From Deltaproteobacteria bacterium (GTDB lineage: Bacteria > Desulfobacterota > Binatia > UBA9968): a DNA stretch of 64,000 nucleotides. The position numbers and the translations under genes were made by a program. Where the stretch lies: assembly GCA_016193465.1 (NCBI GenBank), contig JACPSE010000155.1, forward strand, positions 19,040 to 83,039, in the 5' to 3' direction. Below the pieces are notes generated by a model. That model searched no databases and was not told the DNA's origin. It saw only the letters and a list, made by a program, of their open reading frames with translations. Below, one piece after another: positions 1 through 64,000 of this stretch. Position 1 is the stretch's first letter, and each line of letters opens with the position of its first letter.

Positions 1-786
1 CTTCACGCCTGGAAAGCGGGAGCCCAGACCGTCAAGCTGGCCCAGCAGCTCCAGTCGATGAAGGACGGCGGCGTTTTCGTCATGACGGTCCCTCCCGTTG
101 CTTACCGCTGCCCGCCCGGCCCTTACGAAAGGGCCTGCCAGGTGGCCTGGTATCTCAAGACGAAGAAGCCCCGCTCTAAACTGATCGTCCTCGACGCCAA
201 CAAGGACATCGTCTCCAAGACCGGCCTGTTTAAGACGGTCTTCAAGGATTATCCGAATCTCGAATACCGGCCTTCCAATAAAGCTGAGAAGATTGATGTT
301 GGTAGTCGAGAGATCACGACGGAGCCGGGCGACAAGGTCAAATATGACGTTATCAACTTAATCCCACCGCAGAGGGCGGCGGCCATCGCCGTCGAGGCGG
401 ATTTGGTGGGCGGGGACAAACGATGGTGCGAGGTAGATCACGTCACCTACGAATCGGTCAAGCAGAAGAACATTCACGTGATCGGTGACTCGACGATCGG
501 CCTGCCGGTGCCGAAATCCGGCAACATCGCCAATGCCATGGGAAAAATCTGCGCGGTCGCGGTCGTCCACCTCCTCAGCGATAAGGAAGCGCCGGTCATC
601 GCTCCGGGCAACACCTGCTACAGTTGGGTCAACGACAAAGAGGCGATCGCCGTCGTCAACTCCTACAAGATCGAAAACCGTAAGGTCGTCCAGATCGAGC
701 AAAAGCTCACTCCGGGCAAGAGCGTCGCGGTGGCGCAGAATTCGCTTGCCTGGCGAGCCAGCATCTGGAGCGACATTCTAGGTTAA
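1..786 (+). CDS. fccB: Flavocytochrome c sulfide dehydrogenase, flavin-binding subunit (5' truncated by window edge)
   Basis: Frame open from base 1 (LHAWKAGAQTVKLAQQLQSMKDGGVFVMTVPPVAYRCPPGPYERACQVAWYLK); FCSD flavin-binding C-terminal pattern (GNTCYSWVNDKEAIAV); followed by diheme cytochrome c. Confidence 0.85.
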   Translation, partial: LHAWKAGAQTVKLAQQLQSMKDGGVFVMTVPPVAYRCPPGPYERACQVAWYLKTKKPRSKLIVLDANKDIVSKTGLFKTVFKDYPNLEYRPSNKAEKIDVGSREITTEPGDKVKYDVINLIPPQRAAAIAVEADLVGGDKRWCEVDHVTYESVKQKNIHVIGDSTIGLPVPKSGNIANAMGKICAVAVVHLLSDKEAPVIAPGNTCYSWVNDKEAIAVVNSYKIENRKVVQIEQKLTPGKSVAVAQNSLAWRASIWSDILG

Positions 787-804
787 ATAAATAAGGAGAA
801 TGCC

Positions 805-1410
805 ATGCGGAAGTCTATTAATCTTTCTATTTATTTCACGGCCTTCGGTTTGATGCTCCTGGCATTCAACGCTGACGCAAGCCCCCTGGATTCGCCCGGC
901 GCGTTCAAAGCGCTCGTATGCAGCGCCTGTCACGGCTTCGGCGGCGATAGCCCGGGCAGCACGGTTCCGATTCTTGCGGGCATGTCACCCGCGTACTTCA
1001 AAAAAGCGATCAAAGACTACGCCGAGGGGAAGCGTCCTTCGCCGGAGATGGAACCTTACGCGAAATACGTTGTTGAGGCCGGGCTCGATGAAATTGCCGC
1101 CTATTTTGCGGAACAGAAAAAACAGTCCACGAGGATCAAGTCTAACCCCGCTGCCATCAGGCGAGGGATGGCGGCTGCCGGGCAATGCACCGTCTGCCAT
1201 AATCCGCAGGGTGAAGGGGAGCCCGAAAAAGGGTTTCCGGATCTTCGGGGCCAGCCGGCCGGTTACCTCCAAGCCCAGATGCTTCTTTTGAAGGAAGAAA
1301 AGAGAAAGCTACAGGACACCACGCTTGCCGACTTGAAGCAAAAAGTCCTGAAGCGTCTCAGCGACCGGGTGATCGCCGACCTGGCCGCTTACTATTCAAG
1401 CCTGAAATAA
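805..1410 (+). CDS. Diheme c-type cytochrome (FccA/cytochrome c4-like)
   Basis: Signal peptide plus two CxxCH motifs (CSACH, CTVCH); directly downstream of fccB. Confidence 0.85.
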   Translation: MRKSINLSIYFTAFGLMLLAFNADASPLDSPGAFKALVCSACHGFGGDSPGSTVPILAGMSPAYFKKAIKDYAEGKRPSPEMEPYAKYVVEAGLDEIAAYFAEQKKQSTRIKSNPAAIRRGMAAAGQCTVCHNPQGEGEPEKGFPDLRGQPAGYLQAQMLLLKEEKRKLQDTTLADLKQKVLKRLSDRVIADLAAYYSSLK

Positions 1411-1440
1411 ATGGAAGGTTCAGAAGGAGGTTTTGCGGCG

Positions 1441-3792
1441 ATGGCTGATCTGCGTGTTGTAGGCCGGAGCCATCCGCGTGTGGATGGCCTGGAAAAGGTA
1501 ACCGGGGCCGCGCGGTTCTCCCCGGATGTTAAGCTCCCCCGGATGATTGTGGGCAAGATCCTGCGCAGCCCACACCCGCACGCGAAAATCCTCCACATCA
1601 ACGCCAGTAGGGCACTGCGTTTGCCCGGGATTAAGGCTGTGGTTACGGCGGAGGATACGCCAAAGGCTAAGGTTAATTCGGCTGCTACCTACTATTTTGA
1701 GGAGCGGGGAGCGAAGAATGTGGCCCCTACCCCTATGGTTATGGACCAGACGGTTTTCTGCGGGGACGTGGCGCGCTTCGTGGGAGACGAAGTAGCGGCC
1801 GTAGCCGCCGTCGATGAGGAGACAGCACTTGAAGCGCTCAGTCTCATCAAGGTGGACTATGAGCTGTTGCCACCGCTCTTTGATCCTTTGAAAGCCATGG
1901 AGCCGGGAGCGCCCCTACTCCACGAGGCGGAACGAAACATCGCTTACAAATTTGTCATTCGCCGCGGGGACGTAGAAAAAGGCTTTGCCGAGGCTCACGT
2001 CATTCATGAAGACACTTACACCACCCAGCTTCAGCACCAGGCTTACCTTGGGCCTACTGCCTGTGTAGCTGACGTGGATGGATCAGGGAGGGTGCTAATC
2101 TGGACGGAGCTTCAGTCTCCCTTTCGCGCCAGGCGGCTTCTTTGTGACATGCTGGGGCTTCCTGCTGCTAAAGTCCGCGTCTTCCAGACCCATGTCGGGG
2201 GAGGCTTTGGCGGCAAGCACTTCAAGAGGCTCCAGCCCATCTCAGCGCTTTTGGCTCTGAAGGCCCGCAGGCCGGTTCGCTTGTGCCTTACGCGGGAGGA
2301 AGAGTTTATGTCCTCACCTCCCCGCCACGCCACTCACATCCGTCTTAAGATGGGGGCCAGTCGGGACGGCACGCTGGTGGCCAAAGAGACCCACATCGTC
2401 TTGAACAGCGGGGCCTACGGCGAGGTAGGTCCGATCATACTGGATACCATGACAAAAAGGGTCGATACCCTTTACCGCTTCACCAACATCAAGACAGACT
2501 CCTTCCTCGTTTACACGAACACGGTACCGGGGGGAGCTTTCCGGGGCTTCGGGAATCCCCCGATGGATTTTGCTTTGGAGTCGCACATGGATATGTTGGC
2601 GGAGAAACTGGCAATGGATCCTGTGGAGTTAAGGCTCAAGAATGCGCGCCGGGTCGGAGAGATCTCAGCTCATGGCTGGGAGGTAAAGAGCTGTGCGTTA
2701 ACTGAGTGTATCGAAAAAGCCGCTGACGCCGCCCGCTGGAAAGAGAAAAGGGCAAAACACAAGTTGGCGGGGGGCAAAGCCCGGGGAGTCGGCATCGGCT
2801 GCATGATTCATGTATCGGGCTGCAGATACTATCCCGGCTTTTACGGCTCCAATGCTGTTGTCACCATTGGGGATGATGGCCAGGTTTATCTCTTTTCGGG
2901 CGAGTCTGAGCTGGGGCAGGGGTGCAAGACGGTCATGGCGCAAATTGTGGCGGAGGAATTAGGGATTTGCCTGGAGGATATTGTGGTTCCTGATCTGGAC
3001 ACTGATTTCTCTCCTTACAGCCTGGGCGCCTATGCTGACCGAACCACTCACATCGGGGGGAACGCCACGCGGCTGGCCGCTATTGACGCGAGGGCGCAGC
3101 TCTTCGAGTTTGCCGCGGAGATGCTGGAGGCCGATCCGGCGGATCTGGTAGCGCGGGATCGCAAGATTTTCCCGAAGGGATCACCGCAAAGAGCAGTCAC
3201 CTTTCAGGAGGTCGCCCGAAGATCCTGGTTCCATGCGGGGGGAAAGGAGATTGTGGGGCGGGGTTCCTTTGATCCTCCTTCGGTTCCTCCAGATCCGGAA
3301 ACGCAGTACGGCAATGTCTCGTCAGCCTATACGTTTGGCGCTCAGATTGCCGAGGTGGAGGTGGACCGTAAGACCGGTAAAGTCACAATTCTCAATTTTG
3401 CCGCAGCCCATGACGTTGGCAAGGCTATCAATCCGATGGCCGTAGAGGGACAGATCCAGGGCGCTCTTGTCCAGGGCGCCGGCTATGGCTTGATGGAAGA
3501 TATGGTCGGGATAGATGGCCGAACTTATAACCCAAACTTTCTGAACTACCGGTTGCCCAGCATCATGGACGTCCCTGCGATGAATGTCATGATGGTGGAG
3601 TCCAACGACCCTGTTGGCCCGTATGGAGCCAAGGGCGTGGCCGAGCCGGCGCTCGTGGCCACCGCCCCGGCCTTGGCGAACGCTATCTACCATGCCGTTG
3701 GGGCGAGGATTACGAGTCTTCCCATTACGCCGCAGAAAATCCTTGCGGCGCTGGAGGCCAGGGAGCCGAGAGAGAAGGGGAGGTCTGAATGA
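1441..3792 (+). CDS. Xanthine dehydrogenase-family molybdopterin-binding (large) subunit
   Basis: ADLRVVGRSHPRVDGLEKVTGAARFSPDVKLP..., GGGFGGK, GAFRGFGNPP, GELGQG-like motif (SESELGQG), GAKGVAEPALV; start chosen at 1441 because GGAGG lies just upstream (ORF track start is 1411). Confidence 0.9.
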   Translation: MADLRVVGRSHPRVDGLEKVTGAARFSPDVKLPRMIVGKILRSPHPHAKILHINASRALRLPGIKAVVTAEDTPKAKVNSAATYYFEERGAKNVAPTPMVMDQTVFCGDVARFVGDEVAAVAAVDEETALEALSLIKVDYELLPPLFDPLKAMEPGAPLLHEAERNIAYKFVIRRGDVEKGFAEAHVIHEDTYTTQLQHQAYLGPTACVADVDGSGRVLIWTELQSPFRARRLLCDMLGLPAAKVRVFQTHVGGGFGGKHFKRLQPISALLALKARRPVRLCLTREEEFMSSPPRHATHIRLKMGASRDGTLVAKETHIVLNSGAYGEVGPIILDTMTKRVDTLYRFTNIKTDSFLVYTNTVPGGAFRGFGNPPMDFALESHMDMLAEKLAMDPVELRLKNARRVGEISAHGWEVKSCALTECIEKAADAARWKEKRAKHKLAGGKARGVGIGCMIHVSGCRYYPGFYGSNAVVTIGDDGQVYLFSGESELGQGCKTVMAQIVAEELGICLEDIVVPDLDTDFSPYSLGAYADRTTHIGGNATRLAAIDARAQLFEFAAEMLEADPADLVARDRKIFPKGSPQRAVTFQEVARRSWFHAGGKEIVGRGSFDPPSVPPDPETQYGNVSSAYTFGAQIAEVEVDRKTGKVTILNFAAAHDVGKAINPMAVEGQIQGALVQGAGYGLMEDMVGIDGRTYNPNFLNYRLPSIMDVPAMNVMMVESNDPVGPYGAKGVAEPALVATAPALANAIYHAVGARITSLPITPQKILAALEAREPREKGRSE

Positions 3793-3909
3793 CACGACCC
3801 ACAGGGATAACGCCCAGCTTAAGAACGCCGGAGGCCGCGGTTCTGTACTCCTGCGGGCAAGGCCTGGCGACTCGCAAGCTCAGCCCGACGGACCTCTTTG
3901 GGCCAGACA

Positions 3910-4177
3910 CTTTGGACGGATTCACTGGGCTCAAACTCTTGACTCTCCCCCGTTTATGGCATTTCCCGGAGTATGTGGGATTACCTTCACCTTTGGAGGC
4001 GTGCGCATCAATGCTAAAGCCCAAGTAATCAGTGTGGGTGGATACACCATTCCCGGCCTCTACGCCGCAGGAGAGATTACCGGAGGACTGCTTTACCACC
4101 ATTATCCGCTGGGGGCGAGTTTCATGAATGCGGCGGTTTTCGGTCGAATTGCCGGGGAGGAGGCTGCTGGGAACTGA
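3910..4177 (+). pseudogene. C-terminal remnant of FAD-dependent fumarate reductase/tricarballylate dehydrogenase-like protein
   Basis: LDSPPFMAFPGVCGITFTFGGVRINAKAQVISVGGYTIPGLYAAGEITGGLLYHHYPLGASFMNAAVFGRIAGEEAA is the family C-terminus; no N-terminal FAD-binding part (upstream is the Mo-hydroxylase gene). Confidence 0.75.
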
Positions 4178-4211
4178 GTTGGGGTTTCTCCTGTCGGAGG
4201 TTTCTTTCGGT

Positions 4212-5801
4212 TCAATAAAGGCGCCGGCGGTTTGCCGCGGCGTGGCGGCCGATTTCGAAGTGTTCTCCCTGCAGCGCGAGATCGGCCTCTTGGCGGTTGC
4301 GCTCCGACCAGTGGCCCAGCTCATAACCGAACCAGGGCTCCTTCAGGCGCAGGGGAGGCAGGCCAAGCTCTTGCCAGATCTCGATCGCGCGTTCCATGAA
4401 TTCCCGCTTCGGCAGGGAGATGGGCTTGTACGGCCAAGGCAGGGTGGCATCGATGCAAAGAACGCTGGCGCGGCCGCTTTTGGCCAACGCCCCTCGCGCC
4501 TCGGCCGACTCCCCCGGCGAGACGACGGACGGATCCAGACCCATCGTGCCCCCGTCGGCAATCCTGACGCTGCGGTGCGGTTGCATGCGGAACGACAGCG
4601 CCCAGTTAACAGCGTCCGGATCGCGGGCATCAATATCTTCGTCCACGACGACGAGTACCTTTCCCACGTCAGCTCCGAGCCGCAACGCGCTGATGACTCT
4701 GTCAAAGTCGTCAGGAGATCGCTTCCTGATTCTTACAACCATATAGCCCCAGCTACCGCCGCTTTCGTGGCTCGCCACATCGAGCACGTTATCCATGCCT
4801 CCGGCCAGTAAGCGCTTCCGTGCCACCCCCTCGGTTGCTACGCCCCTGATTTTACTGCTCTCGCTCGGAGGGAACTGGCTCAGGAAAGAAACGTAGATGG
4901 GATTTCGGCGCATGGTGATGCACGAGACGTTGACAAAGTATCCCAGGTCTTCGTGCGCCATGTAACCGGGAAATTCCCCGAAAGGTCCCTCCCACTCGCT
5001 CTCGTCGGTTGGAATAACGCCCTCGATCACGATTTCGGCGCGCGCGGGGACAAGCAAGTCGACGGTCTTGCAGCGAACCAGCTCAACCGGCTCGCCTGAA
5101 ATTCCTCCGGCCACGGCGTATTCGCTGATCTCCATGGGGAGTCTGGCGCAGGCGGCATAGGAGATGTTGGGTGGCACGCCCATGACAACGGCGGTCTCCA
5201 GAGGTTCCTTGCGCGCATGCCGCTTGTTCCAGTGCATTCGCAGTCCGGCAAAGTTGCCTGCAAAGCAACCCATTCGATCCGGCGCCTTAATCTGACCGCG
5301 GTAATTGCCCACGTTCAAGAGACCAGTGTCCGGGTCGCGCGTCACGAAATGAGAGCAAGTGGTATAGGGACCGTTGTCAAAACCGGGTGTCGAAATGGGA
5401 ACGGGCAGCCGGTCAAGCCCCGAGGTAACAAGATCTTTCCCGGTTATGGCCCGTTCCTGAACGGGCCCGGAGGAAATCTCGACAGGTTGAATAGGATGGC
5501 TCTGGGCGCGCGTCCATTTGTCGAAGATCTCCTCTCTGGCGCACTGCATCCCCAGAGCGTAGATATCGAGGCTGCCGGCATAGCAGGCCACGGCCACAGG
5601 CATCTCGTACTTGCGTCCCAGAACGTCACGGACATCCTCGAAGAGAAAAGCCTTGCGTTGCTCCTCCGGAAGCCCGCGGTACTGAAGGCGCACGAGCGGG
5701 TGCATTTCGGTATCCTTGTTGATGGATCTCGAAACACGCATCAGCTTGCCGGCCTTGTCAAGCGTATTGAGGTATTCTCTAACGTCCTTATAGTAACTCA
5801 T
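4212..5801 (-). CDS. UbiD family decarboxylase
   Basis: 529 aa; MSYYKDVREYLNTLDKAGKLMRVSRSINKDTEMHPLVRLQYRG..., GPFGEFPGYM, VVVDEDIDARDPDAVNWALSFRMQP typical of UbiD. Confidence 0.9.
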   Translation of the reverse strand: MSYYKDVREYLNTLDKAGKLMRVSRSINKDTEMHPLVRLQYRGLPEEQRKAFLFEDVRDVLGRKYEMPVAVACYAGSLDIYALGMQCAREEIFDKWTRAQSHPIQPVEISSGPVQERAITGKDLVTSGLDRLPVPISTPGFDNGPYTTCSHFVTRDPDTGLLNVGNYRGQIKAPDRMGCFAGNFAGLRMHWNKRHARKEPLETAVVMGVPPNISYAACARLPMEISEYAVAGGISGEPVELVRCKTVDLLVPARAEIVIEGVIPTDESEWEGPFGEFPGYMAHEDLGYFVNVSCITMRRNPIYVSFLSQFPPSESSKIRGVATEGVARKRLLAGGMDNVLDVASHESGGSWGYMVVRIRKRSPDDFDRVISALRLGADVGKVLVVVDEDIDARDPDAVNWALSFRMQPHRSVRIADGGTMGLDPSVVSPGESAEARGALAKSGRASVLCIDATLPWPYKPISLPKREFMERAIEIWQELGLPPLRLKEPWFGYELGHWSERNRQEADLALQGEHFEIGRHAAANRRRLY

Positions 5802-6031
5802 GGTTTTCCTTTATCCGGTTACTTTTGGCATATCTGAAAGCGCTGCGCGTCTCAAGCTCTTTCTGCTCTTCGTCCTCCGATTCGTGGTAGTCATATCTTC
5901 TATCTGGCTATACGGGTCAAGCCCGCGCCCGAGCCTGAGCTGAGTTGACATAACAGCCCGTTATCGGATACCCTCTCCCCAAAAACAGGGGTCCGAGGCC
6001 AGTTTGCTTTAAACAAATTCTATCATTGACA

Positions 6032-6165
6032 AAGTTCTACTGGGGCAAGCAGCCCTTTGCGGACGGTTCGAGGGATGGGACCGGTTTGAAGCGGTGGAGG
6101 CGATGAACCGGGGGTTTCTGCGACGGGACCGGGGTGACGGGTTTCCGCTGCTGCCTCCCACAGCT
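6032..6165 (+). pseudogene. Decayed, internally deleted copy of the UGSC-type (seleno)protein gene
   Basis: 6032-6064 (KFYWGKQPFAD) matches KFYPGEHPFAE at about 8900; 6065-6165 (RFEGWDRFEAVEAMNRGFLRRDRGDGFPLLPPT, shifted frame) matches RFKGWDRLEALERMNEQFLLRDWGDGFPLLPPT at about 9273. Confidence 0.75.
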
Positions 6166-6187
6166 TTAATAAGAGGAGGTAGGAGGG

Positions 6188-7126
6188 ATGCCAATCGGTA
6201 GTGGGAGATTCACCTACGAAACAGAAGAAGGCTGGGCCAAGATCCCCGAGGGGCATGAGTTCCCGGACGCGTCCGGCGTGACGGTCGACTCGGACGGCAA
6301 CGTATATATCCTCAATCGGGGTCCCCACCCGGTGATTGTGCTAGATAAGAACGGCAACTTCCTACGCTCGTTCGGGGAAGGCGAGTTCGACAAGCGCGCG
6401 CACGGGATTCATGCCGGCCCCGAGAATTACATTTACACAATCAACGACAACCAGCATTGCGTCAAGAAGTACACGAGGGAAGGCAAGCTGGTGATGGTGA
6501 TCGGGAAGCAGGGGGAACCGGCGGAAAAGTGGACCGGGCATCCCTTCAACCGTCCCACCAACGTGGCGGTCTCGCCCAACACCGGCGATATCTATATAAC
6601 GGACGGCTACGGCAACTCCCGCGTGCACCGCTATTCCGCCGAGGGCAAGCATATCATTTCCTGGGGGGCGCCGGGCTGCGACCCGGGCGAGTTCCAGATA
6701 CCCCATAACGTTGTCGTCGATCAAGACGAGAATGTGTACGTAAACGACCGCGAAAACTACCGCGTGCAAGTCTTCGACTGCGACGGCAATCTCAAGGCTA
6801 TCTGGCAGAACATCTACCGGCCTCAGGCGCTCTGCATAGACCGGGAGGGGATCGTTTACGTCGGCGAACAGCTCATGCAACGAGACCTGTTTGACTACCC
6901 TAAGGTCGGTCATCGCCTGAACATTTACAACAAGAAGGGCGAGCGGCTTGCTCGCATAGGCGACCCTGACCTCGGCGACGGCCCGAACCAATTCATCGCG
7001 CCCCACGGTCTTGGCGCCGACTCACAGGGCAATCTCTACGTGGGCGAGGTCTCGTTCACCGTGTACGGCCGGCGTTTCGACCCGCCGCGGATTTTCCGCT
7101 GCTTTCGCAAGCTCCGGCGAGTTTAG
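6188..7126 (+). CDS. NHL-repeat / peptidyl-alpha-hydroxyglycine alpha-amidating lyase-like beta-propeller protein
   Basis: Repeated blades (SGVTVDSDGNVYILNRG, PTNVAVSPNTGDIYITDGYGNSRVHRYSAEGK, NVVVDQDENVYVNDRENYRVQVFD); GGAGG upstream of ATG. Confidence 0.85.
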   Translation: MPIGSGRFTYETEEGWAKIPEGHEFPDASGVTVDSDGNVYILNRGPHPVIVLDKNGNFLRSFGEGEFDKRAHGIHAGPENYIYTINDNQHCVKKYTREGKLVMVIGKQGEPAEKWTGHPFNRPTNVAVSPNTGDIYITDGYGNSRVHRYSAEGKHIISWGAPGCDPGEFQIPHNVVVDQDENVYVNDRENYRVQVFDCDGNLKAIWQNIYRPQALCIDREGIVYVGEQLMQRDLFDYPKVGHRLNIYNKKGERLARIGDPDLGDGPNQFIAPHGLGADSQGNLYVGEVSFTVYGRRFDPPRIFRCFRKLRRV

Positions 7127-7270
7127 CTGGGGTTCGCGCCTGACTCGTGAGACAGACCGACAATATTCGCCGCTTCCACCAAAGAGCGTGTTTGGCGGAG
7201 TGTTAGAATGGGTGCTTCGGAATCTCTCTGTGATCGAGCAAATAGGAGCAAAGAGAATAGGGGGTGCACC

Positions 7271-8416
7271 ATGAAAAGAAGCTTAAGCAGGACAGCCTGT
7301 CTGTTCCTAATTCTCCTTCTTCTGGGTTCTTGCGTAGCAGGCTCTAGTCTCTTTGCTGCATCACTTGACCCCGCGTTGCTTAAGGCTAAGCATGAAGCTG
7401 AGGCCCAGGGATACATTTTCCTCACCACCCACGATGGGATAGTGGCGAATGCGAAGAAGGAGAGCGGGCTAAGAGTGCTTAGCAGCTTTGAGCCTAACGT
7501 TCAATCCCGCATGATCAGCAGCTTTAAGAAAAAATATCCCTTCTCCGAGGTTGAGATACGCGAAACCGCCGGGCCCGAGGCCGCCCAGCGCGACATCCTG
7601 GCATTACAAGCGGGGCGCGGAAAGCAGCCCGACATTCTCCATGCCGCCACTGACTTCTACCCACAGTATCTTCCATTTGCCAAGAAGTTTGACATCCTGG
7701 GGATGGCGGAACACGGGGTGCTGGGTATCCCGCCAAACATGGTGGATCCTAAAAATCGCACCGTCGTCGCGCTGGGTAGCGTCGTCGGCGCCGTCGCTTA
7801 CAACAAGAGGCTCATCTCGCCGGAAAAGGTCCCCGCCACGTGGGAGGATTTTCTCAAGCCCGAGTTCAAGGGAGGAAAATTCCTGGTGGAGATCCGGCCC
7901 CATATATTTGCAGCCTTTCCTGCCTGTCCCGAACAGGGATTGGGCCTTGAGTGGATGTTGAAATTCGCCAGGGGGCTGCGCGATCAAGAGCCCATCTGGT
8001 TCCGTGGTTATGCTAGGGCGCATACGGCCATGATAGCCGGGGAGTACGCGCTCCACTCAGGAACTCTCTACCAGAACGCCGTAAGAGCGATGGAGAGAGA
8101 CCCGACAGGCTCCCTCCAAATAAAGATCATCGAGCCCGTACCTGTCCGGCTCTCAGCGACGTACCTGATCCTTGCTTCCTCTTCGAACCCTTACACCGCT
8201 CTCCTCTTCTTGGAGCACGAGGCGAGTCCAGGGGGACAGGAAATTATAGACAAATACGAACCCCTAAAGGCATCCATCTACTCCCCGGGAAGCGCCCTGG
8301 CTAAGCTAGTTGAGCGGAAGAAAGTCTGTGTCAACGCCTTTGAGACCTTTCATCACTCCAACGAGTGGATGGCGAAGGCGGTAGAGGCCTTTGGCTTGCC
8401 CAAGGCTGAGCGATAG
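7271..8416 (+). CDS. Extracellular solute-binding protein (ABC Fe3+-type SBP)
   Basis: Signal peptide MKRSLSRTACLFLILLLLGSCVAGS; VVGAVAYNKRLISPEKVPATWEDFLKPEFKGGKFLVE. Confidence 0.85.
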   Translation: MKRSLSRTACLFLILLLLGSCVAGSSLFAASLDPALLKAKHEAEAQGYIFLTTHDGIVANAKKESGLRVLSSFEPNVQSRMISSFKKKYPFSEVEIRETAGPEAAQRDILALQAGRGKQPDILHAATDFYPQYLPFAKKFDILGMAEHGVLGIPPNMVDPKNRTVVALGSVVGAVAYNKRLISPEKVPATWEDFLKPEFKGGKFLVEIRPHIFAAFPACPEQGLGLEWMLKFARGLRDQEPIWFRGYARAHTAMIAGEYALHSGTLYQNAVRAMERDPTGSLQIKIIEPVPVRLSATYLILASSSNPYTALLFLEHEASPGGQEIIDKYEPLKASIYSPGSALAKLVERKKVCVNAFETFHHSNEWMAKAVEAFGLPKAER

Positions 8417-8705
8417 CGCCACATGTCACCTCACCGTGACGTTGATAAAGTGCGGCGCTCCACCCCGGCGGAGTGGTTGTCGCTGAAATAGTAGGTTGCG
8501 AGTTTACTGAGCTCACACTTCTTGACATGACCTCGGTACGGTAGTATACGAGCCGGGCATGCATTTAAGTTGGCCAACTATGGGAAATCAGGGATTACAG
8601 GGATGAGCACCCTCAAGCGTGGTTGCTGCTAAACATCGCCATACAGGAGCGTCAGTACTCCAGGAGGACTCGCCACCCCGGGCATTCCCAAGAAAAGGAG
8701 GAAAC

Positions 8706-10379
8706 ATGACAGAGCTCGAAGTGCTGAATCCGGTGGCGGAGATCCGCGGCGACCTGAAACCGCAGGGGGTGAGCCCCCGACCAGCAACTCTGGAGGGGAG
8801 GACGGTAGGGCTGCTGTGGGCCGGGACTACCAACGGCGACGTGGCGCTGCGCCGCGTGGAGGAGCGCCTGCAGGAGCGGTTCCCCAAGATGCGGACGAAG
8901 TTCTACCCGGGCGAGCACCCCTTTGCGGAGGGCTTGCTGCGGGAAGTAGCGGAGGCGTGCGATGCGGTGGTGATCGCGACCGCGGACTGAGGGACGTGCA
9001 GCTCGTGGAGTATCCACGGGGCGGTGCAACTGGAGAAACTAGGAAGGCCGGCGGTGACCATTGTCTCCGGGCGGTTCGAGGGGGACGCCGCCGAAAGCGC
9101 CCGTGTCTTCGGGATGCCGGACCTGCAGTACGTGGCGGTGCCCTGGATCTACCGCAACTTGGACTTGCCGCGGGTCATAGAACAGACGGACAAGGCGATC
9201 GACGACCTGGTGCGCGAGCTGACGACGGTGCGGCAGGTGGGAAGTCGGCGTGTTGAGGCGGCGGAGCGGGAGCGATTCAAGGGGTGGGACCGGCTGGAGG
9301 CCTTGGAGCGCATGAACGAACAGTTCCTACTCCGAGACTGGGGCGACGGCTTCCCGCTGCTGCCTCCTACACCCGAGGCGGTGGAGCGGTTGCTGAAGGG
9401 AACCTGCCTGCCGCCAGACCATGTGCTGTGCGACCTGCCACCGGGATGGGGGTTGGCCACGGTGGAGAAGGTAGCCATCAACGCAGCTATGGCGGGGGCC
9501 AAGCCGGAGCAACTACCCGTCATCCTGGCGGCTCTCAAGGCGCTCTCCAAGGTGGACCCGAAGGTGGTGCGCCAGTTCCTCATGTCCACCGGCTCCCACG
9601 CCTCCCTGCTGCTGGTGAACGGGCCCGTCGCGAAGGAGATCAAGGTCAACGCCCGGGCGGCTATGGGGCCGGGGCGGGAGAACTGGGTGAACCTGACCAT
9701 CGGGCGATCGTACACCCTGTGCCTAAAAAACATAGGCCACTGGTACCCGGGGCTGATGGATATGGACACCCTGGGCTCGGTGCGCAAGTTCACCGTGTGC
9801 GTGGCGGAGAACGAGGAGGCCAGCCCGTGGGAGCCCTTCCACATGGAGAAAGGATACCGCAGGGAGGAGAGTGTGGTCAGCCTCCTGGGGACCAGGGGCG
9901 AGATCGACGTGATAGACCAGGGAAACACTACCGCCGAGGGGATCCTGAAAAACATCGCCTCCAACTGCGGCATTGTCCAGAAGGACCTGCGACACGGGGC
10001 GGCCTCAGAGATCGGGCGCAGGATCATCGTCATGGTGCCACCTGATCCGGCACGGGTGATCAGCGAGGGCGGGATCAGCAAGGAAGGGGCAAAGGAGTTC
10101 ATCCACTTCCACGCCCGTAAGTCCATGCTCCAAATGCTGGCGTACGTGCCGCTGCGCACCACTGAGGGTGACCTCCGATGGCTGCCGCGACACTGGCGTT
10201 GGTTGCGGGACCTATCGGACAAGGAGCTGGATGAAATCATCGAGCCGGTGCTGGACCGGGCGGACCGGTACGATCTCCTCTGCGTGGGGGCGGATCGGGC
10301 TAAGTTCCAGATCATGCCCAGCGGGCCTTTCAGCCCCTCCAGCGAGAACATCGACCAGTACCGCCCCGAGGAGCGGTAA
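8706..10379 (+). CDS. UGSC-type selenoprotein, in-frame TGA (Sec95) at 8988-8990
   Basis: ORFs 8619-8990 and 9024-10379 share a frame separated by one TGA; read-through ...VIATAD-U-GTCSSWSIHGAVQLEKLGRPAVTIVS...; AAGGAGG RBS before ATG 8706; downstream domain DGFPLLPPTPEAVERLLKG...PPGWGLATVEKVAINAAMAGAKPEQLPVILAA. Confidence 0.85.
9004..9018 (+). promoter_or_regulatory. Candidate bacterial SECIS hairpin
   Basis: CGTGG-AGTAT-CCACG perfect 5-bp stem with 5-nt loop having G at position 2; 13 nt after the TGA; outer TGCA(8997-9000)/TGCA(9025-9028) pairing possible. Confidence 0.65.
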
Positions 10380-10405
10380 GTAAAGTGAAAAGGAGGAATG
10401 CGAAG

Positions 10406-11485
10406 ATGACGCACAAGAAATCAAGGTCTGGACTTTTGCTTGGGTCCTTTTTCTGCGCGTTCCTGATCAACCTCCTCATTGCCGATTACGCGTTCCCTCA
10501 AACTGCCTTCTACGAAGGCAAGACCATCAAAGTTATCGCAGCCCCGTCACCTGGGGGCCTGGGAGATCGTCGGATCAGGGCCGTCATTCCCTTCCTTAAG
10601 AAATATATTCCGGGAGAGCCCTACATTGTTATTGAGTACATGCCTGGGGCTGGGGGCCAAAAGGCCGCAAACTACGTTCACAGGACAGCCCGTCCTGATG
10701 GGCTTACCATCGGCTTTTGGGATTCCGGCACGGTGCCGGCCGCTGTCCTAGGCCAGCCTGGGGTGGCCTACGACATCCACGAAGTGATTTTTCTGGGAGC
10801 CCACCAGAGCGGTCGCCCCTCGGTTTTTTTGACCCGCAAAGAGTTAGGCCTGGACAGTTTGGAGAAGCTGCGCGCGGTCTCGGGTTTGCGAATCGGCGCC
10901 CAGGCTGTGGGGCATGGCAGCTATTATCTCGCCCGAATCTTCGCCTATCTGTTTGGCCTGAGAGAGCCCAGATGGGTTACCGGATACAGCGGCCCGGAGT
11001 CTGACGTTGCTATCGTGAGTGGTGAGATTGATGCTCGGGCCGTTGCCATATATGGTATGGTAGCAGCTCGACCCGACTGGGTCGAGAAGGGTCTTATGCA
11101 CTTCCATGCAGTTTTTGAAGTGCCCAGAGGGCGAGGACACCCTCATCCTCGCTTTGCCCAACTCCCCGACTATAGCAACTTTGCCAAGTCGGACAGGGAG
11201 CGGAAACTCATAGAGTTATACCGCGGCACACAGAGTGTCTCCCACCCGATTGTCCTTCCTCCAGGAACGCCTAAAGAGCGCGTGCAGATCCTGCAAGAAG
11301 CGGTGCGGAAGGCTTTTGAGGACCCTCAATTCTACAAAGAATACGAAAAGCTCGCGGGAGAAGAGCCCAGGCCATTGACGCCGGACGCGATCGAGAGGCA
11401 AATCAAGGATATGTCTGCTGAACCTGAAATCGTAGACTTCCTCAAAAGGATCGGTGGGCCGGATGCCTTACCGCCCCGTCGATAG
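10406..11485 (+). CDS. Tripartite tricarboxylate transporter substrate-binding protein (Bug/TctC family)
   Basis: FYEGKTIKVIAAPSPGGLGDRRIRAVIPFLKKYIPGEPYIVIEYMPGAGGQKAANYV; signal peptide; AGGAGG upstream of 10406. Confidence 0.85.
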   Translation: MTHKKSRSGLLLGSFFCAFLINLLIADYAFPQTAFYEGKTIKVIAAPSPGGLGDRRIRAVIPFLKKYIPGEPYIVIEYMPGAGGQKAANYVHRTARPDGLTIGFWDSGTVPAAVLGQPGVAYDIHEVIFLGAHQSGRPSVFLTRKELGLDSLEKLRAVSGLRIGAQAVGHGSYYLARIFAYLFGLREPRWVTGYSGPESDVAIVSGEIDARAVAIYGMVAARPDWVEKGLMHFHAVFEVPRGRGHPHPRFAQLPDYSNFAKSDRERKLIELYRGTQSVSHPIVLPPGTPKERVQILQEAVRKAFEDPQFYKEYEKLAGEEPRPLTPDAIERQIKDMSAEPEIVDFLKRIGGPDALPPRR

Positions 11486-11558
11486 GGGGGCAAGGTTGTG
11501 CCGCCAGCAAGCGGCGCTTTCGCTGAGGCGAGTAAAGAAAAAAAGGGCAACCGAATTC

Positions 11559-11807
11559 ATGAGTGGAGACGCAATGATAGATGCGATCGAAGAAGCCCTG
11601 CAGCCGATTCGCAACTCACTCCAAGCGGATGGGTTCGGTCTGAAAGTGGACGGCTTCAAAGAAGGCGTTGTCTCTGTGGTTGTTCTGGCTGGGCCCGAAG
11701 CCTGCGTAGAGTGCTTGGTTCCCCAAGAACACATGAGGTTAAGGATCGAGTACAGACTAAAGGGCCTCGTTCAGAGCGTCCACCTGCGTTATCCTGAACA
11801 CTCGTGA
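11559..11807 (+). CDS. NifU C-terminal-domain-like protein
   Basis: MSGDAMIDAIEEALQPIRNSLQADGFGLKVDGFKEGVVSVVVLAGPEACVECLVPQEHM; CxxC in NifU-like context. Confidence 0.65.
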   Translation: MSGDAMIDAIEEALQPIRNSLQADGFGLKVDGFKEGVVSVVVLAGPEACVECLVPQEHMRLRIEYRLKGLVQSVHLRYPEHS

Positions 11808-11956
11808 GGGGGAAAGAGACGATCTCAAAGCAGCCAAGGCTTACTATCCCATCATTATCGGATATTCTCGCCGCTCAAATAGCGATGGGGCGGGCCCGCC
11901 TCCACCGCGCCAGCCGGCGGCCAGTGATCAAGTAGGCGAGTAGAATCGATATCGAA

Positions 11957-13486
11957 ATGGAGACTTCGCTATTCCATGCAGCCCTTCAGGGTTTACTGAA
12001 CCTCTTTCACCTTAAGGTCTTCTTAGCCATGCTGGTGGGGGTTAGCATCGGCACCTTCACAGCCGTGGCCCCTCAAGGATTGGGGATGCCGCTCGTCTAT
12101 GCGATCTTATTGCCAGTGGTCATTAAGTGGGAGCCTATAACGGGCATCGCTCTCCTGATTGGGGCAAGCTCGGTGAGCGCCATCTGTGCGGCCTACCTTC
12201 CAATCCTCTTTGGTATTCCCGGAGGCTCCGGCTCCCAGGCTACTGTGCTCGACGGATACCCAATGGGGAAGCAAGGCGAGGGGCGCCGCGCCTTGGGGGC
12301 CTCTTTTATGGCCGGGGGCATGGGATGTCTGATCGGCACCTTGACTCTCATTTTGGCGATTCCTGCAACTAAGCCTCTGATCTACCTCATGGGCTCCCCG
12401 GAGCTTTTCGTAGTCATGCTTTGGGGTCTGAGCATGGTAGCCGTTCTGGCTGGGCGGCGGCCGATCAAGGGACTCATTACCGCGGCCTTTGGTCTATTGC
12501 TCGCAACGGTCGGCCAGCAGGCACAAAGCGGTATCCTGCGCTTCGTTTTCGACCAGCCATACCTCTTGGATGGTATTCCCATAAGCATCATGGCGCTGGC
12601 CCTTTTTGGTATTCCCTCGGCGCTGGATTTGGCCCTGACCAAGCTCGGAGTCGAGCAGCAGCCGGTGCCGCTCAGGGGAAGCCTATTCGACGGGGTCAGG
12701 GATTGCTTGCGCGAATGGTGGCTCACGGTGCGGTGCAGTTTCGTGGGGGTGTGGGTCGGAATCGTCCCAGGGCTCGGCTCGCAGGTGGTGGACTGGCTCG
12801 CCTACGGGCATGCGGCTCAGACCTGTAAGGGAGGGGAGAACTTCGGCAAGGGAGACGTGCGCGGCGTTATCGCTCCCGAGAGCGCCAACGACGCGAAAGA
12901 CGGAGGCGATCTCATAACTACGTTGCTGCTGGGATTCCCCCAGGGAGTGTCGACAGCGCTTTTTATCGTCGCCTTACTCTCGTGGGGCTTTCTCCCTGGC
13001 CCGGAGATGGTGAAGAAGAACGCAGACATAGTCTATAGCGTGGTCTGGATTCAAGGGATTTCGGGGATTATAGGGACCCTGATCGGCTTTGTTTTGGCCG
13101 GACAGCTCGCCAAGCTGGCCGAGGTGCGCTACACGTTGATGGTCCCCATAATCTTTATATTCGTCCTTATGGGCGCCTTCAGCGTCAACCGTGATCCCGT
13201 AGACCTCTTGGTAGTGGTTGCGTTTGGGATCCTTGGCTATTTCATGAGGCGCTTTGGTTATCCCAGACCGGCCATGATTCTCGGGCTTGTTTTGGGCGAC
13301 CTGATGGAGAAGTACCTCTACAGGTCGGTAGCAAGCTACGGCTTTAGTTGGCTTGGGCGGCCGGCAGTGATCGTGCTGCTGATTCTGGCTGCAACATCAT
13401 TTGTCTTCACGCTCCGAGGCAGGCTTGAGAGCAAAGCTCGATCTCCTCTAGGCGGGGCGATGGCGAGGGCTGAAGATGAGAGCTAG
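11957..13486 (+). CDS. Tripartite tricarboxylate transporter permease, TctA family
   Basis: Large hydrophobic protein with GIPGGSGSQATVLDGYPM, GIVPGLGSQVVDWLAYGHA, LLLGFPQGVSTALFI typical of TctA. Confidence 0.9.
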   Translation: METSLFHAALQGLLNLFHLKVFLAMLVGVSIGTFTAVAPQGLGMPLVYAILLPVVIKWEPITGIALLIGASSVSAICAAYLPILFGIPGGSGSQATVLDGYPMGKQGEGRRALGASFMAGGMGCLIGTLTLILAIPATKPLIYLMGSPELFVVMLWGLSMVAVLAGRRPIKGLITAAFGLLLATVGQQAQSGILRFVFDQPYLLDGIPISIMALALFGIPSALDLALTKLGVEQQPVPLRGSLFDGVRDCLREWWLTVRCSFVGVWVGIVPGLGSQVVDWLAYGHAAQTCKGGENFGKGDVRGVIAPESANDAKDGGDLITTLLLGFPQGVSTALFIVALLSWGFLPGPEMVKKNADIVYSVVWIQGISGIIGTLIGFVLAGQLAKLAEVRYTLMVPIIFIFVLMGAFSVNRDPVDLLVVVAFGILGYFMRRFGYPRPAMILGLVLGDLMEKYLYRSVASYGFSWLGRPAVIVLLILAATSFVFTLRGRLESKARSPLGGAMARAEDES

Positions 13487-13946
13487 TTTAGCGCTTTTCT
13501 TCCTTGCGATCTTCCTGATTGCGGCTGTGACGGGTTGGGAGTGGCCCTACATCGCAAGGCTTATGCCCGTCTACGTTGCAGCCATTCCAGGGATTCTCCT
13601 GGTCTTCATCCAACTCTATCGGGATGCCACAGACCGGGAGGGGCGTTGGGGACGGGGAGAAGGGGGTATTGAGATGGATGAAGTCTACGATGTGAAGCTG
13701 GATAAGAAGATCGAGATCCGACGCACCCTGGTTTTTTTTGCATGGTTCATTGGTGGCGCCTTAGGCATCTGGCTTTTGGGCATCGTGATCAGTCTTCCGC
13801 TTTTGGGTTTCCTCTACACGCTCATTGAGGGAAGGGAAAAGTGGAGCACCTCTCTGATCGTGGCAGCCTGTACTTACGCACTCGTCTGGGGTCTGTTCGA
13901 ATACATGCTGGATACGAGGTGGCCCCCGGGAGTTCTTTTCCGCTGA
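13476..13946 (+). CDS. TctB family small permease subunit
   Basis: 156 aa, four hydrophobic segments; overlaps the tctA-like stop. Confidence 0.75.
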   Translation: MRASLALFFLAIFLIAAVTGWEWPYIARLMPVYVAAIPGILLVFIQLYRDATDREGRWGRGEGGIEMDEVYDVKLDKKIEIRRTLVFFAWFIGGALGIWLLGIVISLPLLGFLYTLIEGREKWSTSLIVAACTYALVWGLFEYMLDTRWPPGVLFR

Positions 13947-14037
13947 AGGGCGCGCGCATCATGCGTTTTGGCCTGGCCGGGACTACTTACGGGTGCGACA
14001 TTTCAGTGGTTGAAGAGTAGCAGTCGAGGAGAAAAGT

Positions 14038-15495
14038 ATGGAATCTCTTTCCTACCGGGATTTCCGGGGATTCGTCGAAGAAGCAAAAAAAGTCAGCGAC
14101 TGGCGGTTGATCGAGGGGGCCGACTGGGACACGGAGATCGGGGCCCTGGTTGAATCCACCGCAGAACTGGTCCCCCAGCCGCCGATGCTCCTATTTGACC
14201 GCATTAAAGGATATCCGCCGGGCTTCAGGGTGTTAAGCCTCTCTTATGCGGCCTATAAGCGCGTTGCCGTTGCGTTGGGTCTCCCGGTGGATAAAAGCAA
14301 GCTGGAGCTTGTGCGCCTGGCGGCGCGAAAGATCAGGTCGGCGCGGCCGATTCCACCGAAGGAAGTCCACGACTCACCCTTGCTGGAGAATGTGATGAAG
14401 GGAGACGATGTGGATCTTCTGAAATTTCCCGCCCTGCGCTTCCATGAAAACGATGGTGGGCGCTATTTCGGACCGGGAGGGGGACTTACCAACGCTGATC
14501 CGGAAACAGGCTATGTCAACACCGGGACCTATCGGATGCAGCTCCATGACCGCAACCATTTGGGATTGTGGATGAGCCCCGGACAGAATGGCCGCCAGAT
14601 CTGCATGAAGTACTGGCAGCAGGGGAAAAGCTGCCCTGTGGTCGCGACCTATGGTCAGCACCCCTTGGTTTTCATGCCTTCTTACACGAAGTTTCCCTAC
14701 GGGCACTCGGAGATGGAAGTCTCGGGCGGGCTGATCGGCCGGCCGTTGGAGGTATTCAAAGGACCGATCACGGCCCTTCCCATCCCGGCAAGCTCTGAGA
14801 TCGCCATCGAAGGAGAAGTCCCTCCTCCGACGGAAGAGGCGCGAGATGAAGGCCCCTTTGGCGAGTGGCCGGGCTATTACTCAGGCGGGACGATCGGCAC
14901 AGGCGAGCCCCAGCCGGTGATCAGAGTGAAAGCAGTCTATTACAGAAACGATCCGATTCTTCAAGACGAAGCTCCTCTGTGGCCTGGCGCCGTCAAAATG
15001 GACTTGCATATCTCCTCGGGTGTCCTCTGGGACCAGTTGGAGAGCGCGGGGATCCAGGACATTGCTGGAGTTTACAATCACACTTCGTACTTGTCCGTGG
15101 TTGCCATCAAGCAGAGGTATGCCGGTCATGCCAAGCAAGCCGGTCAAGCGGCTCTGGGCTGTTCCGCTAGCGCGAGGAATGGCCGCTATGTTGTCGTTGT
15201 CGATGAGGATATCGATCCGACCAATATCAAGGAAGTGCTCTGGGCGATGATGACGCGCGTGGATCCCAAAACCAATATTGATATCGTCGACGGCTGCTGG
15301 AGCACGCCTCTGGATCCGCGGATGCCCCCTGAGAAAAGGGAGAACCGCGACCACACCAATAGCAGAGCGGTCTTCTATGCCGTGAGGCCTTTTCCGTGGC
15401 GCGATAAGTTCCCGAAGGTCAGCCGTTCCAGCCGGGAGCTACGCGAGAAAACCATCGCAAAATATAAGGACATCATCCCGTTTCCCAGGACTTGA
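14038..15495 (+). CDS. UbiD family decarboxylase
   Basis: 485 aa; MESLSYRDFRGFVEEAKKVSDWRLIEGADWDTEIGAL, EGPFGEWPGYY-type motif, VVVDEDIDPTNIKEVLWAMMTRVDP. Confidence 0.9.
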   Translation: MESLSYRDFRGFVEEAKKVSDWRLIEGADWDTEIGALVESTAELVPQPPMLLFDRIKGYPPGFRVLSLSYAAYKRVAVALGLPVDKSKLELVRLAARKIRSARPIPPKEVHDSPLLENVMKGDDVDLLKFPALRFHENDGGRYFGPGGGLTNADPETGYVNTGTYRMQLHDRNHLGLWMSPGQNGRQICMKYWQQGKSCPVVATYGQHPLVFMPSYTKFPYGHSEMEVSGGLIGRPLEVFKGPITALPIPASSEIAIEGEVPPPTEEARDEGPFGEWPGYYSGGTIGTGEPQPVIRVKAVYYRNDPILQDEAPLWPGAVKMDLHISSGVLWDQLESAGIQDIAGVYNHTSYLSVVAIKQRYAGHAKQAGQAALGCSASARNGRYVVVVDEDIDPTNIKEVLWAMMTRVDPKTNIDIVDGCWSTPLDPRMPPEKRENRDHTNSRAVFYAVRPFPWRDKFPKVSRSSRELREKTIAKYKDIIPFPRT

Positions 15496-15515
15496 ATCAA
15501 CCACTAAAAGCCCCC

Positions 15516-16538
15516 TTACCCTTGAATGAGTTTGCGCCAAAGTCGAGCATAGTCCTCAAATTTTTCCGCTAAGGAAAGATCGGCCGCGCGAATGTTCAAT
15601 CCCTTGGTCAGCTTCGGAGGGTCCGGTTCGATGTCCGGCCTTGTGGGGATGCGTCTAAAATTCCTCAGTATGGTTTGTCCTTCCTTCGAAAAAGCGAAAT
15701 CAATAAAAAGTTTCGCGACGTTGGGGTGGGGGGCATTCGCAATCATCGCCATAGGATAAATCTTGCTCAGAACAGGACTGGGTCCAACCCAGTCGACGGG
15801 CGCCCCCCTTTGCTTCATATTCTCCAGTTCGCCCGCATAGGCGATCACGGCAACAGGAAACTCTCCTGCGGACATCAACTGTATCAGAAGATTCTGACCG
15901 CGAATGATCTTGGGGTTCTGGCCAACGAGTCTCTCCAAAAAATTTACGCACTTGTCATCGCCCATTATCTTGCACTGGTTGGCGAACCATTCCTCGTCGG
16001 AGTCGTCCATGCCCAGTTTGCCTTTCCACTGCGGCTCCAAAAGCTGGCTGTATTCCCTTGGAACGATTTTTTCGTTGAGAAGCCTGGTGTTGTACCCAAT
16101 CACACTAGTATTTTGGTAAAGCGCGACCCAATACCCTTCGGGGTCTTTGAATTGCGCGGGGACAACCTCCGCCTCCGGGGAGCGATAAGCGACAGTTAAG
16201 CCTTTCTTTTTCAGAAAATAGGATTGGAATCCTCCCATTGAGACCACGTCGGCGAAAACTTTACCGGCGTTCTTGTCCGCAATGACTTTGTTGAGGATTT
16301 TGTTGCTCACCGCACGAAATAGTTCCGTCTTGATAAACGGGTGCTTCTTTTCGAACTGCTTGAGGAAATATTGCGACTGCTCGAGGTTGACCGTCGTGTA
16401 CCATACGAGGGAACCTTCCTTTTTGGCGCCCTCGATTAATTCTTTGGCAGGCTGCGCCTGTCCCAACGCTCCGGTTGCCGAGACGAGAAAGAAGCAATAA
16501 ACCGCCAGCCGGATCCCCCAAGAGCATCTTTTTTGCAT
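15516..16538 (-). CDS. Extracellular solute-binding protein (Fe3+-type ABC SBP)
   Basis: MQKRCSWGIRLAVYCFFLVSATGALGQAQ signal peptide; VIGYNTRLLNEKIVPREYSQLLEPQWKGKLGMDD. Confidence 0.85.
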   Translation of the reverse strand: MQKRCSWGIRLAVYCFFLVSATGALGQAQPAKELIEGAKKEGSLVWYTTVNLEQSQYFLKQFEKKHPFIKTELFRAVSNKILNKVIADKNAGKVFADVVSMGGFQSYFLKKKGLTVAYRSPEAEVVPAQFKDPEGYWVALYQNTSVIGYNTRLLNEKIVPREYSQLLEPQWKGKLGMDDSDEEWFANQCKIMGDDKCVNFLERLVGQNPKIIRGQNLLIQLMSAGEFPVAVIAYAGELENMKQRGAPVDWVGPSPVLSKIYPMAMIANAPHPNVAKLFIDFAFSKEGQTILRNFRRIPTRPDIEPDPPKLTKGLNIRAADLSLAEKFEDYARLWRKLIQG

Positions 16539-16642
16539 AAGCACCTCCTCGGTAACAGATAGCTTATGCGTCATCCTAGGCGAACCCGAAACGAGCTGTC
16601 AAGGTTTGCGCAGGGAAATTATTTAAGATAGAAGAGGGTTCC

Positions 16643-17722
16643 ATGAAAGACCGGGACTTGCGCACCATGATTTTGGTTCAGCATCAGAGGCTAGAGCGCT
16701 TTGTCGGCCTAGTTTTTCAGCGCCTGGGTTTGCCCGAAGCGGACGCGATGACGGCAGCGAAGGTCCTGGTCATGGCTGATCTCCGCGGCGTCGATTCGCA
16801 CGGTGTCATCCGCCTCAGCCTGCACAAATGGTACGTTAAGGCGCTGCGCGACGGCATCATCAACCCCAAGCCGCGCATTCAGATCATGAATGAAACTCCA
16901 GCCTCCGCCCTGATTGAAGGCGATGGCGGCATGGGCATGGTCGTAGGTCGCCAGGCGGCAGAGCTGGCTATCGAAAAGGCGCGCCGGGTCGGAGTTGGCG
17001 TAGTGGCAGTGCGAAACAGCCGGCACTTCGGCATGTCGGCGTACTACGCCATGCTGGCTCTACCACATGAAATGATCGGTATTTCGATGACCAACGCGGG
17101 GCGTCAGGTGGTGCCCACCTTCGGGCAGGAGGCCAAGTATGGGACGAACCCGATCTGCCTGGCCGCCCCAACCCTGGAGGAAATTCCTTTCGTCCTCGAC
17201 ATGGCCACGACGACTGCCGCAGCCGGGAAACTCGAGGTGGCGGCGCGATCGGCGCATCCCATCCCCCTGGGCTGGGCCCTCGATGATAAATCCGAGCCGA
17301 CGACGGATCCTCTGGCCGCGCAGCGAGCGCGCAAGCTCCTGCCCCTTGGCGGCACCCGCGATGGGGGCAGCCACAAAGGATACGGCCTCGCCGTTATGGT
17401 CGAAATTCTCTGTGGTGTTCTGACGGGCACCCTCGCCTGCACTACCCCTCCCGAAACCGGGGTTCGTGGCCACTTTTTTGGCGCGATTAATATTGCCGCC
17501 TTCCGCCCGGTTGAGGAATTTAAAAAGGAACTCGACAACCTGCTCAGGTATTTGAAGTCCACGCCGCCCGAGAAGGGGCAAAACCGGGTCTATGTGGCAG
17601 GAGAAATCGAGCACGAAACCACTCAAGAACGAAGCGTTAAGGGCATCCCGCTTCACGCTTCCACTATCACGCGCTTAAGGGAACTCAGCGAGCAACTCAA
17701 CGTCCCTTACGACCTGGAATAG
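16643..17722 (+). CDS. Ldh family oxidoreductase (malate/L-lactate/ureidoglycolate dehydrogenase type)
   Basis: DLRGVDSHGVIRLSLHKWYVKALRDGIINP, VRNSRHFGMSAYYAMLAL, GGSHKGYGLAVMVEILCGVLTG. Confidence 0.9.
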   Translation: MKDRDLRTMILVQHQRLERFVGLVFQRLGLPEADAMTAAKVLVMADLRGVDSHGVIRLSLHKWYVKALRDGIINPKPRIQIMNETPASALIEGDGGMGMVVGRQAAELAIEKARRVGVGVVAVRNSRHFGMSAYYAMLALPHEMIGISMTNAGRQVVPTFGQEAKYGTNPICLAAPTLEEIPFVLDMATTTAAAGKLEVAARSAHPIPLGWALDDKSEPTTDPLAAQRARKLLPLGGTRDGGSHKGYGLAVMVEILCGVLTGTLACTTPPETGVRGHFFGAINIAAFRPVEEFKKELDNLLRYLKSTPPEKGQNRVYVAGEIEHETTQERSVKGIPLHASTITRLRELSEQLNVPYDLE

Positions 17723-17751
17723 GTCCATCCCAGAGACTCAGGCAGGAGTGA

Positions 17752-18843
17752 TCACTGGTCTTCGTACTCTCTTAAGGACTCCCACCTGGGTTCCAAACCC
17801 AAGCCTGGCTCCTCCTTCAGGGTCGTCCAACCACGCGCCGGGCCGGGGGGATTGTGGTAGATGATTTCACCAACCTTCCACATAAGATAGTGAAACTCCA
17901 CACGCCAGCCGTTGGGCACAGCGGCAAAGAGATGCATGTTGTGGTGGGGCCAGCCTCCCCCGTTGGCAATGAGCAGGTTAAAGGCCTGCGCCATGGCCGC
18001 CACTTTGAGCCCTTCCGTGTAACCCCCTACGTAGCAGACGTTTGGCTGAAGAATGTCCACCGCCTGGTGCACGATAAGCTCGCGATGGCGGAAACGATGG
18101 CCCTCAGCCTGCCCCGCAGAGATGGGTATGGAAGTGCGCCGTCGAAGATCCGCCAGTAACCGGGCATCATTCCCGTACACGGGCTCCTCGAACCACGTGA
18201 TGCGATAGGGCTCGATCAGCTTGCATAATTCCAGCGCGCGGTTGAAGGAGAACCGATAGTTGCCGTCAATCATCAAATCCACCTTGTCACCGATGGCGTC
18301 TCTCACAGCTTTTACGCGTCTCGCATCCTCGAGAGGATTTTCGCCTTCTTCGACGGCCACCACCATTTTCAGCTTGTCTTCTCCCTGTTTGACGAAGATC
18401 TTGGCCATCTCCACCAGTTGCTCCAGACTGAATTCCCGAAACCCGAAAGTGATATAGCACGGCACCGGGTTCTGGGCCCCTCCCAGGAGGCGCCACACCG
18501 GCTCGCGATATTTTTTGCCTTTAATATCCCATAGGGCAATGTCGATCGTGCTCACCGCTGCGCTCCAAACACCTGTCTGGGAGCGAGGATTGAAGCCGGT
18601 ATAGAGATTATGCCAGATGCGTTCGGTCTCTAAGGGATTTTTCCCCTTTAGGAACGGAGCGATCTCTTTGTTGATGAATTCCTTGATGCCGAAACGCTGG
18701 GGCGCTCCTGTCAGACCATAGCCGGTAATCCCCTCATCCGTCTCGATGAGCGTAAAAGTTACTGACCTTTTCATCTTGCGGTTAAGCAACGGAATATCTA
18801 CTGGGATGGTATGGGTTGTGGCTTTGACGTTAGTTATTTGCAT
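17752..18843 (-). CDS. Mandelate racemase/muconate lactonizing enzyme family protein
   Basis: MQITNVKATTHTIPVDIPL..., SAAVSTIDIALWDIKGK, LMIDGNYRFSFNRALELCKLIEPYRITWFEEPVYGND, ISAGQAEGHRF. Confidence 0.9.
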   Translation of the reverse strand: MQITNVKATTHTIPVDIPLLNRKMKRSVTFTLIETDEGITGYGLTGAPQRFGIKEFINKEIAPFLKGKNPLETERIWHNLYTGFNPRSQTGVWSAAVSTIDIALWDIKGKKYREPVWRLLGGAQNPVPCYITFGFREFSLEQLVEMAKIFVKQGEDKLKMVVAVEEGENPLEDARRVKAVRDAIGDKVDLMIDGNYRFSFNRALELCKLIEPYRITWFEEPVYGNDARLLADLRRRTSIPISAGQAEGHRFRHRELIVHQAVDILQPNVCYVGGYTEGLKVAAMAQAFNLLIANGGGWPHHNMHLFAAVPNGWRVEFHYLMWKVGEIIYHNPPGPARGWTTLKEEPGLGLEPRWESLREYEDQ

Positions 18844-18892
18844 GTCGTTCTCCCCCTGTGTTTTCGCGCGTTCTATAAAGGCCGGTTTTCTC

Positions 18893-19972
18893 TTATGAGC
18901 CCCCCGGCAAGCCAAGAATTTTAGCGTGTGTTTTTATGTACTGATCGGATTTGTTAAGACACTCGACATCACAAACAGCCATATATTTTCCGTGAGCCAG
19001 GGAAGCAATGTCCGCCCCGGATCTCCATGGAAACTCTCGGTAACGTGGCTGCGCACCTTTGGTAGCCAACCATAAGACAAAAAGCTGCGTCGTCGCTGGT
19101 GTCCTGGACCACTTGACCACATGAATCTGCGTGCCAAATTCCATTGCAAAGGGATCCGGCAGGACAAAGGCTAACGGCGCGCCCGCCTCCGCGGCCCTCA
19201 TCGTGCTATAATAATTGACGCCGCAAAAAATCGGGAATTCTCCGGCCGCTACTTTTTCGATGTTCTCCGTTTGTCCGCGCCCGAGCACGACTTTGTTTTT
19301 TACTAAATTTTCTAACCAATTCAGATACCACTGTCTGGTTTTGGGGTCATGTTGGAAGGCGTTGAGTTTCGGACGCGGGTCGTAGAGAACCTTTCCTTTC
19401 CACATGGGATCCAGACAATCTTTCCAGTCCTTGGGGGCTTTATCAGCAGGAACTGAATTCTTATTGTAGGTGATTCCCCTGGCTAGACCCGTGGTGGCCA
19501 TGTATTCGTCTTCTGGATCAACGACCCTTGGATCGGGCGTGGTCCACCCCTTAGGAAGCGCCTTGATCAGCGCTTTATAAGAAAAGGGAGGCTTCGGGAA
19601 TAAACCCGCTTGCTTGTAGTCCGGCCAGGCCTCGTGGGAGATGTTCAGTATATCAAAGGGAGGCGTCTTTCCAGCTTTTGTCTCCATAAGCATGCGCTGC
19701 ATTTCCTCTGTTGTTCTCAGCCGCCGGAAGCTTGGCGCCTCAACGAACGGGAGCTCCTTTTTAAGCGCGCTCAGCAGTGGCTTCGCCTCCTCATTGGTCC
19801 AGTCGGTCCCTATCACTATCTTTCCCCCCTGCTTAGCCATCTCGGCCCTAGCGTCTTCCACCAGACGGTTAAACGCGTCGGCTTGCGCCCGCACGAAGAC
19901 GGGATTACAGGCCCCCCAACCGATAAGAAATGTGATTACCGACAGAAAAATCCTGAACTTGGCTTTCTGCAT
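18893..19972 (-). CDS. Extracellular solute-binding protein (Fe3+-type ABC SBP)
   Basis: Signal peptide; GITYNKNSVPADKAPKDWKDCLDPMWKGKVLYDPRP; paralogue of 25648-26745. Confidence 0.8.
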   Translation of the reverse strand: MQKAKFRIFLSVITFLIGWGACNPVFVRAQADAFNRLVEDARAEMAKQGGKIVIGTDWTNEEAKPLLSALKKELPFVEAPSFRRLRTTEEMQRMLMETKAGKTPPFDILNISHEAWPDYKQAGLFPKPPFSYKALIKALPKGWTTPDPRVVDPEDEYMATTGLARGITYNKNSVPADKAPKDWKDCLDPMWKGKVLYDPRPKLNAFQHDPKTRQWYLNWLENLVKNKVVLGRGQTENIEKVAAGEFPIFCGVNYYSTMRAAEAGAPLAFVLPDPFAMEFGTQIHVVKWSRTPATTQLFVLWLATKGAQPRYREFPWRSGADIASLAHGKYMAVCDVECLNKSDQYIKTHAKILGLPGGS

Positions 19973-20035
19973 CGTTCCGCCCTCCCTATAAAGATAGTAT
20001 TCACTTTGCCCCCGGGTTGTCCAGGTGCCGCTGCC

Positions 20036-20965
20036 TCAAGGGATGAACGGCGCCCGGGTGTGTCCCGACAGCAGAGTTGCCGGTAAGATCTTCTCCAGCT
20101 CTTCCATCGGCCAGGGACCGTCCTTGCGCCAGTCGCGGTAAATCGTAGCTTCCTCGGTCGGGTGGCTGTACAGGCCGATCTTGCCCGATCCAGCGCGGAA
20201 AACGAGCCCATTGATATGCGCGGCCTGCTCCGTGGCCAGATACACAACAATGGGGGATACAAACTCAGGTCCTGCTCGCTCATCTCCCTGCTCGTCTATG
20301 GGTTTTTTCCGCCCCAGGCCCGCTCGCTTAAGCGTGTCGCCATGGGTGGACTGCGGCTCATTTCCGCGGTGGGTGTCCGCCAGCGGGGCGACGGCGTTGA
20401 CGGTGATTCCGTAATCTCGCAGCTCAAAAGCGAGGTCCCAGGTGAGGCTGACGATGCCTCCCTTTGCGGCGCCATAGTTGGCTCTACCCTCTGGGTTGCG
20501 CCATTGGCTCGAGGTCGTGTTAATGATGCGCCCGTACCTCTGTTTCATCATGATAGGTGCGGCGTGGCGACACATATTAAAACTTCCCTTCAGATGGACT
20601 CCGATGACCCGATCCCAGGCCTCCTCCGACATCTCATGGATCAAAAAGTGCCAGAAGATGCCGGCATTGTTAACGAGAATGTCCAACCTGCCATAATGAT
20701 CTATAGCCGTCTGGATGATCCTCAGCGCAGCCTCGAAATCGGCCACAGAATCATGGTTGGCGATGGCCTCGCCTCCCTTGCTGTTGATTTCTGACACGAC
20801 TTGGTCTGCGGGAGCGCGCGAGGAACCGGCGCCGTTGCGCTCGGCTCCAACGTCATTGACCACCACTTTTGCCCCTTCGGCTGCCAGCGCCAGGGCATGG
20901 GCCCGGCCGATGCCACGGCCGCTTCCCGTCACTATCGCCACTCTCCCTTTTAGACGTTCACCCAT
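20036..20965 (-). CDS. SDR family oxidoreductase
   Basis: GRVAIVTGSGRGIGRAHALALAAEGAKVVVND, LVNNAG, YGAAKGG. Confidence 0.9.
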   Translation of the reverse strand: MGERLKGRVAIVTGSGRGIGRAHALALAAEGAKVVVNDVGAERNGAGSSRAPADQVVSEINSKGGEAIANHDSVADFEAALRIIQTAIDHYGRLDILVNNAGIFWHFLIHEMSEEAWDRVIGVHLKGSFNMCRHAAPIMMKQRYGRIINTTSSQWRNPEGRANYGAAKGGIVSLTWDLAFELRDYGITVNAVAPLADTHRGNEPQSTHGDTLKRAGLGRKKPIDEQGDERAGPEFVSPIVVYLATEQAAHINGLVFRAGSGKIGLYSHPTEEATIYRDWRKDGPWPMEELEKILPATLLSGHTRAPFIP

Positions 20966-20998
20966 CGGTCTTGTCACCTCCTCATGGTAGAGTCACGC

Positions 20999-21280
20999 CT
21001 ACTGGAATATTTCCTGCCACTCCTTGAGCAACTGCTCGTAGTTTTCCGAGGTTTCTGGCTGGACCGGATGAAGCTTAAGCTTGGCAGGGTTCAACTGCGC
21101 GTATAGCGGCGGCAAATCCGGCCTTGGAGAGATTCTTCCTGCAGCTCGGATATGCGATTGCCCTTCCTTGGAAATGGCAAAATCAACAAACAAGCGCGCC
21201 GCCTCCGGATGAGGGGCATCCGCAGCCAAAAGGCAGGAGACTAGACTGACGATAATATGCTTCCGTTCTCCACGTGTCAT
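20999..21280 (-). pseudogene. C-terminal fragment of an extracellular solute-binding protein
   Basis: DAPHPEAARLFVDFAISKEGQSHIRAAGRISPRPDLPP matches SBP C-termini (compare APHPNVAKLFIDFAFSKEGQTILRNFRRIPTRPDIEP in 15516-16538); no N-terminal lobe. Confidence 0.75.
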
Positions 21281-21468
21281 TTTTTACTCCAACGGACTCC
21301 CAAGCGACATCTCGCCTACGTTCCTAACATAGTCTTTTATCCCCGGTCAACGAGCTTTTCTTTCCTCTTCTTGTTGAGCAGAACCGCGAAGGGGTTGCAA
21401 GCCAAGCGGCAATTCACTAAACTCCCTCCACTCCGACAGAGGCAAGCAACCACTCACAAGAGGATCAA

Positions 21469-22683
21469 ATGACACAAGGAAATTCAGGCCTGGCCGACAT
21501 ATCGGCGCGGTCTGAAAGCTGGAACATGCGCCTGATAGGACACAGCGACCTGGCAGGTCATGGAGACGGAAGCCGCATCGACAAGAAAGGCAAATTTCTC
21601 TTCGTCGCGCACATGAGAAGCGTGGCCGTGACTGTCCTAGATGTCGAAGATCCAAAAAACCCTCGGGTGGTAAACCAGCTTGCCAAGGCGCCGGGCGTTC
21701 ACTCTCATAAGGTGCAGATCGCCGGAGATCTCATGTTGACCAATCATGAGCGCGCCCCCTGGGAAACCGGACCTTATCGACCGGGGCTGGCATTATACGA
21801 CGTCTCGCGACCAGAGTCCCCCAAGGAGATAAGCTTCTTCCCGACAGTAGATAAGGGGGTGCACCGTTTTTGGTGCGCTGACGGTCGCTACGCCCATCTC
21901 CCGACCTCTGAAGAGGGTTACTCGAATCGAATTTACCGCATCGTGGACGTGCAAAACCCAACCCGCGTGCAGGAGGTGGGCAGATGGTGGCTTCCCGGCC
22001 TTTGGGCGGCCGGCGGCGAAAGTCCAAGCTGGGGCCCCAAAAAAAGTGTCTGGTGCCACGGCATCATCACCGAGGGAAGCCGCGCCTACGTGGCCTACGA
22101 AGACGAGGGATTCGCCATTCTCGACATTAGCAGTCCCTCTTCGCCCCGTCTGATAAGCCGGCTCGACCTGATGCACCCTTTCCGTGGCCACACACATACG
22201 GTCTTGCCTTTGCCAAGGCGAAAACTGCTCATCGTTGCCGAAGAGGCCGTGCGCAATCGCTGCGAAGATGCCTACAAGATGGTCTGGGTCATTGACGTCC
22301 GCGAAGAGACGAAACCTATTCCTATAGCCACGTTTCCGATTCCTGAAGGCGACTTCTGCGCCCGTGGCGGGCGCTTCGGTCCCCACAATGTGCACGAGAA
22401 CCGGCCTGGCTCCAAAATAGATGACCTGCTGATTTACCTCTGCTATTTCAATGCCGGCATAAGAGTCGTTGACGTCAGTAACCCGTTTCGTCCTGAAGAG
22501 GTCGGTTTCTTTATCCCTCCTGCGCCTCAAGGTCAGGAGGCCATCCAAATCAACGACGTTTACGTGGACAGCGATGGGCTGATCTATGTCACTGATAGAA
22601 TAGGCGGCGGGTTGTATATTCTCGAGTATACGGGTCCCCGCCCGACAGCGCCAAAGGAGAGAGGACGGAGTTTCTTCGACTAA
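21469..22683 (+). CDS. LVIVD-repeat beta-propeller protein
   Basis: Repeated LDVEDPKNPRVVNQL / LALYDVSRPESPKEISFF / LDISSPSSPRLISRL / RVVDVSNPFRPEEVGFF blades. Confidence 0.8.
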   Translation: MTQGNSGLADISARSESWNMRLIGHSDLAGHGDGSRIDKKGKFLFVAHMRSVAVTVLDVEDPKNPRVVNQLAKAPGVHSHKVQIAGDLMLTNHERAPWETGPYRPGLALYDVSRPESPKEISFFPTVDKGVHRFWCADGRYAHLPTSEEGYSNRIYRIVDVQNPTRVQEVGRWWLPGLWAAGGESPSWGPKKSVWCHGIITEGSRAYVAYEDEGFAILDISSPSSPRLISRLDLMHPFRGHTHTVLPLPRRKLLIVAEEAVRNRCEDAYKMVWVIDVREETKPIPIATFPIPEGDFCARGGRFGPHNVHENRPGSKIDDLLIYLCYFNAGIRVVDVSNPFRPEEVGFFIPPAPQGQEAIQINDVYVDSDGLIYVTDRIGGGLYILEYTGPRPTAPKERGRSFFD

Positions 22684-22732
22684 AGGATGAGGTGACAATT
22701 CGCGCGGCGTTTTACTGGATACCGGAGGAGGT

Positions 22733-24262
22733 ATGGCCAAAATCTACGACCTAAGCGTCTCCTTGAGAACTGAGAACATGGAGTCCAGCGAGGTCAAATT
22801 GACCTCCGTCACGCATGACGAAGCGGCCAGGATATTCGCCAAGCGCCACAACCTGAAAGTTTCCGACCTCCCACAGGCCTCTTTTTTCTCCACCGAGCGA
22901 ATCCAGTTAAGAAGTCACTTGGGCACTCACCTCGACGCTCCCTATCATTTCTATCCGACCTCCGAGGGCCGCCCGGCGAAGCTCATTGACGAAGTGCCCC
23001 TGAAATGGTGTATCAGCGACGGGGTCGTGCTCGATTTTCGTCATAAAAAGCCCTCCGAGCCGATTACCGAGTATGACGTCGCCTCCGAGCTGGAAAGAAT
23101 CGGCTACAGGCCGAAGCGAGACGATATTGTCGTCCTTCGGACAGGGGGCACGGACCACTATGACAATGATCCCCGCTTCGCCGAGTCGGCAGCAGGGATG
23201 AACGGCGGCGCGCTGAACTATGTCTTTCGTTTCGGCGTAAAGGTCATGGCTACGGATTCCGCCACGATCGATATGCCCATCCCGCTGATGACGGAACGTT
23301 TGGTAAAAGGAGACAAGGCCGCCTATTTCCCGATACACCGGGCCGGACGGCTGACGGAGTGGACGCACGCGGAGAAACTCGCCAACCTTGGCAGTTTGCC
23401 GGCTCCGTTTGGCTTCAAGCTCATGTTTTTTCCCGTTAAGATCGCGCGCGGAACCGGCGCCTGGATACGGGCCGTTGCTATCGAGGACGCTTGGCTGAGC
23501 AGCCATCGCCTTCGGCTCGTCGACCTTAGCCTGCCCATCATGAACCACAGCTTTGAGCCCGGGGAAAGCCGCGTCATGACAGTCCATCACGATCAAAATC
23601 AAAGAGCCAAGGCGAAGCGCCTTCGCATGCCCGTCTCTGAGATCATCCACCTGGGGGCGATGGACATCGTGGAAACTTACACCCACGCGGGTACGCATGT
23701 GGACGCGCCCTACCACTTCGGCCCAACTTGCGACGGGAGAAGGGCTTCGACGGTGGATGAACTCCCGCTCGATTGGTTCTACAGCGACGGGGTTCTGCTT
23801 GATTTTAGCGCGACGAAGCGCCCGGGCGAAAATATCTCGGTTGCAGATCTCGCGGGAAACCTGGAGCGGATCGGGCATCGGCTGAAAGACCAAGACATCG
23901 TGCTTATTCGCACTGGAGCCGCCGACCGCTTCAGTGACGATCCGAATTTTTCTGACCTGTCCTTAGCCCTGGACAAAAAGGCTCTCCTCTGGCTGCTGGA
24001 TCAGGGGGTCCACGTCATAGGTTGCGACGCGGAGTCACTGGACGGTCCGGTCGGTCCTATGGTCGAAGCCCTGCGCGCAGGCAAAAAGGAAGGCTTCTTC
24101 TCCATCCACTATGCCGGCCGGGAGCGCGAGTTCTGTCTCATTCACAAGATGGACCTAAGCTCATTGCCGCGCGCTCATGGCTTCAAGGTCGTCGCTTTTC
24201 CGATCAAGCTGGAGGGGTGCAGCGCGGCCTGGACACGCGCGGTTGCCCTTGTGGAAATGTAA
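22733..24262 (+). CDS. Tandem double-domain cyclase family protein (kynurenine formamidase-like fold)
   Basis: Two copies of the metal-binding motif: SHLGTHLDAPYHF and THAGTHVDAPYHF, each followed by SDGV(V/L)LDF and DDIVVLRTGG / DQDIVLIRTGA. Confidence 0.9.
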   Translation: MAKIYDLSVSLRTENMESSEVKLTSVTHDEAARIFAKRHNLKVSDLPQASFFSTERIQLRSHLGTHLDAPYHFYPTSEGRPAKLIDEVPLKWCISDGVVLDFRHKKPSEPITEYDVASELERIGYRPKRDDIVVLRTGGTDHYDNDPRFAESAAGMNGGALNYVFRFGVKVMATDSATIDMPIPLMTERLVKGDKAAYFPIHRAGRLTEWTHAEKLANLGSLPAPFGFKLMFFPVKIARGTGAWIRAVAIEDAWLSSHRLRLVDLSLPIMNHSFEPGESRVMTVHHDQNQRAKAKRLRMPVSEIIHLGAMDIVETYTHAGTHVDAPYHFGPTCDGRRASTVDELPLDWFYSDGVLLDFSATKRPGENISVADLAGNLERIGHRLKDQDIVLIRTGAADRFSDDPNFSDLSLALDKKALLWLLDQGVHVIGCDAESLDGPVGPMVEALRAGKKEGFFSIHYAGREREFCLIHKMDLSSLPRAHGFKVVAFPIKLEGCSAAWTRAVALVEM

Positions 24263-24289
24263 GCGTAAACGAGTTCCAAGGTTTCACCC

Positions 24290-24598
24290 ATGGAGAATCG
24301 ACGCGAGAGCGTACCTTCTGAGCGCCTGCTGCACATTTACCGCACGATGGTCAGGCTGCGCGCCTTTGACGAAAAGCTCATCGAGCTAGGTGCAGAGATC
24401 GCTGCCACCGTGGCAGAAAAGGGGTTCCCGGCGCTCAAGGCTCCGATCCAGCGCGTCTGCTATCCGGACAGGATCGTCCCGGGCACGGTCTATGGCGAGT
24501 CCTTGTTTATGATCGAGGTCAAGAATATAGTCGACGGCGTCCAAAAAGCGATGCCGGCGACGATGTCCCACGACGGCGGACGCCTGCCGACCAACTGA
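24290..24598 (+). pseudogene. In-frame deletion fusion of 2-oxoacid dehydrogenase E1 alpha N-terminus and E1 beta C-terminus
   Basis: RLLHIYRTMVRLRAFDEKLIEL (E1-alpha start) directly joined to GAEIAATVAEKGFPALKAPIQRVCYPDRIVPGT...VKNIVDGVQKAM (E1-beta end). Confidence 0.7.
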
Positions 24599-24605
24599 GA
24601 TCGAC

Positions 24606-25631
24606 ATGCAGCGTATTGACATTCATAACCACGTCATACCTGCCGCATATATCAAGGCGGTCCGGGAGGCCCCCCAGCGCATGGGGAGCCGCATTGAGCG
24701 TGACGGGCAAGGGCGGGAGTGGTTGCTCCTGGACAGTGGTAGGAAGACCCAGCTCCGGCGCCCTTTCATAGAACCGGAGCTTCGCCTGCACGCCATGGCA
24801 GAAGCGCAAATTGATGTCATGGTCGAGTCTATTCTGCCGCCTCTTCTCCATTATTGGGCAGACGTGGACAAGGCGGTGCGTGTCTGTCGCACCGTCAACG
24901 ATGCCATAGCTGAGAATGTCTCCCGTTATCCGGACCGCGTCGTCGGCATGGGAATGGTCCCGCTCCAGGATGTAGGGGAAGCAATCCGGGAGCTTGAGCG
25001 CATCGTCCACGAGCTTGCGATGCCGTCGGTCATCGTTGGAACCAACGTCAACAGTAAGAATCTCGACGAGCCAGAATTCTTTCCGTTCTTCGAGCGCGCC
25101 CAGGGGCTGGAGGTGCTTGTCTTCGTCCATCCACACGAGGTCGCTGCGTCCGAGCGCTTGAAGCGCTACTACCTGACGAACTGGATCGGCAATCCGCTGG
25201 AGACATCCATCGCTTTCGCGAGCCTGATCTTCGGTGGGGTCTTGGAACGGCTGCCAAAATTGAAAGTCTGCTTCGCCCATGCAGGGGGTTACACCCCCTG
25301 GATCCGCGGCCGGTGGCGTCACGGCTACAGCGTGCGTTCAAAACCGGAGGTTGTCCTTAAACACCCCATTTACGAGTACACGCGCCAATGCTTCTTCGAC
25401 ACCGTCATCTTCGATGAACTGGCCCTGGAATACTTGATCCGAGCTGTCGGGAGTGACCGCGTTCTGCACGGAACGGACTACCCTTCGGACATGGGAACCT
25501 GGGACCAGGTTCCGCTCATCAACAGGTATAGCAACCTTACTGAAACAGATAAGGAGAGGATACTCGGAGGAAATGCGGCGGCGTTGTTGAGATTGAACCA
25601 GCCGCCCCTCGCCAAACAGGAAGGCAAATAA
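24606..25631 (+). CDS. Amidohydrolase family protein (ACMSD-like)
   Basis: MQRIDIHNHVIPAAYI; VFVHPHEV; CFAHAGGYTPWIRGR; VLHGTDYPSDMG. Confidence 0.9.
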   Translation: MQRIDIHNHVIPAAYIKAVREAPQRMGSRIERDGQGREWLLLDSGRKTQLRRPFIEPELRLHAMAEAQIDVMVESILPPLLHYWADVDKAVRVCRTVNDAIAENVSRYPDRVVGMGMVPLQDVGEAIRELERIVHELAMPSVIVGTNVNSKNLDEPEFFPFFERAQGLEVLVFVHPHEVAASERLKRYYLTNWIGNPLETSIAFASLIFGGVLERLPKLKVCFAHAGGYTPWIRGRWRHGYSVRSKPEVVLKHPIYEYTRQCFFDTVIFDELALEYLIRAVGSDRVLHGTDYPSDMGTWDQVPLINRYSNLTETDKERILGGNAAALLRLNQPPLAKQEGK

Positions 25632-25647
25632 CCCGGAGGGCAAAACC

Positions 25648-26745
25648 ATGCGGAAGCACAAGTGGCTCGTTTCGCCTGCGACGGTCATGGGATTTCTTTG
25701 TGCCGCAACGATTTATGGGTCGACAGCAGCGGCAGCGGAAAAAAACTTATTCAACCAACTCGTGGACAGGGCGAAGGCCGAGATGGCCAGGCCTGGAGCA
25801 AAGTTTGCCGTGGTGCTCGATTTGAATCCCAAGGAAGTCATTCCTGTCCTGCAAGCTTTTGCAAAGGAATTTCCTTTCGTCAAGGAACACACTTACAATC
25901 GCATTAATAGAACCGAGGAATTTCAGCGTCTTATTCTCGAGGCCAAGGCGGGCCGCATCCCTCCTTACGACATCTTTCATGTTCAGTTTGAGGCCTGGCC
26001 TGAGATGCGCGACGCCGGCATGGCTACCAAACCGCCTTTTCTTTACCCACAACTGGTAAAGTCGCTCCCTCAAGGCTGGACTGCTCCGGATCCCAGGGCC
26101 ATTGATTCCAATGGCTATTATCTCTCCGCCAGCGCTCTGATTCGCATCATCGCTTATAATAAAAACGTTGTCCCCGCAGATAAGGTGCCCAAGAGACTGG
26201 AGGACTGTCTTGACCCTGAGTGGAAGGGAAAATTTCTCTATAACTCGCGTCCCTTGATGATTGGCCTGCAACACGATCCCAAAACCAGGGAGTCATATCT
26301 TAAGTGGCTCAAGGGAATGGCCGGGAACAAACCGGTTTTGGTGCGTCAACAAACCGAAGGTCTGGAGAGGCTGGCCGCAGGAGAGTATGCGCTCTACTGC
26401 GGGGTCAATTACAACACCACGATCCGAATCATCGGCGACGGCGCTCCGCTGGGCATGGCTTTCCCAGACCCATATGCCGCTGATTTTGCGCACCGGATCC
26501 ATGTGTTCAAATGGGCTGCGAATCCCGCTACCGGACAGCTCTATGCTCTTTGGATGGCGACCCAAGGCCAGCCGGCGGTGGAAGAACACATGCATCGTGG
26601 CTTCCCGTGGAACCCCAAGACCGGCAGTTACTCTCTGGCGAAGGGGAAGTACGCCGCCATATGCGATTCGGGGTGTGCGGCCAAGATGGGTCAGTACCTA
26701 CAAGAACATGCCAAAATAGTTCAGTTGCCGGGGGGAAAAAACTAA
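25648..26745 (+). CDS. Extracellular solute-binding protein (Fe3+-type ABC SBP)
   Basis: Signal peptide; RIIAYNKNVVPADKVPKRLEDCLDPEWKGKFLYNSRP; upstream of permease gene. Confidence 0.85.
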   Translation: MRKHKWLVSPATVMGFLCAATIYGSTAAAAEKNLFNQLVDRAKAEMARPGAKFAVVLDLNPKEVIPVLQAFAKEFPFVKEHTYNRINRTEEFQRLILEAKAGRIPPYDIFHVQFEAWPEMRDAGMATKPPFLYPQLVKSLPQGWTAPDPRAIDSNGYYLSASALIRIIAYNKNVVPADKVPKRLEDCLDPEWKGKFLYNSRPLMIGLQHDPKTRESYLKWLKGMAGNKPVLVRQQTEGLERLAAGEYALYCGVNYNTTIRIIGDGAPLGMAFPDPYAADFAHRIHVFKWAANPATGQLYALWMATQGQPAVEEHMHRGFPWNPKTGSYSLAKGKYAAICDSGCAAKMGQYLQEHAKIVQLPGGKN

Positions 26746-26767
26746 ACCCGCGGCTGATATCAAGGTC

Positions 26768-28513
26768 TTGAATTCCCGGCTAGGAGCGCAGGGTCTCGGG
26801 CAGCAGGTGCGGCGGAATCTCGTCGCTCTCCTGTCTGTCGGCTTTGCTCTCTGGTTGATTCTGGCTCCCCTCATACTCCTCCTCATTTTCAGTTTTCGTC
26901 AGGGCAATCCCTGGCAACCGGGGAGCTTCACTCTGCAGCACTACATTGACGCCTATTCAAGTCCCCAGGCCTATACGATGTTCTTGAATACGGTTGTCCT
27001 GGCTCTGGCCAGCACCTTCCTTTCACTTTCCATTGCCGTTTTTTTTGCCTTCCTGACAGAGCGGACAGATATGCCTTTCAGGAACGTCGCCTGGGGACTC
27101 ATGCTCGTTCCTATGGCGGTTCCCGGTTTGCTCTTCGGCGTCTCCTGGACCTTTCTGCTTTCGCCCAAGGTCGGGCTCGTCAATGTCTGGTTGCGCTCGT
27201 TCTTGTCCCTGTTCGGAATAGCGATGAGCGAAGGGCCACTAAATATCTTTTCGCTATGGGGAATGGTCTTTCTCGAAGGCATAAGAGGGGTCACGACGAT
27301 TTTCTTGATGATCGCCGGCGCTTTTCGCGCCATGGACCCTAGTATGGAAGAGGCGGCCCGGGTCTCCGGCGCTTCCAGCCGCGCAACCTTCTTTCGTGTC
27401 TCCATTCCGTTATTGACTCCGCCCCTTTTTGCCGCGGGGATCTATAGCTTTATGAGCAGCCTCGAATCGCTGGAGATTCCAATGATCATTGGTTTCCCGG
27501 CAGGCATCTATGTTTTTCCCACCTATATTTTCTTTTCGGTCCAGAGATTTGCCCCCCCGCGCTACGGCATTTCTGCGGCTCTAGGGGCTACATACCTGGT
27601 CGTCAGTGTTATACTCGTCTACTGGTACCAACGAGTTGCCAGAGAGACGAACCGCTTCGCAACGATCACAGGGAAAGGCTATCGTCCGCGCTTGGTCCAT
27701 CTTGGCAAGTGGCGCTATCCGGCCTTTTGTGCCTTCCTCCTCTATTTTGTCCTCACCATCGCCCTTCCCACCTTTATCCTCTTATGGCGTTCCCTTGTCC
27801 GCTTTTACGTTATCCCGTCCTGGGCCGCTCTGGCGCAGGTAAGTCTCAAACAGTATTGGGATGTCCTTAACGAAGAGCGTGTCCTTCTGGCGTTGATCAA
27901 CACTGTCATTATCGGCATCGCTACCGCGACCCTGACAATGCTTCTCTCCCTCATCGTTGCCTGGGTGATCGTGCGGGGAAAATCACGGGGCCGATCGCTT
28001 CTGGACGGGCTTACTTTCTTGCCACATTCTATTCCAGGCGTTGTGATAGCCCTGGCACTGATCATCCTCTACCTCCAGCCTCCTCTGAGTTACCTGCCCA
28101 TTTATGGAACCATTTGGTTTATCGTGCTCGGTCTGGCCGCAAGCTACATAGCGTTTGGGTCCAGAACAATGAACGGGGCTTTGATCCAGATCCACAGGGA
28201 GTTGGAAGAGGCAGGCCAGGTCTCGGGAGTCCAGTGGGGCACGATCCTGCGCCGAATTATATTTCCCCTGCTGCTACCGGCCTTCGTGAGCGGGTGGATA
28301 TGGGTCGCGTCCCACTCTCTGCGCTCTTTCTCAATCCCGTTAATGCTGGGCACCAGAACTAGCAAGGTGCTTTCCGTTATTATGTGGGATCTGTGGGAAC
28401 AAGGCAGGGCTGGCCCCACCGCTGCTCTGGGGGTCATGCTCATCATCGCCCTGGCCTTCTTCACAGTCACCGGCCGGTGGCTGGTAAGTCTCCTGAGCCG
28501 GCAAGAAGAATAA
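26768..28513 (+). CDS. Iron(III)-type ABC transporter permease (two fused membrane-spanning halves)
   Basis: 581 aa, two EAA-like loops (MEEAARVSGASSRATFFRVSIPLLTPP; LEEAGQVSGVQWGTILRRIIFPLLLPA). Confidence 0.9.
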   Translation: MNSRLGAQGLGQQVRRNLVALLSVGFALWLILAPLILLLIFSFRQGNPWQPGSFTLQHYIDAYSSPQAYTMFLNTVVLALASTFLSLSIAVFFAFLTERTDMPFRNVAWGLMLVPMAVPGLLFGVSWTFLLSPKVGLVNVWLRSFLSLFGIAMSEGPLNIFSLWGMVFLEGIRGVTTIFLMIAGAFRAMDPSMEEAARVSGASSRATFFRVSIPLLTPPLFAAGIYSFMSSLESLEIPMIIGFPAGIYVFPTYIFFSVQRFAPPRYGISAALGATYLVVSVILVYWYQRVARETNRFATITGKGYRPRLVHLGKWRYPAFCAFLLYFVLTIALPTFILLWRSLVRFYVIPSWAALAQVSLKQYWDVLNEERVLLALINTVIIGIATATLTMLLSLIVAWVIVRGKSRGRSLLDGLTFLPHSIPGVVIALALIILYLQPPLSYLPIYGTIWFIVLGLAASYIAFGSRTMNGALIQIHRELEEAGQVSGVQWGTILRRIIFPLLLPAFVSGWIWVASHSLRSFSIPLMLGTRTSKVLSVIMWDLWEQGRAGPTAALGVMLIIALAFFTVTGRWLVSLLSRQEE

Positions 28514-28648
28514 AGGCCAATTCCGTCTCTTCAGCGAGAATGCAGGAGCCCTAAAAACCGTAGCAGAGAAAGGCTGAATTTTTGATCCAAACAGCAGAGG
28601 GGGCTGCGGCATCGGAACGCCACGCAGTCTGCCACGCTTGCTGCTCAT

Positions 28649-29761
28649 TTACCGCAGCTTGATTTTGCCAAACTTTTCCTTGAACTCTTTCTCGATGTTT
28701 TTGAGAAGCTGTTCCCTCATCTCGAACAGGCGCTTGGGTTTTCTGGGCGGGTGCTTTGCCAGGGCATAGGCGGTGAGGACGGGAAGGGCGATGGTGGAGG
28801 CCACATAGCAGACAACCGAATCGGGCAACTGCTCTGGATCAATCTTTCCCCAACTGACCGCTTCGCCCGGCGTTGCCCCGGAAAGTCCGCCGGTATCCAC
28901 GCGGGCATCGGTGATTTGGATAAAGTAGTCGTGGCCTTTCTCGTTGAGGCTGAGCACCTCCTGGATGTGCGGCTCGGTCTGTAAGAGGAAATTTTTCGGC
29001 GAGCCACCTCCCAGAATGATGGCGGCGCTCTTGCCTCCGGTTCGCTTTGCCTCCAGGACAATCGCTGCAGACTCGTTGACATCCAGGGAGACGTCAAACT
29101 TCAGTCCGTTTCCTTTTAAGGCCAAGGCCGCCACGTTCATCCCGATAGAACTGTCGCCTGGAGAAGAGGTGTAAATCGGCACTCCATACCTGTAGGCGGT
29201 AGCCAATAGGGATTTCTTTTCCGTTCCCAGGACCTTCTCCCGCTCAGCCAGGTACCTCCCCACGTGAAAGTGAAGCTCCGAGGTGCTCATTTCTTTTTGA
29301 AACTCGGCGGCCTTAAGGATTTCGCGGAAGAAATCATCCGTGGAGATCAGAATGTCATAATCGAAAAAGATGTCATAGATCCTGACAATCCCCTCTTCCC
29401 GCAAGGTCACATCGTTGGCGTCGGGGGTGCCACGGTGCATCGGAAGGCCCATGGCAAAATGGGCGTCGTGGTAGAGATTGGCCCCGGTGCTGACGATCCA
29501 GTCGACAAAGCCATTCTCGATTAAAGGGATCAGGGCGGAGATGCCGAGCCCTGCCGGAGTCAGCGCCCCGCTGAGGCTCAACCCGACAGTGACATCGTCT
29601 TTAAGGATCTTTTCGGTGAAAAGCTGGCATGCCTCGCGCAGCCGGCCGCCGTTGTAGGAGATAAAGTTGTTGTCTACTAGTTCGGTGACGGAAATCGAGG
29701 GGTTGATCGGTTTGGGGTCGATCTTTTTCCCTGAGAGAAACTCGCTCTTCCGCGCCATCAC
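28649..29761 (-). CDS. Deoxyhypusine synthase family protein
   Basis: [60 protein letters not shown]. Confidence 0.85.
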
Positions 29762-29773
29762 CGCTCGATTCCA

Positions 29774-30598
29774 TCACTCCTTGATGGCTGCGGCTCGCCG
29801 CTGCAGATAGGCATTCCGTACCGCGCTGTAGAGGTCGACGACGGTCTCCTCAATCTGCTCGAACTTATCGAGATTGAGGGAGCGTTCATTGACGGCGTCT
29901 GTGCCGTAAATGCCCGCGGTGGCCGCGAACGGTATGAAATAGTTGAGAGGGTTCATAGCCCCATCGGCGGCAAAACCGATTCCATCACGGACCGTCATGG
30001 GGGGCAAGAGCGGCAAAATAAGATAGGGGCCGGGGCCGATACCGTAAACGCCCATGGTCTGGCCGGTGTCTTCGTCGCTCTCCCGAATGCCGAAGCCGTC
30101 CTTGGCAACGTCGAACAGCCCGGCCACGCCAATTGTGCTGTTGATGGTAAAGCGGGCCACCTCTCGGCCGGCGCCATCAAGTTTAAGCTGGAGCAGGTTG
30201 TTAACCAGGCGGCGCACTACCGCGAGGTTATCGAGGGCGTTTCTGACGCTCCTTTGCACCGGGTCCGGAAGCAGCGCATCCCAGACCACCGCCACTGGCC
30301 TTAAAAGAAAACGGTCGAAGACCTCGCGATTGAATGAAAACATTGCCTCGTTGAATGGCTCCCACGGATCCTGGTCTAATTCATCCCGGCCAGCAGCGCC
30401 TTCGGCTTCCTCGAGGGCGTAGGCGGCAGTTGTGCCCCCTCTCTCGTCGGAGGCGTTGGTAAGGACCTCAGGCTGGGATATGCTGATTTCGCTGTTTTCT
30501 TCCTCAGCATTTACCCACCCGACGTCAAAAAAGCCGGACATGCCTACGGAAAAAACTAGGGTAACGGCGCACACGGACCTGCGGAAGCAGTATAGCAT
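29774..30598 (-). CDS. mlaA: MlaA family lipoprotein (VacJ)
   Basis: DPWEPFNEAMFSFNREVFDRFLLRPVA; RFTINSTIGVAGLFDVA; GVYGIGPGPYLILPLLPPMTVRDGIG. Confidence 0.85.
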   Translation of the reverse strand: MLYCFRRSVCAVTLVFSVGMSGFFDVGWVNAEEENSEISISQPEVLTNASDERGGTTAAYALEEAEGAAGRDELDQDPWEPFNEAMFSFNREVFDRFLLRPVAVVWDALLPDPVQRSVRNALDNLAVVRRLVNNLLQLKLDGAGREVARFTINSTIGVAGLFDVAKDGFGIRESDEDTGQTMGVYGIGPGPYLILPLLPPMTVRDGIGFAADGAMNPLNYFIPFAATAGIYGTDAVNERSLNLDKFEQIEETVVDLYSAVRNAYLQRRAAAIKE

Positions 30599-30919
30599 TG
30601 TTGTTTTCCTCCTCTGTTGACCCTTTTTCTAACTACACGAACTCTTTGTTTAGGTCAAGGTTTTTTTGGCCTGCTGGGCAAATAACCTGTGGATAAGCTA
30701 AAAACATACCAACTCTTTTTAGCCTGTAGATTACGGCAATCTCCCGATGAATAAAAGGTTTTTCAACCAAAAGAGGCATACAAAGCCATTCTTGAGCATG
30801 TCGGGTGACAAAAAGCGTCGGTGTGGCTATGACAAAAAGCGGGAAATTTCTGCCAACAGAATGGTTTTTTATTTGCTCAAAAGTTTGCAAAGCCCGGCTG
30901 AATTGGCTATCTTCGGGCT

Positions 30920-32140
30920 ATGGGAGAACAGGCGACAGAGAAGCCTAAGACCGTAGTCCTCGGTGTCTCAGGCGGGATTGCCTGCTATAAGGCGGTAGAG
31001 CTGGTTCGCCTGCTGGTTCGAGAGGGCTTTGCCGTTCAGGTCATGATGACCCGGGAGGCTATGGAGTTTGTGACACCTCTGACGTTCCAGACTCTTTCCG
31101 GCCGTCCCGTCGCGACCGAGATATTCAGCCTGACACAGGAATCTGAAATAGGGCACATCAACTTGGCCGATCAGGCCGATCTTTTGGTCATCGCCCCAGC
31201 CACGGCAAATATCATCGGCAAGATCGCGTCTGGCATCGCCGATGATCTGCTGACCACCGTCCTAATGGCCACTAGGGCGCCAGTGTTGATTGCCCCGTCC
31301 ATGAACGTTCATATGTACGAAAATCCTATTCTGCAGGAAAATGTTCGTAAGCTCAAAAGGCTCGGTTATCGTTTCATGGAGCCGGTCGAGGGCTATCTCG
31401 CCTGCGGGTACGAAGGGAAGGGACGATTGCCGGAGCCCCCGGATATCGTTGAGCAGATCCAGGGATTACTAAAAAAAAAAGACTTAGCAGGTGAGAGGCT
31501 CCTTATTACGGCGGGTCCCAATCACGAGCCGTTGGATCCGATTCGTTATATCTCTAACCGATCTTCGGGAAAAATGGGTTATGCGCTGGCGCGCCAGGGG
31601 GTGCGCAGGGGAGCGGAGGTTACCCTGGTGAGCGGACCGACCTCGCTTTCTCCCCCCGTCGGAGTTCGTCTGATCCCGGTGACGACCGCCGCTGAGATGC
31701 GGCAGGCAATTCTCCAAGAGTTTCCTGGCGTGACGGCGGTTCTCATGGCTGCTGCGGTGGCAGACTATCACCCTGAGAGATTTGTTCCCAGGAAGATCAA
31801 GAAAGGAAAGGGGGCGCTGAGGATCAACCTGAAGCCCAACCCGGATATTCTGCGCGAGCTTGGCATGCGAAAGAACGGGCGGATTCTAGTAGGATTTGCC
31901 GCCGAGACCGAATCGCTTGTCGCCAACGCGAAAAGAAAGCTCCGCGAGAAGAATTTGGACTTGATTGTTGCTAATGACGTTACGCAGGAGGGCAGCGGGT
32001 TCGATGGAGATACCAACGTGGCTACCCTGTTGGACCGAGCGGGCGCCGTTCACCCGCTTCCTTTGATGAGTAAGGACGAGCTGGCGGATAGGATATACGA
32101 CCATCTCCTCACCCTTAAAAAACGAAGAGAAAAAGAATGA
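30920..32140 (+). CDS. coaBC: Bifunctional phosphopantothenoylcysteine decarboxylase/phosphopantothenate-cysteine ligase
   Basis: VVLGVSGGIACYKAVELVRLL; APSMNVHMYENP; LITAGPNHEPLDPIRYISNRSSGKMGYALA. Confidence 0.92.
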   Translation: MGEQATEKPKTVVLGVSGGIACYKAVELVRLLVREGFAVQVMMTREAMEFVTPLTFQTLSGRPVATEIFSLTQESEIGHINLADQADLLVIAPATANIIGKIASGIADDLLTTVLMATRAPVLIAPSMNVHMYENPILQENVRKLKRLGYRFMEPVEGYLACGYEGKGRLPEPPDIVEQIQGLLKKKDLAGERLLITAGPNHEPLDPIRYISNRSSGKMGYALARQGVRRGAEVTLVSGPTSLSPPVGVRLIPVTTAAEMRQAILQEFPGVTAVLMAAAVADYHPERFVPRKIKKGKGALRINLKPNPDILRELGMRKNGRILVGFAAETESLVANAKRKLREKNLDLIVANDVTQEGSGFDGDTNVATLLDRAGAVHPLPLMSKDELADRIYDHLLTLKKRREKE

Positions 32141-32141
32141 G

Positions 32142-32195
32142 AAGTTCACGCTGTTCAAGCAGTTCAACGGTTTGAACCTTTGAACGATTTGAACT
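32142..32195. repeat. Short interspersed GTTCAA/TTGAAC palindromic repeat cluster
   Basis: gttcacgctGTTCAAgcaGTTCAAcggttTGAACctttGAACgattTGAAC between coaBC and DUF4416 gene. Confidence 0.7.
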
Positions 32196-32210
32196 TTATC
32201 TCATTGTTTA

Positions 32211-32753
32211 ATGGGCATTCCCAGAGAACCTAAGCCGGTCAAGCTGTTTGTCGGCCTACTTTCCGGCCACGCAGAGATCTTCTCTTTGGCGGAAAAAGAG
32301 CTGGCGGCCCTTTTCGGCCCTGTCGATTCGGCCAGCGCGAGCCTTCCCTGGGCAGTGACCGACTATTACAAAGAGGAGATGGGCGCCGGACTCCTGCGAA
32401 AGTTTGTCTCGTTTGCGCCTCTGGTATCCCCGGAGGAACTGGCGCAGACCAAGCTCAAGACCCAGGGTTTAGAGGCGGGCTATCACTGGATCGACGGCGA
32501 GAAAAGAGGACGGCGGATCAACATCGATCCTGGTTACCTGGACGTCGGGAAGATCGTTCTTGCCTCGACAAAATGCGCCTCTCACCGCATCTACCTCCGA
32601 TCAGGGATCTACGGCGAGGTGACGCTCCTGTTTCAGGACGGCTCGTTTCAACCTTTGGCCTACACCTACGCGGATTACCTCTGGCCTGAGGCGCTATCTT
32701 TTTTTATGGGGCTGCGTGCTCTCTATTTAACGCAGTTAAAGCAGGCCTTGTGA
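32211..32753 (+). CDS. DUF4416 family protein
   Basis: PREPKPVKLFVGLLSGHAEIFSLAEKELAALFGPVDSASASLPWAVTDYYKEEMG; NIDPGYLDVGKIVLASTK. Confidence 0.75.
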   Translation: MGIPREPKPVKLFVGLLSGHAEIFSLAEKELAALFGPVDSASASLPWAVTDYYKEEMGAGLLRKFVSFAPLVSPEELAQTKLKTQGLEAGYHWIDGEKRGRRINIDPGYLDVGKIVLASTKCASHRIYLRSGIYGEVTLLFQDGSFQPLAYTYADYLWPEALSFFMGLRALYLTQLKQAL

Positions 32754-32874
32754 GGGGGCTGTCCTTGTTTGCTTGTTGGGTTTAGTACTCTCAAGGTACT
32801 CCAGTGTCGGACGTTTCCCTTGCTTCGGGACAAACCTCCCTCTCTGCGGGAACGAGCGGGCTGGGTGGAGAAGT

Positions 32875-32970
32875 CCCGAGGGGAGCGCGAGGGAGGCTGC
32901 GGACGTAGGAGTAGGAAGGTGCGGTTAAAGCGCTGGCCCATCGGCCGCAGCCGAGAGCGCGTTCCCCTCG
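32875..32970. repeat. Dispersed long-hairpin repeat, copy A
   Basis: CCCGAGGGGA...TCCCCTCGGG ends, internal GGCTGCGG(32895-32902)/CCGCAGCC(32945-32952); reverse complement is similar to 41209-41305. Confidence 0.8.
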
Positions 32971-33037
32971 GGCTCTTGTCCGACATTGATGTGGGTGTGG
33001 AGATAGTGTTAAGATGCTTTTTGGAGCAGTGGTGCGG

Positions 33038-33793
33038 ATGGATCTGGAAAACAACCGCGAAGAGCTGAGGAGGATGGTGGCCTCGCTGCTGCGCCATGTG
33101 GAGCGGTGTGATCGGGCCGGCATTCGGTTCTTGCCGAGGAGTCAGCCTAGCGCGTCCGAGGAGAAGGTTGCGGAGGACTTGCTTGAAGGGACAGAGGGCA
33201 ATCTCTTTTCTGATTACGCGGCTGCCTATCGGGCAAAATCTCTGAAGGAGCTCCGTGCGGCGATTGGCGATTGTCGCCGCTGTAAACTCTGGCCTGGCCG
33301 TGCCCACCTCGTGTTCGGCGTGGGGAATCCTCAGGCAAAGCTCATGTTTATAGGCGAAGGGCCAGGCAGGGATGAGGATTTGCAGGGGGAGCCCTTTGTG
33401 GGGCGCGCGGGACAGCTCCTCACGGACATTATCACCAAGGGAATGGGACTTAAGAGAGAAGATGTCTATATCGCCAACGTGATCAAATGCCGTCCGCCGG
33501 AAAACCGCAACCCGGAGCCCGATGAGGTGGATTCCTGCGAGCCGTTTCTCAAGAAGCAAATAGAGCTGGTGCGGCCGCAGATCATCGTTGCCTTGGGTAA
33601 ATTCGCGGTCCAGACCCTGCTGAGGAGCAAAGCTCCGATCACTCGACTCAGAGGAATTTGGCATGATTACCATGGGATCAAGCTCATGCCGACGTTCCAC
33701 CCAGCATACCTTTTGCGCAACCCGGGAGATAAGAAACTTGTTTGGGAAGATATCAAGAAAGTTCTTAAGGGACTCAGGGCTCCTGCCGCTTAA
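33038..33793 (+). CDS. Uracil-DNA glycosylase (family 4 type)
   Basis: [70 protein letters not shown]. Confidence 0.9.
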
Positions 33794-35093
33794 GCTCGGG
33801 CTGTTTCTTGCCCTAGTCATCGGCGGTTTTTCGGCGTTGGCCCAGTCAAAAGGGCCATCCGACCCGCACGTGGATCTTATTATGATCGATGGGGGGATTC
33901 ATCCTGCGGTGGACGATTTCATTCGAGAGAGCATCGGACGGGCGCGCTCGAAAGGGGCGAGAGCGCTGATTATCCAACTCGATACGCCTGGCGGGTTGCT
34001 GACCTCGACCCGTTCTATTGTTAAGGACATCTTGGGCGCGCCGGTTCCGGTAATGGTTTACGTCGCGCCCAGCGGCGCCGGCGCCGGCTCGGCAGGGGTC
34101 TTTATTACCTTGGCCGCCCATATCGCGGCCATGGCGCCCGGAACCAATATCGGCGCCGCCCATCCTGTGGGGGGAGGGGGGCAGGAAGTAAAAGGGGTTA
34201 TGGGCGAGAAGATTGAGAACTTCACCGCCTCTTTCAGTGAGACCATCGCTCAGAAACGGGGACGCAACACGGAGTGGGCGATCCAGGCCGTTCGTCGCAG
34301 CGTTTCCATAACCGAAAAGGAAGCCTTAAAGAAAAACGTCATCGACATTGTCGCCAGGGATATAGACGATCTGTTGCAGCAGGCTGAGGGAAAAAAGGTG
34401 GATGTGGATGGCCACGAGCAGACACTCTCCCTCAAAGGGGTTCGGGTGGAGCGGTTTGAGATGGGGCTCAAACAAAAAATTATCAATACCCTTTCCGACC
34501 CCAACATCGCCTATCTCCTCCTCATGGCGGGTATCCTCGGCATCTACATGGAGTTTTCCCATCCGGGGGTGATTTTCCCCGGTGTCGCAGGGGGGATCGC
34601 TCTGCTTTTGGCCTTGACCTCTTTCCAGATTTTGCCTATCAATTATGCAGGGCTCCTGCTGATACTGCTCGGGATCGCCCTTCTGATAGGAGAGGCCTTC
34701 CTGCCCAGCTTTGGTGTCTTGGGGATCGGCGGGGCGATTGCCCTTGGGCTCGGTTCTCTGCTCCTGTTTGACACGGAGAGTTCGGATCTGGTCGTGGATC
34801 GCTCTATCATCTTTACGGCTGTCGCTACGCTGAGCGCGTTGATGTTGGTGGTTGGCTATTTGGTCTTTAAGTCGCAGAAGAGAAAGCCGACTCTGGGTCT
34901 GGAGGGGTTGTTGGGAGAGATTGGGGAGGTGAGGGTGATGCTGAACCCGTGTGGAAAAATATTTGTCCACGGAGAGTATTGGAATGCGGAGGGGGATGGG
35001 GAGATCGCAGTCGGCGAAAAGGTGCGAGTGGTCGGCTTTGAGGGGATGTCCCTCAAGGTAAAGCGATTGTCGGAGCACCGGGAAGAGGGCTAA
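33663..35093 (+). CDS. NfeD family membrane-bound serine protease (true start downstream, uncertain)
   Basis: [60 protein letters not shown]-terminal NfeD OB-like domain. The 5' part of the ORF overlaps the UDG gene. Confidence 0.85.
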
Positions 35094-35107
35094 GAGAGGA
35101 GGAAGCT

Positions 35108-35863
35108 ATGTTTGGGCTTGGACCTTTATATACGTTTGTAATCATCGTCGTTTTCCTGCTGATCACCGGGATCAAGATTTTAAAGGAATACGAACGGGCT
35201 GTAATCTTTAGGCTTGGGCGCATGGTAGAACCTCGCGGTCCAGGGATCACCTATGTCATACCTGTTATCGAGAAGATGGTCCGCATAGATCTCCGCACCG
35301 TCACGATGGACATCCCTCCCCAGGACGTGATTACACGAGACAATGTCTCCGTTAAAGTCAACGCGGTCCTCTACTTCAGGGTGCTGGAGCCCAATCGGGC
35401 CATTCGGGAGGTGGAGAACTATCTTTTCGCCACCTCTCAGCTCGCCCAGGTGACCCTGCGGAGTGTCTGCGGGCAGGGGGAGCTAGACGAGCTTCTGTCC
35501 GAGAGAGATAAGATCAATAGCCGCATTCAAGATATCCTGGATAAGCAGACCGATCCATGGGGGATCAAGGTCGTTTTGGTGGAACTCAAACACATCGATC
35601 TCCCCCAGGAGATGCAGCGGGCCATGGCTAAACAGGCAGAGGCGGAGAGAGAGCGCCGCGCTAAGGTCATTCATGCGGACGGAGAATTTCAGGCCTCGCA
35701 GAAACTGGCGGATGCGGCCGAGGTCATGGGGAAACATCCAATGGCCTTGCAGCTCCGTTTTCTCCAGAGTCTGGTGGAGATCTCCTCTGAGAAAAACTCG
35801 ACCACGATCTTTCCAGTGCCCATCGATCTGTTGACTCCCTTTATCAAGAAAAGTGAGAGCTAA
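35108..35863 (+). CDS. Slipin/SPFH (band 7) family protein
   Basis: [71 protein letters not shown]. Confidence 0.92.
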
Positions 35864-35946
35864 GATCGACTGAGTTTAAGGCGTCGTCTCTTTCGGTTTC
35901 GTTTTCTCTTTTCTAGAGGCGTCGCCTTATCCTATCCATCTACCTC

Positions 35947-36984
35947 ATGGAACTAAAAGAGTTTATGTATGAGCTGCCCCTATCCTTGATCGCGGCCTAT
36001 CCGAGTAAGGATCGGGAGGAGGCTCGCCTCATGGTCGTACAGAAAAATACCGGCGAGGTTTTTCACGGAGATTTTTCCCATCTCGGAGATTTCTTGCAGC
36101 CAGGGGACCTGCTGGTGCTGAACGATACCAGGGTATTGCCGGCGCGTCTTCGGGGACAAAAGGAGAGCGGTGGAAAGGCGGAGGTGCTTCTTTTGGAGCC
36201 GTTCCCCGGGTGGCCGAGTCTCTGGATCGCTCTTGTGGATGCGGCGAAGAGACCCCACGTAGGTGGGCGGATTTTTTTTGCTGACGGGTTCTACGCAACC
36301 ATCCTTGGCGAGCTAGGCAGGGGCCGGTATGGATTGTGGTTTCATCACGAAGGAGACTTTATGGATATGCTGGTGAAGTTGGGTGAACCACCCCTGCCAC
36401 CCTATATTCATCGAGCTCGTGAGCTGGCGCCGGGCGATTGGGAGCGCTATCAGACGGTCTACGCATCCAGCCCGGGAGCGGTAGCCGCGCCGACCGCCGG
36501 TTTTCACTTTACCCGGGAACTTTTGGAGGGGTTGGGACCACGGGGTGTGGAGACAGCTTTTTTGACTTTGCATGTGGGACCTGGCACTTTCCAACCGGTA
36601 CGTCAAGAAGTGGTGGAGCGCCACCGCATGGAGGGTGAGAGATATAACATCGGGGCGGAGGCCGCGGAGAAGATCAAGCGGGCAAAAAGAAACGGCGGAA
36701 GGGTGATTGCCGTCGGTTCCACTACCACTCGGGCCCTGGAGTGGGTAGTCCGGCGGAAGGGCAGAGTGGAAGCGGATGAGGGGATCGCGCGACTTTTCAT
36801 CCGACCGGGAGATTCATTCCGAGTCATTGACGGGCTCATGACCAATTTCCATCTGCCTGGCTCTACGCCGCTTATCCTGGTCGCTGCGTTTGCCGGGCTG
36901 GATCTGATCCGGCGCGCATACCAGGAGGCTATCCGGTCGCGTTACCGGTTCTACAGCTATGGCGATGCGATGCTGATTTTATGA
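35947..36984 (+). CDS. queA: tRNA preQ1(34) S-adenosylmethionine ribosyltransferase-isomerase
   Basis: YELPLSLIAAYPSKDREEARLMV; LNDTRVLPARLRGQK; HVGPGTFQPVR; NFHLPGSTPLILVAAFAG. Confidence 0.95.
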   Translation: MELKEFMYELPLSLIAAYPSKDREEARLMVVQKNTGEVFHGDFSHLGDFLQPGDLLVLNDTRVLPARLRGQKESGGKAEVLLLEPFPGWPSLWIALVDAAKRPHVGGRIFFADGFYATILGELGRGRYGLWFHHEGDFMDMLVKLGEPPLPPYIHRARELAPGDWERYQTVYASSPGAVAAPTAGFHFTRELLEGLGPRGVETAFLTLHVGPGTFQPVRQEVVERHRMEGERYNIGAEAAEKIKRAKRNGGRVIAVGSTTTRALEWVVRRKGRVEADEGIARLFIRPGDSFRVIDGLMTNFHLPGSTPLILVAAFAGLDLIRRAYQEAIRSRYRFYSYGDAMLIL

Positions 36985-37062
36985 TCGTGCTCGTGTTCGT
37001 GATTCGTGTTCGTTAGGATGAAGAGCACGATAACCGAGCACGAGCAACGAGCACGAACAACG
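36985..37062. repeat. CGAGCACGA/TCGTGCTCG interspersed repeat cluster
   Basis: tgatCGTGCTCGTGTTCGTGattCGTGTTCG...GAGCACGAtaacCGAGCACGAGCAACGAGCACGAACAACG. Confidence 0.75.
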
Positions 37063-38175
37063 ATGTTCAGTTTCACTGTGATCGAAAAGGACTCGACGAC
37101 GAAGGCGCGCCTGGGCCGTCTCGTCACTGCCCACGGCGTGGTGGAGACGCCGGCGTTTATGCCTGTAGGAACTCAGGGTAGCGTCAAGGCCTTGTCCCCC
37201 AGAGACCTTGAAGAGGCCGGCTGCCAGATAGTGCTGGCCAATACCTATCATCTCTATCTACGACCGGGAGTGGAAGTGATTCGAGACCTGGGCGGACTCC
37301 ATAGCTTTATGGGATGGGAGAGGTCCATCCTTACGGATAGCGGCGGCTATCAGGTTTTCAGTTTAGGGGCGCTCAGGAAGATCACCGAAGAGGGTGTTCA
37401 CTTTCGGTCGCACCTGGACGGTTCAAGCCACCTCCTGACCCCGGAGAAGGTGGTCCAGATCCAAGAAGATCTCGGCAGCGATATCGCTATGGTCTTGGAT
37501 GAGTGTATTCCCCATCCCGCGACTAGGGCATATGTCGAGGCTTCAACCGGGCGCACGGTCAGATGGGCCGAGCGCTCCCTGCAAGCACGAAAGAATAAAG
37601 ATCAGGCGCTTTTCGGAATCATCCAAGGGGGAATGTATGAGGATCTAAGAGCTGACTGCGCGGGACAAATGACGCCACTTCCCTTTGATGGTTTTGCCGT
37701 CGGCGGCCTGGGTGTCGGCGAGGACGGAGCGACGCTAAGCTCGATCGGGGCGTTCACAGCAGGCCTCTTGCCTGAAGATCGTCCCCGTTATCTCATGGGG
37801 GTCGGGAGGCCGGAGGATCTGGTTTTTGGCGTGCGCTCAGGCTACGACCTCTTTGACTGCGTTCTGCCGACGCGCAACGCCCGGACAGGGACCCTCTTTA
37901 CTTCTGGGGGAAAGATCAACATCAAGCGGGCCGAGTTCTCTAACGATCCTCGTCCGGTGGACGAGGCTTGCGGCTGCTATTGCTGCCGCCGTTTTTCTCG
38001 CGCCTATCTCAGGCACCTCTATCAGGCCGGTGAGATCCTTGCAGCCCAGCTCCACACCATCCATAATATTCATTTCTATCATCAGCTCATGGAGAGGCTC
38101 CGGACGGCCATACGGGAAGGCAAGGCTGAATTCTGGCCGAATGAAGCACAAATCAAAATGCAAATTGCAAATTGA
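37063..38175 (+). CDS. tgt: tRNA-guanine transglycosylase
   Basis: [71 protein letters not shown] zinc site. Confidence 0.95.
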
Positions 38176-38245
38176 AAAATGTAAAATGGGGAAAATTCGA
38201 GCAGAAATCTTGAGTTTTGCACTTTGCGATTTCCCTTTTGCAATG
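38150..38245. repeat. AT-rich CAAATTGCAAATTG / TTTGCAAT inverted repeat cluster overlapping tgt 3' end
   Basis: gcacaaatcaaaatgCAAATTGCAAATTGaaaaatg ... gagTTTTGCACTTTGCGATTTCCCTTTTGCAATg. Confidence 0.6.
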
Positions 38246-38265
38246 CCGACTCGTTAGGAGGTTCT

Positions 38266-38604
38266 ATGTGGGATATGGCTTTTGCTCAAACCGCGCAGGG
38301 ACCCTCGGGCCCCAGCACGCTGATCAGTTTTTTCCCCCTCGTCTTGGTCTTTGTAATTTTTTACTTTCTGCTGATTCGGCCGCAGCAAAAGAAGGCCAAG
38401 GAGCACCGCGAGATGCTGGGGAAGCTCAAAAAAAACGATGAGGTAGTGACCTCCGGCGGAATTTACGGTAAGGTGATGGCGCTGACCGATACGGTGGTCA
38501 CGCTGGAAGTGGCCCCCAACGTGCGCATTCGAGTGCATCGGCCGCAGATATCCGAGATCATCAAAGGAGATAAGGCGCCAACCAAGGAGGCCAAGGAGCA
38601 ATAA
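38266..38604 (+). CDS. yajC: Preprotein translocase subunit YajC
   Basis: PLVLVFVIFYFLLIRPQQKKAKEHREMLGKLKKNDEVVTSGGIYGKV. Confidence 0.93.
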   Translation: MWDMAFAQTAQGPSGPSTLISFFPLVLVFVIFYFLLIRPQQKKAKEHREMLGKLKKNDEVVTSGGIYGKVMALTDTVVTLEVAPNVRIRVHRPQISEIIKGDKAPTKEAKEQ

Positions 38605-38605
38605 T

Positions 38606-40207
38606 ATGCAACGGGGTGTTGTGGTTCGTTTAATCATCTTTTCTGTTTTGACCTTCGCGGCGGCTTTTTATCTCGTTCCGACTTTTATAGGCGAGATCCC
38701 TTCCTGGTGGAGCGGCGTTCTGCCAGCAGAGCGGATCCATCTGGGACTGGATCTTCAAGGAGGGAGCCACCTGGTCCTCGAGGTTAAGGTAGATAAAGCA
38801 GTGGAGAATACGGTGGCGCGGATCAAAGAGGAGCTGGGTAAACTTCTCAAGGACAAAGCGCTCCCGCCGAGCGAGCTGGAAAAGAACCAGGCGAACCAAA
38901 TCCGCCTTAAGGTGCCTGCGGCCAACAGCGATCGCGTGCGGGATCTGCTCAAGGGCGAATTTCCCGGTCTTGTCTTGGTGAGTTCTCGGACGGAAGCCGG
39001 GGGGGTGGAGTTTTTGCTTGCCCTGCATGAGCGGGAATTGCGTTCTCTTGGGGAGGATACCGTAGACCAATCCCTGGAGACAATCCGCAACCGCATCGAC
39101 CAGTTCGGTGTGAGTGAACCGACCATTCAGCGCCGCGGGCAGCAGGATATTTTGGTTCAGTTGCCGGGTATTCAGGACCCGGAGCGGGCCAAGGAGATCA
39201 TCGGCAAAACTGCCTTGCTGGAGTTCAAGTTGCTGGATGAGACCCATAGCCTGGAAGAGGCCGTCAAGAATGGTCCGCCTCCGGGCACCCAGATTCTGTA
39301 CGGGTATGGCGCCAAGGGAGAGGCGACATTGGCGACGGAAAGGGCTCCCTATCTGCTCGATGCCCGCACTCTGATGACCGGAGAGTACATCACGGACGCG
39401 CGGGTGCGCCCGGGCTCGAATCTGGAGGGGCCTTACGTGGAGTTGATCCTGAATTCCGCCGGCGCCAGGCTTTTCGAAAGAATCACCGCAGAAAATGTGA
39501 AGCGGCGTCTCGCCATCGTTCTCGACAACCGCGTCTACTCAGCCCCGGTGATACAGGAGCGGATCGGCGGAGGCAGGGCCTCCATCACGGGAAGTTTTGA
39601 CATGAAGGAGGCGCGCGATCTCGCCATCGTCCTTCGCGCCGGGGCCCTGCGCGCGCCGGTAGAGATCATCGAAGAACGGACGGTCGGCCCTTCGCTGGGA
39701 CGCGATTCGATCCGCCAGGGAATCATCTCTTTTGTTGTCGGGGGCTCTCTCGTCATCCTCTTTATGGTCGCCTACTACAGGGGCGCGGGTTTGGTGGCCG
39801 ATACCGCGGTGATTTTTAACATCCTCTTTCTCTTGGCCGTTCTGGCGGGCTTCAAGGCGGTGCTGACCCTCCCCGGAATCGCCGGCATCGTGCTGACGGT
39901 AGGCATGGCGGTTGATGCCAACGTGCTCGTCAACGAGCGGATTCGCGAAGAGCTAAGGGGCGGGAAATCCCCTCGAGCGGCTGTCGAGGCTGGCTATGAG
40001 CGGGCCCTCCCCGCTATCCTCGACTCGAATATCACTACTTTCCTCTCCGGCTTGATCCTCTTCCAGTTCGGCACCGGTCCGATCAAAGGATTTGCCGTCA
40101 CGCTTTGCGTGGGTATTCTCACGACGGTTATAACGGCTGTCTATATGACCCGGATTTATTATGACTATCGCATGGCTGCCAGGAAATTAACTCGCGTCAG
40201 CATCTGA
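38606..40207 (+). CDS. secD: Protein translocase subunit SecD
   Basis: IHLGLDLQGGSHLVLEV; RIDQFGVSEPTIQRRGQQDILVQLPGI; GMAVDANVLVNERIREE. Confidence 0.95.
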   Translation: MQRGVVVRLIIFSVLTFAAAFYLVPTFIGEIPSWWSGVLPAERIHLGLDLQGGSHLVLEVKVDKAVENTVARIKEELGKLLKDKALPPSELEKNQANQIRLKVPAANSDRVRDLLKGEFPGLVLVSSRTEAGGVEFLLALHERELRSLGEDTVDQSLETIRNRIDQFGVSEPTIQRRGQQDILVQLPGIQDPERAKEIIGKTALLEFKLLDETHSLEEAVKNGPPPGTQILYGYGAKGEATLATERAPYLLDARTLMTGEYITDARVRPGSNLEGPYVELILNSAGARLFERITAENVKRRLAIVLDNRVYSAPVIQERIGGGRASITGSFDMKEARDLAIVLRAGALRAPVEIIEERTVGPSLGRDSIRQGIISFVVGGSLVILFMVAYYRGAGLVADTAVIFNILFLLAVLAGFKAVLTLPGIAGIVLTVGMAVDANVLVNERIREELRGGKSPRAAVEAGYERALPAILDSNITTFLSGLILFQFGTGPIKGFAVTLCVGILTTVITAVYMTRIYYDYRMAARKLTRVSI

Positions 40208-40217
40208 AGGAAGCGTC

Positions 40218-41138
40218 ATGGAGTTTATCAAACCAGGAACCAACATCCCCTTTACCAAGTATCGGCACATCGCCATAATTCTGTCCACCGTGGTGAATCT
40301 CGCCATTCTGGCTCTGTTGTTCATCAAGGGGCCCGACCTGGGGGTCGATTTCGCCGGCGGGACCATGGTGCATCTCAAGTTTCAGCAGAAGGTTTCTATT
40401 CCAGAAATCCGCCGGGCATTGGACAAGGTTGGTTTTGCCGACAGCGTCATCCAGGACTTCGGACAGGATGGCTCGAACGAGTTCATAATCCGCCTGGAAA
40501 AGACCTCAGCCGAGCTCGGCGCTCTCGGGGAGGAGGTCCGTCGCGGCCTCTCCGATCAGTTTGGTCAGGACCGGTTCGAGATCCGTAGAGTCGAATCGGT
40601 CGGGCCTAAGGTTGGCAAAGACTTGAGGGAGCGGGGAACCTGGTCGGTGATCGCGGCCACGATCATGATGGGGGTCTATATCTGGGTCCGCTTCGGCGTA
40701 AGCTTCGGGGCCCGTTTCGGTCTTCACTTCAGCCTGGGGGCGGTGATCGCCTTGATCCACGATGTCCTGGTGACAGCTGGCGCCCTCATGCTGGCCAATT
40801 ACGAGTTCGACCTCACGGTTATAGCCGCGCTGCTTACCATCGTCGGCTTCTCGGTGAACGATACCGTCGTGATTTGCGATCGCATCCGCGAGAACATGCG
40901 CAAGAACCGGCGGGAAAGGCTGGAGAGCGTCGTTAATAGGAGCATCAACGAGTGCCTGAGCCGCACGATCCTGACCACAGGGGCCGCGTTGCTTACTCTC
41001 TTTTCGCTTTTCATTCTTGGTGGAGGCGTCATCCGTCCGTTTGCGTTTGCGCTGATCGTTGGATTTATTTCAGGCGTCTATTCGACCGTTTTCATCGCCA
41101 GTCCGGTAATCCTGCTGTGGGAGAAGGGGAAAAAGTAG
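40218..41138 (+). CDS. secF: Protein translocase subunit SecF
   Basis: GPDLGVDFAGGTMVHLKF; GFSVNDTVVICDRIREN; SRTILTTGAALLTL. Confidence 0.95.
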   Translation: MEFIKPGTNIPFTKYRHIAIILSTVVNLAILALLFIKGPDLGVDFAGGTMVHLKFQQKVSIPEIRRALDKVGFADSVIQDFGQDGSNEFIIRLEKTSAELGALGEEVRRGLSDQFGQDRFEIRRVESVGPKVGKDLRERGTWSVIAATIMMGVYIWVRFGVSFGARFGLHFSLGAVIALIHDVLVTAGALMLANYEFDLTVIAALLTIVGFSVNDTVVICDRIRENMRKNRRERLESVVNRSINECLSRTILTTGAALLTLFSLFILGGGVIRPFAFALIVGFISGVYSTVFIASPVILLWEKGKK

Positions 41139-41208
41139 TGGGCTTCGGGATTCCCCCTCGCTCCACGGCCTCCCGCAGCGACCCTTCCGGAACTTGCTTG
41201 GACAGGCT

Positions 41209-41305
41209 CCCTTGGGGAACGCGCCTTCGGCTGCGGCCGATGGGCCAGTGCCTTAACCGAACCTTCTCGTTCCTACGTCCGCAGCCTCACTCGCGCTCCC
41301 CTCGC
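41209..41305. repeat. Dispersed long-hairpin repeat, copy B (inverted relative to copy A)
   Basis: GGGGAACGCGCCTTCGGCTGCGGCCGATGGGCCAGTGCCTTAACCGAACCTTCTCGTTCCTACGTCCGCAGCCTCACTCGCGCTCCCC; similar to reverse complement of 32880-32966. Confidence 0.8.
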
Positions 41306-41407
41306 TCGCTCCGTGCTGGTCCGTTCCCTTGCCTACTTTGCAGGCGGTTCGGATTGTTCCGCTCAAGGAGCCCCTTAGCCCGGCCGTGAGGGACGGAGCA
41401 GAGACAG

Positions 41408-43177
41408 ATGCAAAGACGGTGGGTTCTAGGAGAGGTTGACGGAGGAGTTCTCTCTCTCCTCTCCGAAAGACTGAAAGTCCCGCCTCTCGTGGCCCGAATT
41501 TTAGCCCTGCGCGGTCTCAAAGAACCGGAGGCCGCTCAGCGATTTCTCTCCTCAAGCTTACGCTCCGATCTTCCCTCTCCCTTCCTTATGGCCGGGATGG
41601 GTCAGGCCGCGGAGCGGCTCGTGCGCGCCCTGGAAAGAAAAGAGCTGATCTGTGTCTGGGGCGACTACGATGTTGACGGCACCACCGGGGCCGCGGCGCT
41701 GGTTCTATTTCTGAAGGAGGTTGGTGGTCAGGTGGTCTATTATGTCCCGCACAGGATTGATGAGGGATACGGTTTGAACCCTGAGGGGCTCAAGCGCTTG
41801 AGTTCTCAAGGTGTCCGGCTGGTAGTCTCCGTTGATTGCGGGATTTCAAACTATGAGGAAGTAGAGCTTGCCCAAAATATGGGGATCGATGTGGTGATCG
41901 TCGATCACCACGAGGTGCCGCAGAATCTTCCTCCGGCCTTTGCGATCATCAACCCTCATCAGGCTGACTGTTCTTTTCCCGACAAGGGCCTTTCAGGCGC
42001 GGGGCTCGCCTTCTATCTGATCATCGGTCTCAGGGCCAAGCTCCGCGAGACCGGTTGGTTTGAAGGCTCAGAAACTCCCGATATCCGCCGCTACCTGGAT
42101 ATCGTTACCCTCGGTACGATTGCGGATATGGTGCCATTAACCGGGGTTAACCGGATTTTGGCTCGCCGCGGGCTTGTAGAACTCGGCAGCTCCACACGTC
42201 TTGGAATTGTTGCCTTGAAGGAGGTGGCGCGCATTCCTCCAGGAGAAGTAGCTGTCGGGCAAGTCGCGTTTCAGCTCGGTCCCAGGATTAATGCGGCAGG
42301 GAGAATGGATGCGGGTCTCAAAGTGGTCGAGATGCTGACCGCTGGGTCCTATGATGAGGCGCTGGGGATCGCGCAAGAGCTGGATGAGCACAACCGAGAG
42401 CGGCAGGCAATGGAAGCCCGGGTGTTAGACGAGGCCCTATCGCAATTGAAGACAGAAGCCAGAATCCAGGATTCAGAATCCGGAATTCTAAATACCGATT
42501 CCTGGATGCTGGATTCTGATCGTTACTCGATTGTCCTGGGTCAAGAGGGCTGGCACGCGGGAGTTTTGGGGATTGTGGCCTCCCGCATTGTGGAGCGGTT
42601 TCATCGACCCACGGTTGTGATCGGTTTTAATGCGGGAGAGGGGAAGGGTTCTGCCCGCAGCATCCGCGGCTTCCATATGGTGGAGGGGCTGACGCGTTGC
42701 GCGGGCGTTCTGGAAAAATTTGGCGGCCACGAATATGCGGGAGGATTAAGCATCAAACAGGAAAAGTTCGCGCTTTTTTCAAGCCGTTTTGAAGAGATAG
42801 TTCGGGACTGTTTAACCCCTGAGGATTTAATTCCGGTGTTGGAAGTGGACGCGCCATTAGAGTTCTCCGAAATCGGACTTCCGCTGCTGCGGCAGCTCGA
42901 AGCGCTTAAGCCTTTTGGGATCGGCAATCCTGAGCCGCTCTTTATGACGAGGGCGGTGGAGATATCCGAGCGCAGGGATTTTAACGGGGGATGCCGTTTT
43001 AGACTCCGTCAGGGAGGTAAATCCTTGGGTGGAGTGGCATTTAAATTGAGCGACGCTTCTTCTCTCTTTGTGGGGGCCAAGGTAGACTTAGTCTATCGTG
43101 TAAATGAGAACCAATGGAATGGAACCTCCGCAGTGGAACTCAGGATCGTTGACTCCCGACCTTCTCCTGCGGAGTAA
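41408..43177 (+). CDS. recJ: Single-stranded-DNA-specific exonuclease RecJ
   Basis: VWGDYDVDGTTGAAALVLFLKEVG; VDHHEVP; GPRINAAGRMDAG; FGGHEYAGGLSI. Confidence 0.93.
   Translation: MQRRWVLGEVDGGVLSLLSERLKVPPLVARILALRGLKEPEAAQRFLSSSLRSDLPSPFLMAGMGQAAERLVRALERKELICVWGDYDVDGTTGAAALVLFLKEVGGQVVYYVPHRIDEGYGLNPEGLKRLSSQGVRLVVSVDCGISNYEEVELAQNMGIDVVIVDHHEVPQNLPPAFAIINPHQADCSFPDKGLSGAGLAFYLIIGLRAKLRETGWFEGSETPDIRRYLDIVTLGTIADMVPLTGVNRILARRGLVELGSSTRLGIVALKEVARIPPGEVAVGQVAFQLGPRINAAGRMDAGLKVVEMLTAGSYDEALGIAQELDEHNRERQAMEARVLDEALSQLKTEARIQDSESGILNTDSWMLDSDRYSIVLGQEGWHAGVLGIVASRIVERFHRPTVVIGFNAGEGKGSARSIRGFHMVEGLTRCAGVLEKFGGHEYAGGLSIKQEKFALFSSRFEEIVRDCLTPEDLIPVLEVDAPLEFSEIGLPLLRQLEALKPFGIGNPEPLFMTRAVEISERRDFNGGCRFRLRQGGKSLGGVAFKLSDASSLFVGAKVDLVYRVNENQWNGTSAVELRIVDSRPSPAE
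42459..42520. repeat. GAATCC/GGATTC palindromic repeat inserted in frame in recJ
   Basis: AGAATCCAGGATTCAGAATCCGGAATTCTaaataccGATTCCTGGATGCTGGATTCTG, encodes RIQDSESGILNTDSWMLDSD. Confidence 0.65.
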
Positions 43178-43219
43178 GAGTTCCCTAGAGCTCTTGACCT
43201 CAATGATAACTTCTAACTC

Positions 43220-44281
43220 ATGAAAATCGCTCAAATCACCAGCGTCTATCTCTCTGTTCCGCCGAAGAGCCACGGCGGGACAGAGCGCATCGTCTATTCC
43301 CTTTGTCAGCATCTCTCCAGGCGTGGGCATCAAGTGGAGCTTTTTGCGTCGGGAGACTCGCAGGTTGATTGTCCGCTCCACGCGGTCCTTCCTGTGGCCA
43401 GCCTGGATGATCCCAATTCGACCTTCTATCTGGAGAAAGAGCTTGAGACGCGCAACGCCTACAACCTATATCAGCAGGCCGAGCGTTTTGATCTGATCCA
43501 CGCTCACTGGCCCACTTTGGCGCCCTACTTCTCCGATTTCACAGAAACGCCGGCCCTGATCACTTATGCCTACATAGAGAAAAAGCTCCACGACTATTAT
43601 CGCCAAAATTTTCCTAATTGCTTCCCGGTTTGCATCAGCCAGGCTCAGGCCAGGATGCTGGGGGATGATTCGTTGCCGGTGGTTTATAATGGAGTGGACC
43701 TCGACGAGATTCCTTTCAACGGGGAGCCGGAAGATTTTTTTATTATCGTCGGTCGGATGACGCCTGGGAAAGGCATTGCCGAGGCGATCCGAATTGCCAT
43801 AAAGGCTGAGGCAAAACTCCTGATCGTCGGACATGTTACCTCCCATCTACGCGGGAGCGAAGAGTATTTTCTCAATCACGTTAGGCCCTATGTCGATGGA
43901 GAGCGAGTCAGCTACATCGAGCGGCTGCCTTATGTCCAACTCATGGAGACGATGGGGCGGGCGAGGGCGCTGCTCTTTCCTCTGCAGTGGGAAGAGCCTT
44001 TCGGGATGGTTGTGGTCGAGGCCATGGCCGCGGGGACTCCGGTGCTGGCCTATCGGCGGGGTTCCATGCCGGAGCTGATCAAAGACGGGGAAACGGGTTA
44101 TCTGCTGGAGGATGAAGATTCCATGGTGGAGGCGCTCCAGCAGGTGGAAAGGCTGGATCGCCAGCGCTGTCGGGAATGGGTGCGGGAAAAATTTTCCGTG
44201 GAGCGGATGGTGGATGGGTATGAGAGACTGTACAAAGAGGCGATAGGCATTAGGCAACAGGCAACGGGCACCAGGCAGTAG
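43220..44281 (+). CDS. Glycosyltransferase family 4 protein
   Basis: PPKSHGGTERIVYSLCQHLSRRGHQVELFASGDS; VGRMTPGKGIAEAIRIA; EEPFGMVVVEAMAAGTPVLAYRRGSMPELI. Confidence 0.92.
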   Translation: MKIAQITSVYLSVPPKSHGGTERIVYSLCQHLSRRGHQVELFASGDSQVDCPLHAVLPVASLDDPNSTFYLEKELETRNAYNLYQQAERFDLIHAHWPTLAPYFSDFTETPALITYAYIEKKLHDYYRQNFPNCFPVCISQAQARMLGDDSLPVVYNGVDLDEIPFNGEPEDFFIIVGRMTPGKGIAEAIRIAIKAEAKLLIVGHVTSHLRGSEEYFLNHVRPYVDGERVSYIERLPYVQLMETMGRARALLFPLQWEEPFGMVVVEAMAAGTPVLAYRRGSMPELIKDGETGYLLEDEDSMVEALQQVERLDRQRCREWVREKFSVERMVDGYERLYKEAIGIRQQATGTRQ

Positions 44282-44292
44282 GCAACAGGCGA
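44245..44292. repeat. GGCAACAGGCA-type short tandem repeat at glycosyltransferase 3' end
   Basis: ataggcattAGGCAACAGGCAACGGGCACCAGGCAGTAGGCAACAGGCga; encodes AIGIRQQATGTRQ*. Confidence 0.7.
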
Positions 44293-44324
44293 AAGAAGAG
44301 AAGGTTCGTGCTATTGCCTTCTCT

Positions 44325-46178
44325 CTAGTTGCAGATCACCAAATGGCAGTTGTGCGGGAGGCGACGCATCAGTCCCTTAACTATGTGCCCCCGGAGCATG
44401 TGATAGAAGGCCGTGCGGCGGGGGACGCCAACTAAAACCGCCTCGACTTCAAGTTGCTTTGCTGCTTTGGCAATCACGTCGGCAGCATTGTGGGAGATCG
44501 CCCATATGGGAATCATCTCGATGTTCTTGTCCTTCACCTCTTGCAGGGCATGCTTGAGGGTGCGCACTCCTTCTTCGTTGGGCATGTGCGGTGTGTTGCC
44601 GTCGAATAGGCCAGGCCATTCCTCGACATAGATGCAATAAATGGCAGACTCCCCTTTGCCCTTGGCGCGGGTAATCCCCTCTTGGATAAGCCGCGGGTTT
44701 TCTCCTCTTAGCGTGAGGAGCGTGGAGGAGGGGAATAGGGGCTTTAGCTCTATCGCCTCGGCGAGGCTCACCACCCCCTTAAGCCCTTCCTCGATGAAGC
44801 TCTCTGACGCCCTGTAGGCGCGGGCCTGGAGGCGTCTAATGGCGGGGATGCGGTTGAGAATGTCCATGAACCAACCGTCTCTAACTCCAATGGCAGTGAG
44901 CATCCCGATAGCGGTAACAGTCCCGCCGAAAAGAGTTGCGAGATCTTTCTCGACGAAGTTTATCGCCCAAGCGCCGATGACCATCGCTGTGGTAAAGGCT
45001 CCTAGCCAAAAACCAAAGTCTCTCCGCCCCAGTCTCCAGCGGATCATGTCCAGGCTAAGAGAGGAGAAGACAAATGCCCCAAGGAGGCCAAAGGCGTACA
45101 TGTCACCCAGGATAACCATTTGCCCTCGAGTGACGAGGATCACGAAAATAGGGACGGCGGTGGCGATGTATATGGCTATATGTGGGGTGTTAAAAATGGC
45201 GCTTCGTAGCGCGATGACCTGAGGTAGAAATCCTCTGTTCGCCAGCGCTAGAAAGACATGATAAGAGCCGATGATAGCGGTGTTCGAAGCGAACAGGAGC
45301 AACGTAGAGGCGGTAAGGACCACCGCCAATTTTACACCGAGGCCGCCCGAAGCCAATCCCAGTTCAGAGATGAAGCGTTCGCTTTGACTCGCCTTGATTT
45401 CAGGCGGCAATACCGTGACCGATAAGGCGGTGAGAATAGGTGAGGTTAAGATCATGGTCGCTATGACCGCAAACATCGCGATGCGAGTGGTCCGGCGCAA
45501 GGGGAAGCGCATCGCCGGACTTAGTTGACTGATGCTCTCCAGGCCGGAGAAGGCAAGCCAGGCAGCGGCAAAACCCACAAGGAGGTCGTAGGAAGAGAGA
45601 TCCTTTCCTGTGCCCAGATGTTGCAGTAGGTCTGCCCATTGGGAGGGTTCCATAAAACTGAGACTGGAGCCAATGACGATCAAATCCACCACCAAGGCGC
45701 TGCCGGCCATCACCAGTGCTACCGTTGCGCTTTCGCGGATGCCGATGATGTTCAGCAGGGCCAGCACCATGACCCCTCCACATGCGAGCAGGACAATGTG
45801 CTGGTCGAGAGCGGGGAAAGCGCTTCCGATGTATTGGAAGCCGGATACTGCCGAGATCGCTGTCGTGAGAAAATAGTCTACGGTTATTAACATGCCTCCG
45901 AGGCAGCCCCACATGGGACCGAAGGCCTTGGTCGTGATGGTGACGACCCCGCCGCCCTCAGGATTGCGCCAGGAGATCTCGATGTATTTGAGGGCGAGGA
46001 GAACAAAACCCCCGGTCGTGAGGAGCACGAAGAAGGGCGTGGCATCCCTCACGTGGCCGTAGAGAATGCCTGGGACATAATAGACAGAGGTGCCGATGTC
46101 GCAAAACACGACCGCCCAGGCCAGAAGCCAGTTGAGTTGTCTCGTATCCCTGGTTGGTCGCATAGGAGGGGCTAACAA
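44325..46178 (-). CDS. APC family permease with C-terminal UspA-like domain
   Basis: 12-TM permease followed by soluble tail with VEAVLVGVPRRTAFYHMLRGHIVKGLMRRLPHNCHLVI. Confidence 0.8.
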   Translation of the reverse strand: MLAPPMRPTRDTRQLNWLLAWAVVFCDIGTSVYYVPGILYGHVRDATPFFVLLTTGGFVLLALKYIEISWRNPEGGGVVTITTKAFGPMWGCLGGMLITVDYFLTTAISAVSGFQYIGSAFPALDQHIVLLACGGVMVLALLNIIGIRESATVALVMAGSALVVDLIVIGSSLSFMEPSQWADLLQHLGTGKDLSSYDLLVGFAAAWLAFSGLESISQLSPAMRFPLRRTTRIAMFAVIATMILTSPILTALSVTVLPPEIKASQSERFISELGLASGGLGVKLAVVLTASTLLLFASNTAIIGSYHVFLALANRGFLPQVIALRSAIFNTPHIAIYIATAVPIFVILVTRGQMVILGDMYAFGLLGAFVFSSLSLDMIRWRLGRRDFGFWLGAFTTAMVIGAWAINFVEKDLATLFGGTVTAIGMLTAIGVRDGWFMDILNRIPAIRRLQARAYRASESFIEEGLKGVVSLAEAIELKPLFPSSTLLTLRGENPRLIQEGITRAKGKGESAIYCIYVEEWPGLFDGNTPHMPNEEGVRTLKHALQEVKDKNIEMIPIWAISHNAADVIAKAAKQLEVEAVLVGVPRRTAFYHMLRGHIVKGLMRRLPHNCHLVICN

Positions 46179-46254
46179 TATCTATATACGGGCGGACAGA
46201 GAGCAGAGTCAAGCCCATTTCATAGGCCCTTGCAATCTTTAGCTAGATCGACTT

Positions 46255-47397
46255 ATGATTAAGCAAAGTTCCTGTTTTCTAATGTTGCTGCCTCCACGAT
46301 ACTTTCGGAAGCTGGTTGAGAGCTGTCCCGATATCATCATCGCCGTTGACAAAGCGGGCACCATAACCTTCTACAATGACGGGGCCAGGCAGAACCTCGG
46401 GTTTACCCAGGAGGAGATGTTAGGAAAGAGCGTATTGCAGATTTATCCCAGCCGCGAAGAGGCGCAAAAAGTCATGGCGGTCATGCGGGATGGCGGGGGC
46501 GGAAATAAGGGGAAGGTCTGCAATTTCGAGACGACCTTCAAGACCAAGAAAGGAGAGCGGATCCCGGTAGCCATTTCGGCGTCGGTCATTTACGACGAGC
46601 GGGGATCTGAGATTGGGTCCATTGGCTTCGCCAAAGATATCAGGGAGATCAGACGCAAGGATCAACTCGCCACCCTATGTGAAATTGCTATCGGACTTTC
46701 CCACGAAATCAATAATTCTCTAGAGGTCCTGGTTAACGAGTTGAACCTGCTGCAAAAGTACGTGGGGCGTGTGGCAACCGACGAGGACTATATTGTGGAA
46801 TCGGAGCGGCTGGATTCAGTCGAGCAGCAACTCAGGAAGATCCAGGAGATTACCCGCCGTACAGTAGAGATGGCTGAGGGAGGGGAATACGGGACCAAAG
46901 AGTATCTCGATGGCAGGATGATGGCGGACCTTGCGGTGAAGGGCATGGCCAAGGCGGAGGCAAGCGGGAAAGAAAAAGGTAGTTGTTCTTTGGAGGGTCT
47001 CCGGTTGGTGGTGGTCGATGACGATCTAGGGGTCTGTCATTCGCTGAGAGACTTCTTGCGGGGTGAGAAATGCGAGGTAGAGATAGCCCCGTCAGGGAAA
47101 GGAGCGATGGAGCTTTTGGAAAAGAAAGAGTTCGACCTGATACTCAGCGACGTGGTGATGCCGGATATGGACGGATATGAACTTTACAGCGCGGTCAAGA
47201 AGAAGATCCCAAACCTTCCCGTCATCTTGATGACGGCCTTTTACTACGACAAGGATCATGTTATCAAACGGAGTCGTCTGGAAGGGCTCCAGGGCGTGAT
47301 TTTTAAAAAACCCGTAGACCCCGCCCGCCTGAAGAAGATTATCCTCCAGGAGTGCGGTCGAAATCTGGCAGAGCTAAAGGGATCGGTTTCTATTTAA
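46255..47397 (+). CDS. PAS - HisKA-like - receiver domain protein without HATPase domain
   Basis: PAS (CPDIIIAVDKAGTITFYNDGARQNLGFTQEEMLGKSV), H-box-like IGLSHEINNSLEVLVNEL, then REC (LRLVVVDDDLGVCHSL...DLILSDVVMPDMDGYEL...KKPVD); no N/G1/G2 boxes. Confidence 0.85.
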   Translation: MIKQSSCFLMLLPPRYFRKLVESCPDIIIAVDKAGTITFYNDGARQNLGFTQEEMLGKSVLQIYPSREEAQKVMAVMRDGGGGNKGKVCNFETTFKTKKGERIPVAISASVIYDERGSEIGSIGFAKDIREIRRKDQLATLCEIAIGLSHEINNSLEVLVNELNLLQKYVGRVATDEDYIVESERLDSVEQQLRKIQEITRRTVEMAEGGEYGTKEYLDGRMMADLAVKGMAKAEASGKEKGSCSLEGLRLVVVDDDLGVCHSLRDFLRGEKCEVEIAPSGKGAMELLEKKEFDLILSDVVMPDMDGYELYSAVKKKIPNLPVILMTAFYYDKDHVIKRSRLEGLQGVIFKKPVDPARLKKIILQECGRNLAELKGSVSI

Positions 47398-47426
47398 CGC
47401 GTGAAAGGCGGACAGGCAGGCCCACG

Positions 47427-47774
47427 GTGACGAAGGAGGATTATTACAATCAGGGGATGGAATTTTTCATCGAAGATAAGCTCGATGAGGCTATCCAGGC
47501 CTACCAAAATGCCCTGCAAGTGGATCCAAACTATGCAGACGCACGACACGCCCTGGCTATGGCCTACGCGAACCAGAACAGGTTGGACCAAGCGATCGAG
47601 GTCGCCAAGAAATTGATTGAAATCAGCCCGGATGACGAACTCGCCTATGCCAGTCTTTCAATCTTTTACCAGCGCAAGGGAATGATTGCGGAGGCCGAAT
47701 CTATCGCGGCCAAGGCCAGGACCCTGGGATGGAAGAGACAGTTGCAGGAAAAGAAAGAAACGGAAAAGACATAA
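47427..47774 (+). CDS. Tetratricopeptide repeat protein
   Basis: DEAIQAYQNALQVDPNYADARHALAMAYANQNRLDQAIEVAKKLIEISPDDELAYASLSIFYQRKGM; GTG start at 47427. Confidence 0.85.
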   Translation: MTKEDYYNQGMEFFIEDKLDEAIQAYQNALQVDPNYADARHALAMAYANQNRLDQAIEVAKKLIEISPDDELAYASLSIFYQRKGMIAEAESIAAKARTLGWKRQLQEKKETEKT

Positions 47775-47832
47775 AAGTCATTCTCAACTCTCCCTTGCCG
47801 GAAAAGCCCCACCTCGGCTACACTGACCGCCG

Positions 47833-47973
47833 ATGGCCGAACCCCCACTTCAAGTAAAAGAGCTGGTAAATCGGTTTGACAAGAACATCGACGCCTACCG
47901 CAGCCCTGCCTACAACGAGACCTAGGTGCGCCTGGAATTTATCAACCCGTTCTTCGAAGCCCTGAGGAGCTAG
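47833..47973 (+). pseudogene. N-terminal remnant of type IIG restriction-modification enzyme (Eco57I-like)
   Basis: VKELVNRFDKNIDAYRSPAYNET*VRLEFINPFFEALRS*; two in-frame TAG stops (47923, 47971). Confidence 0.7.
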
Positions 47974-48101
47974 GGGTTGCATCTCGGCCTTTGACATTCG
48001 CTGAGGCGTCAATGTCACAGTGAAAGATTTGACCCTCAAACCCTTTTGACCCTCAAACCCTAACCCTTCAGGGGCATCATTGAAATCGTGGAGGAGCAGA
48101 C

Positions 48102-48314
48102 ATGATTGCAAACGATAAGGAACTCAAGGTGACTCTGGAGCGCATCGCTCGGTTTCAGGACCAGGTTGCGCATCTGCGGCGCGTGGAAACGAACCCTGAA
48201 AACTATCACGGTGCGGTTTCGGGGTTTCTTGCAGAGATCGACCGCATGCAGCTTGAGGTGCGGGAGTACCTAAGCATTCACCCCGCTGAAGTGGCGTCAA
48301 CAAGTACCTCGTAG
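48102..48314 (+). CDS. Small conserved hypothetical protein
   Basis: MIANDKELKVTLERIARFQDQVAHLRRVETNPENYHGAVSGFLAEIDRMQLEVREYLSIHPAE; GGAGGAG upstream. Confidence 0.65.
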   Translation: MIANDKELKVTLERIARFQDQVAHLRRVETNPENYHGAVSGFLAEIDRMQLEVREYLSIHPAEVASTSTS

Positions 48315-48346
48315 CCAAGAAGGGGGACCCAGGGTCAAATCTTTAC

Positions 48347-48466
48347 CTGTGCAAGACCCGTCTTCAACGCGAGATCGAGGCCACCGACCGCCAGATCGAC
48401 CAACTCGTCTACGAACTCTATGGGCTGACGAAAGACGAGATACAGATCATTGAAGAGATGACATGA
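48347..48466 (+). pseudogene. C-terminal remnant of type IIG restriction-modification enzyme
   Basis: LCKTRLQREIEATDRQIDQLVYELYGLTKDEIQIIEEMT*, characteristic extreme C-terminus. Confidence 0.75.
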
Positions 48467-48565
48467 CCCGTGAGCCGATTCGGCGCTCCACTCACGAGGT
48501 CTCCGGGGCCTGGTCTTTCAATCTTGCGTTTCTTTCACGGTCGATCTCAGGCGGTCGGATTTTCG

Positions 48566-49312
48566 TCAGTGAAATGCGGTCCCGCCGTCGACCAGGAGTA
48601 TCTGCCCGGTCATCATGTCGCTATCTGAGGAGCTGAGGTAGATCACGGTCCCGACCAGGTCTTCGGGAAAAAGACGGCGCTTCAGCAGGCGGATATTGAG
48701 AGAGTGGGCATCCACTTGCTCGCCCCGCTTTAAGTTCGCTTCACTTAAAGTCTGCCCTGGGGCTATGGCGTTTACGTTGATATTGTAGTTTCCCAGCTCG
48801 CGCGCGAGCGAACGCGTCATCGCAACCACCGCGCCTTTTGAACTCACGTAGTGGAGGAAGTGTTCGTTCCCTTTGAAAAAGGTGCTTGAGGTTACGTTGA
48901 TGATCTTGCCGTGTTGCTGCGCCTTCATGTAAGGGGCTACCGCCTTGACGCAGAGAAAGATGCCGCGTACGTTCACCGCATAGAGCCTGTCCCATTCCTC
49001 GACGGTGATCTCCTCGAACGGTTTGCGCACGATCGTGCCGTAGACAGCGGCGTTGTTGACCAGGATATCGAGGTGGCCGAAGGTATCGGCGACCTTTCGC
49101 GCCATCTCTTGCGTTTGTTTCTCGTCGGAGACATCAACGAGCAGCGGCAGGGCTTTGCCGTCGTTGCCCACGATCTCTTTGGCTACGGGATTTGGGTCGA
49201 GGATATCGACAATGGCAACCGCTGCTCCTTCTCTCGCGAGGCCGCGGGCGTAAGCGGCGCCTATCCCTTGCGCCGCGCCGGTTACAATCGCCACTTTATC
49301 TTTAAGCCGCAT
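48566..49312 (-). CDS. SDR family oxidoreductase
   Basis: DKVAIVTGAAQGIGAAYARGLAREGAAVAIVD; LVNNAAVYG; YVSSKGAVVAMTRSLARELG. Confidence 0.92.
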   Translation of the reverse strand: MRLKDKVAIVTGAAQGIGAAYARGLAREGAAVAIVDILDPNPVAKEIVGNDGKALPLLVDVSDEKQTQEMARKVADTFGHLDILVNNAAVYGTIVRKPFEEITVEEWDRLYAVNVRGIFLCVKAVAPYMKAQQHGKIINVTSSTFFKGNEHFLHYVSSKGAVVAMTRSLARELGNYNINVNAIAPGQTLSEANLKRGEQVDAHSLNIRLLKRRLFPEDLVGTVIYLSSSDSDMMTGQILLVDGGTAFH

Positions 49313-49321
49313 GGAAGACCT

Positions 49322-51061
49322 CTATCTAAACTGCGTTACCGTGTCCACCAACGCTGGCTTGCCCTCCTTTTTAATGAACTCGATAGCCCGCTTCAAGGCC
49401 GGGCCGACTTGATCGCCATTGAAGATTGGCCCCTCACCGTAGCAGCCCATGCCCTTGGCAATCGTGGCAAAGTCGGGCGGTGGATTATCGATCTCCATTC
49501 CGATATGGGCGAGCTTCTCGTTGGTGCCTCTCTGCTTCGCCATCCGGATCTGGTGTTCCCAGTCGTTGTAGTAAGCACGGTTGTTGTACATGACGGCCAG
49601 CAGAGGGATCTTGTCGTGGGCGCCGATCCAGAGCGTGCCGGGATCGAACATGAGATCGCCGTCGGGCTGAATGTCCACCACCAGCCTGCCCGTTCCCTTG
49701 TGGGCGAGCGCCACGCCAGTGGAGATGCCAATCTGGGTCGAGGTGCCGATTGATTTTCCTGGGTGGCGGTAGGCTTTGTCGAAATCCCAGAGCCTGAGCG
49801 CCCACTCTTCGAGCGTATTGGCCGAGAGCACCCAATCTTCGTTCTTGATCGCTTGCCAGACCTCGTGCACGAGGCGCGACACCGACATCGGCTCTCCCTG
49901 CCAGTTTTTCTTGACCTCTTCTTGCCAGGCCGCGCGGAGCGCCTGGTGGGTCTGCTTATGCTCATCGAAGCGATTGCGGATCTCTTCTCTCTTCTTCCCG
50001 TTCTTGCCTAGGATCTGCTCGCAGAAGAGCGCCAGTTGGGGTATCGCGACCAGCGTGTCCGCGGCGATGTGGAGATCCACCTCCTGGAGTTGCATATAAT
50101 CCTGGGACCATTTGCTGATATGGAGGTCGGCAAAGCCGATATCGATCAGCTTGCAGCCTTTCTGCGTCCGGTAAACGGTCTTGCGCGTGATCTTGTCGAG
50201 CCTGACCAACGGACCGTAGAGGTCGCGCACGTCGAGGGAGAGGATCAGGTCGGCCTTCTCGATCATGTCGGAACCGGTGAGGTTGAGTGGATGATTGGTT
50301 GGGAAGTTAAGTCTGCGATTGAAGTCCAAAACCGGGATAGCAAGGAGCTCGGCTAGCTTTACCAGGTTGTCGAATGATTCCGGGTTTCTCCCCGTATAGT
50401 CGGTGAGGATCACCGGGTTTTTCGCCGCCACGAGCATCTCGGCCGCTCTCTCCAGCGCCTTGAGGTCTCCCTGAATCGGAGACGGGGGCATGAGACGGGC
50501 CACATTGGGAATTGGAATTTCTCCGTTGAGCTTGTCTTCCTGAATGCCGGCGTCCCAGCAAAGATAGACCGGACCCTTGGGCTCGGTCATCATGACCCGG
50601 TAGGCGCGCGCGAAGGACTCGGGAATGCTGGCGGCATTATAAGGCTGGTCATCCCATTTGACATAATCTCGGATAGCGTTGCCCTGAACGTTGGCGGTGT
50701 GTATCCAGTCGATCTGGGGACGTCTGCGGGTCGTATCCATGGGGCCGGTGGCGCCCATGATTAAGACCGGCACGCGATCCAGATAAGCATAAAAGATCGC
50801 CAAGCAGGAGTGCAGCAATCCGACGACGTCGTGAACAATCGCCGCCATCGGTTTGCCCGATGCCTTGGCATAACCGTGAGCGATTTGTATCGCCGTTTCC
50901 TCATGCGTGCAGGTGATGATCGGCATCTCGTTTTTTCCGTAGTTGACCAGAGAGTCGTGCAGCCCGCGGTAAGTTGCGCCGGGGTTCAGGCTGACATAAG
51001 GGATCTTGTAAGCGCGCATCATATCCACGATGACGTCAGAGCCATATTTTTCGTAGGCCAT
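49322..51061 (-). CDS. Thiamine pyrophosphate-dependent enzyme (acetolactate synthase-like)
   Basis: NPGATYRGLHDSLV, THEETAIQIAHGYAKASGKPMAAIVHDVVG; C-terminal TPP-binding QPDGDLMFDPGTLWIGAHDKIPLLAVMYNNRAY. Confidence 0.88.
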   Translation of the reverse strand: MAYEKYGSDVIVDMMRAYKIPYVSLNPGATYRGLHDSLVNYGKNEMPIITCTHEETAIQIAHGYAKASGKPMAAIVHDVVGLLHSCLAIFYAYLDRVPVLIMGATGPMDTTRRRPQIDWIHTANVQGNAIRDYVKWDDQPYNAASIPESFARAYRVMMTEPKGPVYLCWDAGIQEDKLNGEIPIPNVARLMPPSPIQGDLKALERAAEMLVAAKNPVILTDYTGRNPESFDNLVKLAELLAIPVLDFNRRLNFPTNHPLNLTGSDMIEKADLILSLDVRDLYGPLVRLDKITRKTVYRTQKGCKLIDIGFADLHISKWSQDYMQLQEVDLHIAADTLVAIPQLALFCEQILGKNGKKREEIRNRFDEHKQTHQALRAAWQEEVKKNWQGEPMSVSRLVHEVWQAIKNEDWVLSANTLEEWALRLWDFDKAYRHPGKSIGTSTQIGISTGVALAHKGTGRLVVDIQPDGDLMFDPGTLWIGAHDKIPLLAVMYNNRAYYNDWEHQIRMAKQRGTNEKLAHIGMEIDNPPPDFATIAKGMGCYGEGPIFNGDQVGPALKRAIEFIKKEGKPALVDTVTQFR

Positions 51062-51122
51062 TTTTTTCCTCCTGAAATTAGTGAGGGAGATATTATCTAG
51101 CTTCTATCCTGCTTTCAAGGGA

Positions 51123-52379
51123 TCAGGCGCCGCGCTCTTTTTTGCGAGAGGCGCTCAGTCCTATCAGGGTTGCCTCACGCAGGTGGGGTCTACTCAGCGT
51201 TAGGTAAGCGGTCATCGCGATTGCCAGCAAGCCGCCGAGCGAAATAGTTAGCGGCGCGCCCAGCCATGTCGCGATGGCGCCGATCGGGAAGGCGCCCATG
51301 GGTCCGAGCCCCCGGTTGACCAGGCCGTAAAGGGACATCACCCGCCCCCTCGTCTTTTCGCTGGAGTGGATTTGCAGCAGGGTGGTAATAGCGGAAAGGA
51401 GCGTAGTTTGAAAAGCGCCGGCCAGGAACAGGAAGAAGAGTGACAAGGGGAAAGAGCGCGAGGCGGCGAAAAGAGTCACAAAGAAGCCAAAGCCGCCCGC
51501 TAACAGGAGCAAGAGGTGGTGGGCCTTTGGAAAACGTGTAAGAGAGGCGAGGGTCAGCGCTCCGAAGATGGCTCCGGCCCCGGGAGCCATGAGCAGCAGG
51601 CCGAGGCCCGGAGCGCCCACTTGCAGTATGTCCCGGGCAAAAACAGGCATGAATTGGTTATAAGGCTTGGTGCAGAAGCTCGCCACCGCCAGGATTGCGA
51701 ACAAAGAAAAGAAGATAGGATTATGCCAGGCGATAGTGAAACCCTCAACGACATCTCTAGTAAGGGACTTTTTTTTGCCTGTTGCGGCCGTCTCGGGGAT
51801 GCGGATCATAAAGAGGGTCACCAGAACGATGAAATTGCCAATTGCGTGCAGGAAAAAGCAGCCGGTGGTTCCAATAACCGGAATCAGCGCTCCCCCCACG
51901 GCCGGCCCAAAGAGGACGGAGCCGTTGAACACAAGCTGGTAAAGGCTGATGGCATTAAGGAGGTCAGCCGGGGGCACAATTTCGTGCAGGATGGTCTGAC
52001 GGATAGGCTGCTCGAACGAGAGGAAGAAGCCGGTCAGGGCCGAGACCGCCAGGACATGCCATACGTTGATCAGGCCGGAGAAATTCATGAGGCCCAGGAA
52101 AAGGGCCATAACCAGAAACGCGGCCTGCGTGACGACGAAAAGAAAGCGCTTATTCATGCGATCCACCAACGCGCCGCCCAGGGGCGAGAAGATCACCCGA
52201 GGCAGACCGATGCAGAGCCCGTCGAGTCCGAGATAAAAAGGGGAATCCGTAAGTTGGAGGATCAGCCAGCCCTGAGCGGTTGCCTGGATCAGAGTCCCTG
52301 TGTGACCGAGAAAGAGGCCCCACCAGAATATGAAATAGTCCCTATGACGGAAGGCACGAAAGGTGTTTTCAAGCAACAT
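51123..52379 (-). CDS. MFS transporter
   Basis: 418 aa, about 12 hydrophobic segments; GLDGLCIGLPRVIFSPLGGALVDRMNKRFL. Confidence 0.88.
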   Translation of the reverse strand: MLLENTFRAFRHRDYFIFWWGLFLGHTGTLIQATAQGWLILQLTDSPFYLGLDGLCIGLPRVIFSPLGGALVDRMNKRFLFVVTQAAFLVMALFLGLMNFSGLINVWHVLAVSALTGFFLSFEQPIRQTILHEIVPPADLLNAISLYQLVFNGSVLFGPAVGGALIPVIGTTGCFFLHAIGNFIVLVTLFMIRIPETAATGKKKSLTRDVVEGFTIAWHNPIFFSLFAILAVASFCTKPYNQFMPVFARDILQVGAPGLGLLLMAPGAGAIFGALTLASLTRFPKAHHLLLLLAGGFGFFVTLFAASRSFPLSLFFLFLAGAFQTTLLSAITTLLQIHSSEKTRGRVMSLYGLVNRGLGPMGAFPIGAIATWLGAPLTISLGGLLAIAMTAYLTLSRPHLREATLIGLSASRKKERGA

Positions 52380-52440
52380 AGCTGCATTTTCGCATATCCG
52401 TTTTTCCGCCGGCGCTCCATCGTCGCGCTTGGCACCGGAC

Positions 52441-53451
52441 TCAGGCGGATAGGGCTAACCGGAGAATGCGCTGTATCAGTCTTTCGTAGGTCAGCCCGGT
52501 CTTGAGCGCCGACTGGGCGAATTCGTCATCATCTGCCAGATTGGGATTTGGATTTGCCTCCAGGATCACGATGTCGCCGGCAGGCGTGACCCTCAGGTCG
52601 ATACGGCCGTAACCTCTTATCCTGAGCACGCGGTAGACCTTTTTGCATATCTTCGCGATGCGCTCCGCCGCGCCCTCCGGTAACGGCTGCGCAAAGATAT
52701 TCTGGATTCCCCATCGCTGGCGGTAGGCGTCGTCCCATTTCGCCTTAAAAGTTGAGAAGCGCGGTTTTCCTTCGGGTATTTCAGAAAAAATCACTTCGCG
52801 TATGGGGAAGACCTGCAACTGCTTGTTGCCGAGAATGCTGACGTAGCGCTCTCGCCCTTCGACGTATTCCTCGGCCAGCGCTTCCTGATTCAGCCGTTCG
52901 TGGATGAAGCGCACGCGCTCCTCGAAGGCCTCGTCGCTCTCGACAAAGGAGTCCTGGGAAATCCCGTAGGAGGCCTCCTCTTGGAGGGGTTTGATAAAGA
53001 GCGGAAAGGCGAGCCGCTTGGGTCTCCGCACCGCGGCGCCGGGGGAAAAGATCGCAAAGGCCGGAAAGCGAATGCGGTGGTAGGCCAGGATCTCCTTGGT
53101 CATGCCCTTGTTTTTGCACAGCGTGAGTCCGGTGGGGCCGCTGCCTGTGTAGCGGACCTCCAGCATTTCGAGCAGGCTAGCGACATTCTGATCATGTGCC
53201 GAGCGGTTATTAAAATGCTCGGTCAGGTTAAAGACGACATCGGGCGGATGGGCCTTGACCTCATCCAGGATCAACCCCGGCTCGTCGAAGACTCCAAGCG
53301 TGCGCACTTCATGGCCCAATCGTTTTAAGGCGTTAATTACGTCCGCCTCGGCCTTCCAGTCCGGCGTCTCAAGTTCACGGCTGAAATCCTGATCCGCTGG
53401 AGGGGTGCCGGCCGTGTCAAAAAGGGCCAAGACCTTGAGTCTTTTCCTCAT
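52441..53451 (-). CDS. ATP-grasp protein, D-alanine-D-alanine ligase-like
   Basis: FNLTEHFNNRSAHDQNVASLLEMLEVRYTGSGPTGLTLCKNKGMTKEIL; FPLFIKPLQEEASYGIS; ILEANPNPNLADDDEFAQSA. Confidence 0.85.
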   Translation of the reverse strand: MRKRLKVLALFDTAGTPPADQDFSRELETPDWKAEADVINALKRLGHEVRTLGVFDEPGLILDEVKAHPPDVVFNLTEHFNNRSAHDQNVASLLEMLEVRYTGSGPTGLTLCKNKGMTKEILAYHRIRFPAFAIFSPGAAVRRPKRLAFPLFIKPLQEEASYGISQDSFVESDEAFEERVRFIHERLNQEALAEEYVEGRERYVSILGNKQLQVFPIREVIFSEIPEGKPRFSTFKAKWDDAYRQRWGIQNIFAQPLPEGAAERIAKICKKVYRVLRIRGYGRIDLRVTPAGDIVILEANPNPNLADDDEFAQSALKTGLTYERLIQRILRLALSA

Positions 53452-53489
53452 CTCCTCTTATCCTGCGCGACCCATGGAGCGGCATTCGA

Positions 53490-54545
53490 TCATGATTTCT
53501 TAAACTTTCCGGTTAAGCGGTAGTGAGAGGCTAACGTTGCGAGATAGGCAGTTATCTCCACAGCGGAAGAATCGTTTCCTACCCTGAGATCCAGTTCGGC
53601 GCACCGTTCGGTTAGCGCGCGCAAGAGCCGATTCACGGTGAATTTTGGCTCTCCGGTCCAGCCCGAGACCGCATCCAGGATGGCTTTTCTCGAGCGCCGC
53701 AGGAATGGCGCTGCCCGCCCGGCTGAAGGCGCGACGGAAGACTCGACGAACAGCCGGCGCAAATCCGAGTCGAAAAAATCAGGGAAGTCCTGCGCATAGA
53801 GACGGCGCCTTCTTTTATAATAAAGCTCGAGGCGAGAGCGGAGGCGGGAAGCCTCGCTCATCCTTGCCCGCGAGACTACAACGGCCGGCTTGCCGGCGAG
53901 CCTCCTCATCAGTCCGTCTACGTACTCCAGCTTATCGAGCGCCTTCCAGCCGCGGTATTGCCGCCTCCAATCCAGGCGGGGGGTAAGCCAGATAGCGACT
54001 GTTTCGGCGAAGTCCTCCTCGGGATGGCTCTGGGCGTACCAGCCCTCCAGGTGGCGCACAAAGCGCTTGCTGTGCGGGCGAGCGCGGAAGCTCTCGGAGT
54101 AATCGAGCGACGGTGGACCGAACAGGGTTTGCCACAAAGGCTCTTTCGCCAGGAGATAGGCGTGATTGAGGACATGTCCCATCTCGTGCCGCAGGAGCTG
54201 CATACACCAGGCCTCGGTGCCGCCCTCTACCTCCATCATCATCCTCTCCTCAAGCTTTTTCAGCCGAGGGTGAGCGAGGTAAAAGGGGATAGCGATGGTA
54301 GAGGCCCCATCCGGGCAGAACCATTCGTCCCCAAGGTAGCACACAGGCTTAAAGGCGATCTCCTTTTGTTCGAGCTCGTGGTAAAAGATCTCGATGCGCG
54401 ACTCGAGCTCCGTCCCGGAAATTTTGAGCTTGAGGTCGCAGATCCGCATCTGCAGCAACTGCTCGTCGGTGTGATTGACCCAGTCAGGCGTCGAGGAGCC
54501 CTGCGGGCCTGTGTCCGGCTCCTCCTTGGTGCGCGGGCGAACCAT
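53490..54545 (-). CDS. Putative zinc-binding metallopeptidase
   Basis: MQLLRHEMGHVLNHAYLL (HExxH-like HEMGH) and SHPEEDFAETVAIWLTP. Confidence 0.75.
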   Translation of the reverse strand: MVRPRTKEEPDTGPQGSSTPDWVNHTDEQLLQMRICDLKLKISGTELESRIEIFYHELEQKEIAFKPVCYLGDEWFCPDGASTIAIPFYLAHPRLKKLEERMMMEVEGGTEAWCMQLLRHEMGHVLNHAYLLAKEPLWQTLFGPPSLDYSESFRARPHSKRFVRHLEGWYAQSHPEEDFAETVAIWLTPRLDWRRQYRGWKALDKLEYVDGLMRRLAGKPAVVVSRARMSEASRLRSRLELYYKRRRRLYAQDFPDFFDSDLRRLFVESSVAPSAGRAAPFLRRSRKAILDAVSGWTGEPKFTVNRLLRALTERCAELDLRVGNDSSAVEITAYLATLASHYRLTGKFKKS

Positions 54546-54665
54546 GTAATGATTTTACCAGAGGTTGGGTGAACGGGCCAGCTCGCCGCTCTTCTCCCCT
54601 CATTTGAGGGTGAGGGCGGCTACCCGGGCGTGAAAGATGAAAATGGCGGCAAATTTCACCAGCCG

Positions 54666-55946
54666 TCAACCGCTCACCAGCCGATACGTCGCATACCCGA
54701 CGACCAGTCCGATCAGCAAGGCGAGAAAGATCGGTAGAACGGCCCGGCGGAATTCTGGCGCCCCTGTCGAAAGAGCAAAACTGGCTTTAACTCCAGTGTT
54801 CACTGCTGTAGCCAATAGGATTGCTGTCAGAGCGGTATCGCTCGAAAGGGGGCTCTCCGATTGTCCTTCGAGCGATAACCTGGCCATCGAGAGGGTAATG
54901 GCGTCAACGTCCGTCAGGCCGGCAGCCGCGCTGGCAATGTAGACCCCGAGGTTTCCCAAGTACATCTGGGCGAGCTTCGCTAGAAAGAGGATACCGGTAA
55001 ACATGAGACCAAACTTAACCGCGGGCATCAGCCGGAAGGGGTTGGTGACGGCGACCTCCTCATCCGGCTCGACCCTCACCCTGAAGACCGCCAGTCCGAT
55101 CACTATGATTCCTGTGAGCGATACAATGGCAATGGGGATAGCAAACTGCTTGGCGAGCGCCGGATTGACGACAAAGGCCTCTAATAAGACGCGCGGGAAC
55201 ATCATGGCGCAAGCGGTGCCAGTAGCGAGGGCGTAGGCTGAAGAAAGAGCGGGAGTCTGGCGACTTCGCTCCGCGCACGATAGCGTGACGGCGGTTGAGG
55301 AAACCAGGCCGCCCAGAAGGCCCGTTAAGATGATGCCAAGCCGGGCCCCGAGCATTCGAATCAGAAAAAATCCCACAAAACCAATGGTGGCGATCAGCAC
55401 TATCATCAGCCCCATCTTGTACGGATTAAATATCGAGAGCGGTCCATAGGTGTTGTCGGGCAGCAGAGGCAAGACAATGATCACCACGGTCACGAATTTG
55501 AGGGTTGCGTAGAGATCCTCCTCACCTAAGCGAGCCGTCATCTCATGGAGGGGCTTCTTCAAGGCGAGGATGGCTGTCAGCACGATGGCCAAAGCCGCTC
55601 CAAGATGGATGTGACCCCATTGGGTTAATCCCCCAATCAGAAATACGGTTAGGGCCGAGAGCTCGGTGGTCATTCCAGGATCTTCTTTTGAGCTTGCATA
55701 GTAAGAGATGAGGAGCAATGTGCTGATGACCAGGAAGCTTGCGAGAAAGAACCACTGTACTTGTTGAGAGGCAAAGGCGGCAATGGCGCCGAGGAGCGCA
55801 AACAGGGGGAAGGTGCGTATCCCTCCAATGCCGATTTGCCCCTCCTTCACCAGCGCGTGCTCACGTTCGACCCCAACCAGGCCCCCGAGCACCAATGCGA
55901 TAGCCATTCGCTGCAGACCTTCGATATTTATGCTTCCGGGATCCAT
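54666..55946 (-). CDS. MgtC/SapB-DUF4010 family membrane protein
   Basis: LQRMAIALVLGGLVGVEREHALVKEGQIGIGGIRTFPLFALLGAIAAF; C-terminal DUF4010-type repeats. Confidence 0.82.
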   Translation of the reverse strand: MDPGSINIEGLQRMAIALVLGGLVGVEREHALVKEGQIGIGGIRTFPLFALLGAIAAFASQQVQWFFLASFLVISTLLLISYYASSKEDPGMTTELSALTVFLIGGLTQWGHIHLGAALAIVLTAILALKKPLHEMTARLGEEDLYATLKFVTVVIIVLPLLPDNTYGPLSIFNPYKMGLMIVLIATIGFVGFFLIRMLGARLGIILTGLLGGLVSSTAVTLSCAERSRQTPALSSAYALATGTACAMMFPRVLLEAFVVNPALAKQFAIPIAIVSLTGIIVIGLAVFRVRVEPDEEVAVTNPFRLMPAVKFGLMFTGILFLAKLAQMYLGNLGVYIASAAAGLTDVDAITLSMARLSLEGQSESPLSSDTALTAILLATAVNTGVKASFALSTGAPEFRRAVLPIFLALLIGLVVGYATYRLVSG

Positions 55947-56122
55947 GTTTTAAGGGCGACTCTATACGATCGTGGGCCATTAGGTCAAGGGTAAAAGGTC
56001 TTAAAAATTCATTCTTTCTTGATTTGATTTTTACGCATTTGTTATGTTAGGTAGTTACGGTCAGTCCTAAGGCCCTTGGGCAAGAGTGGGGTTGCCGCAA
56101 AAATTCAAATGGAGGTGAATCG

Positions 56123-56986
56123 ATGAACGCCAAATACTTTCTCGTCCCGCCGGGGAAAAAGATCAGGCTGAAGCGGTATGATCCGGGCTACACGGGAAAA
56201 TTCAAGAACAAGAAGGGGGCACGAAAACGATTAGAGCAGGATATCGCTAAGCTGGCGGAGTATCAGGATATTCTCTACGCGCAGAACACCTACGCGCTGC
56301 TGCTGATTTTCCAGGCCCTGGATGCGGCGGGAAAGGACGGTGCCATCAAGCATGTGATGTCGGGGGTCAATCCCCAAGGGTGTCAGGTCTTTGCTTTCAA
56401 GGCGCCGTCATCTGAGGAGCTCGATCATGATTATCTGTGGCGGACCATGAAAGCCCTTCCCGAGCGGGGCCGAATTGGTATTTTCAACCGCTCCTACTAC
56501 GAGGAGGTGCTTGTTGCCCGGGTTCACCCCGAAATCCTCGAAAAACAGCAGCTCCCGCCGGAGGCGAAGGGGAAAAATATGTGGAAACACCGTTATGGGG
56601 AGATTAACAATTTTGAAAAATACCTCGTTCACAATGGTATCATAGTGGTGAAATTTTTCCTCTACGTATCGAGAAAAGAACAGAAAAAAAGATTTATGGA
56701 GCGCATCCAATTGCATGAGAAGAACTGGAAGTTCTCTGCAACCGATGCTCAAGAGCGAACCTATTGGAAAGGCTATATGAAGGCCTACGAGGATGTCTTT
56801 AGCCACACCAGCACCAAGTGGGCCCCATGGTACGTTATTCCCGCCGATAACAAATGGTTTACGCGCGTCGCAGTGGCGGACGTTGTCACCTCACGGCTTA
56901 AGTCCTTGAAATTGAGTTACCCAACCGTAACCAAGGAGCGCAAGCAAAACATCCTCAAGGCAAAACAAATGTTGGAGAAAGAATAG
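56123..56986 (+). CDS. Polyphosphate kinase 2 family protein
   Basis: LLIFQALDAAGKDGAIKHVMSGVNPQGCQVFAFKAPSSEELDHDYLWRTMKALPERGRIGIFNRSYYEEVLVARVHP. Confidence 0.95.
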   Translation: MNAKYFLVPPGKKIRLKRYDPGYTGKFKNKKGARKRLEQDIAKLAEYQDILYAQNTYALLLIFQALDAAGKDGAIKHVMSGVNPQGCQVFAFKAPSSEELDHDYLWRTMKALPERGRIGIFNRSYYEEVLVARVHPEILEKQQLPPEAKGKNMWKHRYGEINNFEKYLVHNGIIVVKFFLYVSRKEQKKRFMERIQLHEKNWKFSATDAQERTYWKGYMKAYEDVFSHTSTKWAPWYVIPADNKWFTRVAVADVVTSRLKSLKLSYPTVTKERKQNILKAKQMLEKE

Positions 56987-57008
56987 CCTGCCGGAGATCC
57001 GGAGTTCG

Positions 57009-57662
57009 ATGGGCCGGACCATTGTTATCGGCGACGTCCATGGCTGCTACCTTGAGCTTATGGAGCTCCTGGATCAAATCGGAGCGAGCCAAGATGACAG
57101 GCTTTTCTCCGTAGGCGATTTAATCACTAAAGGGCCGGGCAATCGTGAAGTCTTCGAGTTTGTCCGAACCAAAAAAAACTTTCAGTCGGTGCTGGGCAAT
57201 CACGAATATTTGCTATTACAGCACCATCGCGGACGGGCGGTAGAGTTGGAACCCGCACACCTACAGACCATTGCGGAGCTGGGGAGTGACTTCAAGGACT
57301 GTATGGCTTGGGTTTCGCGCCTGCCCCATTATATTGACCTGGGCGACTATCTTGTCGTCCATGCGGGAATCCGCCCTGACCGTCCGTTGGAGGAGCAGAC
57401 CGTTGATGACCTGACCCAGCTTCGCACCCTGGATGGCCTGCAACCGGGGAGCCGAGAGGGGATGCCTTGGTTTGATCGCTACCGGGGCGGGCAAGTGGTG
57501 ATCTTTGGTCACTGGGTTTTCGATACTCCCCTTTTCAGGGACAATGTGATAGGGATTGACACCGGCTGCGTCTACGGTTGTCGCCTCACGGCGGTTGTTT
57601 TGCCTGAGGGGCGCCTGGTCAGCGTCCCGGCACACAGGGTCTATGCCCAAAAAGGATGGTGA
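57009..57662 (+). CDS. Metallophosphoesterase (PPP/diadenosine tetraphosphatase-like)
   Basis: TIVIGDVHGCYLELMELLDQIG; FSVGDLITKGPGNREV; VLGNHEYLLL; VVHAGIRPDRPLEEQ. Confidence 0.9.
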   Translation: MGRTIVIGDVHGCYLELMELLDQIGASQDDRLFSVGDLITKGPGNREVFEFVRTKKNFQSVLGNHEYLLLQHHRGRAVELEPAHLQTIAELGSDFKDCMAWVSRLPHYIDLGDYLVVHAGIRPDRPLEEQTVDDLTQLRTLDGLQPGSREGMPWFDRYRGGQVVIFGHWVFDTPLFRDNVIGIDTGCVYGCRLTAVVLPEGRLVSVPAHRVYAQKGW

Positions 57663-57668
57663 GTTTAT

Positions 57669-58397
57669 ATGGCGATGAAGATGTACGGCAAACACCGGTT
57701 TCCGGGCCGGCTTTTTATCGTTGAGGGAATCGATGGCTCCGGCAAGAGCACCCAGGTGTCGTTGCTCCATAAGTGGTTGGAGTCGGAAGGCTACGTTGCC
57801 TTTTTCAGCGAATGGAATTCGTCACCCCTCGTCAGCGATGTGACCCGCCGCGGAAAGAAAAAAAAGATGCTGACGCCTATGACCTTCAGTCTTATTCACG
57901 CCACCGACTTTGCCGATCGTACGGAACGCCACATCATTCCGCCGCTCAAGGCGGGGGCCATTGTGCTTGCAGACCGCTACATTTACACCGCTTTTGCGCG
58001 TGATGTGGGCCGGGGGGTTGACCCCACGTGGGTCCGGGAACTGTATGGGTTCGCGGTCAAGCCTACGGTTGGTTTCTACTTCCGGATCCCCCTGGAGGAG
58101 GCGATGAAAAGAATCATGGGAGGGCGGGACGCGTTAAAATTCTACGAGGCTGGCATGGATCTGGAATTGAGCGATGACATTGAGGAGAGTTTTCGCATTT
58201 TTCAGGGCCGGATTATTGAGGAGTACGAAAAGATGGTTGACGAGTTCGGGCTGGTGGTTATTGATGCGACCCTCTGTATTGAAGAGCAACAGGCCCAGAT
58301 GCGGCAGATTGTCACTCAGGCATTGACTGGCACCAAGAAAACGAGGATCAGACGATGGCTCGATTTAGCTTCTTTGGCGAAGGGCTCCCAGGCATAG
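57669..58397 (+). CDS. Thymidylate kinase-like protein 1 (intact P-loop)
   Basis: FIVEGIDGSGKSTQVSLLHKWLESEG; VLADRYIYTAFARDVGRG. Confidence 0.85.
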   Translation: MAMKMYGKHRFPGRLFIVEGIDGSGKSTQVSLLHKWLESEGYVAFFSEWNSSPLVSDVTRRGKKKKMLTPMTFSLIHATDFADRTERHIIPPLKAGAIVLADRYIYTAFARDVGRGVDPTWVRELYGFAVKPTVGFYFRIPLEEAMKRIMGGRDALKFYEAGMDLELSDDIEESFRIFQGRIIEEYEKMVDEFGLVVIDATLCIEEQQAQMRQIVTQALTGTKKTRIRRWLDLASLAKGSQA

Positions 58398-59074
58398 ATC
58401 TGGAAGAGCTCAAGGGAAAGCTCATAGTACTCGAAGGCGCGGATGGGGTAGGTCGCACTACTCACACAGGTCTTTTGAAACTGTGGCTGGAGAATACTGG
58501 CCATGCGGTTTTGGACACCGAGATGACCCGCTCAGCCCTGGCAGGAAAGGGCATTCGCAAGGCAAAGGAAGGGCATACGATGGGGAGTATCACTGCGAGC
58601 CTCTTTTATGCCACGGATTTCGCCGATCGGTTAGAGAACGAGATCATTCCGGCCCTTCGGGCGGGATTTATCGTGCTTTCCGACCGATATATTTATTCGA
58701 TGATGGCTCGCGCGATTGTGCGCGGGGCCGATCCGCAGTGGATCAGAGCGGTCTATAGGTTCGCCCTGAAGCCGGATGCGGTCTTCTACCTCCATGTTAA
58801 GATCGATGATCTGGTCACGAGGGTTTTACAGACCAGGGGGTTCAATTATTGGGAGTCGGGGATGGATTTGCATCTGGGAGAGGATATGTACGACAGTTTC
58901 GAGGAATATCAGAAGAGGCTGTTGACCGAGTTTGACAAGATGGTCGAGAATTACGGCTTCGCAGCGATCGATGCCTCGCGCTCTATCGAGGAGGTCTTCA
59001 GCGACCTCAAGGTTCAGGTCTCACCCCTGCTTAACAATAGCGCTGCCAATGTCCTCGTTCAACCTGGGGACTAA
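58355..59074 (+). CDS. Thymidylate kinase-like protein 2 (P-loop K to R)
   Basis: IVLEGADGVGRTTHTGLLKLWLENTG; VLSDRYIYSMMARAIVRG; 43-bp overlap with preceding gene. Confidence 0.82.
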   Translation: MARFSFFGEGLPGIDLEELKGKLIVLEGADGVGRTTHTGLLKLWLENTGHAVLDTEMTRSALAGKGIRKAKEGHTMGSITASLFYATDFADRLENEIIPALRAGFIVLSDRYIYSMMARAIVRGADPQWIRAVYRFALKPDAVFYLHVKIDDLVTRVLQTRGFNYWESGMDLHLGEDMYDSFEEYQKRLLTEFDKMVENYGFAAIDASRSIEEVFSDLKVQVSPLLNNSAANVLVQPGD

Positions 59075-59170
59075 CCGTTCTCTAATTTCTGCATTATTTC
59101 AGCGAAGGATAACTGCTTTTTCCAGGCCCGAGCCGGACGGTTACCGGGAGAGTCGTCTATGCTCGGGCCA

Positions 59171-60109
59171 CTATGGGTTTTGCGCTGGGTCTTTTGACGC
59201 GGGCGCCGATTCAGCATCCCACGTCATTGCATCCCGGTGCTCGACTGCCAGGTGGAAGATATTTTCCAGCGCCGCGCTCTGGCGCGGGCGGTCCTTTTCC
59301 AGCTCGGCCAGTAGGGTGCGCGCCGCGCCTGGTTCGCGCATCAAAAATTCGGGCCGGGCCAGGGTTTCAGCCATCACCTGGTGAAGCGTCTGGCGGTCGT
59401 GCCACTTACCCAGCGCCTCCTGCAGCTCCTTCAGCCAATTGCTTAGTGGCAGCATGCCGTCTTCCCCTAGCTCATGCATCAGCTCGAGCCGATAGCGCAG
59501 CCGCTTGGTAGCTATGCGAAACGTGTGGATGTCGCGGGCCTCGCGGGTCTCCTCAGCATGGGCGAGCGCTGACTGCCATTGAGCCCAGGCGTTTTCAATG
59601 CTCCCGTGCAAGGGCGCTACCGACATTTCGGCGCTTTCGTCTCCCGTAAGGTGGTCGAGCAGCTGCCTCACGTGTCCGGCAAAATTCGGCAGGTCATACT
59701 TCAGCAGCTTTTGCTGCGCGATGAGCAGTTGGCGGCCGCGCTTCTCGTGGAGGTACTCGCGCACCAGCTCCCAGGCGTAACGTTTCGTCTGGCTGCGCGT
59801 TCGCCGCTGCTCCCGGGCTACCAGTCTGAGCATTACATCGCAGTTCCGCCATTCGGCGAGCACCCGGCGCGCCCGCTGTAGCATCCGCCGCAGCCTGCGC
59901 GCTTTGCCCGGGCGAGGCTTTGGAAAGAAGGCGGCAAAACCTTGCTGCAATCGTCGGCTCCATACCCGCACATTGTGAACCGCTTTCGGGTCATCGCCAC
60001 CCATCACTCCGGGCAGTTCCGACATAAATCTCCGCAGCCGTTTGCGGAGCGCGCGCGCCAGCACCTCGTGGCTTACTGTTTTCAGGGTTGCCCCCTTCAA
60101 CTGCGTCAC
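59171..60109 (-). CDS. CHAD domain-containing protein
   Basis: AVHNVRVWSRRLQQGFAAFFP...RRLRRMLQRARRVLAEWRNCDVMLRLV; HTFRIATKRLRYRLELMHELG. Confidence 0.9.
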   Translation of the reverse strand: MTQLKGATLKTVSHEVLARALRKRLRRFMSELPGVMGGDDPKAVHNVRVWSRRLQQGFAAFFPKPRPGKARRLRRMLQRARRVLAEWRNCDVMLRLVAREQRRTRSQTKRYAWELVREYLHEKRGRQLLIAQQKLLKYDLPNFAGHVRQLLDHLTGDESAEMSVAPLHGSIENAWAQWQSALAHAEETREARDIHTFRIATKRLRYRLELMHELGEDGMLPLSNWLKELQEALGKWHDRQTLHQVMAETLARPEFLMREPGAARTLLAELEKDRPRQSAALENIFHLAVEHRDAMTWDAESAPASKDPAQNP

Positions 60110-60153
60110 CTTGTCTTGTGCGGTCTCGGATTCGATGGCCTTTCCTTTCAGGA

Positions 60154-60651
60154 CTATGCCAATGAACGGAGTTGCTTGGGGGTCAACATCCAGTGGAGGA
60201 TACCAGGTTTTTCCGGAGGGAGCCTATCCACCTCGATGCAGCAAATCCCGCCCTTCTTTAACTTAAGCTCTATCTTTTTACCTTTGGATAATAAAAGCGA
60301 GGCGGTCTCACCCAAAAGGGGCTGATGACCGACAAGCAGGAGCCCTTTTTTCACCTGGTAGGCGGCTAAGCGACTAATCAGCCCTTCGGCGGATCCTTCA
60401 GGGGCCAGCTCCCGGATCTCTTCCAGTTGCTCGCCCATCTTTAAGACCTCAGCAACCACTTGCGCGGTCTGTTGGGCGCGTAGAAGCGGGCTGGTGAGTA
60501 TCCGATCGAAGGAAACCCCCAAAGATAAGAGCCCTTTGGCTCCTTTGGACATCCTTTCGCTTCCTTTCTTGCTTAAGGGTCGCTCCGCATTTGATGCAAT
60601 TTTAGCATGCGTAGTGACCGCAATCCCATGGCGCAGCAAGTAAATTTCCAC
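60154..60651 (-). CDS. Phosphohistidine phosphatase SixA-like
   Basis: MEIYLLRHGIAV (RHG); RPLSKKGSERM; ILTSPLLRAQQTAQVVAEVL; LLVGHQPLLGETASLLL. Confidence 0.88.
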   Translation of the reverse strand: MEIYLLRHGIAVTTHAKIASNAERPLSKKGSERMSKGAKGLLSLGVSFDRILTSPLLRAQQTAQVVAEVLKMGEQLEEIRELAPEGSAEGLISRLAAYQVKKGLLLVGHQPLLGETASLLLSKGKKIELKLKKGGICCIEVDRLPPEKPGILHWMLTPKQLRSLA

Positions 60652-60819
60652 TGGATCCTCCCTTCACGCCGTGTCTAAAGTGGACACGACTTTTGTCGAG
60701 CAATTTTGCATCAGCGGTTACGGAACCGGGCGGCGCCGATCGTGCCGACCTCGTTTCTGCCATGGCGAAAGACTGCCGGATCGCCGCTTTTCATCACGTT
60801 TGCCCCGGCTGCCGTACCA

Positions 60820-61203
60820 CTACTCGAGGCTCAGGACGCTGGCTTTCATCCGGACCAGCTCGGCATCCAACTCGCGGATACGCTGGGACATCTGCTGCAC
60901 AATGCGGAATGCCAGAGAAGGGTCCTCGTGTATCCTGCGGAGAAGCGTTTTTTTATCCACCGTGAGTACCTGCGCCTCGCCTATAGCGCGCACAGTGGAT
61001 GAGCGAACCTCGCGGTCAAAGAGCGCCATTTCCCCAAAGAAATCCCCCTTGCCCAGCACTGCCAGGGGTACCTCCTTGCCATCCCTTTCCTGAACCACCG
61101 CGACCCGGCCCTGCTGGACTACGTACATGCAATCTCCCACCTCTCCTTGGCGGACAATCACCTGGGAGTCCTGGTATACCTTGCCCAAGGCGCCATTTTC
61201 CAT
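60820..61203 (-). CDS. Cyclic nucleotide-binding domain protein
   Basis: VIVRQGEVGDCMYVVQQGRVAVVQERDGKEVPLAVLGKGDFFGEMALFDREVRSSTVRAI. Confidence 0.88.
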   Translation of the reverse strand: MENGALGKVYQDSQVIVRQGEVGDCMYVVQQGRVAVVQERDGKEVPLAVLGKGDFFGEMALFDREVRSSTVRAIGEAQVLTVDKKTLLRRIHEDPSLAFRIVQQMSQRIRELDAELVRMKASVLSLE

Positions 61204-61215
61204 GGCATGCTCCTT

Positions 61216-62604
61216 TCAATGTTTTTGCCCGTTAATAGACCAGATTCTAGCAACTATTCCGGCAATTATCTCCCAGACAAAACGGCCTAGAAAGAAGGGG
61301 TGAAGACTGCGCAGCAAGATGTCACGATATGGGGCGCTCCCGGTAAAAACATCCCACAGCACCATGCTCATGCGGCGGGGACCACGCTCCGTCCGCTGTT
61401 CTCTAGAAACCATTCGCAAAACGCCTCCACGGTCCTTTCGTCTCTTCTGAATCTGCCGGGTGATGGCGAAAATTATCTTTCCCAATGCGTTGTCGGCGCG
61501 GATAGCCCGGCACGCCGGCCAGTAGTGCCGGCGGAAATCCTCAGCGGATATGCCCTCAAAGATGGCCGTTGTGGCGGCGGCCTTGGCCGTGCGGTAGGCG
61601 GCTCCAATCCCGTCCTTATACAATCTGGTCACACCACAATCGCCAATGAACACCACCCTGTCGGCAAAAGGCCGGACCGCGCCCTGGACATTTATCCACG
61701 GGGAACAATGGCAGTGGTCTTCGGGCACACGATATTCAGGAGGCAAGCACTGCTTTACCTCAGGGGCGTCCAGAAAGCGCTGCACCAAAGGCCTATCGAT
61801 TTCGTGGCCAAGGAGACAGAGAGTCGCATAATCACCCTTGGGGATCAGGGCAGCAAATTCCAGTTGAGGCAGGTCGAGCAGAAATACATGCATAGAGCTG
61901 CCCAGGTATCTATTCACGGTCTCCTGGCCCATGTAGAAGTCAGCGATATAGGTTTTAGTAGTCTTGGGCGGAGCATAACCCAAATCGAGCTTCTCGAAAA
62001 GCTTCAGAGCCGAGGTATTAACCCCCGTCGCTATTCCCAACAGGTCATAGGCTTGGGGCGGACCGCCCTGGATTTTTGCCTGAGGCAGACCATCCTTCCA
62101 ACTGATATCCGTCACTCGTCCTCGCACCAGGTGAGCCCCATTGCCCATTGCCAGCTCAAGCAGGTAGCCATCAAAGCTGCGCCACTTCGTATCCTTTACC
62201 CCTCGGGGACCGGCGCCCCGATGCACTGCTGCTATCCGCTTCTCGCGCAGCGGGGTGTCGATACGGACACTGCCCAAATCCATATGTAAGACATAAGAGT
62301 CGATGCCCCTTTCTACTACCGTGGGGGGAAGGTTGATCCCTTCGACGGCCAGGGCTTGTACCAGCGACTCTGAGACGATCCCGCCGCACATATTGCAGCC
62401 GGTGGGACCAGGGAGAGAGAAGTCCCGCGGCTCATAAATGTCTAACCGCAAGTCGATCCCCAGCCTCCGGGCCATATCCAGCAGGAAATAGCTGAAAAAA
62501 GAGCCTGCCGGGCCACCCCCGATCACCGCCACACGAGAACCGCTCTCTAATTCAAGCTTGGATGCGGTTTCATCCCGCCACGGACCGATCTTTTCCTCAA
62601 GCAT
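61216..62604 (-). CDS. FAD-dependent oxidoreductase, geranylgeranyl reductase-like
   Basis: SRVAVIGGGPAGSFFSYFLLDMARRLGIDLRLDIYEPRDFSLPGPTGCNMCGGIVSESL; VVFIGDCGVTRLYKDGIGAAYRTAKAAA. Confidence 0.8.
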   Translation of the reverse strand: MLEEKIGPWRDETASKLELESGSRVAVIGGGPAGSFFSYFLLDMARRLGIDLRLDIYEPRDFSLPGPTGCNMCGGIVSESLVQALAVEGINLPPTVVERGIDSYVLHMDLGSVRIDTPLREKRIAAVHRGAGPRGVKDTKWRSFDGYLLELAMGNGAHLVRGRVTDISWKDGLPQAKIQGGPPQAYDLLGIATGVNTSALKLFEKLDLGYAPPKTTKTYIADFYMGQETVNRYLGSSMHVFLLDLPQLEFAALIPKGDYATLCLLGHEIDRPLVQRFLDAPEVKQCLPPEYRVPEDHCHCSPWINVQGAVRPFADRVVFIGDCGVTRLYKDGIGAAYRTAKAAATTAIFEGISAEDFRRHYWPACRAIRADNALGKIIFAITRQIQKRRKDRGGVLRMVSREQRTERGPRRMSMVLWDVFTGSAPYRDILLRSLHPFFLGRFVWEIIAGIVARIWSINGQKH

Positions 62605-62810
62605 CCATTTTCCTCCACCCCCATGCCGGGGATTTACTTGTGGGGTCCGGGCACCGAGAACTTGGGAATTACCCTTACAACCACGTGCCGACCCACTATC
62701 TCTGGCCTCCCGGCGACCTAAAGGGCGGGCTGGGCTGGACACCATTTTTGGCAGGAGATTATCTGATAAGAGCGTGTTGTGTCAACTTGGTGTAGGCGAG
62801 AGAATCGGGC

Positions 62811-62892
62811 TCCTGTCTGCCAGGGCACAGGCAGGCCCGTCCTCAGTCCGATCTGCCTGCGCGTGCCCGCACGCAGACAGGCCTATGCTCGG
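62811..62892. repeat. REP-like hairpin pair
   Basis: CCTGTCTGCCAGGGCACAGGCAGG and GCCTGCGCGTGCCCGCACGCAGACAGGC (62855-62882). Confidence 0.6.
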
Positions 62893-62959
62893 GCAGATCC
62901 TTTAACCCCATAGAGGGGCAACTTCCATATTCCCTTCTGCCCACCCTATCTCCTGACTG

Positions 62960-63137
62960 TCTAGTGTGCTGTCTCAGAAATCCGTTTAATAACTGGTGTC
63001 ATTCTGGGCCGGAGGCGAAGAATCTCTAAAGCTGTGAGATCCTTCACTTTGTTCAGGATGACAAGCTTTTGAAATCTGAAAATATTCATGAAACGGTCCA
63101 AGATTTATTAACTGAACTTTAGTTCCAGGACACTAGA
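62960..63137. mobile_element. MITE-like element with terminal inverted repeats and internal palindrome
   Basis: Ends TCTAGTGTGCTG (62960-62971) and CAGGACACTAGA (about 63126-63137); further TTTAATAAC / TTATTAA similarity; internal palindrome 62997-63063. Confidence 0.65.
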
Positions 63138-63224
63138 CGAAGGTCACAGTCATTGGCTTCAGTAAGATTACGCAGACGAAACTCCTTCGAGTTTTAAGAG
63201 AATTGAGGGTCAGAGAATTGAGGG

Positions 63225-64000
63225 TCAAATCTTGGTCTTTGATATTAGGAGCGACTCCACCTCTCTATTCCACCGCGTGACCCTAGAGTCTCCCTCCATC
63301 TTCTCCCTGATCCTGCCCCTCTCATGGCTCACTTGCGTGTAGTCGATTCCCCCGAGCTCTCTCCCTATCTCCCTCTGCTTAAGCCCGCAAAAGCGGTACA
63401 TCATCTCCATTACCAAGCCCCGCTGATCCCGATACCCGCTGCGCTTCTTGGTTATCTCCTGAGGCTTTAACTGGAAATACCCCGCCACCTTCCTTAGCAC
63501 CTCCTCGGGCCCGATCTTCTCCAACACGTTCAACGAGGGCCGCTCTTTGTCCTTCATTGTGTCTTCTCTCCTCAACCACTCCCCCTTCACCCTCTCCCAG
63601 AACCCTTCCTCGCCTAAGATCACTTGCCCTTTTAGATCCTCCCATGGGGTGGCATAGCCCCGGCGCAGTCCTCCCTCTACAAATTGGCCGTATCTCCTGC
63701 GTGATCCCCCAACATAAGAAAGCACTTGATCGTATACCACCCAGACCCTCCTCTTCCCATACCCCAGATACCCATCCAAACTGCTCCACCGATAGCGCTC
63801 TAAGTACTTAAGCTGCCCCTTAAGGTCTTTCTGCCTCATGGCACCCACTCTGACCGGGTTTAGATGCACGTAGCGGCTTAACTCCAGTAAGTAGCTGTCT
63901 GCCTCCACCACGATGGCTTTGAATCTGCCCTGATACAAATGCCCCACCCGGCGATGGCGCCGATTGTAAAAGGCGCTGTAGGAGACGTTGAAATGTCTCA
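63225..64000 (-). CDS. REP-associated tyrosine transposase (Y1_Tnp/RAYT), N-terminus beyond window edge
   Basis: FNVSYSAFYNRRHRRVGHLYQGRFKAIVVEADSYLLELSRYVHLNPVRVGAM; C-terminal helix-turn-helix-like region (MEMMYRFCGLKQREIGRELGGIDYTQVSHERGRIREKM). Confidence 0.85.
   Translation of the reverse strand, partial: RHFNVSYSAFYNRRHRRVGHLYQGRFKAIVVEADSYLLELSRYVHLNPVRVGAMRQKDLKGQLKYLERYRWSSLDGYLGYGKRRVWVVYDQVLSYVGGSRRRYGQFVEGGLRRGYATPWEDLKGQVILGEEGFWERVKGEWLRREDTMKDKERPSLNVLEKIGPEEVLRKVAGYFQLKPQEITKKRSGYRDQRGLVMEMMYRFCGLKQREIGRELGGIDYTQVSHERGRIREKMEGDSRVTRWNREVESLLISKTKI

Follow-up and report, generated by a model that had tools for sequence, protein, structure and literature searches.

A 102-codon open reading frame joining an E1-alpha start to an E1-beta end, probably left by a single deletion of about 1.7 kb

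The E1-alpha and E1-beta subunits of the pyruvate, acetoin and branched-chain 2-oxoacid dehydrogenases (TIGR03181, NF006667, PF00676, PF02780) are usually encoded by genes in alpha-beta order. Two lines of published work describe how neighbouring or disrupted genes can be reshaped by deletion. In evolution experiments with Pseudomonas fluorescens, in-frame fusions of adjacent genes generated by deletion were recovered repeatedly (PMC4395868), and in Salmonella young pseudogenes are rapidly removed by deletion (PMC2916853).

Here we analyse an open reading frame (ORF) in a window of 64,000 nucleotides from a Deltaproteobacteria bacterium (contig JACPSE010000155.1), both halves of which derive from the E1-alpha/E1-beta group and retain its usual gene order. 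Unlike the intact subunits, it carries no cofactor-binding or catalytic region from either. It resembles the P. fluorescens fusions in that neighbouring genes have been joined in frame by deletion; in those fusions, however, a functional domain is kept and becomes activated, whereas no domain survives complete in this ORF (PMC4395868). It likewise resembles the young pseudogenes of Salmonella, disrupted genes undergoing removal by deletion, but the single deletion proposed here reaches across two genes, and the frame stays open (PMC2916853). The ORF fits this background of known deletion fusions and pseudogene removal, and it provides a clean natural case of a two-gene deletion with an in-frame remnant.

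Composition of the 102-codon frame

The ORF occupies positions 24290-24598 of the forward strand and encodes 102 amino acids, with an ATG start, a TGA stop and no internal stops on translation. The first-pass annotation had described an E1-alpha-type start that switches at about 24389 to an E1-beta C-terminus. To examine the two halves separately, profiles were built from proteins collected in the present analysis (106 for alpha, 130 for beta). Residues 4-35 matched the alpha profile (23.5 bits, E=3e-5) and residues 33-93 matched the beta profile (67 bits, E=2.5e-18); on these values both matches exceed chance. The profiles thereby bore out each half independently and placed the switch at residue 33/34, at approximately 24386-24389. 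The alpha remnant (24290-24388, forward strand) comprises the native start codon and about 33 initial codons, and the beta remnant (24389-24598, forward strand) comprises the final ~69 codons and the native stop. Each half preserves the outer terminus of the gene from which it came, and the two stand in the order alpha then beta, as in intact operons.

Searches with curated models gave the same assignments, with neither half reaching the curated cut-off of its family. The N-terminal half aligned with positions 18-46 of 341 in the E1-alpha model TIGR03181 (E=0.0048), and the C-terminal half aligned with positions 76-124 of 124 in Pfam Transketolase_C (PF02780), scoring 25.3-25.8 bits, just below the cut-off of 25.9, so that this domain is incomplete in the ORF. 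The second half also matched the final ~56 positions of the NCBIfam E1-beta models, and the top solved-structure matches of the ORF were E1-beta chains aligned at their C-termini. No match to the pyrimidine-binding domain (PF02779) was detected within the ORF, nothing of the alpha cofactor-binding and catalytic core was matched past residue ~35, and PF00676 was unmatched. Both subunits have lost their catalytic body.

The ORF lies between two intact genes on the same strand, and the close spacing noted in the first pass was confirmed. Upstream, a gene for a 509-aa protein with a double Cyclase domain (22733-24262; PF04199, 200 bits in two stretches) ends 27 bp before the ORF start. Downstream, a gene for a 341-aa Amidohydro_2 protein (24606-25631; PF04909, 141 bits) begins 7 bp after the ORF end. 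A search of the interval separating the cyclase gene from the amidohydrolase gene turned up no terminator-like site. Elsewhere in the same genome, a paralogous cluster (locus L165, contig G000:C174, 2732-8870) contains a cyclase-like ORF, solute-binding proteins, a permease and a 45% identical amidohydrolase; it carries no E1 genes.

The junction and the missing stretch

The alignments to the two profiles end at Leu33/Gly34 (24386-24391, forward strand). Leu33 is compatible with both the alpha and the beta partners, so the break point can be placed only to about one codon, and a short microhomology at the break is possible. To estimate how much DNA is missing, the corresponding break points were located in 23 intact adjacent alpha/beta pairs, where they lie 1663-1928 bp apart (median 1736). 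The ORF is thus short by ~1.7 kb relative to intact pairs, a shortfall that a single deletion is enough to explain. The distance between the break points was divisible by three in nine of the 23 pairs; about one third of such deletions would therefore preserve the frame, and we rejected frame retention as a mark of selection.

According to the model that we favour, with a probability of roughly 0.8, one ~1.7-kb deletion fused the start of an E1-alpha gene to the end of an E1-beta gene and left a recent, non-functional remnant. The parent would have been the E1-alpha gene of a TPP-dependent 2-oxoacid dehydrogenase of the pyruvate/acetoin type, together with an adjacent E1-beta gene. The deletion would have taken the 3′ ~90% of alpha, the intergenic gap and the 5′ ~80% of beta, and the remaining ends would have happened to rejoin in frame to give the 102-codon ORF. 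A single deletion that removed most of an alpha/beta operon and kept the frame had been proposed in the first pass; the dual homology, the preserved termini, the gene order and the ~1.7-kb spacing all support it, the kept frame itself carrying no meaning. Four further full-length E1-alpha genes remain in the same genome, with E1-beta matches on their contigs, making the loss of one E1 pair plausibly tolerable.

Relatives, sister genomes and competing explanations

No end-to-end relative of the 102-aa protein was found among 58 near relatives, 148 genomes of the class and 395 genomes of the phylum, or in a pattern scan covering 84,980 species, and a conserved small family was accordingly rejected. 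An intact operon in sister genomes had also been proposed as a check; protein and DNA searches of the family, together with tracing of both flanking genes, revealed none at the ORF site. The cyclase has a single close ortholog among the 148 class genomes, 81% identical and from another genus (G014:C120), and the nearest relative of the amidohydrolase is 60% identical (G024:C342). E1 genes are absent alongside both, on contigs that are short (9.3 and 5.4 kb, respectively). The nearest separate E1-beta matches were only 36-57% identical, over short stretches, a level that does not point to the parent. Among the best matches to both halves was an acetoin-dehydrogenase-like alpha-beta-E2-SDR operon from the same phylum (L192; the two matches span 29 aa at 52% identity and 54 aa at 39%), which suggests the kind of operon that may have been lost, though it is not the parent itself. 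Plasmid records contained nothing beyond ordinary E1-beta matches, and PADLOC returned no result.

Several candidates were examined and set aside. A DNA match of 81% over 47 bp that ends at the junction (G006:C150) lies in an ordinary E1-alpha gene that adjoins an E1-beta gene in an unrelated setting. A 667-codon frame at first read as a fused E1 (G002:C165) arises where a gap, a run of N, joins an alpha gene to an unrelated dehydrogenase, and a 651-codon frame in G020 is a beta subunit fused to E2.

The main alternative is that an intact alpha/beta operon exists at this site in the organism and was collapsed or misjoined during assembly. With 238 contigs the assembly is a draft, and misassembly can produce a clean join. 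However, the window is free of N, no second copy of the ORF with its immediate flanks (24243-24620) was found elsewhere in the assembly, and no orphan alpha body was found there either: the strong E1-alpha matches are four long genes, accompanied by one weaker partial match and one below threshold, both without the N-terminal part. A second truncated gene nearby bears on the same question. On the reverse strand at 20999-21280, ~3 kb upstream of the fusion ORF, a 93-aa ORF retains only the ~85 C-terminal residues of a 5′-truncated ABC solute-binding protein. It aligns with residues 277-351 of the 352-residue solute-binding protein encoded in the window at 15516-16574, and its relatives mostly have open frames of 340-375 aa. 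Truncations of two genes within 4 kb could mean local assembly trouble, but they suggest local gene loss as the likelier reading, and overall we consider an assembly artefact unlikely, if still the most serious competitor.

The remaining alternatives appear far less probable. A parent that was already a single fused alpha-beta E1 gene would make the deletion internal to one gene, and a fused E1 does exist among the fetched loci (L089); it is, however, the only one among the collected sequences and comes from a Bacteroidetes genome, and within the family the E1 pairs encountered consist of two separate, neighbouring genes, leaving this the least probable of the readings. A functional small chimeric protein under selection, for example a binding partner or decoy subunit for the remaining E1 complexes, might be argued from the open frame, the plausible coding composition and the little-decayed state of both halves. 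Against it, hundreds of relatives yielded no conserved family, a confident fold is absent, the frame would be retained by chance at the frequency seen in the intact pairs, and the beta half keeps no more than the final part of Transketolase_C; we regard such a function as very improbable. It is equally hard to credit a newborn small protein kept for binding a remaining E1 complex or for coupling translation to the downstream amidohydrolase gene.

State of the remnant

Scored against intact alpha N-termini, the alpha half falls at the 45th percentile. The beta half lies at the 9th percentile (low-normal) when compared with intact beta C-termini, a set partly chosen by similarity to the ORF. The GC content of the ORF by codon position (0.62/0.41/0.77) resembles that of its coding neighbours. 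Because the half scores are near normal, stops are absent and the codon composition is neighbour-like, the remnant is probably young or merely mildly diverged, and the deletion is probably not ancient. AlphaFold, run on the single sequence, gave no confident fold (mean pLDDT 57, pTM 0.40), which is weak evidence since no alignment was supplied. The ORF is almost certainly a dead remnant. It lies in frame among tightly packed genes on the same strand, so transcription probably continues, and perhaps translation as well.

Such a deletion remnant is ordinary, though neatly preserved. Automatic annotation would call an ORF of this kind a small hypothetical protein or an 'E1 component', and its worth is mainly as a warning for annotation rather than as a pointer to new biology.

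Two further observations were made in this genome. A short solute-binding-protein fragment with a 96-codon open frame (G000:C94:11278-11502) is possibly another remnant. Within the window, a deoxyhypusine synthase-family gene (28649-29761, reverse strand; PF01916, 244 bits) adjoins an MlaA lipoprotein gene in what is a bacterial genome.
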